A stretch of 64,000 nt of DNA from an uncultured Poribacteria bacterium (GTDB taxonomy: Bacteria; Poribacteria; WGA-4E; PCPOR2b), in contig OY282444.1 in assembly GCA_958296125.1 (NCBI GenBank), forward strand, positions 3,877,623-3,941,622, written 5' to 3'. The notes beneath the pieces are model-generated. The model did no database searches. It was not told where the DNA came from and saw nothing but the letters and a program-made list of their open reading frames with translations. Positions 1 to 64,000 of the stretch are shown here, piece after piece (position 1 is the stretch's first letter; each line of letters starts with the position of its first letter). Both the position numbers and the translations under genes were made by a program.

Positions 1-882
1 GATGTTTATATTGCCAACGATGCCGACCAAAATTTCCTCTACCGCAATAACGGCGATGGCACCTTTACTGATGTCAGTCTGACCGCAGGCGTTGGGTTCA
101 GCGAAGATGGGGAGGCGGAGAACGGCATGGGCGTTGACTTCGGAGATTACGATAACGATGGCCGCTTAGACCTCATTGTTACCAACTTTCAGGGGCAGAC
201 AAACACCCTCTATCACAACGAGGGGAACGGGCTATTTTCGGATGTGAGTTACGCGTCAAAGATTGGGACAATGAGTTTGCCTTACTTGGCGTGGGGGGTG
301 AGTTTCTGCGATTACGACAACGACGGTTATCAGGATCTGTTCGTCGCTAACGGACATCTGGACGAGAATGTTCAGGCATTTAATCCGACTGGGTTTTATG
401 AACAACCCAATCTGCTTTTCCGCAACAATCAGGCTGGCACCTTTGACGAGGTAGGGGTCGATTCAGGTTCCGGTATGCGCTTGGAGCAGGTCAGTCGCGG
501 CTTCGCCTACTCTGACTACGATAACGATGGCGATCTTGACCTGCTCGTAACGAACTTGAAGGGGATACCAGATCTGCTGGAGAACGGGGGTAATCAGAAT
601 GGGTGGTTAATCCTCAAACTCATTGGCACGCGCAGTAATCGAGATGCGATAGGTGCACGGGTCAAGGTAACAACCGGAAATCTAACACAGATTCGGGAGG
701 TTCAGAGTGGGTCCAGCTACCTATCGCAGAACGACATGCGGTTGCACTTTGGTCTGGAGAAACATCGCCGAGTCGACCGGGTGGGGATCCGATGGCCCAG
801 TGGTCTACAGGAACGGCTTGAAGGGGTTGAAGCGAATCAAATCCTCACGTTGGTTGAGGCAGCTATAGGATCGAGCTGGTAG
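1..882 (+). CDS. FG-GAP/VCBS repeat protein with ASPIC/UnbV C-terminal domain (5' partial)
   Basis: The reading frame is open from base 1, so the gene begins outside the window; an internal ATG at 127 is not the true start. The visible part holds repeated FG-GAP/VCBS-type calcium-binding loops (DYDNDGRLDL, DYDNDGYQDL, DYDNDGDLDL), expected to build a beta-propeller. It ends in a typical ASPIC/UnbV module: NQNGWLILKL, then GARVKV, QSGSSYLSQND, HFGL and RVGIRWPSG. Such proteins are normally exported, but the signal peptide is not visible. The precise function of the family is unknown; surface adhesion or carbohydrate/protein binding is the usual inference. A larger relative lies at 11889. Confidence 0.9.
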   Translation, partial: DVYIANDADQNFLYRNNGDGTFTDVSLTAGVGFSEDGEAENGMGVDFGDYDNDGRLDLIVTNFQGQTNTLYHNEGNGLFSDVSYASKIGTMSLPYLAWGVSFCDYDNDGYQDLFVANGHLDENVQAFNPTGFYEQPNLLFRNNQAGTFDEVGVDSGSGMRLEQVSRGFAYSDYDNDGDLDLLVTNLKGIPDLLENGGNQNGWLILKLIGTRSNRDAIGARVKVTTGNLTQIREVQSGSSYLSQNDMRLHFGLEKHRRVDRVGIRWPSGLQERLEGVEANQILTLVEAAIGSSW

Positions 883-1059
883 GAGCGGTTTGAGATTTTC
901 AAATCAAGTTCATCTATCAACTGGTCCCATACTTCCGCCGTTGCCTGTGGCTTTACCTTGGGGTGGTGTGTGTTAAGGAACAACGATGGTTGCTCTCTAC
1001 GGAATCGCGGGCTCTCGGGAAGGGTTGATTGTAGGTGCCCAATTCATCACTCTTTGACG

Positions 1060-2070
1060 CTACTTCTCAGCAGGCTCGCTGCCCTTCAATTTCGCGTTGT
1101 TTTCTCGGATCAGTTCAGCGACTGCCGGTTCAAGTGCTTGTCCCCGCACATTTGCCTTGCGAACCACACCCTCGTCATCAATGAGGTACATGCGCGGAAT
1201 GCTATTGATGCCGTACATCTCCGCCACCTGATTCTGCCAACCATTTCCATCAAAAAACTGGGGCCAAGTAATTCCCTCTTTCTCTAGATAACCCACCAAT
1301 GTATCCCGACTCTGATCGAGGCTGATTCCAATGATTTGGAAGTTCGCCTCTTTATATTTCTCGTAAACCTGTTTCACGTTAGGCATTTCGGCGATGCACG
1401 GTCCGCACCAAACCGCCCAGAAGTCAAGCAGGATTACATTGCCGCGATATTTCTCCAGCGACAGGTCGTCGCCGTTGAGGTCTTTCACGTTGAAATCAAT
1501 TGCTTTTTTACCAACCAATGCATCTGGTCGCCCTCTGTGTGAGGCTCTTGTCGGGACTTCGCCGATGCGGTTCTCTTTTTCTAATTGCAGTAACAGCTTC
1601 GCGGTCTTCGCAGACGCGCGCGAACCGTATTTTGGGTGTCCAGCCAATCGATGATACGCTCGATCCGCTTTGTCGTGCTGGTCGATCCGATCGTAGGCTA
1701 ATCCCATCTCCAGCAGAGCGGTCGCGAAATAGGTGGCTTTCGGATAATTTTCCACAAGCTGTTGATAAGCCTTAATTGCTTCCTCGGTATGCCCCGCCTG
1801 GGTCAGTGCATTGCCGAAGATGTAGTAGACCTGATCAATCCGTTTGTATTTCGGATTCTCCGCGATAAACGCACGTGATTTCTCAATCAGCATATTGAGT
1901 CCTGCCGATTCACTGTTCTGGAGGGCCATTTTATGGAGTCGCTTGATCTCTTGATACTTGTAACTGGTTTTGATTGAAGCCGCATTAACAAAAGAGACGC
2001 AAAGCACTGTGAGTATGCAACCAACTGCGATAAGTAAGGAGTAGCGGTGGAAGCCATTGTGAGAACCCAT
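1060..2070 (-). CDS. TlpA-family thioredoxin-like protein with N-terminal TPRs, exported
   Basis: The chosen start is ATG at 2070, preceded by AGGAGA about 8 bases upstream. A longer frame reaches 2250 but runs through a MITE-like repeat and has no signal peptide at its start. From 2070 the 336-aa protein opens with a hydrophobic signal segment (about residues 10-30). Two or three TPR-like helical repeats follow (about 60-165), then a TlpA/AhpC-TSA thioredoxin domain with the redox motif WCGPC at 221-225 and the cis-Pro loop SIPRMYLID near 290. It probably acts as a periplasmic thiol-disulfide reductase; the TPRs suggest a protein partner. It runs convergent with the VCBS gene at 1-882. Confidence 0.85.
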   Translation of the reverse strand: MGSHNGFHRYSLLIAVGCILTVLCVSFVNAASIKTSYKYQEIKRLHKMALQNSESAGLNMLIEKSRAFIAENPKYKRIDQVYYIFGNALTQAGHTEEAIKAYQQLVENYPKATYFATALLEMGLAYDRIDQHDKADRAYHRLAGHPKYGSRASAKTAKLLLQLEKENRIGEVPTRASHRGRPDALVGKKAIDFNVKDLNGDDLSLEKYRGNVILLDFWAVWCGPCIAEMPNVKQVYEKYKEANFQIIGISLDQSRDTLVGYLEKEGITWPQFFDGNGWQNQVAEMYGINSIPRMYLIDDEGVVRKANVRGQALEPAVAELIRENNAKLKGSEPAEK

Positions 2071-2093
2071 GGTAATATCTCCTGTTAAATTTG

Positions 2094-2191
2094 TAGGACT
2101 TACGCACTTCAGTTGTGGACACAGGTTGGGAAATCTGTCACCACGAGTGGGGTGCCCCCAAGATGCTGATTGCTCAACTGCGTAAGTCCTA
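2094..2191. repeat. MITE-like element with 13-bp perfect terminal inverted repeats
   Basis: The left end TAGGACTTACGCA (2094-2106) is the exact reverse complement of the right end TGCGTAAGTCCTA (2179-2191). The element is about 98 bp and non-coding. AATTTG occurs directly on both sides (2088-2093 and 2191-2196), consistent with a target-site duplication. It sits between the candidate promoter and the ribosome binding site of the TlpA-like gene, so it would be transcribed in that 5' leader. A second member is at 18683-18859. Confidence 0.7.
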
Positions 2192-2212
2192 ATTTGGTTA
2201 GAGTTAAGCATT

Positions 2213-2241
2213 ACTGTATCCCCCTTCATAGCATAGTGTAA
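2213..2241 (-). promoter_or_regulatory. Candidate sigma-70-type promoter of the TlpA-like gene
   Basis: On the minus strand TTACAC (2241-2236) and TACAGT (2218-2213) are separated by 17 bp. The match to consensus is moderate. It lies just upstream of the MITE-like element, which would therefore be in the transcribed leader. Confidence 0.35.
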
Positions 2242-2252
2242 CTGCGTCACTC

Positions 2253-2882
2253 TTATTGAGCGAGTGCCTGCTGATAGGAGTGATTCAACAACAGTTTAAT
2301 CTCTTCAACCTGCACGGCTTGTAAAAACGCTTTCACTACCTCCGGCGTTGACCTATCCTCATCTGCAGCCTGACACCAGTCAACCAACCGAAGGGCATCC
2401 CAGTCTTCCGTTTTCTCGATTGCGTCGGCATAACCTGCGAGTGAGTCCGATTTGGTCGAGCGCGTCCCGATAAGATTGGGATTCAAAGCAACTTGGAGCA
2501 GTGCTAATCCCCTCTCACGAAGCACGGCAAAGGTGGGATGGCCCCCAACGCGCCTAAACCAGTACTTTGCGTTGCTATAGTCTGGCTCACGGCGGTGCAT
2601 AATGCCGTGCCAATAGCTGCCCGTTTTGCTTTCGATACCCTGCGAGATTGTGTGCGACGCATCAAGCGCATCGTTCCAGAGTAGCAAGCCGCTCTGCATA
2701 GCGTATCCCATCGTTGAATCCTTAATGGATTGCCCATTAAAGAGCGTCTCTAATGGAATATCTTTAATTCGATGAGTGAGCTCGCTGTCCCACTCTTCGC
2801 TTGGAGCGAGTGGTGGCAGTGGGTCGCGGGTTTCGAGTTTCTGTACAATACTTGCAAGTGTCGATGAATATTCTGAGCGCAT
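2253..2882 (-). CDS. Conserved protein of unknown function, 209 aa
   Basis: The start is ATG at 2882, preceded by AAGGAGAGG. A longer frame to 3122 only shadows the VOC gene and is rejected. I recognise the conserved block [20 protein letters not shown] followed by FRRVGGHP as typical of a family in Planctomycetes, Acidobacteria and similar bacteria, but I know of no assigned function. No membrane segment or signal peptide is visible, so it is probably cytoplasmic. Near residue 145 the stretch VALNPNLIG is encoded by a copy of the dispersed repeat GATTGGGATTCAAAGCAAC (plus-strand reading), a likely insertion in the family fold. It is co-directional with the VOC gene, with a 67-bp gap. Confidence 0.75.
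2474..2496 (-). repeat. Dispersed in-frame repeat, copy A (within the 209-aa unknown gene)
   Basis: GATTGGGATTCAAAGCAACTTGG on the plus strand. Read in the gene's direction it codes QVALNPN. It shares the core GATTCAAAGCAAC with copies at 6675, 12945, 13125, 26301, 26330 and 18727. Confidence 0.6.
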
Positions 2883-2949
2883 GCCCCTCTCCTTTCTGAT
2901 TGGCGCGAAAGCCGCCACGGTCTCGGTCTGGTTAGCGTTAGTGGTGCTG

Positions 2950-3420
2950 CTACGACTGTTGACCCCCCTCGGCGATGGCGAGCAACTCCTCATCTGACAA
3001 CTCAAGATTAACCGGCTCAGAGAGCGGTTGCGGTATCTTGTACGGTGTCTTCGCATAAATCTCAACAACATTGTCATCGGGGTCATAGCAGTAGATGGCA
3101 AGGGCGATGCCGTGACTGACAATACTGCGGAAGCGCACGTTCTCCCGCTTCAGTTGATGATAAAACTGCTTCAGGGTTGTCAGATCCTCCACGATGAAGG
3201 ACACCTGTTGAATAACCTTTGCCCCCGGTGGTGCGTCCCTGCCCGGGCAGAGAGCAACTTCATGGTGTTCCTCGTCTGGTTGTGCACTGAGGAAGGTGAT
3301 GTTACCGTCAGGGTCTTCGTCGGTAACTGTGAGTCCCAAGATGCGGGTATAAAAATCTTTGGACCGTTGCAGATCAGTACAGTAGATTCCCACATGGCCC
3401 AGTTCTTTAACGGCTAACAT
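2950..3420 (-). CDS. VOC superfamily protein (glyoxalase / extradiol dioxygenase type)
   Basis: A start at ATG 3420 has a strong AGGAGGAGA site; a longer version from 3459 lacks one. The 156-aa product has the paired beta-alpha-beta-beta-beta halves of the VOC fold. [20 protein letters not shown] supplies the first metal His, [16 protein letters not shown] the second, and NVVEIYAK the Glu. This H-H-E triad is that of extradiol (catechol-type) dioxygenases and related proteins. The substrate cannot be told from sequence. It is likely cytoplasmic and perhaps co-transcribed with the downstream unknown gene. Confidence 0.85.
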
Positions 3421-3533
3421 ATTTCTCTCCTCCTGTTCTGAAAACAACGAATTAGCCAAGTAGTTGTTGAGTCAGAAAGTCCTACGTCTGCTTACCCGCA
3501 GGGGGTTCGCCTCAATAAGATTGGGATTCTGTA

Positions 3534-3604
3534 GGGAACAATGAGTGTTGTTCCCTGTTTGTAAATGGAATTTATATCCACTCACCCCGAATGGGTGAAT
3601 TCAG
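3534..3604. repeat. Hairpin and dispersed CACCCC repeat in a divergent intergenic region
   Basis: The 343-bp divergent gap (3421-3763) holds a perfect 8-bp hairpin, GGGAACAA (3534-3541) with TTGTTCCC (3548-3555). It also holds a short repeat at 3571-3600 of the type TTTA-ATCCACTCACCCCGAATGGG, whose relatives occur at 45093-45117 and 61067-61092. The latter copy forms a small TCACCC/GGGTGA stem. A TATAAT box at 3708-3713 precedes the TSUP gene, but no good -35 box is at standard distance. Confidence 0.45.
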
Positions 3605-3763
3605 AATAGACACTCTTAATTTAGCACATTCTCCCCGAATAAGTCAACCTGCATAATTGGTGCCGAAAATTCTCGATTTTTTGCTGGATCAACTGAATGG
3701 AAATTGATATAATCGGGGCTGTAGTCTTTCAACCCAGCCGACGAGGAGTTATAAAAATAGCAA

Positions 3764-4522
3764 ATGGAAAATCTTTGGGAAATCCCGTTAATTCTCGTTA
3801 CCGGTGTCTGCGCCGGCTTCCTCAACACCGTTGCCGGCGGTGGTTCATTACTCACCCTTCCTGTTCTAATTTTTCTCGGTTTACCCCCGGCAACAGCAGC
3901 AAATGGCACCAACAGAGTCGCGGTGTTAGTGCAGAATGCCAGCGCAATTATAGGGTTCCACCACAAAGGCATTTCTGATTTTGGTTATAGCGCGCTCCTT
4001 ACCGTGCCTGCGCTTGTCGGAGCCTGGTTCGGCGCGCAGATTGCTGTTGAGACAGATGAGGTTATCTTCAACCGTGTTCTCGCTGGCATCATGATCTCGG
4101 TGCTACTTTTGACCCTTTTTAATCCAACTAAGAAGTTGCAAGGTGAAACTAAAAGTCTCAGTCTATTCCGCAACATCATCGGGGTGCTCGTCTTTTTTTT
4201 CGTGGGTGTTTACGGCGGTTTCATTCAGGCAGGAGTGGGGTTCATCATCATCGCATCCCTGACGCTGACAAACAGTTTCGATCTGGCTCGCACCAATGCA
4301 ATCAAGGTGTTTGTGATATTCTTTTACACCATCATCGCACTAATTGCCTTCATTAGATATGTGAATTGGTCTCTTGGGCTGACGCTTGCTGTCGGAAATG
4401 CCACAGGTGCTTGGATCGGCAGTTATTGGGCGGTTGCCAAAGGGGATAAATGGATTCGGGTCGTGCTTGTCCTTGCCGTGCTAGTGTCTGCAACAGGGCT
4501 CGTTTGGAAGACGCTCGGATAG
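3764..4522 (+). CDS. TSUP family membrane permease (TauE/SafE type)
   Basis: The 252-aa product is almost wholly hydrophobic, with about eight predicted membrane helices. It carries the family hallmark GFLNTVAGGGSLLTLPVL near the N-terminus and a second, related half (GVYGGFIQAGVGF) near residue 150, the internal duplication expected for TauE/SafE proteins. Members export sulfite, sulfoacetate or other organosulfur or organic anions; the substrate here is unknown. ATG at 3764 is the only start possible because an in-frame TAG lies two codons upstream. GAGGAG at 3743-3748 is rather distant (about 15 bases). Confidence 0.88.
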   Translation: MENLWEIPLILVTGVCAGFLNTVAGGGSLLTLPVLIFLGLPPATAANGTNRVAVLVQNASAIIGFHHKGISDFGYSALLTVPALVGAWFGAQIAVETDEVIFNRVLAGIMISVLLLTLFNPTKKLQGETKSLSLFRNIIGVLVFFFVGVYGGFIQAGVGFIIIASLTLTNSFDLARTNAIKVFVIFFYTIIALIAFIRYVNWSLGLTLAVGNATGAWIGSYWAVAKGDKWIRVVLVLAVLVSATGLVWKTLG

Positions 4523-4535
4523 GAAAGGATGCCCG

Positions 4536-4563
4536 GTAGGGCGCGCAGAGCTGCGTTCCCTAC
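4536..4563. terminator. Hairpin between convergent genes
   Basis: GTAGGG (4536-4541) pairs with CCCTAC (4558-4563) and CGCAG (4544-4548) with CTGCG (4551-4555). There is no U-tract, so this may be a dispersed palindrome acting as a bidirectional terminator rather than a classical one. Confidence 0.4.
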
Positions 4564-4611
4564 TGTAAGTCTTGTAAATCTCGGACGAACCAACGGCACC
4601 GGAGCGTGTCT

Positions 4612-7600
4612 CTAAGGACTTCCACCATTTCCATCAATCTGTGCCAGTAATTGCTCAACAGCAACGTCAAGTTGACTGTCTATCCCCTGTGCGGCTTCAC
4701 CAAGGGGGCGATTAACTTGAACATCAACCGGGCGGGCGGTGCCTTCCGTATTTTCACCTTCCAAGGTTGTGACTTTTAACCGGGGTAAACGGAAGATTGT
4801 GCCATCAAGTAAACTCCAACCCCAGGTCCAGATGACCGCCCCGGCTGTGGGCATACCTACCACTTTACCAAGCCCCAATTTTCGGAAACCTTCGCTGAAC
4901 ATCTCCGCATTGCTCCCGGAGTGTTCATTGGTGATAAGGATAACAGGCTGCTCCAAGATGCGATTGCCTGCAAGGTTTGTGTCTGTTGTCCTGATTAAAC
5001 CCCGATAATTCGATTGGGTATAGGCTCTGCGGTGCAAAACATCGAGGATAAAAGGGGCGATATGTCCACCGGGGTTAAATCGGACATCGAGCACAACCCC
5101 TTCCCTATCGTGCGTTTCAGTATCAAGGTCGGCGATGAACTTGAGGTAGGCTTCGTAAGACATCTCACGGATATGAACATATCCGAGCCGTCGTTCACTC
5201 TTTTCGTGGACGTATGCCTCATTCCAACGCACCCATTCCTTGTAACGGAGGTTTCGGTGCTGGCTGCTATCAATGGGTTGGACAATGAGTTCGCGGGCAC
5301 CCTCGGGTTGGGGTGTATCGTTGAGTTGGACAAGCATCCGTTTTCCTTGTTTTCGCTGGAGTTGTTCAGGTAGGTTGACCCCTCGGTTGAGGAGAACTCC
5401 ATCAACTGCAATTAGATACTCCCCAACCTGTGCGGGTTCTTCTATAAGCGTTAGCGGGGATTCGGGGATGATTTCGGAAATCTTGAAGTGCCCATCCCTT
5501 TCCAACGCCTCTCGATCGAAATCTGCACCGAGAAAGCTATCCGGTGCGTTGTCAGTCCGCCCCCCGGCACCGAGATGGGACGCGTTTAATTCTCCAACCA
5601 TGAGATTCAGAAGTTCTCGGAAGTCCGCCTGAGTTTGTGCCCCTTCCACCATCGGGCGAAACGTCTGGCGTATCTGTCCCCAATCACAACCGTGGAATTG
5701 TGGGTCATAAAATCCATCCCGAATCAACCGCCACGCTTCCTCGAAAGCTTGCATCTTTTCGAGATGAAAGTTGACTTCAACCTCTGCTCTCGTATCTAAC
5801 CCTTTCGCATCTCTCTCCTTCGCACCATCTGCACCCATCCCCACGGAATGGATGCGTCCTCCATCGGTGTAGTAAAACCTTTTGCCATTCGGCGTGAAAT
5901 GTACGTTACCTTTTCCGCCAGCAGTCCCTGTCAATTGCTTGGGGAGTTCACCGCGCTTATCCTCCTCAAGTGATAGACTCCACAGGTTCGGCTGTCCTGG
6001 CATGGCGGCGCGAAAGATGAGGGTTTTGCTGTCGGGGCGAATACTTTCAGCTAGAGCGTTGAGTTTGAAATCGGTGAGGAAACGGAGTCGATGTTTAATC
6101 CCTTCAAACTCGATTTCAACCGGCTCAATCTTCTCTTCGGGTTTCTTATCCTTTGCTTTTTTGCTCTCAGGGTCCGCTTCGTTTTCTGATTTGTCCGAGC
6201 CTTCAGTCGCTGGATCGGTTTCCTCCGTTTCGCTGGACTCCGTTTCAGGCGGCTGTGACTTATCTTGCTTCTCGTCTCCGTTTCGAGAGGCTTCGGTCTG
6301 AAATAGCCGATCAAAATCATCTTCTTTGAAAACCGGTCGCATCGGTTTTAGATCTACCCTCGCAATCTGTGACTCAGTGCGATACTGTCCCGTATTAAAT
6401 ATGATAAATTTTCCGTTGGGAGACCAGAGGATGTCATCTGTGCCGATATTGCTCAAGAAGGTTAGTTGCTTGGGAGCATTCGCTTCGATATGCTGTACAT
6501 AGAGGTTGTTAAAGAAGTTGGTATCCGTTGCGATAAAGGCTAGCCATTGGCTATCCGGTGCCCACTCAAACTCTGTTGGTTGAGGCACACCGATAAAAGC
6601 CTGATTGGTAATGAAAGCCCGCTTCTCCTCTGTTTCTGTATCCATCAGCCAGATTTCACCTTTGACACCGGTTGTATCGGGATTCAAAGGGACCTGGATA
6701 TAAGCAAGCCACTTCCCATCGGCTGAGAACTTTGGCGTGTATTTCTGCTCCGGTGAATCCGTGAGTTGTGTTTCCACCCGCTCTTTGAAGTGATATTGAA
6801 AGACCTCGTTGTGCCCCGTCCGATCCGAGATGTATACGACGCGGTCGCTTTCGGGGTGCCACCGCAACTGGCTCTCGCGGAAAGGGGTATCTGTCACCTT
6901 GAACGAATCCCCTCCCTTTTTAATTTTATCCCCTTTGTTTGCCAAATCTGCGAAGACCTCGCCATGCACAATAAAGGCGACCTTCTTACCGTCAGGAGCG
7001 AGTTCAAACTCGTTGATGCCGGAGGTGTAGCTATGATGCCGGATTGGGTTCGATTTTTCGTCAGTCTGAAGGATAATCTTCACCGGCTCAGTCGATCGGC
7101 TTTCAAGGTTCAGCCGCCAAATCTGAAAATCGCGTTCAAAGGCAATCCACTTCCCATCCGCGGAAATGGATGGACGCAACACCCGCCCATCGGTAAAGTG
7201 AGTGTATTGCTCGGTCTCCACATCGCCTTTTAGGGTCATATACCAGATGTTTTCCTCACCGTCGCGGTCACTTAAATAGTAAAGCCCGGTGCCGTCAGCG
7301 TTCCACATCGGTCTCAGATTCCTGCCGAGGTATTGCGTCAATCGACGGTGGTCGTTCGCCCCAGCTGCCTCACTGACTATCCAGATGTCGGAATGCCCAG
7401 AGGGGTGCTGTCCATGCCGCCACCATGGGGCTCCATTATTGTTAAAAGCCAACGTTTCCCCACTGGGTGAGATTGCTAGATGGTAGTGTATTTCCCGTGG
7501 ATCACCAGCGACTTGGATTGGTGTCCCTCCATCAATATGAATCTTATAACTCGCACCTCGAAGTCCATCATAATCGGAGGTAAAATAGAGCCATCGCCCG

Positions 7601-7923
7601 TCCGGGGACCAGCAAGCCGGCGGGACGGATTCGTTATGATAGGTCAAGCGTTTCGGTGGGCGGTTCGATTGAAGATGGATAGTGTAGATATTTCCACCAC
7701 CGGTGCGCTGAGACGCAAACGCCAGTTGTGTTCCATCGGGAGAGAAGATTGGATGTGAATCGTTGCTCGCATGAGATGTCGTGCGGCTTGCCTGTCCGCC
7801 ATCTGCGGGGACAATCCAGACATCCCCCGCGTAGCAGAAAGCAATTTTGCTCCCGTCCGGCGAGAGGGAGGGCTGCCGCAAATACGGTAAGTTCCCGCTT
7901 GCGGTTTTTTCATCGGATTTCAT
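4612..7923 (-). CDS. Tricorn protease homologue (PD40 propellers, PDZ, S41 peptidase)
   Basis: The 1103-aa protein resembles tricorn protease (about 1070 aa in archaea). The N-terminal half has many PD40/WD-like blades (SPDGSKIAFCY, SPDGTQLAF, SADGKWIAF). A very acidic, low-complexity linker (about residues 545-610, rich in E, S and D) follows, then a helical region with the Ser-His pair in NASHLGAGG, a PDZ domain, and an S41-type catalytic part with HSGSNAEMFSEGF (nucleophile Ser). In Thermoplasma tricorn the nucleophile is followed by Asp; here it is Asn. It probably degrades oligopeptides in the cytoplasm. The start at ATG 7923 is chosen; a TTG at 7986 is possible. The gene follows the enolase-superfamily gene by 55 bases and is probably in one operon with it. 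One blade near residue 410 contains a dispersed-repeat copy (QVPLNPDTTG). Confidence 0.9.
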   Translation of the reverse strand: MKSDEKTASGNLPYLRQPSLSPDGSKIAFCYAGDVWIVPADGGQASRTTSHASNDSHPIFSPDGTQLAFASQRTGGGNIYTIHLQSNRPPKRLTYHNESVPPACWSPDGRWLYFTSDYDGLRGASYKIHIDGGTPIQVAGDPREIHYHLAISPSGETLAFNNNGAPWWRHGQHPSGHSDIWIVSEAAGANDHRRLTQYLGRNLRPMWNADGTGLYYLSDRDGEENIWYMTLKGDVETEQYTHFTDGRVLRPSISADGKWIAFERDFQIWRLNLESRSTEPVKIILQTDEKSNPIRHHSYTSGINEFELAPDGKKVAFIVHGEVFADLANKGDKIKKGGDSFKVTDTPFRESQLRWHPESDRVVYISDRTGHNEVFQYHFKERVETQLTDSPEQKYTPKFSADGKWLAYIQVPLNPDTTGVKGEIWLMDTETEEKRAFITNQAFIGVPQPTEFEWAPDSQWLAFIATDTNFFNNLYVQHIEANAPKQLTFLSNIGTDDILWSPNGKFIIFNTGQYRTESQIARVDLKPMRPVFKEDDFDRLFQTEASRNGDEKQDKSQPPETESSETEETDPATEGSDKSENEADPESKKAKDKKPEEKIEPVEIEFEGIKHRLRFLTDFKLNALAESIRPDSKTLIFRAAMPGQPNLWSLSLEEDKRGELPKQLTGTAGGKGNVHFTPNGKRFYYTDGGRIHSVGMGADGAKERDAKGLDTRAEVEVNFHLEKMQAFEEAWRLIRDGFYDPQFHGCDWGQIRQTFRPMVEGAQTQADFRELLNLMVGELNASHLGAGGRTDNAPDSFLGADFDREALERDGHFKISEIIPESPLTLIEEPAQVGEYLIAVDGVLLNRGVNLPEQLQRKQGKRMLVQLNDTPQPEGARELIVQPIDSSQHRNLRYKEWVRWNEAYVHEKSERRLGYVHIREMSYEAYLKFIADLDTETHDREGVVLDVRFNPGGHIAPFILDVLHRRAYTQSNYRGLIRTTDTNLAGNRILEQPVILITNEHSGSNAEMFSEGFRKLGLGKVVGMPTAGAVIWTWGWSLLDGTIFRLPRLKVTTLEGENTEGTARPVDVQVNRPLGEAAQGIDSQLDVAVEQLLAQIDGNGGSP
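6675..6697 (-). repeat. Dispersed in-frame repeat, copy B (within the tricorn gene)
   Basis: The plus strand has ATCGGGATTCAAAGGGACC. In the gene's direction it codes QVPLNPDTT, the same strand and frame as copy A (QVALNPN). It falls in a loop of a propeller blade. It is less well conserved than the others. Confidence 0.4.
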
Positions 7924-7978
7924 GGATATGCTTTTGCCTTCTTCCGTTTGGAGTGATACTATTTTCGAGGGACGGTAA

Positions 7979-9070
7979 TTATTCAAAATCCCGTTTCATA
8001 ACCAGATACCTTTGAACCGCATCGTGATTCAGGGTATATCCCAACCCAGGGCGATCCGGCACCAGAAAACACCCATCCTCAAACGGAAAGTCTTCATTGA
8101 CTAGGGTATGCTCCCAAGCCATAGGCCCAACCATGTCATAGGGCTGAGTCAGGTGGGGCATACAGGCGGCCACATGCAATCCCATCGCTGCCCCCGGTCC
8201 ATACGCCACTGTTTGTGACCAGCCGTCCATGCCCAATTCATGAGCAAGGCGTGAGTGGTTAATCGCTTCAAAGGCACTCTGACCACCAACAATCGCGTAA
8301 TCCAGTGCCTTCGCTTGAAACCGCTGGAGGAGGTCTTCGCTGCTATAGACATGGTCTCCCACAGGGAGGTGGATGGTCTGCCGCAGACGACACCACTCAG
8401 AAAAGGTGCCCCCTGCCGCGCGTTTAGTTATCGGACTTTCTAGGCTCTCCATCCGATGGCCCTGCAAGCGGCGGGCAAGTTCTTGAGCCACCCAGACCTC
8501 CTGAAGCCGCCAGCGGATATCGGGGCGCACCGCCATATCCGGCAGGACCTTGTGGATAGCTTCGACGCGGTCAGTGACATAGCGGATGCGTTCCTCTGGC
8601 GTTGTTTCTCTGCTAGTGATGCACTTCATCTTGTAGGCGCGAAAACCGTGTTCCCATCCCCACTGTGCGTCCTCTGCTGTGTGCTGCGGTGTCTTGTAGC
8701 CTGTGCATTGGGTGACAAAGATGTGATCCCGGAGTTTACCGCCAAGCAAACTCCAGATCGGAACACCGAGTGCTTGACCGCGCAGATCCAGTATCGCCTG
8801 CTCAAAAGCACTCACTATTGGCGGTGTCAGGGCCGCGAGGTTAATCTTTAGCACATCCTGGCCCAACCATCCGTTTAGCGTTGCCTCAATGGTTGCCATC
8901 GGGGTGCCACGCTCTATCTGGGTGAGTCCTGTCAGTCCTTCGCTGGTCTCGACTTCCGCGATACCGTGCTCCGATCGTTGATGTGCTGGTTGACCATAAA
9001 AGTCGTCAGACCACCACCATTTTCGTTCAGGCACATTGACGATATAGAGTTTGATACGATCGATTTTCAT
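7979..9070 (-). CDS. Enolase superfamily enzyme (mandelate racemase / muconate lactonizing type)
   Basis: The 363-aa protein has the N-terminal capping domain and a C-terminal TIM barrel. Visible landmarks are the FEQAILDLRGQALGVPIWSLLGG helix, the base motif YKMK (KxK type), and three acidic metal-ligand positions in VRPDIRW, ESLESPI and PVGDHVYS. Such enzymes abstract an alpha-proton from a carboxylate, usually a sugar acid; I cannot assign the substrate. A start at ATG 9070 fits the conserved N-terminus MKIDRIKLY, with AGAGGA upstream. It is followed by the tricorn gene. Confidence 0.87.
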   Translation of the reverse strand: MKIDRIKLYIVNVPERKWWWSDDFYGQPAHQRSEHGIAEVETSEGLTGLTQIERGTPMATIEATLNGWLGQDVLKINLAALTPPIVSAFEQAILDLRGQALGVPIWSLLGGKLRDHIFVTQCTGYKTPQHTAEDAQWGWEHGFRAYKMKCITSRETTPEERIRYVTDRVEAIHKVLPDMAVRPDIRWRLQEVWVAQELARRLQGHRMESLESPITKRAAGGTFSEWCRLRQTIHLPVGDHVYSSEDLLQRFQAKALDYAIVGGQSAFEAINHSRLAHELGMDGWSQTVAYGPGAAMGLHVAACMPHLTQPYDMVGPMAWEHTLVNEDFPFEDGCFLVPDRPGLGYTLNHDAVQRYLVMKRDFE

Positions 9071-9114
9071 GATTGCTGATGTCCTCTGTTTTCAAAAACT
9101 GATTGTCAGCTATT

Positions 9115-9651
9115 TTACCGGGCGATCGGTTCCAGCCCGTGCTCCCAATCGCAATCGAGGCAAAAGCTTATCCCCGGTGCAAGGTGCTGGATCTTGCCGC
9201 CACAGGTAGGACAGGCTGTGAATTCCGAGGGGCCCGACGGCATAGGAGGCGGTTCATGTCGATCATGATTACCGATTCGGAGATGGGTGCATTCGTAGAT
9301 ATGCCCATTGCATTCGGGACAACGGTAGAAGAAATTGGAATGCAGTCCGGTAATCTCCGGTGAGATGATGCAATCTAGCTCGTAGATAACTGCGCTATCG
9401 CGGACAAGTCGGGCTTTCCCTGAATCTGCAATAGCGATTGCGTCTCCGTCGCCAAGATTTGGCTCTAGCTGTACAATGATTCTATCAATCCGATAAGCAG
9501 CGACAGCCCACGGCAGTTCTGTTACCCCAAAGATGATACTCGTCCGCTGCGGCGCGAGTCGTTCAAAAATATGGCTGCCAGCAAGTATCTTCACCGGAAC
9601 AAAATTGTCCTGAAAGGTAAAATAGGGATTTGCCGGATTCAGGTTGTTCAT
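9115..9651 (-). CDS. Unknown protein with two C-terminal zinc-ribbon-like cysteine clusters
   Basis: This 178-aa protein has an N-terminal beta-rich region of no recognised family. Two cysteine clusters follow: CPEC-GHIYEC near residue 110 and CPTCGGK with CLDCDWEHG near the C-terminus. These look like rubredoxin/zinc-ribbon knuckles, suggesting metal binding. No signal peptide is seen. ATG at 9651 is preferred over a GTG three codons upstream, although the ribosome site is weak. It lies between the FAH-family gene and the enolase-superfamily gene on the same strand, so a joint catabolic operon is possible but unproven. Confidence 0.6.
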   Translation of the reverse strand: MNNLNPANPYFTFQDNFVPVKILAGSHIFERLAPQRTSIIFGVTELPWAVAAYRIDRIIVQLEPNLGDGDAIAIADSGKARLVRDSAVIYELDCIISPEITGLHSNFFYRCPECNGHIYECTHLRIGNHDRHEPPPMPSGPSEFTACPTCGGKIQHLAPGISFCLDCDWEHGLEPIAR

Positions 9652-9689
9652 AATTAGCACCGCTCAACCCTTGAAGTTGAGTTAACAGG

Positions 9690-9710
9690 TCTGCCCAAAT
9701 TACGGGCAGA
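9690..9710 (-). terminator. Hairpin downstream of the FAH-family gene
   Basis: TCTGCCC (9690-9696) pairs perfectly with GGGCAGA (9704-9710) around a 7-base loop. No clear T-run follows on the minus strand, so factor-independent termination is uncertain. Confidence 0.35.
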
Positions 9711-9777
9711 TGCAGCTCGATTTACTCCTCTTCCTCTATTGCCCCTTCCGCTTTTCAATTCAGAGGTATATGTTGGT

Positions 9778-10530
9778 TTACGCGTCAACGACCGTGTTTT
9801 TCAGGATGCCGATCCCCTCAAGTTCTACCTCGACTACATCGCCAGCTCTTAAAGCTGACGTTGTTCCGGGGGTTCCGGTGAAGATAACATCCCCCGGTTC
9901 AAGCGTCATCGCCTGTGAGACGAAGCTGACAACGGCCTCCACGGGGAAAATTAGATCGGCGGTGGTCTGGGACTGAACAACCTCACCGTTGATTCGTGTC
10001 TCTAACTGGAGCGCGTTATAGTTGAGATCGGTCGCAATGGCGGGCCCGACCGGCCCGAATGTGTCGGAGGCCTTTGCGCGCCACCACTGCATGTCGTCGC
10101 TTTGCCATGTTCGGGCACTTACATCGTTACCGCAGGTAACGCCCAAGATGTTCGCGGCGGCTTCTTCGGGGGTTGCCCGTTTCGTGCGATTCTTAATGAC
10201 AACGACTAACTCGCCTTCCGCGTGAACATTATCGTCCCCTTCCGGCAGAATAATATCTCCCTCCGGATCGTTGAGGCAAGTGGGTGTCTTGATGAAGATT
10301 TCCGGATTGGCTGGCTCCGGCGCACCGCCGAGATGGCTTCTATAGTTCAGTCCAACTGCTAGCACTTTCCCCGGCGTGACCGGCGCAAGCAGTTTTACAT
10401 CTCCCAATGCGACCGTATTTCCGGTTTCGCTATATCCGGTAATCGGGTCGCCATCTAATTCGTTAATGGTGTCGCCCGACAGTGTCCCGTAACTGACATT
10501 GCTATCAGATAGGTATCGAACAAATTTCAT
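9778..10530 (-). CDS. Fumarylacetoacetate hydrolase (FAH) family protein
   Basis: The 250-aa product starts at ATG 10530, preceded by GGAGGA; a longer frame to 10620 has no such site. It carries the FAH C-terminal fold: VGLNYRSHLGGAPEP, IFIKTPTCLN, the metal-binding HAEGELVVVI (E-x-E), GVTCGNDVSARTWQ, FGPVGPAI and GDVIFTGTPGTTSALRAGD. Family members hydrolyse or decarboxylate 2-hydroxyhepta-2,4-diene-1,7-dioate or act as acylpyruvases and sugar-acid dehydratases. With a neighbouring enolase-superfamily enzyme, a role in sugar-acid or aromatic acid breakdown is plausible (inference). Mg2+ dependence is expected. Confidence 0.9.
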   Translation of the reverse strand: MKFVRYLSDSNVSYGTLSGDTINELDGDPITGYSETGNTVALGDVKLLAPVTPGKVLAVGLNYRSHLGGAPEPANPEIFIKTPTCLNDPEGDIILPEGDDNVHAEGELVVVIKNRTKRATPEEAAANILGVTCGNDVSARTWQSDDMQWWRAKASDTFGPVGPAIATDLNYNALQLETRINGEVVQSQTTADLIFPVEAVVSFVSQAMTLEPGDVIFTGTPGTTSALRAGDVVEVELEGIGILKNTVVDA

Positions 10531-10671
10531 AGAATCCTCCGGTAATTTTCCTGCAAATGGTAACAGGTTTTTGAATTGTTTTGAATTGTAAGGATGAATT
10601 TCCTTGTAAACAGCGAACAATTTATCTTAATTCGGCGATATTGTCAAGGGATAATTAATAGACTGTCGTGA

Positions 10672-10763
10672 TAAAGTGCGCTAAAGTGTTGCTAAACTAA
10701 ATGAAAGTATGCTAAAGTTAAAAGCAACAATTCCAAAACTCACTAGGCACTTTAGACGCTTTA
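10672..10763 (+). promoter_or_regulatory. Repeated GCTAAA motifs upstream of the MetE-like gene
   Basis: Three copies of GCTAAA occur at 10680, 10691 and 10711. An imperfect inverted repeat pairs TAAAGTGCGCTAAAGTG (10672-10688) with CACTTTAGACGCTTTA (10748-10763). The spacing and symmetry look like operator sites, in the divergent region between the FAH gene and the MetE-like gene. The binding protein is unknown. Confidence 0.4.
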
Positions 10764-10791
10764 AATTTTACTGATTCATAGAGGAGGATTT

Positions 10792-11829
10792 ATGCCATAC
10801 GAACAATTGCTTCCCACTACGGTGATTGGTTCCCATGCGCTGCCGGGCTGGTTTTGGACAGCCATGGATGCACAAAAACGTGGCGAGTATGGACCCACCG
10901 ACGAAAGAGAGGTTTATGATGACGCTGTCCGGTTGGCAATCTGGGACCAGAAGGAGGCTGGCATTGATACTATTACGGATGGCGAAATGCGCCGCTGGTA
11001 CTTCGTGCAAAATTTCTACGGGCGGATGGAGGGGTTACTTGAACGACCGGTCCTCCGCCAAGCTGGACTGTATGCGTACGATAGCGTGCCACGTTACTAT
11101 ATCGAAGATCAGGTGCGTGTCCCGGGAGGCTTGGGTATTGTGGATGAATTCCAGTTCCTGAAGGCAAATGCTGGCGAAGGGCAGCGGATTAAGGCGTGTT
11201 GTCCAGGTCCCCTGACGCTGACCATGCACATCCAAATCCGCAAAGGCGATCCATACAAAGACCGCGTTGAGCTTGGATGGGAATTTGCTGAAGTCATCAA
11301 CCGAGAATTGAAAGCTCTTGAGGCAGAAGGGTGTACCGAAGTCCAGCTTGACGAGCCGAGCTTTGGTATCATCCCCGGCAAACTCGAAGATTGGGTAGCA
11401 CTGCTCAATCACGCTTTGGATGGGGTTTCGACGCGAAAGAATCTGCACATCTGCTTCGGCAATTTGGGGTCACGTCCCCGTGGTAAACGTCGGTACGACT
11501 GGATGTTCCCGGCGTTGCTGGATATGAACGTTGACTGCCTGTCAATGGAGTTTGCCAACCGCGAAATGGTTGAACATGACATCTACAGCAGGTTTGAGGG
11601 AAAGTTCGATTTTATGGCGGGTGTCGTGGATATCAAGAGTTTTTGGAACGAGCCGCCTGAAGAGGTCGCCAACCGCCTCCGCCAAATTTTGCAGCACTGT
11701 CCCCCCGAACGATTGAGCGTTTCACCTGACTGCGGCTTTTTTCAACTTCCACGCTGGGTATGCCGTTTGAAGCTGCAAAATCTCGTCGCCGGGGTGCGTA
11801 TCGTTCGCGCCGAATTGACGGGTAATTAG
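10792..11829 (+). CDS. MetE-like cobalamin-independent methyltransferase (UROD/MetE fold)
   Basis: The 345-aa protein corresponds to the C-terminal catalytic barrel of MetE alone. Visible zinc-site landmarks are HICFGN (His and Cys), CLSMEFANRE (Glu) and SPDCGFFQLPR (Cys), with EVQLDEPSF contributing to the homocysteine site. Such short stand-alone forms transfer methyl groups to homocysteine or other thiols from donors that differ from the classic folate; the donor here is unknown. Start: ATG 10792, with GAGGAGGA 5 bases upstream. Single-gene unit, transcribed divergently from the FAH gene. Confidence 0.88.
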   Translation: MPYEQLLPTTVIGSHALPGWFWTAMDAQKRGEYGPTDEREVYDDAVRLAIWDQKEAGIDTITDGEMRRWYFVQNFYGRMEGLLERPVLRQAGLYAYDSVPRYYIEDQVRVPGGLGIVDEFQFLKANAGEGQRIKACCPGPLTLTMHIQIRKGDPYKDRVELGWEFAEVINRELKALEAEGCTEVQLDEPSFGIIPGKLEDWVALLNHALDGVSTRKNLHICFGNLGSRPRGKRRYDWMFPALLDMNVDCLSMEFANREMVEHDIYSRFEGKFDFMAGVVDIKSFWNEPPEEVANRLRQILQHCPPERLSVSPDCGFFQLPRWVCRLKLQNLVAGVRIVRAELTGN

Positions 11830-11888
11830 AGGAACTTATCAACCTGCTTATCAATTATTGGAGACAGACCCTTTCAGAGAATATAGAT

Positions 11889-14800
11889 ATGAACTTTTGG
11901 ACTCTCAGACGAATCAAATCCCTCTTATCTCGTTTCACGCTTCACGTTTTACTGCTCGTCTACATCCCAGTTGCCAATCCCCAACAGACTGTCGACGAAA
12001 TTGTTTCGGCTGCCATACGTCACCAGAACCTTGGATTAGCCTATCTCGAAGAGTCTCAACCGCATCAAGCGATTGAGCAATTTCAGGGGTTGATCGACTT
12101 ACTACCTGATGAGTCGATCGGTTACGGCAACCTTGCCGTTGCACACCTGCGCCTCAAGCAGCGCGATCAAGCGGAAGCATGGGTCAAACGTGGGCTTGAG
12201 GTTGAACCGATGGATAGCCAGTTATATTTCATTTTGGCAGAGATCTATCAATCGCAGGGCAGAACCGCCGAAGCGATTGTGGCGATTCAGGAGGCGGTGA
12301 AACTTGCCCCTGATGACCTTGAAACGCGATATAAATTAGCACGCCACTATCTGAGTCAGCGGAATAACCCGGAGGCGACGGATGAAGCGATTTTCCACCT
12401 GCGGGCGTTGCGTGAGCGAACCCCCGCGAATGTGGTGGTATTGCTCAAGTTAGCGAACGCGCTTTTGCGGCGAGAACAGGTTGACGCAGCAAAGCAGGTC
12501 TGCATGGAGTTGAATACCTTGCTGTGGGATGCGGATGAAGAATTCCTCAAGTATCTGAAACAGGGACTGCTTTTGATAGACCAAGGCGATGCCAAAGGGG
12601 CAGCCCGATATATCCAGATTTTTGAGAACGTTCAAAAGCGAAGTCCACGCTATCAGCAAGGGATTGGAGAGTTGGTGACAAACATTTTGGGGCATCCGAT
12701 CGAGGGATTCAGTTCCGGGTTCAGAGCACGGGTGAAAGCAAAGCAGACACCGCCAATCGGGGTCAGTTTTGTTGATGTGACTCAGGAGATTGGGCTTGGC
12801 AACCTGAACGGAAGACGCTCCAAAATTCTTCTGATAGACTACGATAACGACAGCGATCTCGATCTGTATACCACCCTCGCTGCCTTAAACGCTGAGCCTA
12901 ATCTCTTTCGGAATGAAGATGGAAAATTTGTCCCCCAATACGCAGATCGGGATTCAAAGCAACCCGCTACAAAAATCGGGCCCCGCGGAGATGCCGCCTT
13001 CGCTGATTTCGATAAAGATGGGGATCCAGATCTCTATCTGTCCGGGGACGAGGGAAGTGCCTTTCTTCGTAATGATGGAGCGGGTAACTTTACCGAGATA
13101 ACGGACGCCCGCGGTGCCCAATCAGATCGGGATTCAAAGCAACAAGGCAGAGAAGGGATTCTATTCGTTGACTATGACCATGACGGCGATCTGGATCTAT
13201 TCACAACGGACGATCGGGTAGAGATGTACCGCAACAATGCCGATGGTGTCTTCAGCGATGTTGGCGATCAGACTTTCCTCCCACCGGAACGCCCTGGCGC
13301 AAGGGATGCAGCACTCGGTGATTTTGACGATGATGGCGATATTGATCTATTAATCGTAAATGACAGGGAGGGCTGTACGCTCTACACAAACCTACGTCAG
13401 GGAAAGATGGCGGCGTTGACCGATGAAATAGGCCCCCCCCAAAACCGCTCTTTCACGGCAGTCGCGGTCGGTGATTACGATAACGATGGCGATGTTGACC
13501 TATTCCTAACAACCGATGGTGAAACACCCCATCAGCTCTATCGAAATCGTGGTGATGGCACTTATACTCTCGATGCGCGTTCGTATGAGGTGGCGGTCAA
13601 CGCTGCAAAGGGAGTGCGCGGTTCAGATGCACATTTCCTCGATTATGACAACGATGGTTTTCTGGATCTATGGCTTATCGGTGAACCGCGGGAAGCGGAT
13701 GAACGTGGCGTTTTTCTGTTTCGGAACGATGGGACCGGCCGCTTCACCGATGTCTCAAATTTCCTGCCCCAGAGACAGGGTGGGCATAACGGCACCGTTG
13801 GCGATTATGACAACGACGGAGACCTTGACCTCTTCCTGATTGACATCGATGGTGAGGTGGTTGCGTTGCGCAACGAGGGCGGGAACCAAAATAGTTGGCT
13901 GCAAGTGCGGTTGGAAGGTGTGAACGCCGGCAACAACAAGAACAACATTGACGGCATCGGTGCCAAAGTAGAACTCAAGGTTGGCGAGCTCTACCAGCTG
14001 AAATACGTTACCGCCCCGATAACACATTTCGGTTTGGGCAAAGAGAAACAGGCTGATGTGCTACGGGTTGTCTGGACAAACGGCGTTCCACAAAATGTCA
14101 TCACCCCCAAATCAAACCAGCGCATCCTCGAAAGGCAGGTGTTGAAAGGGTCGTGTCCATTCCTCTATGTCTATGATGGTGGAGGTTATCAGTTCGTAAC
14201 AGACCTCTTGTGGCGCAGTCCGCTTGGGATGGTCACGCCGATGGGATTTCTCGCCGATGCTGAAACCGCAGATTACGTCAAAATTCCTGGTGAGCTTATG
14301 AAGCCGAAAGCGGGTGTCTATTCGCTCCAGATTACAGAGGAGCTCTGGGAAACCGCCTATTTCGATATGGTCAAGCTGCTTGTCGTAGACCACCCCGCCG
14401 GGACACAAATCTTCGTTGATGAGAAATATACTCCGCCGCCGTTTCCAGAGTTCAAGATCTATGCGGCGAAAGAGATTTATCATCCGCGCATGGCACTTGA
14501 TCATCGCGGAAAAGATGTCTCCGATGCACTCAAAGCCGCCAATTATCGCTATGCGATTGAACACGAACCGGGGACGTTCCAAGGCATCGTTGAACCTCAT
14601 TTCATCGTTCTTGATTTGGGGAACGTACCCGATGACCTGCAGCTGACTTTATTCCTCACCGGCTGGATCTTCCCAACAGATACCAGTATCAACCTCGCGC
14701 TCTCACAGAATCCGTCAATTAACCCGGCTTTTCCTTACCTACAAGTGCGTGACGAGGATGGAAGGTGGAAGACGGTCATCGACCCCATTGGCATACCTGC

Positions 14801-15419
14801 GGGAAAAAACAAGACCATTTGCATTGATCTGACGGGCAAATTCCTTTCGGAGGATCGGCAGGTAAAAATTGCGACCAATATGCAGATTTACTGGGATTCA
14901 GCATTTTTCACGATCGGCGGGGAGGACGTATCGATGCGTATCACAACGCTGCCTCCGAATCACGCAGATCTCCATTATCGCGGCTTTTCCAAGATGTATC
15001 GTCCGACCCCCCACGCACCGCATCTGTTTGATTACAATAAAGTTGAAACAGCAAAGCAGTGGCGGGATTTAGCAGGTCATTACACCCGGTATGGAGAAGT
15101 GACGCCCTTACTGGAGGAGATTGACGATATGTATGTCATCTTGAATGCGGGGGACGAGATGACTGTCGAGTTCGATGCGACTGGATTGCCCCCGTTGGAG
15201 GAGGGGTGGGAGCGGGATTTTATCCTCTTCAGTGATGGGTGGGACAAGGATGGCGACATCAACACACTGTTTTCGCAGACGGTTGCGCCGCTGCCATTTC
15301 ACGATATGTCCGCCTATCCGTATCCCGATGCGGAAAAGTACCCGGAGACCCCAAAACACCTTCGCTATCAACTGGAATACAACACACGCCGCGTGACGCA
15401 TGAGCTGCCACATTTTTAA
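11889..15419 (+). CDS. Large exported TPR + FG-GAP/VCBS + UnbV-like protein
   Basis: The product has 1176 aa. After an N-terminal hydrophobic signal (about 12-30), TPR repeats cover about 40-260. A propeller with many calcium loops follows (DYDNDSDLDLY, DFDKDGDPDLY, DYDHDGDLDLF, DFDDDGDIDLL, DYDNDGDVDLF, DYDNDGFLDLW, DYDNDGDLDLF; about 290-690). Next is an ASPIC/UnbV-like segment (NQNSWLQVRL, HFGLGKEK, LRVVWTNG). The remaining 450 residues form a beta-rich region I do not recognise by name. It is probably located in the periplasm or on the surface. Two six-residue inserts, DRDSKQ, near residues 355 and 415, are encoded by almost identical copies of a dispersed repeat. Its function is unknown; it relates to the gene at 1-882. 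Confidence 0.87.
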   Translation: MNFWTLRRIKSLLSRFTLHVLLLVYIPVANPQQTVDEIVSAAIRHQNLGLAYLEESQPHQAIEQFQGLIDLLPDESIGYGNLAVAHLRLKQRDQAEAWVKRGLEVEPMDSQLYFILAEIYQSQGRTAEAIVAIQEAVKLAPDDLETRYKLARHYLSQRNNPEATDEAIFHLRALRERTPANVVVLLKLANALLRREQVDAAKQVCMELNTLLWDADEEFLKYLKQGLLLIDQGDAKGAARYIQIFENVQKRSPRYQQGIGELVTNILGHPIEGFSSGFRARVKAKQTPPIGVSFVDVTQEIGLGNLNGRRSKILLIDYDNDSDLDLYTTLAALNAEPNLFRNEDGKFVPQYADRDSKQPATKIGPRGDAAFADFDKDGDPDLYLSGDEGSAFLRNDGAGNFTEITDARGAQSDRDSKQQGREGILFVDYDHDGDLDLFTTDDRVEMYRNNADGVFSDVGDQTFLPPERPGARDAALGDFDDDGDIDLLIVNDREGCTLYTNLRQGKMAALTDEIGPPQNRSFTAVAVGDYDNDGDVDLFLTTDGETPHQLYRNRGDGTYTLDARSYEVAVNAAKGVRGSDAHFLDYDNDGFLDLWLIGEPREADERGVFLFRNDGTGRFTDVSNFLPQRQGGHNGTVGDYDNDGDLDLFLIDIDGEVVALRNEGGNQNSWLQVRLEGVNAGNNKNNIDGIGAKVELKVGELYQLKYVTAPITHFGLGKEKQADVLRVVWTNGVPQNVITPKSNQRILERQVLKGSCPFLYVYDGGGYQFVTDLLWRSPLGMVTPMGFLADAETADYVKIPGELMKPKAGVYSLQITEELWETAYFDMVKLLVVDHPAGTQIFVDEKYTPPPFPEFKIYAAKEIYHPRMALDHRGKDVSDALKAANYRYAIEHEPGTFQGIVEPHFIVLDLGNVPDDLQLTLFLTGWIFPTDTSINLALSQNPSINPAFPYLQVRDEDGRWKTVIDPIGIPAGKNKTICIDLTGKFLSEDRQVKIATNMQIYWDSAFFTIGGEDVSMRITTLPPNHADLHYRGFSKMYRPTPHAPHLFDYNKVETAKQWRDLAGHYTRYGEVTPLLEEIDDMYVILNAGDEMTVEFDATGLPPLEEGWERDFILFSDGWDKDGDINTLFSQTVAPLPFHDMSAYPYPDAEKYPETPKHLRYQLEYNTRRVTHELPHF
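12945..12966 (+). repeat. Dispersed in-frame repeat, copy C
   Basis: GATCGGGATTCAAAGCAAC followed by CCG. It codes DRDSKQP within the VCBS propeller, between two calcium loops. Confidence 0.65.
13125..13147 (+). repeat. Dispersed in-frame repeat, copy D
   Basis: GATCGGGATTCAAAGCAAC followed by AAGG. The first 19 bases are identical to copy C, 180 bp away, while the surrounding VCBS blades differ. It again codes DRDSKQ. Confidence 0.65.
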
Positions 15420-15496
15420 GTTCAATCTGTCAAATGTCAACAGTTCGTAGATTGGGCTAGGAAGCCTGACCTACGGGTATCGGTTTCAGCTTGTAG

Positions 15497-15516
15497 GTCG
15501 AGATTCATATCTCGAC
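15497..15516. repeat. Short palindromic repeat GTCGAGAT/ATCTCGAC
   Basis: GTCGAGAT (15497-15504) and ATCTCGAC (15509-15516) form an 8-bp hairpin with a TCAT loop. It lies in the 133-bp gap between the VCBS giant and the MDR gene and looks like a dispersed intergenic palindrome rather than a terminator. Confidence 0.4.
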
Positions 15517-15552
15517 AAAACACTACGGGATTACTTACATGAGGTGTTGAAA

Positions 15553-16566
15553 ATGCACGCCAAAGCACTCATCTGTGATGAAAATCAAAACTTTAGCTAT
15601 GCTGAGGTCACGTTGCCTGACCCGGGCCCGGAACACCTCCTGATACGGGCGTTGTATAGCGGGGTTAGCATTGGAACGGAGTTTGCCCTAATCCGCAACA
15701 AGATATCTGGGCAGCAGTATCCACTGTGCACCGGCTATCAAGGGGTCGGTGTTATCGAGTATGTTGGCGACAAGGTTGATGTGTTCAAGGTCGACGATAA
15801 GGTTTATTACCGTGATAACCGGGAGGGGATACAGTTGCCTGATGGGGAGGAAGTTTCAGCCGCAGCCGGTGTGCATTGCTCCACCGCACTCGTCAATCCG
15901 CAAACGACGCACGGCTTGGAACTACTGCCCCAAGGGATTCCTGAAGATGCTGCGAGTCTATTTGTGATGCCGGCGGTCGGCTTGAACGGTGTCGATACGG
16001 CGAACCCGCGAATGGGAGATGTTGTCGCGGTTTACGGTGCCGGATTGGTCGGATTGGGGGTCATCGCTGCCTGCAGCCATCGGGGTTGCGTTGTCGTTGC
16101 CGTTGACCTTGAACAGAACAGACTGGAGATCGCTAAAAAACTTGGCGCGGATTACCTAATCAACGGTGCCACCCAAAACGTGGTGGAGGAACTGCAAAAG
16201 ATTGCGCCTGAAGGTGCCGATGTCGTTTTTGAATCCACCGGGGTTCCTGCGTGTATCGATCCGGCGATTGAACTGTGTAAAAGGCACAGTAAGTTTGTGC
16301 TTCAGGGACATTACGGCACAGCCCCGCTTTCCTATCAATTTGCGCCGCCCCACGGCAAACGGCTGACAATGTTCTACCCATGCGACGATGGCTTCGCGCC
16401 TTGCCGACGCGCTGTGCTCAAGAACATGGCGACGGGTGTCCTGCCGTGGCATCATACGATTACACATCGCTCTGAAGCGGAGGAATCACCAGCCCTATAC
16501 GATGCTATCAACAAAAACAGAGCCAAGGATGTGGTTGGCGCGGTCATACGATGGTCGGGGGATTGA
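15553..16566 (+). CDS. MDR-family dehydrogenase (bacteriochlorophyllide dehydrogenase-like)
   Basis: This 337-aa medium-chain dehydrogenase/reductase starts at ATG 15553, with GAGG 8 bases upstream; a GTG at 15544 overlaps that site. The catalytic domain has YSGVSIGTEFALI in place of the usual zinc Cys motif and TGYQGVGVIEYVG. The Rossmann part has VAVYGAGLVGLGVIAA and an acidic residue in VAVDLEQNR, indicating NAD+ preference. It resembles the BchC-type branch, which often lacks the structural zinc lobe. The substrate is unknown; sugar or polyol oxidation is likely. The epimerase gene follows by 36 bp, suggesting one operon. Confidence 0.82.
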   Translation: MHAKALICDENQNFSYAEVTLPDPGPEHLLIRALYSGVSIGTEFALIRNKISGQQYPLCTGYQGVGVIEYVGDKVDVFKVDDKVYYRDNREGIQLPDGEEVSAAAGVHCSTALVNPQTTHGLELLPQGIPEDAASLFVMPAVGLNGVDTANPRMGDVVAVYGAGLVGLGVIAACSHRGCVVVAVDLEQNRLEIAKKLGADYLINGATQNVVEELQKIAPEGADVVFESTGVPACIDPAIELCKRHSKFVLQGHYGTAPLSYQFAPPHGKRLTMFYPCDDGFAPCRRAVLKNMATGVLPWHHTITHRSEAEESPALYDAINKNRAKDVVGAVIRWSGD

Positions 16567-16602
16567 TTATAATAAGTTCAAGTTCGGAAGGAGGAGCGTA
16601 GA

Positions 16603-17457
16603 ATGAGCGGAATACTAATCACCGGCACCAGCGGATTTATCGGACGCGCCCTCGCTGAATCAATGGCGAAAGAGCACGAAGTTTTCTGTATATCTAGGCA
16701 GCCGACAGAAGTAGAGGGGGTAACGGCAATTCAAGGGGATTTTACGTCGCCCGATGATCTGCGAAAATTAAACCTACACAACGTTGATGTCGTGATTCAT
16801 CTTGCAGCGGTAACGGGGGGAGGGAGTGAAGCGGAACAACTCCGGGTCAATGTTATGGGAACCTATCAACTTGTGCGATATTTTGTGGATGGGGGCTGCA
16901 AAAAATTTGTTCTCGCCAGTTCGATTGCGGCGGTGGGATTTCAGTCTCCGTTGTTCAGACCGTTGCAATTGCCGATGCCCGACGAACACCCGTGTCTGGA
17001 TCGGGTGGGATACGGCTTCTCGAAGCATCTGATGGAGGAGGTCTCGCGCTATCTGGCGCGTCAGAATGAAGATTTGGACTTCATTAACATCCGCCTAGCG
17101 AGCATTGCCCCCGATGACCGTGAATTGACACCCAGAAAGACGGGCCCGGTAGGGCAGTGGTCAATGGGGTCAATTTCGTTCATGTACCTCAGCGATACGG
17201 TTCGCTGTTTGACGCTTGCCACCGAAGCTCCGCATAAACCGGGGGTTCGCATCCTGAACGCGGTCGCGACCCAAGCCTGCGTTGAGGATACTGTTCCCGA
17301 AATTATCCGTGGGTGGTATGGCGCGGGTGCCGATCGGATAGATCTCTCCCACTACGCACGTCATGGCCATGAAAGAGACCCTGTATACGCGATCCGCCGA
17401 ATTGAGGAAGAATTGGGTTTTGTGCCTGAGCGGAGTGTGCTTGGAGATTTGGGGTGA
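16603..17457 (+). CDS. NAD-dependent epimerase/dehydratase (extended SDR)
   Basis: The 284-aa protein begins at ATG 16603, preceded by GGAAGGAGGAG. It shows the nucleotide motif ITGTSGFIGRAL (GxxGxxG), the NNAG-region equivalent HLAAVTGGG, the catalytic Ser in LASSIAAVG, and YxxxK in GYGFSKHLMEE. It belongs to the extended SDR family that epimerises or dehydrates NDP-sugars or oxidises free sugars; the substrate is not apparent. It probably works with the upstream MDR dehydrogenase. Confidence 0.85.
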   Translation: MSGILITGTSGFIGRALAESMAKEHEVFCISRQPTEVEGVTAIQGDFTSPDDLRKLNLHNVDVVIHLAAVTGGGSEAEQLRVNVMGTYQLVRYFVDGGCKKFVLASSIAAVGFQSPLFRPLQLPMPDEHPCLDRVGYGFSKHLMEEVSRYLARQNEDLDFINIRLASIAPDDRELTPRKTGPVGQWSMGSISFMYLSDTVRCLTLATEAPHKPGVRILNAVATQACVEDTVPEIIRGWYGAGADRIDLSHYARHGHERDPVYAIRRIEEELGFVPERSVLGDLG

Positions 17458-17462
17458 GTAGC

Positions 17463-17531
17463 ATCTCCTCCGACTGGAGATATTGAGTGAGTGTGGGGAG
17501 AACCACCCCAAGGTGTGAAACCTTCGGGTGG
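17463..17531. terminator. Paired hairpins between convergent genes
   Basis: Two stems lie in the convergent gap. ATCTCC/GGAGAT spans 17463-17481. A longer one at 17503-17531 pairs CCACCC with GGGTGG and AAGGT with ACCTT, separated by one C-C mismatch. They probably terminate the epimerase gene and the opposing PhyH gene. Poly-T tracts are short. Confidence 0.5.
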
Positions 17532-17561
17532 CTTAAAGCATCGTCAATCCCTGCGCCACAG

Positions 17562-18434
17562 TTAACGTTTCCAACGATAGCGCACAGCGTCCTTCCCCGC
17601 CATCAGTGCAAAGTCCCACCGTTGACACCATATCTCATAGTCGGTCTGCAACGCATCCGGACGGAATTTACTGCGCATGAGGAACGTCGGGTAAAAGGGG
17701 CGCCCCGACGGTTGGTAGGCATCATGATAGCGCAGGTCAAAGCTCCAGCGAACCGTGTCCGATTCGTTAGCAAGCGCATGATGCAGCGTGTAGTTGTGGA
17801 ATAGGATAAGCCCACCTGCGGGGACGGGTAGCGGTTTAGATTTAATCGGTGGACGTTCTTCCGGGGGGATGTCCAATCCGGGCGTATACGCATGTTGCCG
17901 GAGTCCATATTTATGGCTGCCGGGCAGCACCGCCAGACAACCGTTCTCTAGCGTTGCCTCTACGATAGGAACCCAGACGGTCAGCATAAAGTAAGGGTCG
18001 GTATCGGGCCAACACACCCCGGCATCCTGATGGAAGTGGGTCGGATGCCCACCGGTTGCACGGTGCGGCAGGACCGCTCGAATATGCTGGATGGGATTGC
18101 ACACAATCTCTGAACCGCAGAGCGATTCCGCCACGTCCAGAATCTTCGGGTTTTTCAGGAAGTTGAAGGTTGCTTCGCCGCGCTCCTGCATAATGTCCAG
18201 ATTAGTAGCGACTTCCGGGGCTTCCTTCGCTAGAAGGAGCAGCCGCCGCGTAAACGGTTCGTCCTCATGCAGCGAACTTACCTTTTCCTCAGCGTACAGC
18301 TTCTGTGCACGTCTGTCGATAATATCGGAATACTCGTCAATGACTGGCTGCAAGTCGTCCGTATCCAACACATTTTCCAACCGTAAGTAACCGTCCTCGT
18401 GGAACGAGGAAATTTGAGCCTCTGTCAAGTGCAT
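17562..18434 (-). CDS. Phytanoyl-CoA dioxygenase (PhyH) family protein
   Basis: The start is ATG 18434, with AAGGAGAT upstream, giving 290 aa; the longer frame to 18611 lacks support. It has the PhyH N-terminus FHEDGYLRLENVL, the Fe(II) facial triad HxD in THFHQDAG and the distal His in NYTLHHALANES, and a 2-oxoglutarate-binding Arg in VRWSFDLRY. It should be a non-heme iron, 2-oxoglutarate-dependent hydroxylase acting on an unknown small molecule. PhyH-like genes are very numerous in Poribacteria-like genomes. It is cytoplasmic. Confidence 0.9.
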   Translation of the reverse strand: MHLTEAQISSFHEDGYLRLENVLDTDDLQPVIDEYSDIIDRRAQKLYAEEKVSSLHEDEPFTRRLLLLAKEAPEVATNLDIMQERGEATFNFLKNPKILDVAESLCGSEIVCNPIQHIRAVLPHRATGGHPTHFHQDAGVCWPDTDPYFMLTVWVPIVEATLENGCLAVLPGSHKYGLRQHAYTPGLDIPPEERPPIKSKPLPVPAGGLILFHNYTLHHALANESDTVRWSFDLRYHDAYQPSGRPFYPTFLMRSKFRPDALQTDYEIWCQRWDFALMAGKDAVRYRWKR

Positions 18435-18639
18435 AGTGGTTATCTCCTTGTGACTAGTAAGCGGGTCTGAGGCTTGACAGGTTTGTCGATCTCGTTTAAG
18501 TATCGAATAGTTTGATGGGGTATCTCTGGGCATATTTGTCCTGAACCCCTTTACTGAAATCGTACTCATCAAGTCAATCTGGATCTTGCCGATTAACCCC
18601 GCTTTCTCCATAGCTTGTCCCTGTGCAAAAACTTTCCAG

Positions 18640-18668
18640 TTGAAACCGCCGGAAAAACCTGATAGAAT
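18640..18668 (+). promoter_or_regulatory. Candidate promoter of the multiheme cytochrome gene
   Basis: TTGAAA (18640-18645), 17 bp, TAGAAT (18663-18668). It lies immediately upstream of the MITE-like element at 18683, so the element would be in the leader of the cytochrome gene that starts at 18927. Apart from this and the element, the 492-bp gap 18435-18926 shows nothing else recognisable. Confidence 0.5.
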
Positions 18669-18682
18669 TAGAAACTAACGAT

Positions 18683-18859
18683 TAGGACTTACGCAGTTGA
18701 ACGTTCAAAGCCTCGTAGGGGCACCCCCAAGTTGCTTTGAATCCTTGGTCTCCCCGTCCCGAGGGCCCCGCGAACAGGACAGGCCCGATGCAATCGGGAC
18801 TGGCACGGACGCTCCCTAAATTGTGCGACTGCAATCTGAAGGGCGTAAGTTCTTACGAT
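18683..18859. repeat. MITE-like element, diverged copy
   Basis: The left end TAGGACTTACGCA matches the 2094 element exactly; the right end GGCGTAAGTTCTT is diverged. ACGAT flanks both sides (18678-18682 and 18855-18859), a possible target duplication. Inside are CCAAGTTGCTTTGAATCC (18727-18744), the reverse complement of the motif embedded in several genes, and a CCCGAT/ATCGGG palindrome at 18784-18798. Confidence 0.6.
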
Positions 18860-18926
18860 CTAAAATTATACAACCCTTCCAATCGCTTGTCAAACCCAAA
18901 ACTGAGGTCGAAGGAAAGCCCCAGCC

Positions 18927-21782
18927 ATGCGACTCTGGACAAAACTCCTACTTATCGGTTTCCTGATCCTACTGACTAACAGTGCGTATCTAATCAGCTT
19001 CGGAGAGCCGACCCTATTCTACATCGCGAACGTCCTGATTCACGTCGTCCTCGGTGTTGCACTGATCATACCGTTTGTCCCCTATGTGTACAAGCATTTC
19101 GTCGGCATGTCGATTATCGGTAAAGGTGGGATAGTTTGTCTGGGAATAGGGACGATTTCGGGCGTGTACTTGATGTTTGTCGGTGCCACAACCCCCAACC
19201 GCTGGCTGCTCATCCTCCATATCGTCACCATGACACTCGGTGCGATCCTATTTGTCGGACATCTACTAGTTTTGGCGAAACGAGCGGAAACAGAGTTTTC
19301 GCACAAAGCGGCGCAGATCACCGGGATTGTTCTCCTCATCAACCTGCTGTTTCCCGTTGGAGCAAGATTGATTCAACACTATCGACCCAACCCGGACTAT
19401 CTGGTGAAAAACCCACTCTCTCCGCCGACTAGCATGTATGAGGAAGGTGGCGGCACCGATGGACCATTCTTCCCCGCCTCCGTCGAGACCTATACCGGTG
19501 ATCTGATTCCCACCGACTTCTTTTTGACTTCCCAAACTTGTGCTGAAAGCGGATGCCACCCGGACATTTACAAACAGTGGCACGAATCGGCGCATCACTT
19601 CGCCTCCTTCAACAATCAATGGTATCGCAAATCGATTATGTATATGCAGAGTGTTAATGGGATTCAACCGTCCAAATGGTGCGGTGGGTGTCATGACCCC
19701 GCAATCTTGCTGAACGGCGTGATGGATCGGCCGATCCGGGAGAATTTGTATACACCCGCTGCCCAAGCGGGTCTGGCGTGTACAGCGTGCCACTCAATGG
19801 AGAAGGTCAAAGATACGATGGGCAACAGCGGATATGTCATCAAGTATCCGCCCCTGCACGAAATGGCCGCCAGCGAAAATCTTTTGATTCGCAAACTCCA
19901 TAATTACCTTATCCGCCTGGATCCGGAACCCCATAAAAAGAGTTTCCTCAAGCCTTTCCATCGTCAAAACACCGCAGAATTTTGTTCCACCTGTCACAAG
20001 GTGCATCTCGATGTGCCGGTCAACAATTTTCGCTGGTTCCGCGGCTTTAATGACTACGATCAGTGGCAGATGAGCGGTGTCTCCCATCAGGGGGCGTTGT
20101 CTTTCTATTATCCCGAAGAGCCGAAGAAGTGTGTTGACTGCCACATGCCACTGGTTGCCTCGAAAGATGCGGGGAATATCGACGGAAAGGTCCACAGCCA
20201 CCGCTTTCCCGCGGCAAATACGGCACTCCCTTTTGTGAATGAGCATGACGAACAACTTAAGGTGATCACCGAATTCCTCCAAGACAATCAGGTGAGCGTG
20301 GATATTTTCGCGCTAGGGCCCGCAACACGAATCCAGCCCCAATCTCATGGGGGAGTAGAGGGGGGTATCAGTGCGTCTCGCGCCAAGCCTCAGTTCCGCA
20401 CCTTCAGTATGATCGATGGCGGAAGTCAGGGGCACGCTGTCGGCATGGTAACGGATGTCACGAAGATTGTCGCACCCATCAACGGCTCCAACGCAACGGT
20501 TCAGCGTGGCGAGGCGGTTCGGGTGGATGTAGTTGTTCGGACAAGGGGGGTGGGGCACCGATTCCCCGCCGGCACAATTGATGCCTTCGATATCTGGTTG
20601 GAGTTGAAGGCGACGGATGAAAATGGAAAGGTGATTTTCTGGAGCGGAAATGTTGCGGCGAAAGATGGAAATGGGCCCGTTGATCCGGGGGCGCACTTTT
20701 ATCGGGCGCATCTGCTGGATGAACATGGGAACCTTATCAACAAGCGCAATGCGTGGGCGGCGCGGACTGTCCTCTATGCGAACACCATTCCCCCCGGTGC
20801 TGCGGATACCGTTCACTATCGGCTCATCATTCCACCGGATTGTGGGGATGAGATTCATCTGCACGCCAAGTTAAATTACCGCAAATTCAACTGGTGGTAT
20901 ACGCAGTGGGCTTATGCGGGGGTGCGAGATCCGGAGGACACCGATTTTCAGGTCGATAAAGGCTATGACAGTGGGCGGTGGATCTTCACAGGAGACACAT
21001 CAGATGTTGCCGGGAAGGTCAAGGCGATCCCCAACCTACCAATCATCTCCATGGCAGAGGATAGGGCAACGTTGCGGGTGATGGATCGGAGTGGATCAAG
21101 CGAGCCGAGGATCGGGCAATCAGGGGGGAATCCGACATCGAAAGACCGTGAACGTTGGAATGACTACGGTATTGGGCTATTCCTTCAGGGCGATCTCAAA
21201 GGTGCGGAGGCGGTGTTCCTGAAAGTCACGGAGATTGAGCCGAGCTATATGGACGGTTGGGTCAACGTCGCACGGTGTCGCATTCAGGAGGGGAATATGA
21301 AAGGGGCGGAACAAATGCTTGAAAAGGCGATGGCTCTCCAGAAACGGTTGCCCCCTGACAACCCGCACCGGGCAAAGGTGCACTATTTCTACGCATTGGT
21401 CCAAAAGGCGTACGGAAAATATGACGACGCGCTCGAACACCTGCGGAGAGCTGCCCTCCAATTTCCACGGGATCGACGGGTTCTCAATGAAATCGGCAGG
21501 CTGCTCTACCTTCAGCGGAAGTACGAAGCGGCGCTCACCGAATTTCAGAAAACGTTAGCAGTTGATCCAGAAGATTTGGATGCCCACTACAACATGATGC
21601 TGTGCTACCGTGCGCTCAGAAATGAGGTGATGGCAGCGAAAGAGCAGAAACTGTATATGCGGTTTAAGGTGGATGAATCCGTTGACACCATCACCGGCAT
21701 CCCCCGTCGCGCTGACCCTTACGCGAATATCGAGCGTCAGCGCATTCATGAGCACACTTCCGCGTTGAGTGCACCAAAATGA
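18927..21782 (+). CDS. Membrane-anchored multiheme cytochrome c with C-terminal TPRs
   Basis: The 951-aa protein starts at ATG 18927, preceded by GAAGGAAAG. Four or so membrane helices (residues 5-150) anchor it. The exported part has one CX4CH site (CAESGCH, 205-211) and four CXXCH sites (252, 285, 353, 402). Further His residues (ESAHH, HRQN, VSHQG, HSHRFP) could be distal ligands. A beta domain (about 480-670) and TPR repeats (about 710-930) follow. It resembles cytochrome c554-like/multiheme oxidoreductases of unknown substrate. Covalent heme attachment requires a Ccm system not in this window. A role in periplasmic electron transfer is inferred. Confidence 0.85.
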   Translation: MRLWTKLLLIGFLILLTNSAYLISFGEPTLFYIANVLIHVVLGVALIIPFVPYVYKHFVGMSIIGKGGIVCLGIGTISGVYLMFVGATTPNRWLLILHIVTMTLGAILFVGHLLVLAKRAETEFSHKAAQITGIVLLINLLFPVGARLIQHYRPNPDYLVKNPLSPPTSMYEEGGGTDGPFFPASVETYTGDLIPTDFFLTSQTCAESGCHPDIYKQWHESAHHFASFNNQWYRKSIMYMQSVNGIQPSKWCGGCHDPAILLNGVMDRPIRENLYTPAAQAGLACTACHSMEKVKDTMGNSGYVIKYPPLHEMAASENLLIRKLHNYLIRLDPEPHKKSFLKPFHRQNTAEFCSTCHKVHLDVPVNNFRWFRGFNDYDQWQMSGVSHQGALSFYYPEEPKKCVDCHMPLVASKDAGNIDGKVHSHRFPAANTALPFVNEHDEQLKVITEFLQDNQVSVDIFALGPATRIQPQSHGGVEGGISASRAKPQFRTFSMIDGGSQGHAVGMVTDVTKIVAPINGSNATVQRGEAVRVDVVVRTRGVGHRFPAGTIDAFDIWLELKATDENGKVIFWSGNVAAKDGNGPVDPGAHFYRAHLLDEHGNLINKRNAWAARTVLYANTIPPGAADTVHYRLIIPPDCGDEIHLHAKLNYRKFNWWYTQWAYAGVRDPEDTDFQVDKGYDSGRWIFTGDTSDVAGKVKAIPNLPIISMAEDRATLRVMDRSGSSEPRIGQSGGNPTSKDRERWNDYGIGLFLQGDLKGAEAVFLKVTEIEPSYMDGWVNVARCRIQEGNMKGAEQMLEKAMALQKRLPPDNPHRAKVHYFYALVQKAYGKYDDALEHLRRAALQFPRDRRVLNEIGRLLYLQRKYEAALTEFQKTLAVDPEDLDAHYNMMLCYRALRNEVMAAKEQKLYMRFKVDESVDTITGIPRRADPYANIERQRIHEHTSALSAPK

Positions 21783-21869
21783 GGGGAGGAGCTCGGGTTA
21801 AATGGGTTGAAATCGGTATTGGACAGCGGTTAAAAACCTCTCAACTCTTTTGAGGAAATGATGATATGA

Positions 21870-22313
21870 TTAAGTCTTAGAAACAAAGTCTAAGAGGGTT
21901 TTATTCAAGGAAGCTAACCCGTCCTGTATAGTATTAAAACGTTGCTCAAGATGCGTCAAACGCTCATCATGAGCATCAATACGACGTTCAAAAGCATCAA
22001 GGCGACGCTCGATAGTTTGCTCAAGGCGTGCCAACTGTTTTTCTATTTTCTCGAAACGTTCATCAATTTTCTCGAAGCGTTCATCAATTCTCTCGAAGCG
22101 TTCATCAATCCTCTCAAAACGTGCATTGATTCTCTCAAGATGCTCGTTGATTTTGTCAAAACGCTCATCATGAGCATCAATACGACGTTCAAGGTTGTCT
22201 AGTTTATTTTCTACCAAACTGGTAAATCTTCCAAACTTAAAAATGAAAACGGCAAGAGAAATGACAACAGTAATAAGGATAGCAAGGTTGAAGGTAAGGG
22301 CAATATCACCCAT
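21870..22313 (-). CDS. Small membrane-anchored coiled-coil protein with heptad repeats
   Basis: The 147-aa protein begins at ATG 22313 behind TAGGAG. One membrane helix (about residues 8-26) is followed by a long charged coiled coil with exact 7-residue repeats of the type ERIDERF and EKIDERF (about 55-92), visible in the DNA as 21-bp tandem repeats. It resembles bacterial proteins annotated as DUF1640-like or t-SNARE-like coiled coils, but no function is known. The DNA repeats make it prone to length change by slippage. It stands alone, convergent with the cytochrome gene. Confidence 0.7.
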   Translation of the reverse strand: MGDIALTFNLAILITVVISLAVFIFKFGRFTSLVENKLDNLERRIDAHDERFDKINEHLERINARFERIDERFERIDERFEKIDERFEKIEKQLARLEQTIERRLDAFERRIDAHDERLTHLEQRFNTIQDGLASLNKTLLDFVSKT

Positions 22314-22368
22314 GATGAACTCCTATCGTAAGTTATGTGTAACGTAAGGGCATAAATGGACAACCTAA

Positions 22369-22408
22369 TGTACATCTATTATACAAAATGTACATCTATT
22401 ATACAAAA
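22369..22408. repeat. 20-bp perfect tandem duplication
   Basis: TGTACATCTATTATACAAAA occurs twice back to back (22369-22388 and 22389-22408), 55 bp upstream of the coiled-coil gene. The 612-bp gap 22314-22925 also holds a GGAGATCTCC palindrome (22499-22508), a short repeat CCGAATCCCGAC (22507-22518) shared with 32820-32831, IS630 debris, and a long hairpin. Confidence 0.7.
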
Positions 22409-22647
22409 CCGGAATCGAAAAATCAAGAAGTATAACGGAACGATGTCGGGGCATTTAGTTCTCTTGTAGGTTGAAAACTCCTTCGATTGGAACGGAGGGA
22501 GATCTCCGAATCCCGACACACATCGCTGTAGCACGCATCTCCCGATCGCGACTTCCTACTCAGACAGGGAGAAAATGGAAAACTGTAGCTAGTAAGCACA
22601 AGAAATAAATAGACGTTTTTTCAAAGGTATGCTATACTCTTGAGGTT

Positions 22648-22704
22648 ATGGCACATTCAGCAGATTTATGCAAACGCGTCCTTGAATTCATTAGGGCTAT
22701 TTAG
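22648..22704 (+). pseudogene. IS630-family transposase remnant (N-terminal 18 codons)
   Basis: ATG at 22648 opens the peptide MAHSADLCKRVLEFIRAI and then hits TAG at 22702. This closely matches the start of IS630-type transposases (pattern M-x-S-x-DLRKRVLxFI). The match stops where another dispersed repeat (GGGCTATTTAGTTTTC) begins at about 22694, as if that repeat interrupted or replaced the rest. No downstream transposase sequence is seen. Confidence 0.5.
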
Positions 22705-22733
22705 TTTTCGATTTTTTGACCGATTTTGGCGGG
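22693..22733. repeat. Dispersed inverted-repeat end (R2), copy 1
   Basis: It starts AGGGCTATTTAGTTTTC and continues through TTTTTTGACCGATTTTG to GCGGG. It matches in reverse orientation the end at 33577-33618. A hairpin follows: TGGCTAT (22740-22746) with ATAGCCA (22777-22783), enclosing GCCCC/GGGGC. Confidence 0.55.
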
Positions 22734-22872
22734 TAGTTATGGCTATGCCCCCCGGAGCGAATGCGCCCGGGGCTTGATAGCCAGCCAGAAAACGCGCACG
22801 ATGACTTTGATAGCGGTGCGGCTGAACAATCCGTTGACTGCCCCGAAGTTAGCCCCCCTAATCCCCCCTAAT

Positions 22873-22890
22873 CCCCCCGCAGGCGGGGGG
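22873..22890. repeat. GC hairpin CCCCCCGC/GCGGGGGG
   Basis: CCCCCCGC (22873-22880) and GCGGGGGG (22883-22890) flank a two-base AG. The same hairpin with AA in the loop recurs at 33545-33562. Here it is 36 bp upstream of the HTH-MBL gene and could influence its expression. Confidence 0.5.
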
Positions 22891-22925
22891 AGGGAGGTAG
22901 CCGCAAACGAAGGAGATAATTAACC

Positions 22926-23753
22926 ATGGCTTACACACTTGAAGATGAATTTGGAGACATCATTGGAAAGGCAAGGCGTGGGAACGGTTTGAGCGTGGGT
23001 GAAGTTGCTGCCCAAGCAGGACTCACGGAGGCGCAACTGTCCCAGATGGAAGGCTACACGCTGAAACCGACAGCGGATCAGGCCCACAGAATTGCGGCAT
23101 CCCTCAATCTCAACGGCGCGAGGTTGGCGGACATTGCGATGGAACGCTGGGCACCGGAACCGGTTCTATCGGGATACGACGACGCGTTGGAGGTTGTTAC
23201 CATCACAGCGGATGTCGGTGGATGGCCCGTTCATGCGTACCTACTAGTATGCAAAGCGACCAATGAGGCTGCTATCATTGACACGGCAGCACATCCAAAT
23301 GATGTGCTGCAAAAGGTGGAAGAGACCGGGGTCAAGCCGACGGTGATTCTGCTGACGCACGCACACGGCGATCATGCGAACGGTTTGATGGAGATCGAAC
23401 GGGCGACGGGCTGCCCGACGTATATCCACGCACGGGAGCCACAGCCGCGTAGCATCCAACAATTTCGGCTCCTCAACCATGGGGAGGAGGTGTCGATCGG
23501 TCAACTCTCCGTGAAAACGCTCGACACACCGGGACACACGCCCGGCGGTTGCAGTTTCCACACCCGTTCCACAGTAATTGTCGGAGACGCGCTATTTGCG
23601 GGATCGGTCGGGGGTGCGAACATTTCGTATACCGATTTGCTCTCCGGGGTCAGGAACTATCTGCTTTCGCTCCCCGACGATGTGAAGCTCTTTCCCGGAC
23701 ACGGTCCTGCCACGACAGTCGGCGAAGAAAAGGCGCATAATCCGTTTTTCTAA
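22926..23753 (+). CDS. HTH (XRE-like) / metallo-beta-lactamase fold fusion hydrolase
   Basis: The 275-aa protein starts at ATG 22926, with GAAGGAG upstream. Residues 10-70 form an XRE-type helix-turn-helix (LSVGEVAAQAGLTEAQLSQME). The rest is a compact metallo-beta-lactamase domain with THAHGDH, a third His in DTPGHTPGG, Asp in VGDALFAG and the last His in FPGHGP, as in glyoxalase II-like hydrolases. The family hydrolyses thioesters and related bonds; the fusion suggests a self-contained sensor/enzyme or a DNA-associated hydrolase. Cytoplasmic. The substrate is unknown. Confidence 0.85.
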   Translation: MAYTLEDEFGDIIGKARRGNGLSVGEVAAQAGLTEAQLSQMEGYTLKPTADQAHRIAASLNLNGARLADIAMERWAPEPVLSGYDDALEVVTITADVGGWPVHAYLLVCKATNEAAIIDTAAHPNDVLQKVEETGVKPTVILLTHAHGDHANGLMEIERATGCPTYIHAREPQPRSIQQFRLLNHGEEVSIGQLSVKTLDTPGHTPGGCSFHTRSTVIVGDALFAGSVGGANISYTDLLSGVRNYLLSLPDDVKLFPGHGPATTVGEEKAHNPFF

Positions 23754-23844
23754 GGTTGGTAATGCCAATTATTGAGCAGAAACGCCGCCTACGCCTTGCC
23801 CCCCGGCGTATCGGTATTCACTCCGAGGGCAACGGGAGAAGGTC

Positions 23845-23928
23845 ATGAATCACAAGCAGAAGTTGGGATATACGGTTTTGGGTGCAGGGATTATGGCAGT
23901 CGGTATTACTATCGAGCAAAGGGGATAG
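23845..23928 (+). pseudogene. Probable truncated membrane-protein gene fragment (27 codons)
   Basis: GAGAAGG precedes ATG at 23845. The frame codes MNHKQKLGYTVLGAGIMAVG, a charged start plus a hydrophobic helix, then TIEQRG and TAG at 23926. It looks like the N-terminus of a signal-anchored protein cut short by a stop or deletion. I do not have a firm family name. The surrounding gap, 23754-24020, shows no other gene. Confidence 0.35.
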
Positions 23929-23984
23929 ATATTTCCAAAGTAAAAAAATCATCCTGTTCTGGTGCTTTCTGACCGCGTCTTTTC

Positions 23985-24013
23985 TTTACCAAGCCGGCAA
24001 TTTAGTATATAAT
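23985..24013 (+). promoter_or_regulatory. Promoter giving a near-leaderless transcript
   Basis: TTTACC (23985-23990), 17 bp, TATAAT (24008-24013). Transcription would begin at about 24020, and the ATG of the DMT exporter is at 24021 with no Shine-Dalgarno sequence before it. Confidence 0.6.
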
Positions 24014-24020
24014 AAACCCC

Positions 24021-25070
24021 ATGACACAAAAACCTGAAATCGATCCCACCGAATCCCGAAAAGGCAAAATTTATCTGTGGCTCGCGATTCTGATATTTGG
24101 TGCTGCCTCAGCGGTGGTCGCCAGGTTGGTAATAATCGGGGAAAGCGCGCTGCTGAACGGGCGGAATCCGATATCGTTCTGCAACCTGCTGTTCGCCGGA
24201 AACATCGTCGCTGGACTGACATTGTTGGCCATCTTCCACAGAGACTGGCGGCCGTCCAGACTCAAAGTGTTGAGGCCCAAACAGTGGCTTATACAGTTGA
24301 TATTGGCGGCGACTTCGGGCGCGTTGGCACCGTCGCTGATGTTCCTCGCCATCGAGCGGACTTCAGTCACAAACATTGTGTTGATTGAAACAATCGAAAT
24401 TCCATTGGGGTTGTTCTTTGCGTGGATGCTATACCGGGAGAAATCGAATTGGAGCGCGGTCATCGGTGCGTTGCTAGCTTTAATCGGTGTCGCAACCACT
24501 CTCTGGTTTGAAATGGGTCAACCCGGTGAAATGATGCAGCAAGGTCAGATGAGCGACGGTATTGGACGCGGCGAAATCTACGCGACCGTCGGCACATTCC
24601 TTTTGGTATTTGGTGCGGAACTCGGTCGCAAGCAACTTCAATCGATCCCTTTGGGTGTTTTCAGCGTCTTCCGTAACGTCGTCGGATCGATTATCTTTCT
24701 CATCGTCGTGCTCGTCATGCTCGGACCGGGACACTTTATAGATCTTTTCAGACCCGTGCTCTGGGGTTGGATGGCACTATATGGGAGTGTCATTGTCGTC
24801 CTCGGTCAGCTCTGCTGGTTTTCAGGGATTAAGCGGGTGACGCCGGCTGACATTTCGTTAGCCTCCGCATTTTCACCGATCGCTGGGGTCGTCTTCGCAT
24901 TCCTAATACTCGGCGAAATCCCGATGATCGCTCAAATCATCGGCGGGGCAATTATACTCTGCGGCATTGGGGTAGGGCTTGCCGGAGACCTGAAATTCCC
25001 ACATAGGGAGGAGAAACGGACGCGTTCCGTCAAATCGGAAGATAAACCCAAGGCGTTTACAGGCGTTTAG
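24021..25070 (+). CDS. EamA/DMT-family transporter
   Basis: The 349-aa protein has about ten hydrophobic helices in two EamA repeats. The first contains ALAPSLMFLAIERTSVTNIV, ending in LIGVATTLW. The second begins near residue 190 and includes SGIKRVTPADISLASAFSPI and GEIPMIAQIIGGAIILCGIG. DMT proteins export amino acids, metabolites or drugs. An amphipathic charged tail (EEKRTRSVKSEDKPK) follows. No ribosome binding site precedes ATG 24021, consistent with a leaderless mRNA. It is the first gene of an operon with Gfo/Idh (24-bp gap) and the M24 peptidase. Confidence 0.87.
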   Translation: MTQKPEIDPTESRKGKIYLWLAILIFGAASAVVARLVIIGESALLNGRNPISFCNLLFAGNIVAGLTLLAIFHRDWRPSRLKVLRPKQWLIQLILAATSGALAPSLMFLAIERTSVTNIVLIETIEIPLGLFFAWMLYREKSNWSAVIGALLALIGVATTLWFEMGQPGEMMQQGQMSDGIGRGEIYATVGTFLLVFGAELGRKQLQSIPLGVFSVFRNVVGSIIFLIVVLVMLGPGHFIDLFRPVLWGWMALYGSVIVVLGQLCWFSGIKRVTPADISLASAFSPIAGVVFAFLILGEIPMIAQIIGGAIILCGIGVGLAGDLKFPHREEKRTRSVKSEDKPKAFTGV

Positions 25071-25094
25071 AATTGAGTTCACCGAGGAGAGAAT

Positions 25095-26249
25095 ATGCCC
25101 AATTCCAAAAATCCCAAATATCGCGTTGGCATCATCGGCTGCGGGAGGGCAGGGACAGGCCGCGCTCGTGCCTTTGACCTGCATCCGTTGTGTGAGGTCG
25201 TTGCCATCGCCGACACCGATCCGGAAAATTTAGAGTTAGGCTGTCAACACTTCAATGTGCCGGGCTACAACAGTTTCGAGGAGATGCTCACGCGCGAACA
25301 GGTCGATATTGCGATGCCGGTCTTGCCGGTACGCCCCAACGCCGATGCCGTCGTCGCTTCAGCGGAAGCGGGTGTCAAGGCGATTTTCTGCGAAAAGCCC
25401 CTCACCGCTAGTCTTGAAGATGCCGACCGCATGGTGGAGGCATGCTGCTCTCGTGGTATTTACTTCGCCGCGGGGCTTGTCATCTCAAGCCATCCAGATT
25501 ACCAGAAAGCCTACGAATTGGTTGCGGCGGGTGAGATAGGCGAAATTCAGAGGATTAACCTGTATAGTCCTAACAATCAGGGTGGGTGTCATGGGCTTAA
25601 CCTGGTCCGCAAGTTCGCAGGTAAGGCGGCTGTCGATTGGGTGGTCGGTTGGGTGGACGGAGATCCCTTCAGCGACCACGAAGAGCCGTACGACGAAGCT
25701 AAGACCGGATTTGGAAAAATCGGCGGCTACATCCGTTTCTCCAACGGGGTTGAGTGCTTCAGTAACTTCAAGGAGATTGGGTGGAGGGGCATCGAGATCG
25801 TCGGTTCTCATGGGGTGGTGTATAACTGGAACAACACCGGCTTAGGACTCCATCTCTTGAAGGTCGTGAACGGTAACACTCAACGGGGCCCCGCCGAGTT
25901 CCGAGAAGTTGAGGGAGTGTTTGAGGAATACAGCGCGGCGGAACGGGGGTACGATGACGAGGGTTGGCTCGATCCGGGGACTCCGATGATCGGGATTGTT
26001 CAGGCGATTGTCGATTCGCTGGAAACGGATGTCCCGCTCAAGATAACCACAGGCGACGACTTACGCCATGCGTTAGAGATAGCCATCGGCTTGAGGGAAT
26101 CTCACCGTCGAGGGCACACCCCTGTAAAATTTCCGGTTGAAGATCGAAGTCTGGTCATGCATCCACAGAAGTCGCGGTGGCACTATAAGAAAGATATTTT
26201 GGGTAGGGAGTGGTATATGGAACAGATGCGACAACAGAGGAGGGATTAA
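25095..26249 (+). CDS. Gfo/Idh/MocA family oxidoreductase
   Basis: The 384-aa product starts at ATG 25095, with GAGGAGAG upstream. The Rossmann motif VGIIGCGRAGTGRARAF is followed by AIADTDPEN (acidic residue favouring NAD). CEKPLTASLEDADRMV contains the catalytic-loop Lys of the EKP motif. The C-terminal alpha/beta domain is typical. These enzymes oxidise or rearrange sugars, inositols and related polyols; the substrate cannot be assigned. Its stop codon overlaps the next start (TAATG), so it is translationally coupled to the M24 peptidase. Confidence 0.9.
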   Translation: MPNSKNPKYRVGIIGCGRAGTGRARAFDLHPLCEVVAIADTDPENLELGCQHFNVPGYNSFEEMLTREQVDIAMPVLPVRPNADAVVASAEAGVKAIFCEKPLTASLEDADRMVEACCSRGIYFAAGLVISSHPDYQKAYELVAAGEIGEIQRINLYSPNNQGGCHGLNLVRKFAGKAAVDWVVGWVDGDPFSDHEEPYDEAKTGFGKIGGYIRFSNGVECFSNFKEIGWRGIEIVGSHGVVYNWNNTGLGLHLLKVVNGNTQRGPAEFREVEGVFEEYSAAERGYDDEGWLDPGTPMIGIVQAIVDSLETDVPLKITTGDDLRHALEIAIGLRESHRRGHTPVKFPVEDRSLVMHPQKSRWHYKKDILGREWYMEQMRQQRRD

Positions 26250-27487
26250 TGAAGGTTGATGAGATTCAGGGCTTGCTCACCGAGACACGAAACGTATCCC
26301 ATCGGAATTCAAAGCATTCTCGACGCAAAGATCGGGATTCAAAGGAGCTCGACGGTTGGTTGATGTACGATTTTCGGGGATCAAACCCAATTGCGCGAAA
26401 CGTCGCTGGTATTGACGATCCCGGCATCACCCGGCGTTGGTTCTGTTATATTCCATCGGAGGGAACACCGATATGGCTGGTCCACCGGATTGAACTTTCC
26501 CATTTTGCCGCCGTTATCGGTGAAGTCAGGACCTACACCAGTTGGGGTGAACTGCACCGTGAGATGGAAGCCATCCTCGAAGATAGCCATCGGGTTGCGA
26601 TGGAGTATTCCCCCTTTGCCGCCATCCCCTATGTTTCGAGGGTGGATGCTGGCACAGTCGAGTGGATTCGCTCCTTAGGGGTTGAAGTCGTCTCTTCCGC
26701 GGATCTGATTCAACAGTCCGAGGCGCGTTGGACCGCCGATCAGTATGCGGGCCATCTGGAATCGGCACATTTAATCCTAGAGATTAAAGACGAAGCGTTT
26801 GCGTGGTTGGGTGAGCAGCTGCACAATGGGGTAACGGTAACGGAGTATGATGTGCAATGCCTCATCATGGAACGCTTTGACGATATGGACTTGACACCGG
26901 GGCACCCCCCAATTGTGGCGGTCAATGCGAAAGCTAGCGATCCGCACTATTACCCAACAGCAGACCAACATCAGTCTATCCAGCCGGGGGATTTCGTCCT
27001 GATCGACCTATGGGCAAAGCAGAAGTTGCCGGACGCTGTCTATGCGGACACAACGTGGGTTGCCTACGCCGGTGAGATTGCCCCTCAACGCTACATTGAA
27101 GTATTCGAGATTGTTCGCGATGCACGTGACCTCGCCGTCACGTTCATCCGTGAGACTTTCGCATCGGGCGAAGTGGTTCACGGCTACGCTGTGGATGATG
27201 TGGTGCGGAATTATATAACGGAGAAGGGATATGGTGAGTTTTTCATCCACCGGACCGGGCATAGCATCGGCACAGAAATACACGGCAACGGTGTCCATAT
27301 CGACAATTTGGAAACAAAAGATGAGCGTGCGTTAATTCCTGGGGTCTGCTTCTCAATTGAGCCGGGAATCTACCTTCCTAAGTTCGGTGTCAGGAGCGAG
27401 ATTGATGTCTTTATAGCGGATCTCGCGCCCGATGGTGTCATTGTGACAACCCTCCCCGCCCAAGAGGAGGTTTTGATGCTGTTGTAG
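26249..27487 (+). CDS. M24 family metallopeptidase (Xaa-Pro aminopeptidase-like)
   Basis: The start is ATG 26249, overlapping the preceding stop by one base, with AGAGGAGGG upstream; 412 aa. The N-terminal creatinase domain contains LDGWLMYDFRGSNPIARNV. The pita-bread domain shows the metal ligands Asp (VLIDLWAK), Asp (YADTTWV), His (RTGHSIGTEIHGNG), Glu (FSIEPGIYLP) and Glu (VRSEIDVFI). It likely removes N-terminal residues before proline, or acts on a related amide. About 20 residues before LDGW are unusual (RNSKHSRRKDRDSKE) and are encoded by two copies of the dispersed repeat, apparently inserted without breaking the frame. Confidence 0.9.
   Translation: MKVDEIQGLLTETRNVSHRNSKHSRRKDRDSKELDGWLMYDFRGSNPIARNVAGIDDPGITRRWFCYIPSEGTPIWLVHRIELSHFAAVIGEVRTYTSWGELHREMEAILEDSHRVAMEYSPFAAIPYVSRVDAGTVEWIRSLGVEVVSSADLIQQSEARWTADQYAGHLESAHLILEIKDEAFAWLGEQLHNGVTVTEYDVQCLIMERFDDMDLTPGHPPIVAVNAKASDPHYYPTADQHQSIQPGDFVLIDLWAKQKLPDAVYADTTWVAYAGEIAPQRYIEVFEIVRDARDLAVTFIRETFASGEVVHGYAVDDVVRNYITEKGYGEFFIHRTGHSIGTEIHGNGVHIDNLETKDERALIPGVCFSIEPGIYLPKFGVRSEIDVFIADLAPDGVIVTTLPAQEEVLMLL
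26301..26351 (+). repeat. Dispersed in-frame repeat, two copies (E1, E2)
   Basis: E1 is ATCGGAATTCAAAGCATTCT (26301-26320) and E2 GATCGGGATTCAAAGGAG (26330-26347). They are 29-30 bp apart and give HRNSKH and DRDSKE, the same reading frame as copies C and D. Confidence 0.6.
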
Positions 27488-27537
27488 ATGTAGGCTAGGC
27501 ACAATGGAATGAGAAAGCGAGGGAAATAGGGAGGGAT

Positions 27538-28542
27538 TTACTCCCCTCCTTCCCCATCCAGCGTTACGGAAGCACCTTCGCCCTCAGATTCTGCAACGGG
27601 GGTTTCAGATTTCAGATCCACTGACTTCTTGATCAGTTTGTCCACACGCCCTTTGTTCAGTTCAAAGATTTGCGCTTTGTCCTCCCGTTTCACGTAATGG
27701 GTCCCACTTTCTTCTTTGCCAATCAGGAGCGTTCTCGCCGACCCATCCTTGAGCGTGGCAGTAATTGATGCCTTCGACGCGCCAAGCTCATACTCTGAGA
27801 GCGCTTTGGATTCCGCAAAATCGTCGGTCTCCAACGAACTCATCAGATCCGTGATTGTCTCCACCTCCGTTCCATCCGCGGCGGAAACGATCGGTTTGAG
27901 CATCTGCCACTCACCTGCAGCATCGATCTGAAGTTCGATCTCTTCCTCCTCTGATTTGATTGTCAGGTGGGTTACGTCCTCCTTGAGGAAGGCAAAGATC
28001 GTCCGATCCCTCCACGAGCGATAGCCTTTATCGAAGGTAGTTTTGAGATGGCCGCTGATGATGTAGACATCATTGGAATCTGCAGCGCGGACATAGCTGT
28101 CAAAGATTTCTGGGGTTGTCTTTCCAACGAAGAGGTGGGCTAGAAGGTTGCCCCCCGTGTCGGTGAGTTTTGCCTCGACACCGGAACTGTCAACTTGAAA
28201 GACGGATTGCTTTTCCGGGTTACTGGAGGCGCGTTGGATTGTTTTCATCTCGGCAACCTTATCGAGCAATTCCTCAACTGCCTTCTGATCCGCGGGATAG
28301 TTATCCATTGATTCCACAAGCCACTGATTGTTCTGTTTAGCAAGCGTTGTGGTTGTCGTCCCAAATGCAGTGAGGATCTCGATTTTCGCTGCGTTCTCCT
28401 TGTTAAAGAATGGAAACAGAAGTTTCGCCTCCTCAACCTTTTTCTGCTCCTCGCTTTTGCCGAACGGATTCTCAAGAATAAAGACCAGTAAACCCAAAAC
28501 GACAAGCACTCCAACCAAGACTAAAAGTTGTTTTGTTTTCAT
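27538..28542 (-). CDS. DUF4340 domain protein, membrane-anchored
   Basis: The 334-aa protein starts at ATG 28542, with AGGTGAG upstream. One N-terminal membrane helix (about 5-24) is followed by DUF4340-type beta-rich repeats (KIEILTAFGTTTTTLAKQNNQWLV, LTDTGGNLLAHLFVGKT, TLLIGKEESGTHYVKRED) and an acidic C-terminal tail. DUF4340 proteins commonly accompany GldG-like ABC auxiliary proteins, as here. Its molecular role is unknown; it is probably periplasmic and part of the ABC complex. It is the last gene of the cluster, 32 bp after the GldG-like gene. Confidence 0.82.
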   Translation of the reverse strand: MKTKQLLVLVGVLVVLGLLVFILENPFGKSEEQKKVEEAKLLFPFFNKENAAKIEILTAFGTTTTTLAKQNNQWLVESMDNYPADQKAVEELLDKVAEMKTIQRASSNPEKQSVFQVDSSGVEAKLTDTGGNLLAHLFVGKTTPEIFDSYVRAADSNDVYIISGHLKTTFDKGYRSWRDRTIFAFLKEDVTHLTIKSEEEEIELQIDAAGEWQMLKPIVSAADGTEVETITDLMSSLETDDFAESKALSEYELGASKASITATLKDGSARTLLIGKEESGTHYVKREDKAQIFELNKGRVDKLIKKSVDLKSETPVAESEGEGASVTLDGEGGE

Positions 28543-28574
28543 AATCTCACCTGAATGGGTGATGAAGCGGGCCC

Positions 28575-30224
28575 TTATGATATTGACCCATACGCTTCGA
28601 CCAACCGTTTGGCCCTCCTTCTCAAGAAAAATCGAACTAATCCAAAGGCTACAACGAGAATTGGCACCCCGGCAATACTTACAAACTTGAGGAAGAATTT
28701 CTCACTTTCGGAAATCTCTTTCAACGGACGGTTTGTGACACCGTGGGATCTTATGTTGATCAGCTCCTCGCCAAGGGTGAGCCAGTCTACCGTATTCAAG
28801 AAAAAGAGCCGACCATCGGGCCTTCCCTGTTGCAAAAATTGGGAGTTTCCAACCACAACGATTTGGGTCGTTTCACTGTCAGTTTTTGTAGTCCGCTCTT
28901 CCTCCGCCGGTTTAGCTGTCATCTCTGCCTCGGCTTCGCTAGATTCGGTGGGTGGGATAGCCTTACCCGCATAAAAACTCTTGAACACTCCTGAAAGCGA
29001 CACTGCAACGGTATGCGCCTGCTGCACAGAAGATGGTGGCTGGAATTGGCGGTTCGTCGGGTTTATGTTATAAGGATGTTGAGCCGTCCAACCTCCTTTG
29101 CTTGTCTTGGCGAGCACAACCGCTTCGACGGACGCATCCGCTTTGGGAAGCAGTTCAAGCGAACCTGCCCAAGGCAGCATCAAGCTCTCCAACTGGTTCG
29201 TGATAATACTGTTTTGCGATAACCCGTCTGAGGTCTCCCCTGTGCGGTATTGGTACTGCTTCATCACCTTGATGAAGTAAGCATAGCTGGTCGTTACCGT
29301 CATGAACCCCTGTGAATAGGTCAACTGATCCATGGAGACATCAAGCACAAGGTTATCGTTGAGTTTGACACCGTAGTGTTCCAACAAATCGTTCAACCCT
29401 GTCTTCAGAGGATTCACATTCAGACCTTCATATTGGATAAGGATTGGATCAATTAAAAAACACGCCCGTCCACCTCGCATGATAAACTGATCGATTTCAT
29501 ACTTTTCACGTTCTGTCAGTCCTTTTTTGGGGCCAGCGATGATTAGTGTTGCGACATCTGCATCAATCGCTTTGCCAGCGTCAATTGGCACCTTTCTCAC
29601 ATCGTACTGCTTGCTCAACTCTTGACGCAGCGGCCCGAACTCCTGATCAAAAGCATCTAGCTCATCGTGTCCTGTAAGGAAGCCAATGGTTTTGACCTCT
29701 TTGCTTGTTACTTTGAGAATGGCAGATGTCAAATCGTATTCGAGGTTGGCAGTCGTTTGGACGACCGGGAGAACCTCTTTTTTATCCTCATAGAGGATTG
29801 CGATACCCATATAAACGTTAGCGACTTCCGCTTTGTCTTTTTCGATGACGTTGATCTGCACTTCAGGAATCCCGATAAACCGAAGTTTTTGCTTTTGGGA
29901 ATCGTCATCTGTCGCAGGGTCAATAAAGTTAATCTGCAAATTTTTGGAAAAGGCACGATATTCCTCAAGCATATCGCGGACGGATTGACGAATCTGCGCG
30001 ACGCGCGGCGGCTGTCGTGAGAAATAAGCGTCAATTGTCACAATGTCGTCTAGCCGCTTGAGGACTTTTTTAGTCGATTGTGAAATGGTGTATCGCTTGT
30101 CCGCTGTGAGGTCTGCGCGAACAAAACGGCGGCTTGATAGGAAATTGATTAACGCTACAATGCCGAATACGACGAGAATAAAGGTGAGTGTACTGCCGCT
30201 ATACTTTAATGTTTTTGCAGCCAT
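28575..30224 (-). CDS. GldG-like ABC transporter auxiliary protein
   Basis: The 549-aa protein starts at ATG 30224, preceded by GGAGAT overlapping the end of the permease gene. It has an N-terminal membrane helix (about 10-32), the ABC-type uncharacterised auxiliary domain (KRYTISQSTKKVLKRLDDIV, then KTIGFLTGHDELD and ADVATLIIAGPKKGLTEREKYEIDQFIMRGG) and a C-terminal membrane helix before RRRAKRLVEAYG. This is the architecture of GldG-type proteins, which in Bacteroidetes serve gliding motility and elsewhere form ABC complexes of unknown cargo. It lies 4 bp from the permease, so it is tightly operonic. Confidence 0.88.
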   Translation of the reverse strand: MAAKTLKYSGSTLTFILVVFGIVALINFLSSRRFVRADLTADKRYTISQSTKKVLKRLDDIVTIDAYFSRQPPRVAQIRQSVRDMLEEYRAFSKNLQINFIDPATDDDSQKQKLRFIGIPEVQINVIEKDKAEVANVYMGIAILYEDKKEVLPVVQTTANLEYDLTSAILKVTSKEVKTIGFLTGHDELDAFDQEFGPLRQELSKQYDVRKVPIDAGKAIDADVATLIIAGPKKGLTEREKYEIDQFIMRGGRACFLIDPILIQYEGLNVNPLKTGLNDLLEHYGVKLNDNLVLDVSMDQLTYSQGFMTVTTSYAYFIKVMKQYQYRTGETSDGLSQNSIITNQLESLMLPWAGSLELLPKADASVEAVVLAKTSKGGWTAQHPYNINPTNRQFQPPSSVQQAHTVAVSLSGVFKSFYAGKAIPPTESSEAEAEMTAKPAEEERTTKTDSETTQIVVVGNSQFLQQGRPDGRLFFLNTVDWLTLGEELINIRSHGVTNRPLKEISESEKFFLKFVSIAGVPILVVAFGLVRFFLRRRAKRLVEAYGSIS

Positions 30225-30228
30225 AGAT

Positions 30229-30945
30229 CTATCTCCATTTCTGAACTGTAACCATCAAGATGCTCAAATAGAGGAAAAAGCCGATAACGGAAAAGTAATA
30301 GATGAGGTCCCGCGAATCGATAACACCTCTAAGAATGCTGCTAAAATGGGCACCCAATCCGAGGTAGCTGAAAATCGGGACAATCCAGTTCGGTGCGTTG
30401 AAAAGCACGATGTCTTCACCGATGATAAGCAGGGCGAAGCACATCACAATCCCAAGGATGAAAGCGATAATCTGATTTTCTGTAATTGTGGAGGTAAACA
30501 TCCCAATGGAGAGGTAAGCCGCTCCCATCAGGAAAAGCCCGATGTAGCCGCCGAGGATAGGCCCTCCATCCGGCTCCCCAAGGTAGGCGACAGTAATGGG
30601 TATGGAAAGGGAGAGCAGGATGGTTACCCCAAGCAGGCTAAAACTGGCGAGATATTTCCCGATGACCACTTCGTAATCCTTAATGGGCAGAGTCATCAGG
30701 ATTTCAACCGTGCCTATCTTTTTCTCCTCTGCCCAGAGTTTCATGGTGACCGCTGGAATGAACAAAAGAAATATCCACGGCACCCAACTGAAGAAGCCTC
30801 TCATTACGGCTTGCCCCACGAGGAAAAAGCCTCGAAAGAAAAACCAAGCGGAAAGGGCGAGAAAAAATGTGATAAAGATATAAGCGATAGGTGAATTGAA
30901 GTAACTTCTAAACTCTTTCTTGAAAATTGCTGCGATGTTATTCAT
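30229..30945 (-). CDS. GldF-like ABC-2 type permease
   Basis: The 238-aa membrane protein has six predicted helices and the family N-terminus MNNIAAIFKKEFRSYFNSPI, plus WAEEKKIGTVEILMTLPI, a conserved ABC-2 element. It would pair with the ATPase at 31723 and the GldG-like protein. An AAGAAGG site is unusually close to the ATG. The ATPase gene is separated from it by the unrelated SprT-like gene. Confidence 0.88.
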   Translation of the reverse strand: MNNIAAIFKKEFRSYFNSPIAYIFITFFLALSAWFFFRGFFLVGQAVMRGFFSWVPWIFLLFIPAVTMKLWAEEKKIGTVEILMTLPIKDYEVVIGKYLASFSLLGVTILLSLSIPITVAYLGEPDGGPILGGYIGLFLMGAAYLSIGMFTSTITENQIIAFILGIVMCFALLIIGEDIVLFNAPNWIVPIFSYLGLGAHFSSILRGVIDSRDLIYYFSVIGFFLYLSILMVTVQKWR

Positions 30946-31000
30946 TTCCTTCTTGTGGTATTATCTCCTTGAAAATTGTTACGGTTTAATTCGATTATGT

Positions 31001-31657
31001 TTAATGGTTTATTCCCACCCGCTTCCACTCAATAGTCTTCTTGCACTTCCGACACCTCGATGTGCGTGCGCGTTGAGTTAGGCGTTGTCGTTCCCATTGC
31101 TGACCACAGCCGCACTGTCCGCACCAGCGCGGGGGTGTATGTTGGACGTGGTGGCACCGTTCGGCTGTGCATCCAATCTGTTGCGCTGCTGCCTTCCATG
31201 TTGCATCGTGTCCGTGTTTCGGGCCGACTATCGCATGTGCAATCTCGTGTAGGATCGTATCAGCGATTTCTTCCTTAGATGCTTTCAGGCAGTACGTAAC
31301 CGAGAGCGTGATCTGCTTATCCCTGTATCTGCATAAACCGCCGCGCGCCGGTGCGAGATCGAATGCGAACTGCCATCCCGCTTTGAGTCCGCTTCGGACT
31401 TGGTGTTCTTGAATTAGGTGCTCTCCCAGTGCTGCAACTTCGGTGAGCGGCATCGCAGGTGCTTGCGTAGGCTCTGTTACCGTTAAGAGACTATATGGAA
31501 CGTTCCACAGCATTCCTTGCTGTGTTGCCACCTGTGCACGCCGGGGTAGTAGCCTTTGTACAGTGCCGCCTAGCGTGCCGTCCGTCTTGGTTGTAAATGA
31601 TACTTTTGTACCGGGTGGATACGCCGCTCCTGCGAAATCGGGTGTCACGGTTCTCAT
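31001..31657 (-). CDS. SprT-like zinc metallopeptidase domain protein
   Basis: The 218-aa protein has the zinc-peptidase motif HEIAHAIVG (near residue 138) with a third ligand in HGHDATWK, as in SprT/Spartan-like proteases. At the C-terminus are zinc-ribbon cysteines (WCGQCGCGQQW and CRKCKKTIEW). The N-terminal 60 residues look like a small SH3-like beta domain (PPGTKVSFTTKTDGTLGGTV). SprT-like proteins act in DNA-protein crosslink repair in some lineages; many are phage-borne. The Arg/Gln/Ala-rich composition differs from its neighbours and it interrupts an ABC operon, suggesting acquisition by transfer. The ribosome site is poor. Confidence 0.82.
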   Translation of the reverse strand: MRTVTPDFAGAAYPPGTKVSFTTKTDGTLGGTVQRLLPRRAQVATQQGMLWNVPYSLLTVTEPTQAPAMPLTEVAALGEHLIQEHQVRSGLKAGWQFAFDLAPARGGLCRYRDKQITLSVTYCLKASKEEIADTILHEIAHAIVGPKHGHDATWKAAAQQIGCTAERCHHVQHTPPRWCGQCGCGQQWERQRLTQRARTSRCRKCKKTIEWKRVGINH

Positions 31658-31722
31658 GGTTAGGCCCCCCTAGGTCAGAGGACTGTGCATTGTGTCGGAG
31701 GTGAAGTGGAAACCGATTGGCT

Positions 31723-32679
31723 TTACGGAGTGGTTAGCTGGGTTGCAGATTCGTTGCCGGTCAGTTGCCGGAAGACATCTTCAAGGCTAATTGCTTCTTG
31801 ACGCAATTCTGTCAAACTCCAGTGATTCTGGACCACAAAATGGAAGAGCTCTTCGGCTGTGTTCTTCCCTTTTTGGGACATAATCTGATAGCCGCACACG
31901 CCATCATCGGATTTCACCCGTTTGAAGTCCGAGATCAGCGTTAATTCTTCAAGTTTCGCTTCAATCTCTGCGCGCGGCCCTCGAATGGAGATGTGGACCA
32001 CCTCTTCCCCTTGTGCCCGCCCAGCTAACTCGTCCGGTGTACCGTTTGCAACGATCTGTCCATCATTGATAATTAAAATTCGGCTACAGGTCGCGGAGAC
32101 TTCAGGCAGGATATGTGTGCTGAAGATGATCATCTTCTCCTTGCCAATCTCTCGGATCAGGTTACGAATTTCGATAATTTGGTTGGGGTCAAGCCCGGAG
32201 GTTGGCTCATCAAGCACGAGGATTGGTGGGTCATGAATCAGGCTTTGCGCGAGGCCGAGGCGTTGGCGGTAGCCTTTGGAGAGTTCACCGACATCCTTTT
32301 GGATCATCTTCTCAAGTCCACAGATATCGACGACATCTTTAATCCGCTGAGAGCGTTGACTCTTTGGAATGTCTCGGATTTGGGCGATGAATTTAAGATA
32401 GTCGATAACCCCCATATCTGTATAAAGGGGCGCGCTTTCGGGCAGGTAGCCAATCCGTTTACGGACTTCAATGGACTCCTCAAAAACATCATATCCGGCG
32501 ACTTTCGCAGTTCCCTCGTCTGCGGAGAGGTAGCAGGTTAAAATACGCATCGTTGTGGTTTTGCCCGCCCCGTTTGGGCCTAGGAAGCCTAGGACTTCTC
32601 CCGCTTTCGCATCGAAGGAGACGTTATCTACCGCGACGGTTGGACCGTACCGTTTCGTCAAATTTATCACTTCAATCAT
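31723..32679 (-). CDS. GldA-like ABC transporter ATP-binding protein
   Basis: The start is ATG 32679, with GAGGTGA 9 bases upstream; 318 aa. Walker A GPNGAGKTTTMRIL, the Q-loop, signature LSKGYRQRLGL, Walker B ILVLDEPTSGLDP and the H-loop in IIFSTHILPE are all present. A C-terminal extension (about 220-318) is typical of CcmA/GldA-type ATPases paired with ABC-2 permeases. It energises the GldF/GldG-like transporter downstream. The operon likely starts here and continues to 27538. Confidence 0.93.
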   Translation of the reverse strand: MIEVINLTKRYGPTVAVDNVSFDAKAGEVLGFLGPNGAGKTTTMRILTCYLSADEGTAKVAGYDVFEESIEVRKRIGYLPESAPLYTDMGVIDYLKFIAQIRDIPKSQRSQRIKDVVDICGLEKMIQKDVGELSKGYRQRLGLAQSLIHDPPILVLDEPTSGLDPNQIIEIRNLIREIGKEKMIIFSTHILPEVSATCSRILIINDGQIVANGTPDELAGRAQGEEVVHISIRGPRAEIEAKLEELTLISDFKRVKSDDGVCGYQIMSQKGKNTAEELFHFVVQNHWSLTELRQEAISLEDVFRQLTGNESATQLTTP

Positions 32680-33106
32680 GCTTGACAATCACCTCTATCC
32701 TTTTGAATCGCTAGGATTGATAATGGCAAAACAGACATAAATAATAGCATGTCAAGTAAAACAGCGTCAAGCAAAAATTGGGGGTCATAGGATTATTTCG
32801 TTTTCCTGTAGGAGGGATTTCCGAATCCCGACCGCCGACTGAGCCGCCGGTCAAAGATCGAGCGTGAAACGTGAAGACAATTTGTTCATTAGCACACTAG
32901 TTGATTAGTTTATTAATGAACTAACGAATGACCTCTTGAACGATGTGGGGCAGGAGGGGCTCTGTAATTTCGGGCTGTAATTTCGGAAGGGAAAGTGATG
33001 GTGGTGGGCAGGTGAGAAATTGCTTCAGCGGGCACAAATATAGGGGACAACCCCCCTCAAGGGATTGCCCCCTACAATTTACTGTTGTATAAATTGAGAT
33101 TTGCGT
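32680..33106. other. Intergenic region of 427 bp with repeat debris
   Basis: It contains a dispersed repeat (GGAGGGATTTCCGAATCCCGAC, around 32811-32831; relative near 22497-22518), an A/T-rich inverted repeat around TAGTTTATTAATGAACTA (about 32905-32922), and a terminator-like hairpin at 33041-33074. No credible gene is seen. The upstream part should hold the ABC operon promoter; no convincing boxes found. Confidence 0.5.
33041..33074 (-). terminator. Hairpin downstream of glnB
   Basis: TAGGGGACAACCC (33041-33053) pairs with GGGATTGCCCCCTA (33061-33074), a long stem with few mismatches. It lies 33 bp past the glnB stop, and TATATTTGTG follows in the direction of transcription. It may also be a member of a repeat family. 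Confidence 0.5.
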
Positions 33107-33448
<342 letters not shown>

Positions 33449-33490
33449 TTATCTCTCCTTTGTTTAAACAGTGATGCTCACAACCCCTCT

Positions 33491-33618
33491 AGGGTCATTT
33501 AATTCTTCGGTCCGTGCCGAAGCCAGGGCCTGACCCCCCTTTATCCCCCCGCAAGCGGGGGGAGGGGGCCAAGATGCCCCGTCAAAATTGGTCAAAAAAC
33601 GGAAAACTAAATAGCCTT
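33491..33618. repeat. Element with imperfect inverted ends (R2), copy 2
   Basis: The left end AGGGTCATTTAATTCTTCGG (33491-33510) and the reverse complement of the right end, AAGGCTATTTAGTTTTCCGT, agree at 13 of 20 positions, mostly differing by transitions. Inside are a CTTCGG/CCGAAG hairpin and CCCCCCGC AA GCGGGGGG (33545-33562). The right part (33577-33618) matches the copy at 22693-22733 in inverse orientation. Confidence 0.55.
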
Positions 33619-33702
33619 ACTAACCCCTCAACCCTGTGAATCGAGTAAAACGGAAAACTAAATAGTCTTACTAACCCCTCAATCCTGTGAATCGAGTAAA
33701 GC
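33601..33702. repeat. 51-bp tandem duplication in the glnA-glnB gap
   Basis: The units 33601-33651 and 33652-33702 differ at only three positions. Each begins GGAAAACTAAATAG and ends with GAATCGAGTAAA. The first unit includes the end of the R2 element, so the duplication arose after its insertion. Confidence 0.8.
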
Positions 33703-33788
33703 GCAAAAACGTAGGAAGCCTGCTTACAGGTTGCGTTTTCACGCTTTACTTTCATTGTTATCTATAACTGGAAAAGAAATCCAACCGA

Positions 33789-35204
33789 TTAAATATCATA
33801 GTAGAGATGAAATTCATGTGGATGCGGCCGGAGGTTCACTGCATCGACTTCGTTTTCACGTTTATAGTCTATCCATGTATCAATCACGTCCTGCGTGATT
33901 ACATCGCCTTCGAGCAAGTAGTCGTGGTCGTCCTCTAAGGCATCAAGCGCTTCAGCTAAAGAAGCTGGCGTTGACTCGATTTCTTCCAGTTCCTCTGGCT
34001 CCAGATCATACAGGTCTTTATCGAATGGTTCACCGGGGTGAATCTGGTTCCGGATACCATCAAGGCCCGCCATCAGCATTGCGCTACAGGCGAGATATGC
34101 GTTACAAGAAGGATCTGGTGTACGGAGTTCCAGTCGCTTCGCTCTTTCGCTCTGAGAATAGACAGGGATGCGGACGCATGCACTCCGGTTTCTTTGCGAG
34201 TATGCAAGATTCACCGGTGCCTCATAGCCTGGGACCAACCGCTTGTAAGAATTGGTTGTTGGTGCGATGATAGCGCACAGCGACGGTAGGTGTTTAAGGA
34301 GGCCACCGGCGTAATATAACGCGGCCTCGCTTAACCCTGCATATCCCTGCGGATCGTAGAAGATATTTTTCCCATCTTTCCATAAACTCTGATGGGTGTG
34401 CATCCCTGAACCGTTATCTTCAAACAGCGGTTTTGGCATAAAGGTCGCAGTCATATTGTGGGCGCGGGCTGTATTCTTGATGATGTATTTGTATAGTGCG
34501 AGCTTATCGCCTATCCGGGTCATGGTATCAAACCGGAGATCAATCTCACCCTGCCCACCGGTGCCAACCTCATGGTGGTGAACCTCTACATCAACCCCAC
34601 AGTCGATCATCTTGAGAATCATTTCGGACCGAATATCTTGCAGTGTATCTGATGGAGGGACGGGAAAATACCCTTCCTTGTAGCGGGGTTTGTATCCTAG
34701 GTTCGGCCCTTCATCGGCCCCTGTATTCCAGCTTCCTTCAACGGAATCAACGAAATAGTAGCCCGAATGCTGATTTTGGTCGTAGCGAACATCATTGAAT
34801 ATGAAAAATTCAGCTTCAGGGCCCCAATAGCTGGTATCCGCGAGTCCGGTGCTTTTGAGATAGGCTTCCGCTTTTTGGGCAATATGCCGCACGTCTCGGC
34901 TGTAGCTTTCTAGGGTAATTGGATCTTTAATGTTACAAATAAGACTGAGTGTCGGAATCTTGCAAACCGGATCCACAAGGACTGTATCGGGATCAGGGAA
35001 AAGGAGCATGTCGCTTTCGTTAATTGCCTGGAAACCGCGAATACTTGAACCATCAAAACCGAGTCCCTCTTCAAACAGGTCTTCCTTTAACTCTGATGCG
35101 GGAATCGAAAAGTGGTGCCACATGCCAGGCAGATCCGTGAATTTAAAGTCAACAATTTTGACTTCTTTTGCTTTTGCAAATGCAACGACTTCATTTGGTG
35201 TCAT
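33789..35204 (-). CDS. glnA: Glutamine synthetase, type I
   Basis: The 471-aa protein matches bacterial GSI. Present are the beta-grasp N-domain, the active-site [11 protein letters not shown]-type segment (here [13 protein letters not shown]), [11 protein letters not shown] (His ligand region), [21 protein letters not shown] (ATP/glutamate site), [20 protein letters not shown], and the adenylylation loop [10 protein letters not shown] with its Tyr near residue 400, indicating the GSI-beta regulated form. It makes glutamine from glutamate, ammonia and ATP. The start is ATG 35204 behind AAGGAGAG. A candidate sigma-54 promoter lies 200 bp upstream, and PII is downstream. Confidence 0.97.
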
Positions 35205-35403
35205 CGAGACTCTCCTTAAGAATTAAAATATTGAGCTAAGAAATGACGATTAAACTAAGTAGGGTTAGCACTGCCCAGCGATTGCACGAAGAGCGCGTGT
35301 GAGGAGTCTCTCGAGGGGAGACACTTTTGCCACTTTTTATACACCCTACTCAACGAATTATTGGAGACAATGGAATCTGAAAACGGCCCCCCCTCAAAGA
35401 TAG

Positions 35404-35419
35404 AGCAAGCGATATGCCA
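35404..35419 (-). promoter_or_regulatory. Candidate sigma-54 (RpoN) promoter of glnA
   Basis: On the minus strand the sequence is TGGCATATCGCTTGCT, against the -24/-12 consensus TGGCAC-N5-TTGCW. GG and GC are exactly 10 bases apart. Transcription would start near 35392, leaving a leader of about 190 nt. A partly palindromic site GCGG-N13-CCGC at 35569-35589 could be an upstream activator site (weak). The rest of the 449-bp gap 35205-35653 shows no gene. Confidence 0.65.
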
Positions 35420-35653
35420 ATGGTCACATCCCTGTTGAAATGGAATGCCAGCGTCAAAATTGCCCACCTCGTCCTGTGCTTATTTTGTAGAGAAAATTTG
35501 GCTCTGATGGGCGGTTTGCCCCTGATTTCGTCTCACTAGGTGAGGGCTCTTTTAGTAGAAAATTAGCGGTATGGTGCCAATGCCGCAATTCACTGATGCT
35601 GAATTATTAGGCATATAACTGCTAAAGTTTTTAGCAATGCAATGATTTACTGA

Positions 35654-36223
35654 TTAAAAATCCTTCCCAAAACGGCTGGCTTCTGGCTCAACTTGTCCTG
35701 CATACTTGTTGCCCGGTTTTTGACGATAAGGTACTTTTGCAGGAGAGGATAACTCTTCAAATGTAAACGCACAAATCCGCATACCGGGGTAGAGTTTAAT
35801 AGGCATGCGCCCAAGATTGCCCAGTTCCAATGTAGCGGTTCCGACCCAGCCTGGATCAAACAGCCCAGCTGTGCTATGGACAATAATACCAAGTCTACCT
35901 AGGCTACTCCGACCTTCGAGCCGTGCCATCACATCGTCGGCAAGTTCGAGGGTTTCGAGGGTCGCCGCGAGGACAAATTCCCCCGCCTGCATGGTAAACG
36001 CTTCACCATCGGGGACTTCCACTTTGTGCATCAGTTCGTTGAGATCAATCTCTTCACGAAGATCGATATAGGGATGCTTACTGTGCTCAAACAACCGGAA
36101 GGTATTCCCGAGCCGAAAATCAATGGAACAGGAACCGAGCTGTTTGGTGAGATCTGGGGTAGGAGTAATTTTGATTTTCCCCATTTTCTGATAACGAACA
36201 ATATCCTGATCTGATAAAACCAT
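35654..36223 (-). CDS. dcd: dCTP deaminase
   Basis: The 189-aa product (ATG 36223; an alternative upstream start gives six more residues) matches Dcd. It has SCSIDFRLGNTFRLF, the trimer-fold motifs ARLEGRSSLGRLGIIVHSTAG, LFDPGWVGTATLELGN with the catalytic Glu, and a C-terminal tail YRQKPGNKYAGQVEPEASR that closes over the nucleotide. It converts dCTP to dUTP, or possibly directly to dUMP as in bifunctional members, for thymidylate synthesis. The upstream site GGGAAGG is modest. It is co-directional with glnA, but the 449-bp gap argues for separate transcription. Confidence 0.93.
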   Translation of the reverse strand: MVLSDQDIVRYQKMGKIKITPTPDLTKQLGSCSIDFRLGNTFRLFEHSKHPYIDLREEIDLNELMHKVEVPDGEAFTMQAGEFVLAATLETLELADDVMARLEGRSSLGRLGIIVHSTAGLFDPGWVGTATLELGNLGRMPIKLYPGMRICAFTFEELSSPAKVPYRQKPGNKYAGQVEPEASRFGKDF

Positions 36224-36372
36224 CTGCCTTCCCTTTTGCATTGCTGCTCAGTCTAATCTATCTCATGGCAGTGCCTCTTTCATTATATATTAAAGTTATC
36301 GAAAATGTAAAGAGTTATTTCCTTACAATCCATAGCAATCGCATGTAAATATTGTGTAGGGTTTACCACGAT

Positions 36373-37119
36373 TCACTTCGTAAATACGAGTTCTTCGGCA
36401 TTCACTCCCGCATCAGAGGCGAGGTCTGTTAGCACCTTGGCGACCTCTTCCGGTTGGAATAGAGACGACTGTGCGGCAGCAACCGCTGCTTCCGGTGATT
36501 CTCCTGCCCTTTCTGCGATGTCGGCGATTGCCCTGAGTTTCAGGGGGGTATTGAGGTTGCCGGGACATACAACGTGGACCCGGATATTTAGCGGTTCAAC
36601 TTGGTGCTTCAAGGTAAACCCTAGCCCTCGCACACCGCCTTTGCTCGCGCCATAGGCAATGGAGGCACTGGGACCCGTCACCCCGGCACCCGATGCAATC
36701 AGCACCATTTGCCCGCCGCCGCTCTTTTCCATCAATGGAACTGCGTGTTTAGTGCAAAGGAAAGTTCCCCTCAAGTTGACCCTGATGACCTTATCCCACG
36801 CTTCCGCCTCAAACTGATCGATGCGAACCGCTGCACCCAACAGGATGCCGGCGCAGGTCACTAGCACATCAAGCCGGCCAAAATTCTGCTCGACCGCTTC
36901 CACCATTGCAGCAACGTCCGCCTCTTGAGAGACATCGGTGCGTACAAACTGGGCAGTGCCTCCCTCCGCTTCAATGGATTGGGCAGTTGCCCTGCCATCT
37001 GCCTCATTGGTGTCCCCGATGATGACTGTTGCGCCCTCTCGTGCATACATCACGGCTGTAGCGGCCCCGATGCCTGTCGCCCCGCCGGTAATGAGAGCAA
37101 TTTTATTCTGTAATCGCAT
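36373..37119 (-). CDS. Short-chain dehydrogenase/reductase (SDR, classical)
   Basis: The 248-aa protein shows TGGATGIGAATA (cofactor GxxxGxG), GDTNEADGRA (Asp favouring NAD), VTCAGILLG (NNAG region), the catalytic Ser in VLIASGAGV and YGASKGGVRGL (YxxxK). Size and motifs are those of a classical SDR of the FabG-like group; the substrate is unknown. Start: ATG 37119 with AAGGGGAG. It lies 75 bp downstream of mraY on the same strand but is not a usual dcw gene. Confidence 0.9.
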   Translation of the reverse strand: MRLQNKIALITGGATGIGAATAVMYAREGATVIIGDTNEADGRATAQSIEAEGGTAQFVRTDVSQEADVAAMVEAVEQNFGRLDVLVTCAGILLGAAVRIDQFEAEAWDKVIRVNLRGTFLCTKHAVPLMEKSGGGQMVLIASGAGVTGPSASIAYGASKGGVRGLGFTLKHQVEPLNIRVHVVCPGNLNTPLKLRAIADIAERAGESPEAAVAAAQSSLFQPEEVAKVLTDLASDAGVNAEELVFTK

Positions 37120-37194
37120 GGTTCTCCCCTTAGGCGGACTGGAAATATCCGCAATGAGTGAATCTCCACCGTTTTCCGCTTGTCTCTTTTCCCA

Positions 37195-38298
37195 CTATCG
37201 CAATTTGAGGGTACTCAGTGCGATGAGCATAAGGATCAGCCCAATAATCCAGAAGCGGAGGACGACCTTCGGCTCTGGCCAACCGAGTTGCTCAAAATGG
37301 TGATGTAGCGGTGACATCCTAAACACACGCTTTTTTCGTGTTTTATAAGATGCAACTTGAATAATAACGGAGAGTGCTTCTGCAACGAAGATTCCGCCGA
37401 CAATCACGAGCAAGATTTCTTCTTTGATTAAGATGGAAATGGTGCCAAGTGCTGCGCCGAGGGCTAACGAGCCCGTATCTCCCATGAAGACCTGTGCTGG
37501 GTGACAATTATACCATAAAAAGCCCACCCCGGCACCGATCAATGCAGCGCAGAAGACAGTTGCAGCCTCTCCGCTGGCTGGAATGTGGGCAATGTCGAGG
37601 TAATTTGCTAATTGCTGGTGGCTTGTAAGGTAACCCAGCACACCAAATGTGACTGCGACAAACAGAGTGCAACCGATTGCTAGACCATCAAGCCCATCCG
37701 TAAGATTCACAGCGTTGGACGCACTGACAATGACGAACGCTGCAAATGGAATAAAGAATATGCCGAGGTCTGGACGAAGCTGCTTAAAGAAAGGAATAAT
37801 AATTGATGTTCTTTCAGTCAAGCTGTCTTGGGGAACGGGGCCCCATTGATAGAGGAAGTAGGCGATGGCGAGTGCACCAACTGTTTGTAAAAAGATTTTA
37901 TGCCAGCCCTTCAATCCAAGCGATTGTTGTTTGGTAATCTTCCGGTAATCATCCAGAAAACCGAGACCACCAAACCACACTAGACTGAAGGTGAGGACAA
38001 AAATATAGGGCTGATCCAATCGTGCCCAGAGAAAAATTGAAATCAGCACGGACGAGATAATTAGTACGCCCCCCATCGTCGGCGTGCCCTCCTTGCTGAA
38101 ATGGGTTTCGGGCCCATCATCTCGGACATGCTGACCGAGCTTCAATTGTCTCAGATGTCGAATGACGAACGGACCTAAAATTAAGGCGATAAGTAGTGCG
38201 GTTACTGTTGCATAGATGGACCGAAAGCTGATGTAACGGAAGACGTTTAGTGGCGAAAAAGCCTCTGTCAATTGTTCAAAAAATAGGTAGTAGAGCAT
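37195..38298 (-). CDS. mraY: Phospho-N-acetylmuramoyl-pentapeptide transferase
   Basis: The 367-aa, ten-helix membrane enzyme makes lipid I from UDP-MurNAc-pentapeptide and undecaprenyl phosphate. Visible motifs are GTPTMGGVLII, WFGGLGFLDDYRK (catalytic DD), NAVNLTDGLDGLAIG, FLWYNCHPAQVFMGDTGSL and MSPLHHHFEQLGWPE (HHH). Length and order match the family. It lies 53 bp after murF in the dcw cluster. Confidence 0.97.
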   Translation of the reverse strand: MLYYLFFEQLTEAFSPLNVFRYISFRSIYATVTALLIALILGPFVIRHLRQLKLGQHVRDDGPETHFSKEGTPTMGGVLIISSVLISIFLWARLDQPYIFVLTFSLVWFGGLGFLDDYRKITKQQSLGLKGWHKIFLQTVGALAIAYFLYQWGPVPQDSLTERTSIIIPFFKQLRPDLGIFFIPFAAFVIVSASNAVNLTDGLDGLAIGCTLFVAVTFGVLGYLTSHQQLANYLDIAHIPASGEAATVFCAALIGAGVGFLWYNCHPAQVFMGDTGSLALGAALGTISILIKEEILLVIVGGIFVAEALSVIIQVASYKTRKKRVFRMSPLHHHFEQLGWPEPKVVLRFWIIGLILMLIALSTLKLR

Positions 38299-38351
38299 AG
38301 GTTATTTTCGATATTAAACCTCGGAGAATGAAAGCAGGAAAGAACCAGATT

Positions 38352-39719
38352 TCAGGTTTCACGCATCAGTTCTTCCAAGACCTGTTCCAATTTTATCCCG
38401 CGTGACCCTTTGATAAGAACCGCATCACCGGGTTGGGCGTATTGAGTCAGTTGGTGTGCCGCCTGTTGTGGCGTGTCGCAGGAGATGATGGATTCAACGT
38501 TGCCTTCTGCGCCATGAGCAATCGCGCGGCTATGGGGTCCAACGGTAATCAATAGGTTGATATTGGTTGGGATAGCTTGTCCCGTTTTCAGATGGAGCGT
38601 GTGAGAGTGTTCGCCAAGTTCAAGCATATCACCAAGGATGGCAATTCGCTTGCCAGTTATTTCGATATCGTTGAGAAATGCCAAAGCGGACTTGAGGGAC
38701 ATCGGATTTGAGTTATAGGCATCGTTGATGATGTGCAGGTCGTTGTGTAGAATCGGCTGCATCCGCATGTCCGCTGGCTGAAAATGCTCTAGGCCCGCAC
38801 GAATTGCTGTCGGCGTTAAGCCCGCCCAAACGCCAACGCCGGCAGCGGCGAGGGCGTTGTAGATGTTGTGTTTTCCCAGACATGGCAAATGCACTCTTCC
38901 GGCTTCGTCTCCCCCAATCTTCAAGGTAAACGCTGGCTTTCCGAAACCGTCAATTTCAATTTCGTGTGCAGAAACATCCGCATCAGTCTGCCAACCAAAT
39001 GTGGTGATCGGACCACATACACGGCGGGCAAGCCTCGGTGTCATCGGATCATCGGCGTTGAGTATGGTATGTTCGACATGGGCTAGCAATGCCCCTTTCT
39101 CTTCAGCGACCCCTTCAATTGAACCTAGCAACTCCAAGTGCGCCGGTCCGATGTTAGTAATCACACCGACGGTCGGTGCGGTTATCTGCGATAGCCGCTC
39201 GATTTCTCCGGGCCAACTGGTGCCAATCTCTAACACAGCAACCTCATCCTCTTTGCTGAGTTGCATCAATCGCGAGGGAATACCAATCTGGTTATTGTAA
39301 CTTTTCTCGGATTTGAAGACGGAAAACCGCTGTGCTAACACAGAAGTTGTGATGTCCTTTGTTGTGGTCTTGCCGTTGCTGCCTGTGATAGCGACGATTG
39401 GGAGATCGAACTTGCGGCGGTGGCAGTTGGCAATATCTCCCAGGGCACTGAGCGTGTCGTTGACTTGCACAATAATCGGCGGCGCAAGTTGAGAGAACTC
39501 CGCTACCGGTTTAGAGACTACCACCCCAACGGCACCTTGCTGACACACGCCTTCTAGGAAGTGATGCCCATCGAATGTTTCGCCGGCTAGTGCAACAAAG
39601 AGGTCGCCCTTTTGAAGTGTCCGTGAGTCTGTCGAAACCTGCGTTATAACGGTGTTGGGATTGCCTTGGATGAGGTTGCCCGGTGTCGCCTGTAAGATTT
39701 CAGCAATTGTGAGGTTCAT
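38352..39719 (-). CDS. murF: UDP-MurNAc-tripeptide--D-Ala-D-Ala ligase
   Basis: The 455-aa Mur ligase has the N-terminal domain (STDSRTLQKGDLFVALAGETFDGHHF), the ATP motif AITGSNGKTTTKDI, the carbamylated-Lys region in the central domain, and YNSNPMSLKSAL with GDMLELG, typical of MurF. It adds D-Ala-D-Ala to the muropeptide precursor in the cytoplasm. Its ATG at 39719 has no Shine-Dalgarno site, but overlaps (ATGA) the stop of a 78-codon upstream ORF that does have one, so translation is probably coupled. Confidence 0.96.
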   Translation of the reverse strand: MNLTIAEILQATPGNLIQGNPNTVITQVSTDSRTLQKGDLFVALAGETFDGHHFLEGVCQQGAVGVVVSKPVAEFSQLAPPIIVQVNDTLSALGDIANCHRRKFDLPIVAITGSNGKTTTKDITTSVLAQRFSVFKSEKSYNNQIGIPSRLMQLSKEDEVAVLEIGTSWPGEIERLSQITAPTVGVITNIGPAHLELLGSIEGVAEEKGALLAHVEHTILNADDPMTPRLARRVCGPITTFGWQTDADVSAHEIEIDGFGKPAFTLKIGGDEAGRVHLPCLGKHNIYNALAAAGVGVWAGLTPTAIRAGLEHFQPADMRMQPILHNDLHIINDAYNSNPMSLKSALAFLNDIEITGKRIAILGDMLELGEHSHTLHLKTGQAIPTNINLLITVGPHSRAIAHGAEGNVESIISCDTPQQAAHQLTQYAQPGDAVLIKGSRGIKLEQVLEELMRET

Positions 39720-39952
39720 GGCGTAATGCGTAAAAGGTGATGGATGGGTTGTAGGCGATTGTCTGCTGTGCCCAACCTGCTGGAACGGACAACAGTAGCA
39801 GACTGTGGTTGAACAGATTTATCTACCTCTATTCTCTGGCGTTTCCTTTGCTTGCGATTCTTTCGATTGCATGAACAGCTCGGAAAAGAAGCCAAAAAGG
39901 GAGAATATAAAAGGGTGCTATCACGGAGAGTGGGAGGGAGGAAAACGTCCAT
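39716..39952 (-). CDS. Small ORF between murE and murF (possible translational coupler)
   Basis: The 78-codon ORF starts at ATG 39952. A perfect AGGAGGTGA site ends 8 bases upstream, and the stop overlaps the murF start as ATGA. The product (MDVFLPPTLRDSTLLYSPFL, then a basic segment NRKNRKQRKRQR) has no recognisable family and its Ser/Arg-rich composition is not convincing as a folded protein. The excellent start site and exact overlap suggest it is translated, perhaps only to deliver ribosomes to murF. Chance cannot be excluded. Confidence 0.4.
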   Translation of the reverse strand: MDVFLPPTLRDSTLLYSPFLASFPSCSCNRKNRKQRKRQRIEVDKSVQPQSATVVRSSRLGTADNRLQPIHHLLRITP

Positions 39953-39998
39953 ATTGAGTCTCACCTCCTGATACTATGGTTGAATGACATTGCCTGCA

Positions 39999-41459
39999 TT
40001 AGTGTGACTTCAACTGGTCAAGAAATTTCGCTGTGACTTCCCGATCATCGAAATCGAACCGCACGCCATTGATTTCTTGATACGGCTCATGCCCCTTGCC
40101 CGCGATGGTGACAAGATCGCCTGGTTTTGCTAACTTAATCGCGTGACCGATGGCAGTCTGGCGGTCCTGAATCAGGTCATAACTCGCGTTGTCGGGTAAG
40201 CCTTCCACAATGTCAGCGAGAATCACGTCCGGCGCTTCGGTGCGTGGGTTATCGGAGGTAATCACGCTGTGGTCGGCGATGGTTGCGGAGATTTTGCCCA
40301 TCTTCGGGCGTTTGCCGCGGTCTCGATCCCCGCCGCAGCCAAAGACGCAGATTAGACTGCCCTGCGTAATCTTTCGTGCAGCGGTCAACAGATTTTCCAA
40401 ACCGTCAGGCGTATGGGCGTAGTCCACGACAACAGCGAAAGGTTGTCCACGGTCGACTAACTCAAACCGCCCCGGCACAACTGTGGATTCCAGTCCCGCT
40501 TGGATTGCTTCAAGTGAGCAGTTATGGTGTAACCCGACCCCAATCGCAGCGAGGGCGTTATAGAGGTTGTAATCCCCCAGTAGACGCAGGTTTGCTGAGA
40601 TTTTTCCAGCCGGTGTGTCTGCCACGAATGAAAGCTGTTTAAGTGTTGATTCGACGTTGCTGACCGCCAGATCCGCCGGATGCTCAACACCAAAAGTGAG
40701 GCTTGGGGGATTGGTTTGATGACGTATGGAATCGGAGGCGGGGTCGTCTGCGTTAAGGATTGCTAGACCATGACTAGGATTGAGTTGCTGAAACAGCATC
40801 ATCTTGGCGTTCAGATATTCCTCCATCGTCTGATGGTAGTCGAGATGGTCTTGTGTCAGATTGGTAAAGACCGCCGTTTCAAAAGTCAGTCCAGCCAATC
40901 GATATTGGGCGAGTCCTTGAGATGAGGTTTCCATGATGACATAATCTACACCTGCATCGGCAATATCTCGAAACAGTTTATGAAGCGTCAAGGGCTCAAG
41001 TGTCGTGATGGTGGGCGGCACAAAGACATCGGCGTAATAGGTTCCAACCGTGCCCATGAACCCTGACTTTAGTCCGGCGGCTTTGAAGATTGAATGCGCT
41101 AAATGTGCTGTTGAGGTCTTACCGTTTGTGCCGGTGATGCCGATCAACTTCAACCGATCCGCTGGATTCTCGTGCCAATTTGCTGCGATGATCGAGAATG
41201 CAATGCGTCCGTTTGGCGTTTGGATATAGGTGACACCGGGCGGCATCGGTTGTGGTCTCTCCCCGATGATCGTCGTTGCGCCGTTTTGGAGGGCTTGCGG
41301 AATAAAGGTGTGTCCATCAACGTTGACACCTTCATAGCAGACGAAGGCATACCCCGGCTGCACAACTCGACTATCATTCGCAATGCCGGTAATGTCTTTA
41401 TCGAGCCCTCCAGTTGATGAGAGGATGTTTACCCCTTGGAGTAAGCGATGTAGGTTCAC
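39999..41459 (-). CDS. murE: UDP-MurNAc-dipeptide ligase (adds the third amino acid)
   Basis: The 486-aa Mur ligase has NDSRVVQPGYAFVCYEG, IGITGTNGKTSTAHL (P-loop), LTQDHLDYHQTMEEY, VVDYAHTPDGLENLL, FGCGGDRDRGKRPKMG and SDNPRTEAPDVILADI. The DNPR motif is the known marker for meso-diaminopimelate specificity, so the peptidoglycan is probably DAP type. The start is GTG 41459 with GGAGGTGG 9 bases upstream. It follows ftsI with a 235-bp gap that holds a small ORF. Confidence 0.96.
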   Translation of the reverse strand: MNLHRLLQGVNILSSTGGLDKDITGIANDSRVVQPGYAFVCYEGVNVDGHTFIPQALQNGATTIIGERPQPMPPGVTYIQTPNGRIAFSIIAANWHENPADRLKLIGITGTNGKTSTAHLAHSIFKAAGLKSGFMGTVGTYYADVFVPPTITTLEPLTLHKLFRDIADAGVDYVIMETSSQGLAQYRLAGLTFETAVFTNLTQDHLDYHQTMEEYLNAKMMLFQQLNPSHGLAILNADDPASDSIRHQTNPPSLTFGVEHPADLAVSNVESTLKQLSFVADTPAGKISANLRLLGDYNLYNALAAIGVGLHHNCSLEAIQAGLESTVVPGRFELVDRGQPFAVVVDYAHTPDGLENLLTAARKITQGSLICVFGCGGDRDRGKRPKMGKISATIADHSVITSDNPRTEAPDVILADIVEGLPDNASYDLIQDRQTAIGHAIKLAKPGDLVTIAGKGHEPYQEINGVRFDFDDREVTAKFLDQLKSH

Positions 41460-41623
41460 AATTTATTCCACCTCCGACCTTCAGAAAATCCTTTGACGAA
41501 CGCCGTGCAAAAGAAAAACCGTGATTGCGTCTTAGTCCCCTCCTTTAGGGCAACTCGAACGCAACTTTCAGCTTGGTTGACAATGGGCAGTGCTAATACT
41601 GCAATGCAAAGCAGGTCCTTCAC
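41456..41623 (-). CDS. Small ORF between ftsI and murE, signal-peptide-like start
   Basis: A GTG at 41623 preceded by AAAAAGGG opens a 55-codon frame (MKDLLCIAVLALPIVNQAES, then a basic Cys/Phe-containing tail). It ends overlapping the murE start as GTGA. The frame is open upstream all the way to the ftsI stop (a TTG overlaps that stop at 41698). The N-terminus resembles a signal peptide. No family is recognised. As with the murE-murF gap, it may couple translation along the cluster. Confidence 0.35.
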   Translation of the reverse strand: MKDLLCIAVLALPIVNQAESCVRVALKEGTKTQSRFFFCTAFVKGFSEGRRWNKL

Positions 41624-41694
41624 ATTTACCCTTTTTATTGGCTTACCTCCCAAGGATATGGCAATCTGGACCGATATAAACCAAATAGGACCAA

Positions 41695-43464
41695 TCAATG
41701 ACGGGCTGATTGGTTTTCCGCATAACTCGCGGTGGATCTCTGGGCAAAGAGGTTCTTTTGACTCAAATAGCGCATCGCTCCACTCGCAATCTTTTGGAAA
41801 ATTGGGGCTGTGACACGGCTGCTCAACGGGGCACCCGCCGGCTCATCGACGACAACGATAATTGAAAGTAACGCATCCTCCGCCGGAAGAAAACCTGCAA
41901 AAGTGGCAACCACTTTGCCTTTGACGTACCCCTTGCCGCGTTCCGCTTTCTGTGCTGTGCCGGTTTTGCCGGCAACGGTGTATCCTTTGACCTGCGCTCT
42001 TATCCCACTACCGGCTTCTGTTACACCGACAAGCATTTGTGTCATCTCCTGTGCGGTTTCTGCGGAAATGACGCGGCGAATCGGCATTGGATATGATTGT
42101 TCTAGCGGGTTTCCATCCTTATCGATAATTTGCCGAGTGACATACGGTTGTAACAGCACACCGTTGGTAGCGATGACGTTGATGGCGTTCAACACTTGGA
42201 TGGGTGTCCCAGAAATGCCTTGCCCGAAAGGAATAGAGGCGATCGAGTAGGCATCCCATTTTTGGAAGCCCCTCAAGCTACCGACACGTTCGTAGGGCAG
42301 ATCGATACCTGTTTTTTCACCGAACCCGAACCGGCGCGTATAAGCTTCTAACTGCTCTTTGTTGAGATGACTCGCAGCCTTGAGGATACCGATATTACTG
42401 GACTTTGCAATAATCTCGCTGAGTGTTAGCCACGCATTGGGCTTAATATCGTGAATGATATGCCCATTGGACAGGCGATATTCCCCCATATCGCAATACT
42501 CACGCGATTGCGGATCCATCAGTTTTTCGTTAAGAACGGCAGAAGCGGTGACGATTTTGAACACGGAACCGGGTTCGTATTGCATCCAGATGGCAAGATT
42601 TCGCTTGGCAGACTCTTTGCTCCTTGAGTAGTGATTGAGGTCGTAGTTCGGATAATTTGCTAATGCCAAAATCTCACCGCTTTTGGAGTGCATGACGATT
42701 GCGGTCCCCGCTTTCGCTTGCCACTTTTCGCAACCGGCAATCAGTTCGGTTTCTGCGATATGTTGAATATATTCATCGAGCGTGAGGACGACGCTATGGC
42801 CGTATTTTCCGCCTTGTTGATAAAGTTGTGGTGGGCGAATTGGGCGTCTCTTCCCATCGGTGCTGACCCGACTCCCTTTTGGTTGTGATGCGGGGAGATA
42901 ATCTCTTTCACCTATCCTGAGGTAGGGGTCGTATTGATGTTCGATCCCGTCGATACCTTTATTTTCAAAATTAATATATCCAATGATATGGCACGCCAGT
43001 TCGTCTTTTGGGTAAGATCGCTTTCCATGGATCCGATACCCAACCCCACGAATGCTTTTAGTGATTTGGCGGATGTCATCGATGTGTTCATAATCTAGAT
43101 TCCGTTTCAACCAAACAAAACGCCTTTTCTTTTGCTGCAATGTCGGCAACAGTCTAGCTTCTGGAACATTGAGCAGCGGCGCAAGTTTACGAGCAACTTC
43201 ATCAGGCTTATCTCTCAGCACTTTTGGGTCAGCATAGACCGAAACCAGATCCTGATTGATTGCAAACACGCTTCCGTGCCGATCTAGAATCTTAGCGCGC
43301 TTTGCCTGAGAACCCAATCGCGCGTTACGCTGCCCTTCAGACCGTCCGCGGAGTTTCTGGCCATGTACATACTGGATGAGAAACAAGCGACCTATCAATA
43401 AGCCTAAGCAAAGTTCCAAAATAACCCATACAATCATAATCCGGGGAAAAGGTATATTTTTCAT
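41695..43464 (-). CDS. ftsI: Peptidoglycan D,D-transpeptidase (class B PBP, FtsI/PBP3)
   Basis: From ATG 43464 the protein has 589 aa; a GTG at 43515 with a more distant AAGGGA is an alternative. There is an N-terminal membrane helix (about 8-30), the PBP dimer domain (RAKILDRHGSVFAIN, GKRSYPKDELACHIIGY) and the transpeptidase domain with SxxK in EPGSVFKIV (Ser near 300), SxN in KSSNIGI and KTG in VAGKTGTAQKA. It crosslinks septal peptidoglycan. Its position between ftsL and murE confirms the FtsI assignment. Confidence 0.94.
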   Translation of the reverse strand: MKNIPFPRIMIVWVILELCLGLLIGRLFLIQYVHGQKLRGRSEGQRNARLGSQAKRAKILDRHGSVFAINQDLVSVYADPKVLRDKPDEVARKLAPLLNVPEARLLPTLQQKKRRFVWLKRNLDYEHIDDIRQITKSIRGVGYRIHGKRSYPKDELACHIIGYINFENKGIDGIEHQYDPYLRIGERDYLPASQPKGSRVSTDGKRRPIRPPQLYQQGGKYGHSVVLTLDEYIQHIAETELIAGCEKWQAKAGTAIVMHSKSGEILALANYPNYDLNHYSRSKESAKRNLAIWMQYEPGSVFKIVTASAVLNEKLMDPQSREYCDMGEYRLSNGHIIHDIKPNAWLTLSEIIAKSSNIGILKAASHLNKEQLEAYTRRFGFGEKTGIDLPYERVGSLRGFQKWDAYSIASIPFGQGISGTPIQVLNAINVIATNGVLLQPYVTRQIIDKDGNPLEQSYPMPIRRVISAETAQEMTQMLVGVTEAGSGIRAQVKGYTVAGKTGTAQKAERGKGYVKGKVVATFAGFLPAEDALLSIIVVVDEPAGAPLSSRVTAPIFQKIASGAMRYLSQKNLFAQRSTASYAENQSARH

Positions 43465-43670
43465 AGGTGTGTTAATACGGAAGTGTAATTGTGTGTGATA
43501 TTGGTGAGAATCCACACCAAGAGTGAATCCCTTGACTCAAACTGAAGCATATCCCCCATTGCGTTTCACGTGCATACGCCACGTTGCGAAGGTCTCCCTC
43601 AAGGGGTTGGATGTTCCAGAGCGCACCAAGGATTAAGGGATGGCACAATTAAACGCTTGATTCGCCGGTC

Positions 43671-43964
43671 CTAATCAGCTTGCAGCACATGGGCTGGATC
43701 GGAGGGCTGAACCATCTGGAGGTCTTTCGCAATTTCGTGAATCCGTTTAATTGAAGTGAGCCTTGTTTCCTGTATTTTGAGTCTGTTAATTTCATTGTGG
43801 AGTTGATCTCTCCGCTGCTCAAACCCCTCGCGCATTTGCAGGGCAACCTTGTTTTGGTATGACGAAAACCATGCGCTCAGAAAAAAGATACAGATATAAA
43901 TGGCAAGCGCAAAGTATGCAAATGGATGAAATTTTGACGACTGAGTTGGTTTCCGATATTTCAT
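43671..43964 (-). CDS. ftsL: Cell division protein FtsL-like
   Basis: The 97-aa protein has a basic cytoplasmic N-terminus, one membrane helix (about 15-35) and a periplasmic coiled coil (LHNEINRLKIQETRLTS), followed by the IHEIAKDLQMVQPS segment typical of FtsL. Sequence conservation in this family is poor, so the call rests on size, topology and location between rsmH and ftsI. It should form the FtsQLB divisome subcomplex. No clear ribosome site precedes ATG 43964. Confidence 0.82.
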   Translation of the reverse strand: MKYRKPTQSSKFHPFAYFALAIYICIFFLSAWFSSYQNKVALQMREGFEQRRDQLHNEINRLKIQETRLTSIKRIHEIAKDLQMVQPSDPAHVLQAD

Positions 43965-44024
43965 GATTATAATAGTTTCCGAATGTTCCTTTACAAACCG
44001 TTTCGTCCGGTTGTTAAGAAACGT

Positions 44025-45041
44025 TCAATCTTTCGTTTTAGATTCATGGATCTTCATCGCAACTCGCAATTTCGCACTTCGGGCCCGAGGATTCCGTCGA
44101 ATTTCATCGGGGGTCGGAGCTATTGGACGTTTGGTCAGTATCTGAAGAGTGGGGGTATGCTGACACACACAGATAGGGGTCTTCGGTGGGCAGATGCAGG
44201 CGCGCGATAGGGTGCGAAACTGCTCTTTAATAATTCGATCTTCGAGAGAGTGGAAAGAGATGATGCATAAGCGTCCACCGGGCTTCAAAGCGGAAGCAGC
44301 AGAACATATCCCGGAATGAAGGTTTTTAAGTTCGTCGTTAATATAGATTCGTAGTGCCTGAAAAACCCTTGTTGCGGGATGGATACGTCCACCCGTTGAT
44401 TTGGAAGGGATCGCATCCAGAACAATTTCAGCTAGTTGGTGGGTTGTTGAGATGAACTTGTGTTTTCGATCGCGAACAATCTGGCGTGCAATCCTTTTCG
44501 CCCAGCGTTCTTGACCGAATTGCGTAAAAACCGTTGCGAGCGCGGCTTCGGGGTGATGGTTCACGACGTGCGCTGCTGATAGGGATTGGGTGGTATCCAT
44601 CCGCATATCTAAGGGCCCAGCGTGCGTGAAACTAAACCCTCTCGTCGGCGTATCCAGTTGCAAAGATGACACCCCTAGGTCGAGTAAAATGCCATCGATT
44701 TGCGGAATCGTGGTTTCCCGTTGCTCTGAACCCCGATGCAGTTGGGGCAGCCGATCCAAATGGGCAAAATTTCCACCGACGAGTGTCACCTGTTCCTTGT
44801 ATTCACGCAGCCTTTCCTTGGCGATAGCCAACGCCTCCGCGTCCAAATCAATGCCAAGCAGGAATCCGTTCGGCGCAGCCTTCTGTAAAATGACAGCGGC
44901 ATGCCCGCCTAGTCCAACCGTCCCATCGACATAAAAGCCGTGATTTTTCGGTTGTAAAAATTGAACGACCTCATCAACTAGGACAGGTATGTGGTTCCCA
45001 CTCATCTCTGTTTGAGGTCCCCTGGTTTTCATTCCGCACAA
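44025..45041 (-). CDS. rsmH: 16S rRNA (cytosine1402-N4)-methyltransferase
   Basis: The product matches RsmH/MraW: NHIPVLVDEVVQFL, GTVGLGGHAAVIL (SAM motif), GIDLDAEALAIAKERL, DGILLDLGVSSLQLD, RGFSF with GPLDMRMD, ATRVFQALRIYINDEL, and GGRLCIISFHSLEDRIIK. A TTG at 45041 has AAAGGAGGG at ideal distance; ATG at 45032 or 45005 are alternatives. It is the first gene of the dcw cluster here. No mraZ is seen upstream. Confidence 0.95.
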   Translation of the reverse strand: MCGMKTRGPQTEMSGNHIPVLVDEVVQFLQPKNHGFYVDGTVGLGGHAAVILQKAAPNGFLLGIDLDAEALAIAKERLREYKEQVTLVGGNFAHLDRLPQLHRGSEQRETTIPQIDGILLDLGVSSLQLDTPTRGFSFTHAGPLDMRMDTTQSLSAAHVVNHHPEAALATVFTQFGQERWAKRIARQIVRDRKHKFISTTHQLAEIVLDAIPSKSTGGRIHPATRVFQALRIYINDELKNLHSGICSAASALKPGGRLCIISFHSLEDRIIKEQFRTLSRACICPPKTPICVCQHTPTLQILTKRPIAPTPDEIRRNPRARSAKLRVAMKIHESKTKD

Positions 45042-45092
45042 TCACACATACCCTCCTTTCTTGCACTAATTTGGGGGGCATTTGCTAAATAG

Positions 45093-45117
45093 GTTTAGAC
45101 CACTCACCCCAAATGGG
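45093..45117. repeat. Dispersed CACTCACCCC repeat (R3)
   Basis: GTTTAGACCACTCACCCCAAATGGG. It is similar to 3571-3595 and to 61067-61092. It sits upstream of rsmH in the 206-bp gap. Confidence 0.45.
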
Positions 45118-45247
45118 AGCATTATATCACAGGTGTATCCGATGTCAAGCGTAAAATTGAGCATAATGCGTAAAGGGCAAAACGCAATAGACGCGCTTAA
45201 GAAATTCTCCACGAACCAGAGACAGTCTACAAGTATCACGCGAAGTA

Positions 45248-45814
45248 TCACGCGCCTTCTGTGAGAATTTGATGGAGGGGGATGTCCCACGTCTGCGGGA
45301 AAGTATTTGTCACGATTTGTGCTTCGTAAGCCAATCCAATCCAAACTGCCTGTGGACATTGCGGCAGGAACCGGTCATAGAAGCCGGCACCGTATCCGGC
45401 ACGGTAGCCCTTGGGGTCGAAAGCAGCACCGGGAACAAAGATCAAATCGATCTGCTCTAAGGGAAAAGGAGGACAGGTGTCCCTGTTTGGTTGATACATG
45501 CCGTAAGGGTGGAGAACAAGATCTTTTTTCGCATCTATGATACGGTGCGGTGTAAGGGTTCGCTGTTTCGTATTCATCACAGGGGCAAGCGCGATCTTAT
45601 TCTGAGCTAACAGGTGATCGAGTAAACCGCCGGTCTCCACTTCGCTCCGCATGTTGAGGTAGATCAGGACCGCATTCGCTCGGTTCACCTCGATCCAGTT
45701 GATTGCATGTTTAACAATCCGTCGGCTTCGTTCAGTCCTCACGCTGGGCGGGATGCTGTCCCGTTTGTGGAGGGCTTCCGCCCGCAGGCGTTCGCGTTCC
45801 TGTTGCCAGTTCAT
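45248..45814 (-). CDS. 5-formyltetrahydrofolate cyclo-ligase
   Basis: The 188-aa protein has the N-terminal helix LRAEALHKRDSIPP, the nucleotide/substrate region IYLNMRSEVETGGLL, and the family signature FDPKGYRAGYGAGFYDRFL, with DIPLHQILTE at the C-terminus. It converts 5-formyl-THF to 5,10-methenyl-THF using ATP. Start: ATG 45814 with AGGGAGA. It lies 27 bp downstream of the response regulator gene and may be co-transcribed. Confidence 0.94.
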   Translation of the reverse strand: MNWQQERERLRAEALHKRDSIPPSVRTERSRRIVKHAINWIEVNRANAVLIYLNMRSEVETGGLLDHLLAQNKIALAPVMNTKQRTLTPHRIIDAKKDLVLHPYGMYQPNRDTCPPFPLEQIDLIFVPGAAFDPKGYRAGYGAGFYDRFLPQCPQAVWIGLAYEAQIVTNTFPQTWDIPLHQILTEGA

Positions 45815-45841
45815 TGGGTTTGTCTCCCTTTCCCCTCACGG

Positions 45842-47155
45842 CTACCATTCGATCCGGTCAATATGCTTGGCGAGGGTATCTCGGAAGGTTGAAGGCTTCA
45901 TTTTGAGGAGTTTGGCAGCTTGCGTTTTATTCCCCTTTGTCTTTTTCATCGCCCAACCGATGAGCTCACGCTCTGTCGCCCAGATAATTTCCTGAAAGGA
46001 GATTTCACTCAACGTCTCATCTAAGCTGATATGTGTCGGTAGTTTCAACTCAAGCGGAATCTCGTCGGTTGTAATATCTGCCCCGTCGCCAACTGTTACG
46101 AGCCGTTCAATGACGTTTTCTAATTCGCGGACATTACCGGGCCATGGATATGCCGTGAGCACCTCGACAGCTTCGGGAGCGATGCGGATGGGAGAATTGG
46201 GCGAGAATAGATCTAAAAAATGATTGATTAAAAGGGGAATATCTTCGACCCGTTCACGCAACGGCGGTAGAAAGATTGGGACAACGTTCAGCCGATAGAA
46301 GAGGTCGTCTCGAAATTCTCCATTTTGGACCTTCATACGCAAATTCTGGGTTGTCGCAGCAATGATCCGCACATCCTCCTTTTGCGCGTTTCCGTCTAGA
46401 TTTTGCTGCTGCCCTTCTAGTACCCATAGGAGTTCGGCCTGCAGTGCGGTGGGAAGTGCATCAATATCTTTGAGGAAAAGTGTCCCGTGATGCGCGAACT
46501 CGTTTTCCGTGCGCTTGTCTCCGAAGAGCGCTCGATCTAATGTTTCGGTAGGCGCTCCTGAGCAGTTGACAATCCTAAAGGGGTGATGTCTACGCGAGTT
46601 GTTAAAATGAATCGATTTTGCAACGAGTGCTTTTCCTGTGCCATGCTCCCCGTAGATGAGCACAGTGCTCTGAGTGTCGGAGATGTTTTCAAGCAGGTCA
46701 AAGAGGTCTTGTATCGCCTGACTCTTCCCAATAATATGGTGGTATGGGGAGCGTCCTTTCATGGGAACTTTTAGCTGTGAACGCCCTTTACCCTTGCCGT
46801 GGAGCATTTTCAGTTTATCCAGCATCTGAATCAGTTCTTCACTGGAGAAAGGTTTCTTGATATAGTTATACGCCCCAAATTTCATTGCTTCCACAGCGGT
46901 TTCAACGCTCGCATAAGCGGTCATGACAATCACAATGATATGGGGCTGCTCCTTCTGGACCCGCTTGAGAAATTCAATTCCGTGCATCTTCGGCAGGCGC
47001 AGGTCGGTGACAAGGACATCGAAATGTTCGTTCTGCACAAGCTGTAGCCCAATCGCTGGGGCCTCAACCGCAATGGTATCGTAGTTCGCCTCGCGCAGAT
47101 CATCGCGTAGTGTGATAAGTTTGATTTTTTCGTCGTCAACAACCAGTACTTTCAT
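45842..47155 (-). CDS. NtrC-type response regulator lacking GAFTGA and with an altered Walker B
   Basis: The 437-aa protein has a receiver domain (acidic pair DD7-8, phospho-acceptor Asp51 in VTDLRLP, Lys in YIKKPF), an AAA+ domain and a Fis-type HTH (NKTQAAKLLKMKPSTFRDTL). Walker A GEHGTGKALVAKSIH is intact, and Arg-finger region FRDDLFYRLNVVPI and WPGNVRELENVIERL are present. The segment where ELFGHEKGAFTGA should be reads ALFGDKRTENEFAHHGTLFL, so the sigma-54 contact loop is missing. Walker B reads TLFLKDID instead of TLFLDEI. It may regulate without sigma-54 or ATP hydrolysis. The start overlaps the kinase stop (ATGA). Confidence 0.9.
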   Translation of the reverse strand: MKVLVVDDEKIKLITLRDDLREANYDTIAVEAPAIGLQLVQNEHFDVLVTDLRLPKMHGIEFLKRVQKEQPHIIVIVMTAYASVETAVEAMKFGAYNYIKKPFSSEELIQMLDKLKMLHGKGKGRSQLKVPMKGRSPYHHIIGKSQAIQDLFDLLENISDTQSTVLIYGEHGTGKALVAKSIHFNNSRRHHPFRIVNCSGAPTETLDRALFGDKRTENEFAHHGTLFLKDIDALPTALQAELLWVLEGQQQNLDGNAQKEDVRIIAATTQNLRMKVQNGEFRDDLFYRLNVVPIFLPPLRERVEDIPLLINHFLDLFSPNSPIRIAPEAVEVLTAYPWPGNVRELENVIERLVTVGDGADITTDEIPLELKLPTHISLDETLSEISFQEIIWATERELIGWAMKKTKGNKTQAAKLLKMKPSTFRDTLAKHIDRIEW

Positions 47156-48894
47156 GCCTTTTCCAGCCCTCTCCTTATTGGTAGTTTGACGGTGAACGCG
47201 GACCCCTGTGCGACCTCGCTGTCGAATTCAATGATGCCTTCATGTTGTCTGATGATCCGGTTAGACACGGAGAGCCCAAGTCCTGTGCCTTTCTCGGTAA
47301 TCTTTGTGGTGTAAAACGGGTCGAAAATCCGATCTTGGACGGACTTAGGGATGCCGATTCCTGTGTCGGTTACCTGAACGAAAGCCACTGCTTTACCAAG
47401 TAGCGCATCAAATTCGATCTTCCCAGTTTTGAAAGTCAATACGCCGCCATCGGGCATAGCCGCGATCGCGTTTAGGGCAAGATTCAGGACAACCTGCTCT
47501 AATAGATGTTTGTCTCCACGGATTGGATCCAGGGCTTTCTGAAAATGCTTCTCAATTCGGATCCCTTTTTCGTCAGCACTGTATGCAATCAGATCAGCAA
47601 CTTCGGTGACAACCTCATTGAGGGCGACTGATATGAGTGCCAACTCGCGTTGGCGTGAGAAATTGAGAAGCTGCCCAACAGTCGTTTCAATCCGCCGGAG
47701 GGCTTCCTCCATGAGGCCCAAGTATTCTGTGGTTTGCCGCTCGTTCTGCGGATCTCGCTTTATCCGAAGGATGCAGTTGAGTAGACCGTCAAGGGGATTA
47801 TTGATCTCATGTGCAACCCCTGCCGCCAATTCACCGATCGCCGCCATCTTCTCCGATTGGACCATTTGCTGCTCCATCCGTTTCCGATCGGTCACGTCGC
47901 GGCAAACCAGGACCGTGCCTAAGTAGTTGTCATCCCTGTCCCGCACAGCAGCATAAGTATTTTCAAGGAATTTATCCTTAATCTGTAGTGTCTGCTGTTC
48001 GACTGCCGCATGTCCCTTCGATAAATCCTCCGCGATTTGCAGGAGAACGCCGTCAGCCTCTGGGGCTTGAATGGTTTCTGTATCAAGTCCGAATTGCTCT
48101 TTTTGGATCTGCTGGCCCGCCTTGTTAAAGAGCGACACGTGATTCCTGTTGTCAACAAAGATGACTCCCTCCTGCATACACTCAATAATCGATGTGAGCT
48201 TGTTTCGCTCGAAAAGCACGGCTCCTCTCGCCTCTTCCAACTCTGCCACTTTTTCCTCAAGGTTGTCTTTCAGCTCGCGGGTTTCCGCTTCACGCGCCCT
48301 CGCGGTATCCATAATCGATGTTGCCAGATAGACCGAGAAAAACAGGGTGCTTGTGAACACGAACAGCACACTTGAAATGTAAATCGGGTTTCGCCAGAGC
48401 GTTGCGGGCAGAAAATTTTGTAGATGAGAATGGGGCAGGATGTGGTAATACTCAAGGAAAATGAGAGCACTTAAAAGGATTGTGTTGAGTGTGGCAAGGA
48501 TGTAACTGACTTTTTTGGAAAGGAGTATGCTCGCAATAACGAGATGAAAGATAAAGTAGAAAATAAACGGGTTCTCGACACCACCGCTAAAGTGGAGGAG
48601 GACCGTCAAAGAGAACAAATCTAGGATAATATGCCCGCCCGCGTGTCGCTGAATTGATATGAGCGGTTTTTCCGTAAGGTGTTTGGGATAGATTTGCGGC
48701 TCAAAGTTGTAGAGCGTCATGAGTGCCGCGATGATGTATAGCGGCGTTGGATTGTCAATGATATGGAGTCCCCAACTTGCAACGCTGACAGTCAGCAAGA
48801 CTCCCGTGATGGCGATCCACCGAAGCTTGACGAGCCAGCGGATCCGCTTGATGAGTTCGATTTTGAGAGGTAAATCTGTTGAATTTGCATCCAT
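47152..48894 (-). CDS. Membrane sensor histidine kinase with PAS domain
   Basis: The 580-aa protein has about six N-terminal membrane helices (residues 20-200), a linker coiled coil, a PAS domain (SIIECMQEGVIFVDNRNHVS), a HisKA domain with phospho-His in AAGVAHEINNPLDGLL, and a HATPase_c domain with N, G1 and G2 boxes (LNLALNAIAAMPDGG, VTDTGIGIPKSV, TEKGTGLGLSVS). It would phosphorylate the response regulator encoded immediately downstream with an ATGA overlap. The signal sensed is unknown. No strong ribosome site precedes ATG 48894. Confidence 0.93.
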   Translation of the reverse strand: MDANSTDLPLKIELIKRIRWLVKLRWIAITGVLLTVSVASWGLHIIDNPTPLYIIAALMTLYNFEPQIYPKHLTEKPLISIQRHAGGHIILDLFSLTVLLHFSGGVENPFIFYFIFHLVIASILLSKKVSYILATLNTILLSALIFLEYYHILPHSHLQNFLPATLWRNPIYISSVLFVFTSTLFFSVYLATSIMDTARAREAETRELKDNLEEKVAELEEARGAVLFERNKLTSIIECMQEGVIFVDNRNHVSLFNKAGQQIQKEQFGLDTETIQAPEADGVLLQIAEDLSKGHAAVEQQTLQIKDKFLENTYAAVRDRDDNYLGTVLVCRDVTDRKRMEQQMVQSEKMAAIGELAAGVAHEINNPLDGLLNCILRIKRDPQNERQTTEYLGLMEEALRRIETTVGQLLNFSRQRELALISVALNEVVTEVADLIAYSADEKGIRIEKHFQKALDPIRGDKHLLEQVVLNLALNAIAAMPDGGVLTFKTGKIEFDALLGKAVAFVQVTDTGIGIPKSVQDRIFDPFYTTKITEKGTGLGLSVSNRIIRQHEGIIEFDSEVAQGSAFTVKLPIRRGLEKA

Positions 48895-48938
48895 TTTGAT
48901 GTGAAGGGTTGATGTCCCCTAAAGAAGCATATCGATTG

Positions 48939-49226
48939 CTACTTTTGAAACAGGACTTCCCCATGCACTTCAATCGAATCGACAATCGCCATGATTACTG
49001 CGTCAACAGGCTTGTTCTTAGTGCTATTGGTTTGACGGGCTGAGCTCCCTGCTGCAGTGAGCACCAACTCGCCGACACCCGCGCCGACAGCATCAACAGC
49101 AACCGTATATCGACTGAGAAGCGTTCCATCTGGCTCGGTATCCTGCACAATCAGCAACTTACTGCCGATGAGTTTTTCATCTTTTCGCGTGGCAACGACT
49201 GTTCCCACAACTTTTCCAACTGTCAT
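48939..49226 (-). CDS. EutN/CcmL family microcompartment vertex protein (BMC-P)
   Basis: The 95-aa protein matches the EutN_CcmL family over its full length: [51 protein letters not shown] and a C-terminal [13 protein letters not shown] strand. These proteins form pentamers that cap the vertices of bacterial microcompartments. No hexameric shell (BMC-H) gene or encapsulated enzyme lies nearby, so shell parts must be elsewhere. It is 44 bp upstream of the histidine kinase gene on the same strand. Confidence 0.93.
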
Positions 49227-49301
49227 GCGAAATTTTTCCCTGTTTATTTTTAGTCCGAGAAACGCGAATCGTGTAAGATATGATGTGTCCTCAAAACCTT
49301 A

Positions 49302-49331
49302 TTGACACAATTACATGAGTGTAGGTATAGT
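49302..49331 (+). promoter_or_regulatory. Promoter of the Gfo/Idh gene at 49404
   Basis: TTGACA (49302-49307), 18 bp, TATAGT (49326-49331); transcription should start near 49338. It lies in the divergent gap with eutN. Confidence 0.6.
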
Positions 49332-49403
49332 AAACTGAAGTTCTCAAAAAGTCAAGATTTTATTCCAGAACTGTCAAAGGTTCATGAATTCTAGGGGGAA
49401 GCT

Positions 49404-50606
49404 GTGTCAGATAAAGTTCGTTTAGCAGTTATTGGTTGTGGCGGAATCGCAAACGCGCATCTGCGAGGCTATCAAGCGTTAGTGGAAAAAGGGGTTAATA
49501 CCTTTTCAATTGAGGCAACGTGCGATGTGCGTAGGGAAGCGGCGCAAGATTACGCGGAGCGGGTTGCGGAATTGCAGGGAACCGTGCCCCGCGTTTACAA
49601 CGATGTTGAAGAGATGCTAAAAACGGAGAATTTGAACGGGGCGGATATCTGCACATCGCACGCTTATCATCACATTTCCGCTATCCCGTGTCTTGAATCA
49701 GGCGTTGATATTATGACGGAGAAGCCGTTTGGGGTGACAATCAAAGCAAGCCAGAAGATGATTGAAGTTGCGGAAAAGCATGGACGACTCACCGCTACGG
49801 CGGAAAATTGCCGCAGGACACCCGGGCAACGAACTGTCAGATGGGCGCTCAACGAGGGGAACATTGTCGGGGCACCCCGGATGTTCTTCGCACAATCTGC
49901 GGCTTGGAGCGATCCGGCGAATATCGGTGATTGGCATTGGCGGTTGGGGGTAGAGTTCAGTGGCGGCGGTATGGTGATGGATAGCGGCGCGCACATGATG
50001 GACACAATCCGTTACTTCTTGGGCGATGTCGAAAAGGTTTACGCCGAAGTCCGTCAGATTGATGGACGATTTGCCAATCACGCCGAGCGGGGAAAGGTGC
50101 CCACTTGCCATGAGGATACTTGGGTAGCAATCATCACGTTCCAGAGTGGCGTTGTCGGGACGTGGAGTTGGACGGTTGCTGCGCCGTGTGCTAACCACCT
50201 AAATGTCGCTTTCTACGGTGCTGAAGGTGTCATCCGCGATAACGGTGATGTCTTTCATCCGTTTACGGTTAAGGATCGGGGCGAGGTGGAGCGACTTGAT
50301 GGGACAAAATACAGCATGCAGGAACTCCGCGAGATGTATCTTGAAACGTTAAGCGATGACGAGAAAGCGCGACTTTTCCCACATGGGATTGAGGATGGTT
50401 TCGCGTTGGAGATCTATGACTTTATTGATGCGATCAGGAATCGGCGCGCGCCCGAAGTGGATGGTTGGACCGGCTTGCAAGCCAAAGCTATCTCAATAGC
50501 GATTTATGAGTCGGGGTGTTCTGGAGAGGTGGTGACTATCGCTGATGTGCTTGATGGAAAGATTCGTGGATACCAGCAGGAGATTGATGAACACTGGGAG
50601 CTTTAA
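49404..50606 (+). CDS. Gfo/Idh/MocA family oxidoreductase
   Basis: The 400-aa protein starts at GTG 49404, behind AGGGGGAA. The Rossmann motif VIGCGGIANAHLRGY, the catalytic-loop TEKPFGVTIKASQKMIEVA and the C-terminal domain segment GGGMVMDSGAHMMDTIRYFLGDVEKVYAE (only partly conserved with the other copy in this window) are clear. It is NAD(P)-dependent and probably oxidises a sugar or cyclitol. It is a monocistronic unit, convergent with the barrel-transglycosylase gene. Confidence 0.9.
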   Translation: MSDKVRLAVIGCGGIANAHLRGYQALVEKGVNTFSIEATCDVRREAAQDYAERVAELQGTVPRVYNDVEEMLKTENLNGADICTSHAYHHISAIPCLESGVDIMTEKPFGVTIKASQKMIEVAEKHGRLTATAENCRRTPGQRTVRWALNEGNIVGAPRMFFAQSAAWSDPANIGDWHWRLGVEFSGGGMVMDSGAHMMDTIRYFLGDVEKVYAEVRQIDGRFANHAERGKVPTCHEDTWVAIITFQSGVVGTWSWTVAAPCANHLNVAFYGAEGVIRDNGDVFHPFTVKDRGEVERLDGTKYSMQELREMYLETLSDDEKARLFPHGIEDGFALEIYDFIDAIRNRRAPEVDGWTGLQAKAISIAIYESGCSGEVVTIADVLDGKIRGYQQEIDEHWEL

Positions 50607-50674
50607 GTGAACGGGAGATTGATATCAATCCAAGCAGTGGTAGTGGATATAGCTGGGATATGCCCCTGCCGCGA

Positions 50675-52174
50675 TTACCTAAGAGCAGCATCTAATCTGC
50701 GAAGGTCCGTATTTTTCAATGCGGTATCCCTCTTGTATTGATAGTAGTTGCCGAGGACTTTGCCAACATACCGTTCTGCCGGACGACTGAGCGGCACGTT
50801 TTTCCGCACGTTCCCTAGTCCCACATTATAAGCGGCGAGTGAAAGGTGGTAGTTCCCGTCATACCTTTTAAGCAGTTCGTGCAGATATTTGACTCCCGCG
50901 TCTAGGTTGGTAAGCGGGTGGAAGCGTTCATCGACATTGGGCTTTGGTGTCGGCTTTTTTACGTTCCGATAGGATGGAACCTTGAGACCGAGCCCCCGTG
51001 CTGTCGGTGGCATCAGTTGCGTCAGCCCAGCGGCCCCACTGGCGGAAATCGCTTTGGGATTGAAGGTTGACTCCGTTTTGACCAGAGCGATGATGAGTTC
51101 AACCTCGACATCGTACCGCTTCGCAATCCACTCAGTTGGGGATTTTGCATTTTTCGCAGCTTTTGTGTCAGTTGAAGTTTCCTTTCTCTCCGCGGAAGTT
51201 CCCTCTTGACCTATGGAAGCCGAGGCTGTCTGGCGGGACGAATCAAATGTCAAGCCAACGGCAAGAAGATGTTTATATGCCACGTCTGGCTGGTTCAAAT
51301 AGGCGTAATGGAGATGTTTTCCGTGGACATTGACAGAAAATCCCAAGCTCCAGTCGGGCTCTGGCTGCAGTCCTATGAGGTCAATTGTTGTACCTAGCCG
51401 GAGCGCGAGTCCATACTTGGTAACTTCGGCACCCATTCTGAGCTGCCACAACACTGTATCCAACACACTGTTCAACTGAAGTGGTTGAACCGGTTTCCAT
51501 GCTACCCCAAGGGCAAATGTCTGATCAAACTGCTTCAGGAGCCTGCCATCTCGGTCTGGAATGGTCACTCCAGATATATCTATCAACTTTGCTCCCAAGG
51601 TTAGGTGCAGAGGCAGTTTTACAATAGCACCGAGGTCGTAACTTGGCTTCCATTGGCTGCCGGGGTTGGGGGCACGATTGTATCCAAGATTCCCACCAAG
51701 CTGCAATCGGCTGCCGATGGATCTGGCATAAGACAGGAGAATTTGATTATAACCTCTCTCGAATGTGCCGACTGGATTGTTCGGATGGTCATGAAAGAAT
51801 CGGTCTTCACCGTTCAGATCTAAGGCACTGAAGCCGAGCGTTCCCACGTAATGAATCGGATACCCAAAGGAAATTGCGCCTTGGGATAGGTCGTAAACCA
51901 AACTGCCGTGCTCAAGGCTTGCCAGTCCCGCCGGATTCCAGAGGGCTCCCGCTGAATCATCGGCGCTGCTAATGAATGCCCCGCTCATACCAAGTGCCTT
52001 TGCACCAACCAGAGGGCGCAGGGAAGCCGAGGCTATGGAGATGCACAACAACCACAACGCTGCACTCTCGACGCAGAGCTGAAGCCAACGGCTACGGTGT
52101 CCGCATGTAGTCGGCAAGAAGCGCGACTTTTTCTTCTTATTAAATTTCAAACTGTAGGTAGGGACAGGTTGCAT
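50675..52174 (-). CDS. Outer-membrane beta-barrel fused to SLT lytic transglycosylase
   Basis: The start is ATG 52174, the second of two ATGs and 6 bases from GGGGAGGA; 499 aa. A signal segment (about 30-50) precedes a PorV/UPF0164-like barrel: KALGMSGAFISSADDSAGALWNPAGLA is the family opening, followed by alternating beta strands to about residue 310. A Ser/Thr/Lys linker leads to a C-terminal SLT/Slt70-type lytic transglycosylase (about 345-490) with the catalytic Glu in LIIALVKTESTFNPKAIS, then SGAAGLTQLMPPTARGLG and AAYNVGLGNV. The combination would anchor a peptidoglycan-cleaving enzyme to the outer membrane. I do not know of a described example. Confidence 0.85.
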   Translation of the reverse strand: MQPVPTYSLKFNKKKKSRFLPTTCGHRSRWLQLCVESAALWLLCISIASASLRPLVGAKALGMSGAFISSADDSAGALWNPAGLASLEHGSLVYDLSQGAISFGYPIHYVGTLGFSALDLNGEDRFFHDHPNNPVGTFERGYNQILLSYARSIGSRLQLGGNLGYNRAPNPGSQWKPSYDLGAIVKLPLHLTLGAKLIDISGVTIPDRDGRLLKQFDQTFALGVAWKPVQPLQLNSVLDTVLWQLRMGAEVTKYGLALRLGTTIDLIGLQPEPDWSLGFSVNVHGKHLHYAYLNQPDVAYKHLLAVGLTFDSSRQTASASIGQEGTSAERKETSTDTKAAKNAKSPTEWIAKRYDVEVELIIALVKTESTFNPKAISASGAAGLTQLMPPTARGLGLKVPSYRNVKKPTPKPNVDERFHPLTNLDAGVKYLHELLKRYDGNYHLSLAAYNVGLGNVRKNVPLSRPAERYVGKVLGNYYQYKRDTALKNTDLRRLDAALR

Positions 52175-52274
52175 TGCCATTCCTCCCCGATGAACTGATT
52201 AGGCACCCAACTGTTCAATATCAGTCCTGAATCGGTGTAAAAATTTAGCTGCGATAAGGCAGGAACACTAGTTA

Positions 52275-52760
52275 TCAATTTGTGACGGTGAGCAGTATGG
52301 TTTTGGTTGATGTCAGAACTTCAGTATCCGTATCAACTCCTGACGATTCTGCTGAAACTACTTGGCTAATCGCTGTAACAACGAGCTGGAGAACTTCAAC
52401 TTTGGCTCCGTCATCCAGCTTTTCCGGGGCAGACCAGACTGCCTTATTTTGGCCCGTGGTGGTCAGTGTGCCGTAACCGGTTGTGTTAACCCAATTAAAG
52501 ATGATGTTTGTTCCTCGAAGTTTGTCAACGGTTGCCATTATGTTCACTGTCTCACCAGTTTGAACAGCTGCTTTGCTTACGTCAACACTGACGTTAAGAG
52601 ATGGGTTCTCCGGGTCTACCTGTGTGGGTGTGTCGTCGGTTTCCTCCGATTCTCGGAGCGGGTTCTCAACGTTACTCCCCCCACAACCTAGCAAGCATAG
52701 GGCAATAGTGAGTAAAACTATGGGCGAAAGAACTGGTGTTACGCGTAAGATTTTAATCAT
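52275..52760 (-). CDS. Small lipoprotein, Ig-like fold suspected
   Basis: The 161-aa protein begins at ATG 52760 behind AAAGGAC. The signal peptide ends in the lipobox LLGC, with Cys26 as the lipidation site. An acidic, Pro-rich spacer (SEETDDTPTQVDPENP) is followed by a single beta domain with VDVSKAAVQTGETVNI and FNWVNTTGYGTLTTTGQ, reminiscent of Ig/PKD-type modules. The function is unknown. It lies between the barrel-SLT gene and the NTF2-like envelope genes on the same strand. Confidence 0.75.
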   Translation of the reverse strand: MIKILRVTPVLSPIVLLTIALCLLGCGGSNVENPLRESEETDDTPTQVDPENPSLNVSVDVSKAAVQTGETVNIMATVDKLRGTNIIFNWVNTTGYGTLTTTGQNKAVWSAPEKLDDGAKVEVLQLVVTAISQVVSAESSGVDTDTEVLTSTKTILLTVTN

Positions 52761-52893
52761 CGTTCTTGTCCTTTGGAGTGAAATTTTGGGTGTATTCAGC
52801 CGAAGATAGCTGCCGAGATTGTTTCAATAACAAAAACGTATAGACGATTACACGGTTTCAGTCAATTGGCGAAAGTGGTTTAATCCAAAATGA

Positions 52894-54021
52894 TTAGAGT
52901 TTCGGATATTTGGGGACGTTTTTATAATGCTTCCAATTCTCGGAGTAAATCTTCCAGAGACCGTCGGCGGGATCGACCATAAAAACCAACTGCTTCATCC
53001 CGAAATCTGAATAAGCGGGTTGGCTCCCGGAAGCGTGGCGGCCGACAAATTCTTGGAAGAAATTGACATCCGCCACTGCGCTGTCGCCGTTGACCTGCAA
53101 ATGAAAGATGTTTACCTCAATTTTGCTATATCTTTTGTTAAGGGCTTTCATTTTTTCTCGTAACTGTGCTTTGCTCAACTGGGTCGGGTATTCTCGCCCC
53201 TTGTTAACAGTGACCCTCGTAATCGCTGCGTCCTCTGCATACTTTGACATATAGGTTTTGAGATTCTTTCCTTGCCAAGCCTGCTGCCATTCCCCCAAAA
53301 CTTGGCTCAATTTAAGTTGAGTATCAAGCGGAGCCTCTCTGACAATCGGTGAGGTGCTATCTGGTGTAACGTTAGCGGTGCTATCCGGTGTAACGTTATT
53401 GGAAGCAACCGTGTCATTGAGGGGCTGCGACGGGGGGCTTGCGGGTGTCAGATTGGTGGATTGAACAGGGGGCGGGGGTTCTTGAACAATATGTTCCTCG
53501 GTGGTTTCAGGGTATTCCAGTTCATCTCGAATTCTATCGTTTATCAGTTTCCAGCGTTGCAAGAGCCCTTTCTTTTCAATCGTTAAATCCCGATGGAGCA
53601 TAACTAAAACCTCGCCATCTTGGTAGAGGGTGACAGGGATGCGTTCAATCTGCCGACGATTGTTGTCTCTGAAATCTTTTCGGGGGAGGAGTCCAGCTAT
53701 ATTCGCTTCAACCTTTTCTCTGCTGAAAAGTTTCAATGCCCGTTCATACTGACTCCGGTTTTTGATTCGTGCCGTCGAATCCCATAGCTGCTGATACAGT
53801 GTGGGCTGTTTTGATTCGACAGCTTGCTTCCACTGTTGGAGGAAGGGCTCAATCGCCCCTGCCTTTTCAAAAATCCGTAGCCCAACTACCATCGCTAGGA
53901 GGAGGATAGCTGCTCCGATAATACCAATCATGGCAAAACGGGCATTCGGATTCTGAAATGCGGTGAGAAATTCAGCCTTGCCGGACCGCATCACTTGTTT
54001 AACGGAACTATATGCTCGCAT
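52894..54021 (-). CDS. Membrane-anchored protein with two NTF2-like domains
   Basis: The 375-aa protein has one membrane helix (about 30-50). A first NTF2/SnoaL-like segment follows (IEPFLQQWKQAVESKQPTLY to about 160). A Pro/Thr/Ser-rich linker contains a tandem NVTPDSTA repeat. The second NTF2-like domain (VLGEWQQAWQGKNLKTYMSK to WKIYSENW) resembles the Cds6 C-terminal domain found attached to L,D-transpeptidases. The topology suggests a periplasmic scaffold. It lies 12 bp downstream of the coiled-coil lipoprotein gene, whose C-terminal domain is paralogous. Confidence 0.75.
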   Translation of the reverse strand: MRAYSSVKQVMRSGKAEFLTAFQNPNARFAMIGIIGAAILLLAMVVGLRIFEKAGAIEPFLQQWKQAVESKQPTLYQQLWDSTARIKNRSQYERALKLFSREKVEANIAGLLPRKDFRDNNRRQIERIPVTLYQDGEVLVMLHRDLTIEKKGLLQRWKLINDRIRDELEYPETTEEHIVQEPPPPVQSTNLTPASPPSQPLNDTVASNNVTPDSTANVTPDSTSPIVREAPLDTQLKLSQVLGEWQQAWQGKNLKTYMSKYAEDAAITRVTVNKGREYPTQLSKAQLREKMKALNKRYSKIEVNIFHLQVNGDSAVADVNFFQEFVGRHASGSQPAYSDFGMKQLVFMVDPADGLWKIYSENWKHYKNVPKYPKL

Positions 54022-54033
54022 CGGTCTGCCCTC

Positions 54034-55383
54034 TTAATTAAAAGTTTTATCATACATGGGAACAGCTTCGTAAATCCGCCAGATTTCACGAAAAATCTTC
54101 CACTGAGCCCCAACTTGACGTGCCCAAACTTCCCGCGTCCACAAATCGTGCAAAGCGGGGCTCTCCGCACTCATCGCATCTTGTGAACGGCGGCTGAACC
54201 GATAGGTGCCAATAACACTCTCCCCGTCTGCATCAAACTTGGAATCCGTTTCTTTCCACTGGGCATTTGCCATCTTTTTCAAAGCATTAACCCTTTGCAT
54301 ACGGTTAAGATGGGTTTGTTCTTCGTTGCTAGAGCGAATAACGGTCTGGTCTAGTGCCGCATCCTGAGTATACCCCCTCAAGTGTTGATGTATATCTTTT
54401 GCTGCCCACGCGAGCCCCCAATCACTGATGACTGCTCTACCGTTGGCAATCTGTTCGTGGGTCAGCGAGGTGCTGCCGGTCCGAACCGTTTGTCGCCTGC
54501 CCTGCCGGTAGACATAAGTCTTTGCTTCCTGTCTTTTCCGGGCTAGCGTATCCTCCCGTTGTTTAAGCACATTGGATTGATCTAGTTGTTCAATGTATCT
54601 TGAATAGCTTTGCGCCTGCGCCGCTGCCTTCGTTCGCACGTCTGCCGCCTCCTTGCGAGCCTCCTCTACCAACGATTGGGTTTGTGCTAGTTCACGACGC
54701 AATTGATGAATCTGGTGCTCATGTTTTTCGGACAGACTTTGTGCTTGGAGGAGTTGTGTTTGGGTCGTATCCAACTTTGACTGAAGGGCCGTGCGCTCGG
54801 TTTTGGCTTTATTATAATCGCGTAATATCTTTTGATGGGCTTGTTCAGTCTCTTGGAGTTTCCGATCTATGTCAGCTTGCAGCTGACGTTTCTGCATATC
54901 CAATTGCTGGATATCAGTCCGAGATTTTTCGAGTGCCCCCTCTGCTGTTTTCAGGTGTGCTTGAAGCGCGATGATGTCCGCTTCCTTTCGTTTAATGATG
55001 GCATTTAGCCCGTTCCCTTGTGATTTATACATTGCCTCTTGTTCGGCAATTTGTGCCTGAGTCAGGGCATCATAAGCTAGGTGCATCGCTCCGAGGCCGT
55101 CCTTCGCACTCACGGCTTCCTTCGCATTTGCGAGGGTGTTTTCCGCCCGCTGCAACGTCTCTGCCGCAAGGGCTTGAGCGTTTGCAAGACGTGCCTGTTC
55201 AATGGCAGTTTCAGACTGTGTAATAACGGCATTAACGTTTTCCAGTTGGATCTTCCCAAGGGTGCCGCTGCAGGCAGTGAGAAGCATCAGCAAAAGGCAC
55301 ATCCATGTATAATAAAGGCAATTTTTTTTCCAAGTCCTAGGGGTTCCGTGTTTTCCTATGCTTCTGTCTCTGAGCGATTTCAT
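54034..55383 (-). CDS. Coiled-coil lipoprotein with C-terminal NTF2-like domain
   Basis: The 449-aa protein starts at ATG 55383 behind TAGGAG. An unusually long N-terminal region precedes the signal helix and lipobox LLTAC (Cys38). Residues about 50-110 match the DUF4398 pattern (AQALAAETLQRAENTLANAK). A long coiled coil follows to about 285. The C-terminal NTF2-like domain begins ISDWGLAWAAKDIHQHLRGY and ends WKIFREIWRIYEAVP. It is probably an outer-membrane or periplasmic lipoprotein spanning toward peptidoglycan. It forms an operon with the gene at 52894. Confidence 0.78.
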   Translation of the reverse strand: MKSLRDRSIGKHGTPRTWKKNCLYYTWMCLLLMLLTACSGTLGKIQLENVNAVITQSETAIEQARLANAQALAAETLQRAENTLANAKEAVSAKDGLGAMHLAYDALTQAQIAEQEAMYKSQGNGLNAIIKRKEADIIALQAHLKTAEGALEKSRTDIQQLDMQKRQLQADIDRKLQETEQAHQKILRDYNKAKTERTALQSKLDTTQTQLLQAQSLSEKHEHQIHQLRRELAQTQSLVEEARKEAADVRTKAAAQAQSYSRYIEQLDQSNVLKQREDTLARKRQEAKTYVYRQGRRQTVRTGSTSLTHEQIANGRAVISDWGLAWAAKDIHQHLRGYTQDAALDQTVIRSSNEEQTHLNRMQRVNALKKMANAQWKETDSKFDADGESVIGTYRFSRRSQDAMSAESPALHDLWTREVWARQVGAQWKIFREIWRIYEAVPMYDKTFN

Positions 55384-55522
55384 GTTTTCTGACTCCTAAG
55401 TGTGATTACTGATTTAGGCTTAATCTGTCCCATCGACGAGCAACTTGTAGTGCACAACTATAATCCGTACATAGAACGTGAATGTTGCCGATTTGTTTCC
55501 TTTTTTTTGGTTTACCGGTATC

Positions 55523-55873
55523 TCAGTCCAACGTCACAAAGATGCTCTGCCGAGGTTGGGCGTTGACGGCCCGGCTGCGATGCCCCTTGCCGGTGGTATC
55601 CTCTGCCAGAAGGATATCTCCCGGACCGAATCGCCTTATCGTGCCGTCCCCCACCTCAATGTCAACCGCACCCCTTAACGTGATGACGTATTGTCTGCGT
55701 GGAACGGTATGCCAATCGTAGTCGTAATCAGGGGCAGTTTCTCGGAAAATGATGCCAGTCGCATCTTGAAGTTGTGACACCACCCCGATGTCGCCGCTAT
55801 CTTCAAGTGGAATCTCGATATCCTCAAAGTGAGACTCACCATCGGAGCCAGTATAGAGACGGGTTATTTTCAT
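55523..55873 (-). CDS. Small cupin-domain protein
   Basis: The 116-aa protein starts at ATG 55873, 8 bases from AGGAGG. It has a cupin beta-barrel: DYDWHTVPRRQYVITLRGAV (first motif, His plus QYV) and FGPGDILLAEDTTGKGHRSR (second motif, His). Metal binding is plausible because at least two His are placed correctly. The function is unknown; related short proteins bind small organic molecules or act as isomerases. It stands alone. Confidence 0.8.
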   Translation of the reverse strand: MKITRLYTGSDGESHFEDIEIPLEDSGDIGVVSQLQDATGIIFRETAPDYDYDWHTVPRRQYVITLRGAVDIEVGDGTIRRFGPGDILLAEDTTGKGHRSRAVNAQPRQSIFVTLD

Positions 55874-55991
55874 TATCAAAACCTCCTGTACCGGTTATTG
55901 CGTTGTCTATTTTGAAAAGTTGAGCAGAAGTTCCGTAGCCCAAACCTATCGGTTGCAAAATCGGTTAAATTTAACTAAAGCACACTGCCCC

Positions 55992-57344
55992 CTACGATTT
56001 CTTGACAAATGCGGGCCTTTCCTCTATCACCCGTTTTGCCTTAAATGCTGTGCGTTCCAAAGTCCCTTGATGGACAAATTCGACCTCCGGTCGGAAACCC
56101 AACGTTTCTCGGAGCGCGTTTGCAGCTTTTTCCCGAAGCATTGCTCCTTGCTCTTGAGACATTTTTTCCTGTTCCAACTCGACCGAAATGGTACAGATGT
56201 CTCGATGCGTTGCGGTATCATACGTCAACCGAATGCGGTATTCGGGACTCAGTTCTTCAAAGGAACGCACCACCTGCTCTACCTGCATCGGGTAGAAGTT
56301 GACACCCATGAAAACAATCATATCGTCCGCCCTGCCCAAGATGCCCTCAGGAGAGCGGGCATGAGTCCGCCCACACGGACATGGCAATCGATCAAGTCGC
56401 ACGAGGTCATTTGTCCAGTACCGGACCATTGGCGTGGCACTCCGCTCAAGGTGTGTGATAACGAGAACCCCCACCTCCCCCTCCGGGACAGGTTCTGTCG
56501 TTTCAGGATCGATCACCTCGATAAAATGGAGGTCCTCGCTCCAGTGCAACCCCGTTTTGTGAGTGCATTCGCTAGCAAAAGTAGGGCCAATTTCGGCGAG
56601 CCCATAGTAGTCGTAGGCATCAATGCCGAGTCCTCTCTCAATGGATCGGCGTGTTGCTGGCACCTCCGTGCCCGGTTCTCCACCAAAGCAGCCAATTCGG
56701 AGGTTGACATCCGATGTGCTGTAATGGTGCGCTTTCAATTGCTCGGCGAGGTAGATGGCATAAGAGGGTGTGGCGATGAGGACGGTGCTCTTGAGGCACA
56801 CCATGTAATCGATTTGTCTTTCGGTCAACGTCGCGCCGATTGGAATGACTAGGCACCCGATTTTTGCACCGGCGTAGTGCACAGCCAAGCCCGCCACCCA
56901 AAGCCCATACGCAAAAGCGTTCTGCAAGACATCCCCTGGACGGACCCCGATACTCCAGAGCGTCCTTGCCGTCACTTCCGCGATGTATTGCACGTCCGTC
57001 GCGCTCCAAATTGTATTGACGGGTGTGCCCGTTGTTCCAGTGCTTGGATGGACTTCCCGGAACTCTGTCTCCGGTGCAACGGTAAATCTGCCCAGAAATG
57101 GGTGTTGCGCCTGCTCCTCGCGTAGTTCCTCCTTGTGGACGAAAGGGAGCTTGCGGATATCATCTAGGGTTTTGACATCCGCCGGCGATACCCCCGCCGC
57201 ATCGAAGCGTTCTCGGTAAAATTCGCTCCAATGATAGCATCGGTCAAGCTGCCATTTGAGCTTCGCAAGTTGTAGCGCAGCCAAGTCGCTTCTCGACATG
57301 GTTTCGATTTTAGGGTTGTAAAAAATCGAGGTATCACGCCTCAT
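55992..57344 (-). CDS. Phenylacetate-CoA ligase-like adenylate-forming enzyme
   Basis: The start is ATG 57344, with GGAGG 5 bases before; 450 aa, the usual PaaK length (about 430-450). Motifs are the P-loop HPSTGTTGTPVNTIW, CFGGEPGTEVPATRRSIE, YDYYGLAEIGPTFASEC (A5-like) and RYWTNDLVRLD. The C-terminal swinging domain contains FEELSPEYRIRLTYD. It activates an aryl or similar carboxylic acid as an adenylate, then a CoA thioester. No phenylacetate pathway genes are nearby, so the substrate is open. Confidence 0.9.
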   Translation of the reverse strand: MRRDTSIFYNPKIETMSRSDLAALQLAKLKWQLDRCYHWSEFYRERFDAAGVSPADVKTLDDIRKLPFVHKEELREEQAQHPFLGRFTVAPETEFREVHPSTGTTGTPVNTIWSATDVQYIAEVTARTLWSIGVRPGDVLQNAFAYGLWVAGLAVHYAGAKIGCLVIPIGATLTERQIDYMVCLKSTVLIATPSYAIYLAEQLKAHHYSTSDVNLRIGCFGGEPGTEVPATRRSIERGLGIDAYDYYGLAEIGPTFASECTHKTGLHWSEDLHFIEVIDPETTEPVPEGEVGVLVITHLERSATPMVRYWTNDLVRLDRLPCPCGRTHARSPEGILGRADDMIVFMGVNFYPMQVEQVVRSFEELSPEYRIRLTYDTATHRDICTISVELEQEKMSQEQGAMLREKAANALRETLGFRPEVEFVHQGTLERTAFKAKRVIEERPAFVKKS

Positions 57345-57400
57345 CTTTTCCTCCATGATACAGCACTCGTCAAATCGTTGTGCAGATTTGCAGCTGTTAA

Positions 57401-57419
57401 TAAACCTTCGCAAGGTTTA
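57401..57419. repeat. Perfect 8-bp hairpin upstream of the PaaK-like gene
   Basis: TAAACCTT (57401-57408) pairs with AAGGTTTA (57412-57419) around CGC. It lies in the 349-bp divergent gap 57345-57693 and may be an operator or leader structure. Confidence 0.4.
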
Positions 57420-57510
57420 AACTGGTAACCTTAACTGTGAAGGGTTTGATTTGTGGTTCTGAGTTTCTGATTATAGCAGCGCATCAAGAGGGTCTCAAGC
57501 GAAAAAGCAC

Positions 57511-57539
57511 TTGACTCTATCGGTCTTGAGTGTAATAAT
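57511..57539 (+). promoter_or_regulatory. Promoter upstream of the enolase-family gene at 57694
   Basis: TTGACT (57511-57516), 17 bp, AATAAT (57534-57539). A transcript would start near 57546 and carry a leader of about 150 nt containing a 39-codon ORF. Confidence 0.55.
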
Positions 57540-57587
57540 TGTTATAGGATTGGCACAGTTGAAAGCTGAGCTGATGAAGGTTTATTA

Positions 57588-57707
57588 ATGGCTGTTTACA
57601 TTCCTTATGTGGATGTAAAACGGATCAAAGGATTTATCGAACTCGGACGCAACACCGCGCCCCGATTGGTTCTATACGATAGGAGTTTAGAATATGAAAA
57701 TTACTGA
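57588..57707 (+). CDS. Candidate small leader ORF, 39 codons
   Basis: ATG 57588 follows GAAGG by about 9 bases. The frame codes MAVYIPYVDVKRIKGFIELG and ends at a TGA inside the start region of the next gene, overlapping it by 14 bases. No family is recognised. It is downstream of a good promoter, so it should be transcribed; translation is uncertain. Confidence 0.3.
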   Translation: MAVYIPYVDVKRIKGFIELGRNTAPRLVLYDRSLEYENY

Positions 57708-58932
57708 CATTGAGATTATCCCGATTTACCCGCGTATCGCTGCACGTAATGAGACTTACAAAGCCCGATTCTCCGCTATCAACCATCGCACGATTTTCAA
57801 AGTACACACAGACAACGGACTGGTCGGCTACGGCGACTATCGTTGCTCGGCACCCGATAGGTCAAGTGTAGAGCCGCTCATCGGCTGCAGCCCATTCGAC
57901 TTCATCAATAACAATTTGAACATAGGGTTGTGCGGTGCCCTCTACGATGTGATGGGCAAACACTTGGAGGTCCCTGCCTACAAGTTGATGGGACAAAAAG
58001 TGCGAGATGCAATTTCGGTCGCCGCATGGACGCGGCCGGCATCACCGGAAGCGTTCCGCGACGAAATCCGTCGGGCAGTAGACCAAGGATATATGACCTT
58101 TAAGATGCACACGTGTGAATATTATGATGTGATGGAACAGACGCGGTTAGCAGAGGAAGTGGCACCGGAAGGGTTTAAGATTCACTACGATTTCAACAGC
58201 AATCGCAGCTTGGCGGCGGTGCTACCTATCGTGCGTGAATTGGAGAATCATCCCGTCGTCGGCTACATTGAGGATCCAATTGTGCGAAACGATATAGATG
58301 GTTGGCGGCGGTTGCGGGAGCAGAGCCGTCTCCCAATTATCATGCACGTTCCGCAACTTGGCGGTGTACAGGAAATCATCCACGGACTTGCAGATGCCTA
58401 TATGGTTGGGGAAAGTGGTATCGGTGATAGCCTGATCCGGGGGTTTGCGTGTGGGAGGGCAAACCTTCAGGTGATTATACAGCTAACCGGTGGTACACTC
58501 ACCAAGGCGTTGGCACTGCACATGGGTGCTGTGTTGCCTACGATGACGGGGCACTCGGTAAATCTCGATGATCAGTATGAGGAGGACATAACCGTGGAGC
58601 GGATTCCGGTAATTGAAGGGTCCTCCCCCGTTCCAGAGGGGCCCGGGTTGGGGATTGAGGTAGACGAAGATGCCCTAGCGCGGGTGGCGGCGAATCAACC
58701 GACGGAGATTCCCAAGCATGTCGGGGTGCTGCACATGCCGGGCGGTCATAAGATCTATACGCCGTCCTTCGCTCCGGTGAGCCGCCTGACAGGACGAGAG
58801 GAAGGCACTATCCGGGGGCTCAAGCAGGAACTGTTGAACGACGATGGATCCGAGGAATTCGCCCGAATCTACGATAGGGTGCAGAAGGAGGGCTCGTTTG
58901 TCGAACTATCAACCTTTGGTGCGAGTGAGTGA
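57694..58932 (+). CDS. Enolase superfamily protein with atypical active-site residues
   Basis: The 412-aa protein starts at ATG 57694, behind AGGAG. It keeps the capping domain and barrel (LCGALYDVMGKHLEVPAYKLMG). In the barrel, the base motif is FKMHTCEYY where KxK is usual. Metal ligands appear in IHYDFNSN and GYIEDPI, but the third position reads LPIIMHVPQLGG, with His instead of an acidic residue. A long C-terminal extension (about 330-412) is unusual. It may catalyse a different reaction on a sugar acid or be a divergent paralogue. Related proteins occur in the same bacterial groups as the other catabolic genes here. Confidence 0.8.
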   Translation: MKITDIEIIPIYPRIAARNETYKARFSAINHRTIFKVHTDNGLVGYGDYRCSAPDRSSVEPLIGCSPFDFINNNLNIGLCGALYDVMGKHLEVPAYKLMGQKVRDAISVAAWTRPASPEAFRDEIRRAVDQGYMTFKMHTCEYYDVMEQTRLAEEVAPEGFKIHYDFNSNRSLAAVLPIVRELENHPVVGYIEDPIVRNDIDGWRRLREQSRLPIIMHVPQLGGVQEIIHGLADAYMVGESGIGDSLIRGFACGRANLQVIIQLTGGTLTKALALHMGAVLPTMTGHSVNLDDQYEEDITVERIPVIEGSSPVPEGPGLGIEVDEDALARVAANQPTEIPKHVGVLHMPGGHKIYTPSFAPVSRLTGREEGTIRGLKQELLNDDGSEEFARIYDRVQKEGSFVELSTFGASE

Positions 58933-58979
58933 GGTTGTGGTTTCCACATCGTTCAAGAGTTCATTTGAGCGGTGCCTTT

Positions 58980-59267
58980 CTAATTTACAACTTCAAACCG
59001 TTCTGACTCAGTAGGCTTTGACCACAATACTGATGCGCCACCCATGACGGCTGCCCGCTCTGGAGAAGCGCGCCAAGCATCGTAAATCTCGTTACTCTCC
59101 CAAGTCACCAATGTTGTTATCTTTGTTGGATCGGTGATGGAGACAAGTGTCACCCGATTAATGAATCCGGGGGCTTTGCTCTGCGCTAGCCCATTGCGAT
59201 CTAAGAGCTCGCGAGCCTCATCAAACTGTTCCTTCTCTGCCCAATGGTGAGTTAATACGCCGATCAT
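58980..59267 (-). CDS. ABM-like small protein (antibiotic biosynthesis monooxygenase fold)
   Basis: ATG 59267 has GGAGG 5 bases upstream; the 95-aa product fits the ferredoxin-like ABM fold. Residues MIGVLTHHWAEKEQFDEARE start strand 1 and helix 1. TTLVTWESNEIYDAWRASPE is the characteristic strand 4 and helix 2. Members are dimeric quinone-forming monooxygenases or heme-degrading enzymes; many have no known activity. The longer frame to 59363 is not supported. Confidence 0.72.
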   Translation of the reverse strand: MIGVLTHHWAEKEQFDEARELLDRNGLAQSKAPGFINRVTLVSITDPTKITTLVTWESNEIYDAWRASPERAAVMGGASVLWSKPTESERFEVVN

Positions 59268-59428
59268 AATTTCCTCCATGATATATCTATTTTTTTTGCG
59301 TGTCGTTGGGGGTACTCCCAACGACACCTCCACCACAAATCTGTGCCGTTTGTGGTGTTCCATCCCAGTCTCAGTATTACCGAGGTAAAGTCCATCTGCC
59401 CAATACTGTAATGAACGAGCCAGACCTG

Positions 59429-59444
59429 TCCCGATCTATCGGGG
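59429..59444. repeat. CCCGAT/ATCGGG palindrome
   Basis: TCCCGAT, CT, ATCGGGG. Similar palindromes are at 18784-18798 and 61054-61067, and a diverged form borders copy A at 2466. Confidence 0.45.
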
Positions 59445-59490
59445 ATTGTTTCAGATACCTACGGATGCCATCTCTGGGGTTGGCACGGAT

Positions 59491-60720
59491 TCAGCTTGGC
59501 TTCATCCGCCAGGCTGCCGCTCCGATTAACACCAGTGAAAAGGCAAACCCAATTGTGCTCACGGCTACAATACCTGCTTCTGCAAACAGTGCGCCTGTTC
59601 CCAAGCTGCCTGTCCCCGCCGCCAAAGCTACCATCATCTCATTGGCACCTTGTGCTTGCCCGCGTTCAAAGGGCAACAGGCCGCTGAAAAACAGTGCTGA
59701 CCCCGCGATAAAACAGAAATTCCAGCCCAACCCTAGCAGGAATAGACTAAAGGCAAGCATGACAATCTGATTGGAAATTGGCGTTAGCATGGTGGATACG
59801 CCTAGTATCAGTGCCCCGGCGACCACTATCTTCACTTGCCCGAAACGGTCCGACAGGCGGCTCGTCAGGCTCGAAAGCCCGTACATTCCTAGTGTATGGG
59901 CCATTATCACCCACGAAATCGCAGGTGCCCCATGGGCGTGATGATCCATGTGCAGCGGTGTAATAACCATAATTAGCGTCATAACAAACTGGCCGATTAG
60001 CATCGCCGCCACACCAAGCCTCACTGTTTCGTTGGCAAAAATTTGCCATAACTTTCGCCCGGTGTTTTTCTCCTCCATATCCTCCATGTCTCTCGCCAGC
60101 GTTCTCCCGACCTTCATGGGATCTGGGTATAGTAGGAAAAGGGTCAGCATAAGAGCAAGGGAAGCCAGAACTACGGATACCAGATAGGGGCCAGCATGGG
60201 CATGTAAGCCGAAGTATGCCGCCAGCCAAGCCGAAGGGGATACGAGTAGCGGACCGCCTACGGCACCTATAGTCCCTGCGAACACAATAAGGCCGATTAC
60301 GCCCGCCCGCCTGACTGGGGAATAGACTTCAGCTGCAATAAACCGCGCTTGTTCGCTTACCCCGCGTCCCATGCCAATCAAAAGCACGCCGACGCAGAGC
60401 CATGGGAACGACTCCCACATGCTAATTGACAGCACGCTGACCGCTGACCCAACCGCGGCAAATAGATACCCCAGCGACAGCCCCGGCCGCCGTCCTACGC
60501 GGTCCATGAGCCAGCCCACGGGGTAGGCAGCAATAGCTCGCCCCAACATCATCATTGTGGGTGGTATTCCTGCAGCACGATCCGCCCCACTCAGGTGTGC
60601 AGAGATAATCGGCAAGAGCGTAAACGACAAAATCATTGATGCGCTGAACAAACTCTGCGAGATGAACAGCGTTGCCGTTACCCGCTGCTGCACCGAGCGG
60701 GGAATTGTTGATGTAGACAT
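59491..60720 (-). CDS. MFS transporter
   Basis: The 409-aa protein (ATG 60720; a GTG at 60732 is possible) has 12 hydrophobic segments. The MFS signature GWLMDRVGRRPGLSLGYLF lies between helices 2 and 3, and the pseudo-repeat SRLSDRFGQVKIVVAGALILG lies between helices 8 and 9. A hydrophilic central loop (REDMEDMEEKNTGRKLWQ-like) separates the halves. The substrate is unknown; the long hydrophobic core and family type suggest drug or metabolite efflux. No clear ribosome binding site. Confidence 0.88.
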   Translation of the reverse strand: MSTSTIPRSVQQRVTATLFISQSLFSASMILSFTLLPIISAHLSGADRAAGIPPTMMMLGRAIAAYPVGWLMDRVGRRPGLSLGYLFAAVGSAVSVLSISMWESFPWLCVGVLLIGMGRGVSEQARFIAAEVYSPVRRAGVIGLIVFAGTIGAVGGPLLVSPSAWLAAYFGLHAHAGPYLVSVVLASLALMLTLFLLYPDPMKVGRTLARDMEDMEEKNTGRKLWQIFANETVRLGVAAMLIGQFVMTLIMVITPLHMDHHAHGAPAISWVIMAHTLGMYGLSSLTSRLSDRFGQVKIVVAGALILGVSTMLTPISNQIVMLAFSLFLLGLGWNFCFIAGSALFFSGLLPFERGQAQGANEMMVALAAGTGSLGTGALFAEAGIVAVSTIGFAFSLVLIGAAAWRMKPS

Positions 60721-60964
60721 AGGCACTTTCACTAAGCACTGGAATTGGGGCTTTCAGTCCGTGCCGCACTTCGGCATTATGACCTCAGTTGCTGACACCC
60801 ATCTGTATCTCCAATGTTCAATTATATCTTATCATGCCTGAAGTATAAGGTCAATTCTAAAGTAGTGCTACAAATGCCCTGTGTAGAAAAAATCAGATCG
60901 AGGCTTCTTGCAACGTGTCAATTTGCGGTCAGACTGGTTTTCCGGTCAAACAGAGCTAATTCCG

Positions 60965-60994
60965 TTGACAATCGTTTATGGAATTAATTATAAT
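60965..60994 (+). promoter_or_regulatory. Consensus sigma-70 promoter with a 9-codon leader ORF
   Basis: TTGACA (60965-60970) and TATAAT (60989-60994) are both perfect, 18 bp apart. GGAGG and ATG at 61005 open MTPQIRLLL then TGA. Two palindromes follow (61054-61067 and CCGCTCACCCCAAGCGG near 61076-61092) before the dehydrogenase start at 61180. The 459-bp gap has no other feature. Confidence 0.6.
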
Positions 60995-61053
60995 GGAGGC
61001 GTTTATGACACCCCAAATCAGACTTTTGCTTTGATGATAAGGGTGGGATTCGT

Positions 61054-61092
61054 CCCGATAAATCGGGGTTTACATCCGCTCACCCCAAGCGG
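61054..61092. repeat. Paired palindromic repeats in the leader of the MDR gene
   Basis: CCCGAT AA ATCGGG (61054-61067) is followed directly by an R3-type repeat containing ATCCGCTCACCCCAAGCGG, which can form a CCGCT/AGCGG stem. Both repeat types occur elsewhere in the window. Confidence 0.5.
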
Positions 61093-61179
61093 TTTCTATT
61101 ATTGGACACAGCACGTTGCTGGAAATTAGTGGAAAAAGGAATGCGGCGTGCTTTGACAGTAATTCAAAAGGATTCAAAA

Positions 61180-62214
61180 ATGCCCAGAGAACTCATTGCT
61201 GTTGCGCCACGGACACCTATACTTCGTGAATACGAGGAGCCGTCCCTCAACCTCGGCGAAGTGCGACTGCGAAGTATCTTTTCTGCCCCCAAACATGGAT
61301 CGGAACTTCGCGGCTACCGTGCCGAAACGAAGGACCATACCTCCCCTTTTGAGTGGGAACGACGGATGCATGTCGGAGAAGGCGGTCCCCCGAAATTCCC
61401 AACGCGATTGGGTAACATGACGGTCGGTGAGGTGATTGAAGTTGGCGAGGGCACCACGCGCTTTCGGGAGGGTGATCGTGTTTTCGGACACCTGCCTATC
61501 CGTGAAACACACACCGTTCACGAAGAGCGTTTAGAGGAAGCCCCGGATAAGATGGCCGCCGAGGCTATCATGTATTCGGATCCGGCAGGCGTTGCGCTCA
61601 GTCCGGTGCGGGATGGCAAAATCGGTCTCGGCGACCGCGTCGCGGTGTTTGGGCTTGGCGCAATCGGACAGATGGCAGTGCAGATTGCACGGCTTCAAGG
61701 GGCACGGTGGATCGCTGCAACAGACCCGATTCCCATCCGTCGCGAGCTTGCCAAGCGCCACGGCGCAGATGTGGCGATCGATCCGATTGCCGAGGATGCC
61801 GGATTGGTTATCAAAGACCTGACAGACAAAATTGGCGTTGATGTCTCGTTAGAAACAAGCGGTAATTATACTGCCCTGAACGATGCGTTGCGTTCCACAG
61901 GTTACATGGGAACTATTGTGTCTTCGGCGTATTATACAGGGGATGCTCGTGCATTAAGCCTTGAAGGAGAGTGGCATCGAAATCGGTTGACGATGATTTC
62001 GACCCGTGATGTGAGTCAACCCCTCCCTGACCATCCGTTGTGGGACACCCAGCGGCTGCATACGGAAGCATTCGCACTGTTGCGAGAAGGACGGCTTTCG
62101 GTGGAAGGCTTGGTTTATCCGATAGTCCCGTTCAGTGAATCGGATGAAGCTTATCGTGATATTGATGAGGCACCGGAGAAGAGCATCAAGTTGGGCGTGG
62201 TTTACGAGGCGTGA
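61180..62214 (+). CDS. MDR-family zinc-type alcohol/sugar dehydrogenase-like protein
   Basis: The start is ATG 61180, 8 bases from AAAGGA; a longer frame from 61102 is unsupported. The 344-aa product has the GroES-like domain (PKFPTRLGNMTVGEVIEVGEG, REGDRVFGHLPI) and a Rossmann domain with GDRVAVFGLGAIGQMAVQIARL, then DPIPIRRELAKRHGADVAID. Usual zinc Cys motifs are not evident, as in the dehydrogenase at 15553, to which it seems distantly related. It probably acts with the unknown protein encoded 61 bp downstream. Confidence 0.83.
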   Translation: MPRELIAVAPRTPILREYEEPSLNLGEVRLRSIFSAPKHGSELRGYRAETKDHTSPFEWERRMHVGEGGPPKFPTRLGNMTVGEVIEVGEGTTRFREGDRVFGHLPIRETHTVHEERLEEAPDKMAAEAIMYSDPAGVALSPVRDGKIGLGDRVAVFGLGAIGQMAVQIARLQGARWIAATDPIPIRRELAKRHGADVAIDPIAEDAGLVIKDLTDKIGVDVSLETSGNYTALNDALRSTGYMGTIVSSAYYTGDARALSLEGEWHRNRLTMISTRDVSQPLPDHPLWDTQRLHTEAFALLREGRLSVEGLVYPIVPFSESDEAYRDIDEAPEKSIKLGVVYEA

Positions 62215-62275
62215 AATGTAAAATATGAAGCATATCGCGTTTTATTGGGAAGCGGACCAATAAGGAGAAAACAGA

Positions 62276-63451
62276 ATGTCCGAGCAGAAGAAGATTGCAG
62301 CAATCATTACCGAGTACCGTCCGGGATCGCACGCTGATGTCATTGTCACCAAGTTCCTAAAAGGAATACCGACGGACGATGGGCTGATTCAACCGCGCGT
62401 CGAAATTGCGTCGATGTACGTCGACCAGTTTCCCGAAAACGATTTGAGTCGCGGGTTCGCTGCAGCGCATAACGTGCCGATCTATCCGAGTATCGTCAAG
62501 GCGTTGACGCTCGGTGAAAGCGAGCTTGCTGTTGATGGTGTGCTCCTGATTGGGGAGCACGGCGACTACGCTTGGAACGAAAAAGACCAGCAACTCTATC
62601 CGCGTAAATACTTCATGGAGCAGATCTGCGGCGTTCTTTCGGGGTGTGGTAGGGGTGTCCCTGTTTTTAATGATAAACACCTTTCCTATAACTGGCACGA
62701 TGCCAAGTGGATGGTTGACCGTGCGGTGCAGCTCGGTGCACCCTTCATGGCGGGTTCATCGTTGCCGTTTGCTTATCGCAACCCATGGTTGGAACATCCG
62801 TTAGAAGCCCCAATCACGGAGGCGGTCTCGATTGGCTATTCGGGGTTGGATATCTACGGCTTTCATACGCTGGAAACGCTTCAATGTATGGTCGAGCGGC
62901 GCGTCGGTGGCGAAACTGGTGTCGCCGCGGTGACTTGTTTGGAAGGTGACGCGGTGTGGGAAGCTGGGAAAGCCGGGGCATGGTGGCGCGAACTGGCAGA
63001 AGCTGCCTGTGCACCGATTGAGAACAAACCGTCCGGAGCTATGGAGGAGCACTGTGAAAATCCCGCCCTCTTTCTTCTTGAATATCGGGATGGGTTTCGC
63101 GGAGCAGCCTTGATGCTAAATGGTTATGTAACTGATTTGGCTTACGCAGCGAGGGTTGGCGGCAATATCTACGGCTCGGAATTCTATTTACACGGGGATC
63201 CGCACCCACACTTTAGCTACCTCAGTTTGAATATCGAAGAGATGTTTGTTACCGGGGTGCCAACATATCCGGTCCAACGGACGTTGCTGACATCGGGGGT
63301 GTTGGAAGCCGCTTTGGACTCACGCTATCGCGGCTATGTGCGTCTGGAGACCCCACATCTCGCTATTGCATACCGCTCCTACGATTCGATTCCTTGGCGT
63401 CCAACGGCCACGCGCCCTGTCGGTGCCTCGTTGCAACCGTTACCCGAATAA
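62276..63451 (+). CDS. Conserved protein of unknown function, 391 aa
   Basis: ATG 62276 follows TAAGGAG. I recognise the family by its conserved opening (IAAIITEYRPGSHADVIVTK), VDGVLLIGEHGDYAWNEKDQQLYPR, VFNDKHLSYNWHDAKWM, GAPFMAGSSLPFAYR and ETLQCMVERRVGGETGV. It is widespread in Planctomycetes and similar groups, often beside dehydrogenases, but has no function that I know. The opening alternates beta and alpha like a nucleotide-binding fold. Conserved GEHGDY, NDKH and HxH motifs suggest a metal-dependent enzyme. It probably acts on the same pathway as the preceding dehydrogenase. Confidence 0.8.
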   Translation: MSEQKKIAAIITEYRPGSHADVIVTKFLKGIPTDDGLIQPRVEIASMYVDQFPENDLSRGFAAAHNVPIYPSIVKALTLGESELAVDGVLLIGEHGDYAWNEKDQQLYPRKYFMEQICGVLSGCGRGVPVFNDKHLSYNWHDAKWMVDRAVQLGAPFMAGSSLPFAYRNPWLEHPLEAPITEAVSIGYSGLDIYGFHTLETLQCMVERRVGGETGVAAVTCLEGDAVWEAGKAGAWWRELAEAACAPIENKPSGAMEEHCENPALFLLEYRDGFRGAALMLNGYVTDLAYAARVGGNIYGSEFYLHGDPHPHFSYLSLNIEEMFVTGVPTYPVQRTLLTSGVLEAALDSRYRGYVRLETPHLAIAYRSYDSIPWRPTATRPVGASLQPLPE

Positions 63452-63582
63452 AAATCAACCGCATACACCCTATGAACGGTGGGAAGATTTTTGGAAAACG
63501 GATTAGGAGTTAAGAGGCGATTTAATAGGTAAGAGAGTTGAGACACGGAATAGTAATGGGGCTTATAACATTTTCCACGAGG

Positions 63583-64000
63583 CTATTGAAATGGCACCGG
63601 AATCGTTTCTCCGTGCCACGGGAAGGTGTAGCTTGGATCATTCACGAAGCGACGCATGCCGACCTCTAACCGGATGGCTGTCGAAGGCGGAAGTTCGACT
63701 GCAAAATACTTCGCATTGACCGGGATTTCTTTTTCTGCGTATTCCCGTTCCGACCGGAGCCATAGATAGGGATTCTGATGTAACTCTTCATGGCTCATTT
63801 CTTGATACTTGAGCGCAGTAAACTGATGTTCTCCGAAGGCCCCTGCCTGCACGATGGTGTTCCGGGTTTCGGTCGTGCTGAGGTTCACTAGTTGGATGCC
63901 GACAGAATCTGATGCCAATTTATCGACGAGGGCAGCAACATCTCTCGGTAAGCCGGGGCGAGCGTTGTCGGGGTTATAATAGCGGACAGTCGCTCGGAGA
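63583..64000 (-). CDS. Unknown protein, 5' partial at window edge
   Basis: The frame is open from the window end to a TAG at 63583, so the start lies beyond base 64000. The visible 139 residues include YYNPDNARPGLPRDVAALVD, LVNLSTTETRNTIVQAGAFG, EHQFTALKYQE and PPSTAIRLEVGMRRFVNDPS. The last 70 residues look like a beta-sandwich C-terminal domain of the kind that ends glycoside hydrolases or related proteins, an uncertain impression. It is convergent with the 391-aa unknown gene, with a 131-bp gap. Confidence 0.6.
   Translation of the reverse strand, partial: LRATVRYYNPDNARPGLPRDVAALVDKLASDSVGIQLVNLSTTETRNTIVQAGAFGEHQFTALKYQEMSHEELHQNPYLWLRSEREYAEKEIPVNAKYFAVELPPSTAIRLEVGMRRFVNDPSYTFPWHGETIPVPFQ

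Follow-up and report, generated by a model that had tools for sequence, protein, structure and literature searches.

A predicted lytic transglycosylase is fused to a putative PorV-type outer-membrane barrel in nearly all Poribacteria genomes

Introduction

Lytic transglycosylases of the outer membrane are known as lipoproteins. Among the family 1 enzymes, this applies to MltC, MltD, and MltF, which carry an SLT catalytic domain and are expected to act in the periplasm. It also applies to the membrane-bound lytic transglycosylases of Pseudomonas, inactive forms of which still restore envelope stability; a tethering role is, thus, known for anchored enzymes (PMC4694138). PorV, in turn, is described as a 14-stranded barrel of the FadL family (PMC9143113). 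Its relatives are collected in the PorV/PorQ models (NF033709; PF19572) and in UPF0164 (PF03687). OmpA-type proteins combine a barrel, a linker, and a periplasmic domain interacting with the wall, and, by the established topology of outer-membrane barrels, any domain that follows the final strand is periplasmic.

Here, we describe a gene from a 64,000-nucleotide stretch of DNA (the window) of an uncultured Poribacteria bacterium. Its product resembles MltC, MltD, and MltF in the SLT domain, in the predicted outer-membrane anchoring, and in the expected periplasmic site of action, but the anchor is a predicted PorV-type barrel, and no lipobox cysteine was seen. With PorV/PorQ proteins it shares an N-terminal motif and profile homology over the full length of the barrel, whereas it is shorter, scores below the family cut-offs, and carries a C-terminal enzyme. 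The arrangement of barrel, linker, and wall-interacting domain is that of OmpA; however, the two barrels are unrelated, and the C-terminal domain is predicted to be catalytic, whereas that of OmpA is purely binding. Similar in build are a 679-aa protein of the same genome (L013, 430–2469, minus strand), in which a PorV-like barrel is followed by a SPOR domain, and a protein from another phylum (L102), in which it is followed by a TPR domain. Both belong to the same barrel superfamily but neither is an enzyme.

Results

The fused gene (50675–52180, minus strand) is one uninterrupted frame encoding 501 aa from the first ATG. A second ATG at 52174 (residue 3), chosen as the start in the original prediction, is preceded by GGGGAGGA at a distance of ∼7 nt and may, therefore, be the true start; either is possible. 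The N-terminal region (52025–52180) probably encodes a signal peptide, as read from a hydrophobic stretch at approximately residues 33–51 and a likely cleavage site near residue 52. No lipobox cysteine is present at that site (...SIASA-SLRP...), which sets the protein apart from outer-membrane lipoproteins. The remainder comprises the barrel (residues 53–312; 51245–52024), assigned by homology and beta periodicity, a variable linker of low complexity (residues 313–345; 51146–51244), which is 33 residues long here and 18–106 among orthologues, and the SLT domain (residues 346–501; 50678–51145). When the window was compared with five relatives of the genus (Nei-Gojobori), dN/dS was 0.08–0.11 for the barrel, 0.23–0.36 for the SLT domain, and 0.45–0.9 for the linker. 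Purifying selection, thus, constrains barrel and SLT domain alike, whereas the linker connecting them is free to vary.

The N-terminal half matched the NCBIfam model PorV_fam (NF033709) over residues 55–167 with E = 4.6e-10 and, in a second search, with E = 7.7e-11 at 42.1 bits, below the curated cut-off of 90; the equivalog for PorV of the type IX secretion system (T9SS_OM_PorV, NF033710) did not match the window protein. All 27 aligned orthologous barrels matched PorV_fam (best E = 9.5e-19). Because a direct hmmsearch of the PDB with the barrel profile ranked PorV first, but only at E = 0.09, an intermediate profile was built from nine PorV-like proteins with a single domain, of which eight are encoded in the genome of the window and one in genome G083. 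The barrel profile aligned to it as far as the last strand, across 256 columns (hhalign; 99.9% probability, E = 1.8e-32), and the profile of these nine proteins matched the solved PorV structure 6h3i with E = 3e-26. The conserved last strand (KHLLAVGLTF, residues 303–312; 51245–51274; consensus of the orthologues KHLLSVGxTF) resembles an outer-membrane beta-signal and is retained by most orthologues. Its final residue is F or L in 27 of 28 sequences (R in the remaining one), and the linker follows directly. The mean beta-type hydrophobic moment of the barrel was raised (z = 3.3 over shuffles, with 3 of 2,000 shuffles as high); the alpha-type moment was not. AlphaFold2, run on the window protein and four close relatives, yielded a mean pLDDT of 38 for the full length and of 27 for the barrel alone; models from such a shallow alignment being unusable, the assignment rests on homology, which supports a PorV/PorQ-type outer-membrane barrel, albeit a short one (∼260 aa).

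Residues 353–462 matched Pfam SLT (PF01464) with E = 1.6e-28 and 99.1 bits, well above the curated cut-off of 21.3. In a phmmer alignment, Glu370 (codon 51071–51073; E30 of the domain) was placed opposite Glu478 of E. coli Slt70 (1sly), and the ES, GLxQ, and AxYN motifs were all present. Across 28 aligned sequences from eight families, the catalytic Glu-Ser pair was invariant, and AxYN was conserved except for its Asn, which was changed in three. The fused protein is, by its score and motifs, predicted to be a family 1 (GH23-type) lytic transglycosylase. Searched for this family only, the genome contained two PF01464 proteins, the fusion and a TPR protein of the Slt70 type. A flagellar function, to which a match to the NCBIfam model BB0259 might have pointed, was rejected because this match spanned only the SLT domain and lay far below the cut-off. 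A second strong SLT match in genome G016 was set aside because it belongs to a TPR protein without a barrel. A TPR-type lytic transglycosylase encoded in that genome (L095, 1306–3408, plus strand) has a DERF insertion in its SLT domain, as do the fused proteins, which suggests exchange of SLT domains.

Of the 85 sampled genomes of the phylum Candidatus Poribacteria, 80 encode barrel and SLT domain in a single open frame; these are distributed over 18 genera (tally read by hand from the search results, with G073 backed by a separate look). With the family profile, SLT matches were obtained in all 85. The fusion also occurs, with 74–78% identity over the whole protein, in four named Candidatus Poribacteria MAGs, and single-contig genomes (G019, G026, G041, G048, and G050) are among its carriers. 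Among the five exceptions, G069 and G082 appear to be cut by contig ends, G081 contains a frame break, and G084 has only a distant SLT protein. In G083, from another class, a seemingly separate SLT gene was considered as an un-fused orthologue; since the contig end cuts the gene and a linker-like stretch precedes the SLT domain, it is no proof of one. Frames with both domains were absent from the matches listed for 195 genomes of three other phyla (one of the searches having a threshold of 1e-8), and a scan of viral contigs retrieved no relatives. The fusion is, thus, genuine, and nearly the entire group has retained it. The original prediction of a PorV/UPF0164-like barrel, joined through a short linker to an SLT domain with catalytic Glu and signature motifs, was borne out, and of the two findings it had named as contradicting it, an assembly error did not materialize, and homology points to a barrel.

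A predicted lipoprotein of 161 aa (lipobox LLGC; 52275–52760, minus strand) is encoded 94 nt upstream of the fusion. Searches of Pfam and NCBIfam gave no meaningful match for this protein, which belongs to no known family, and its gene lies upstream of the fusion in the examined loci of families f1–f4, f7, and f8. Within the genus, the order of genes is kept: PaaK-like, cupin, DUF4398, NTF2-like, lipoprotein, fusion, Gfo/Idh, histidine kinase, and response regulator. The DUF4398 coiled-coil protein and its neighbor, with a weak Cds6_C/NTF2-like match (52894–55383, minus strand), form a pair upstream of the lipoprotein gene that was seen only in the genus of the window; their C-termini are alike by eye. 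The histidine kinase is PilS-like and the response regulator is of the NtrC type, dependent on sigma-54 (45842–48894, minus strand). In genome G016, a transglutaminase-like gene (L061, 7396–8595, plus strand) directly follows the fused gene.

In more distant relatives, only lipoprotein and fusion stay together, and in most of these a gene for a LysM-LysM-M23 endopeptidase lies between them. It was found directly upstream of the fusion in f3, f4, f7, f8, and parts of f1 and f6, its 3′ end usually overlapping the start of the fusion, and the protein contains HxxxD...HxH motifs and looks active. In one f6 locus (L058), the M23 gene is present and the lipoprotein gene absent, and in the stretches read of the deep family f5, the fusion has neither neighbor. 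The M23 gene has been lost in the genus of the window, in G008, and in f2, and this partner is, therefore, not indispensable. In the window, a relic of its 3′ end (52095–52211, minus strand) overlaps the start of the fusion in another frame and contains in-frame stops: it reads GRNGNATCPYLQFEI, followed by two stops, compared with GNSGSSTGPHLHFEIRW of the intact gene. In a tblastn search of a small target set with the M23 protein of locus L066, the window gave E = 1.1e-5 and L043 gave E = 1.6e-7. A relic overlapping the start of the fusion was also located in L020 (1343–1606, minus strand), and the relic of G008 is longer, VGQRIKHQQIIDLSGRSGHPTRSYLHFEIRWKGKSVNASRYI, straight after the lipoprotein stop (profile match 5.2e-13); in f2, the gene is missing and no relic was seen. 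The closest other M23 matches of the genome are 36–41% identical and located elsewhere. Given this overlap, the first ∼28 annotated residues of the fusion are encoded by what used to be M23 sequence, now read in a different frame. Presumably, the tail of the M23 gene survived because the start signals of the fusion lie in it.

Discussion

We consider it probable that the fusion is a barrel-anchored, periplasmic lytic transglycosylase, which cleaves the wall underneath the outer membrane and also holds on to it. The BAM pathway would insert the PorV/PorQ-type barrel via its conserved terminal beta-signal, and the chain would leave the barrel on the periplasmic side, from where a flexible linker of 18–106 residues would give the SLT domain access to the peptidoglycan, whose glycan strands it would cleave, leaving 1,6-anhydro ends. 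Facing the periplasm, this domain should cut the wall of its own cell, on the inner side of the outer membrane. The PorV-like barrels with a C-terminal TPR (L102) or SPOR (L013) domain fit this topology. The barrel would take the place of the lipid anchor of MltC/MltD-type enzymes, and the protein may trim the wall near the outer membrane and, at the same time, physically tie the membrane to the wall. In most relatives, a partner LysM-M23 endopeptidase would cut peptide cross-links, with the lipoprotein encoded upstream acting alongside. Of the three roles offered in the original prediction, envelope growth (or tethering) is best supported, because LysM-M23 endopeptidase and lipoprotein genes neighbor the fusion in most relatives. 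Predation is unsupported and unlikely, since an enzyme attached behind the final strand is expected on the periplasmic side. A role in secretion is possible, although the evidence for it is indirect.

In that second-best reading, the barrel would be a PorV-like part of a type IX secretion system, and the SLT domain would open the wall so that translocon or cargo can pass or assemble. Poribacteria may have such a system: the genome of the window contains 48 matches to the sorting-tail model TIGR04183 (G000:C1), a SprA/Sov-like frame of 2170 aa (L106, 3392–9904, plus strand; E = 6.3e-42, below the cut-off), and a clear PorV_fam protein (L003; 2.5e-62), and the PorV-like genes L002 and L010 lie close to sorting-tail matches, at distances of up to about 1 kb. 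A search for GldM found no match, but the controls gave none either. The fused gene, however, adjoins genes for wall enzymes rather than sorting-tail genes, and its barrel differs widely from PorV proper, scoring 42 bits compared with 211 for L003, and we regard this reading as rather unlikely. Slightly less likely still is its narrower version, in which a barrel-embedded lytic transglycosylase, coupled to a PorV-type secretion barrel and acting together with the putative type IX secretion system of the phylum, opens a local passage through the wall.

It is less probable again that the protein is mainly structural, with the SLT domain tethering peptidoglycan, as the enzyme-less C-terminal domain of OmpA does, and catalysis being secondary. 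The SPOR wall-binding domain on another PorV-like barrel of the same genome (L013) would be in line with this, as would the rescue of envelope phenotypes in Pseudomonas by inactive outer-membrane lytic transglycosylases (PMC4694138). A mere tether, however, would not need the catalytic Glu, which is invariant in 28 of 28 aligned proteins and, thus, argues that cutting matters. Membership of PorV in the FadL barrel family (PMC9143113), together with weak matches of 9 of 27 barrels to Pfam Toluene_X/FadL (best E = 0.006), might suggest that the barrel is a transporter of the FadL kind and that the SLT domain assists it in taking up or recycling wall fragments or host-derived material; those matches are far below the cut-off and the neighborhood contains no substrate or transport partner, which makes a transporter very improbable. 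That the assembly is wrong here, or that two genes were joined by chance, is favored by nothing except the unlikeness of the two domains sharing a frame, and can practically be dismissed because the same fusion occurs in separate assemblies of many genera, single-contig genomes included.

Neither the domain pair nor a barrel-anchored lytic transglycosylase was found described in the literature searched, although coverage was partial and such silence is weak evidence. The architecture had originally been called unfamiliar, which agrees with this result for the pair but does not hold for the general plan, since barrels with C-terminal periplasmic modules are known from OmpA. Known are the enzyme, the barrel family, and the idea of anchoring an enzyme to the outer membrane; new is the anchor. 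A whole class of bacteria appears to use a barrel where a lipid is otherwise found on outer-membrane lytic transglycosylases, and a single chain would enter the outer membrane, extend to the wall, and cut it. The fusion, thus, offers a testable case of how wall turnover can be kept next to the outer membrane when a lipid anchor is absent, and an entry into the envelope biology of the Poribacteria, an uncultured, sponge-associated phylum.
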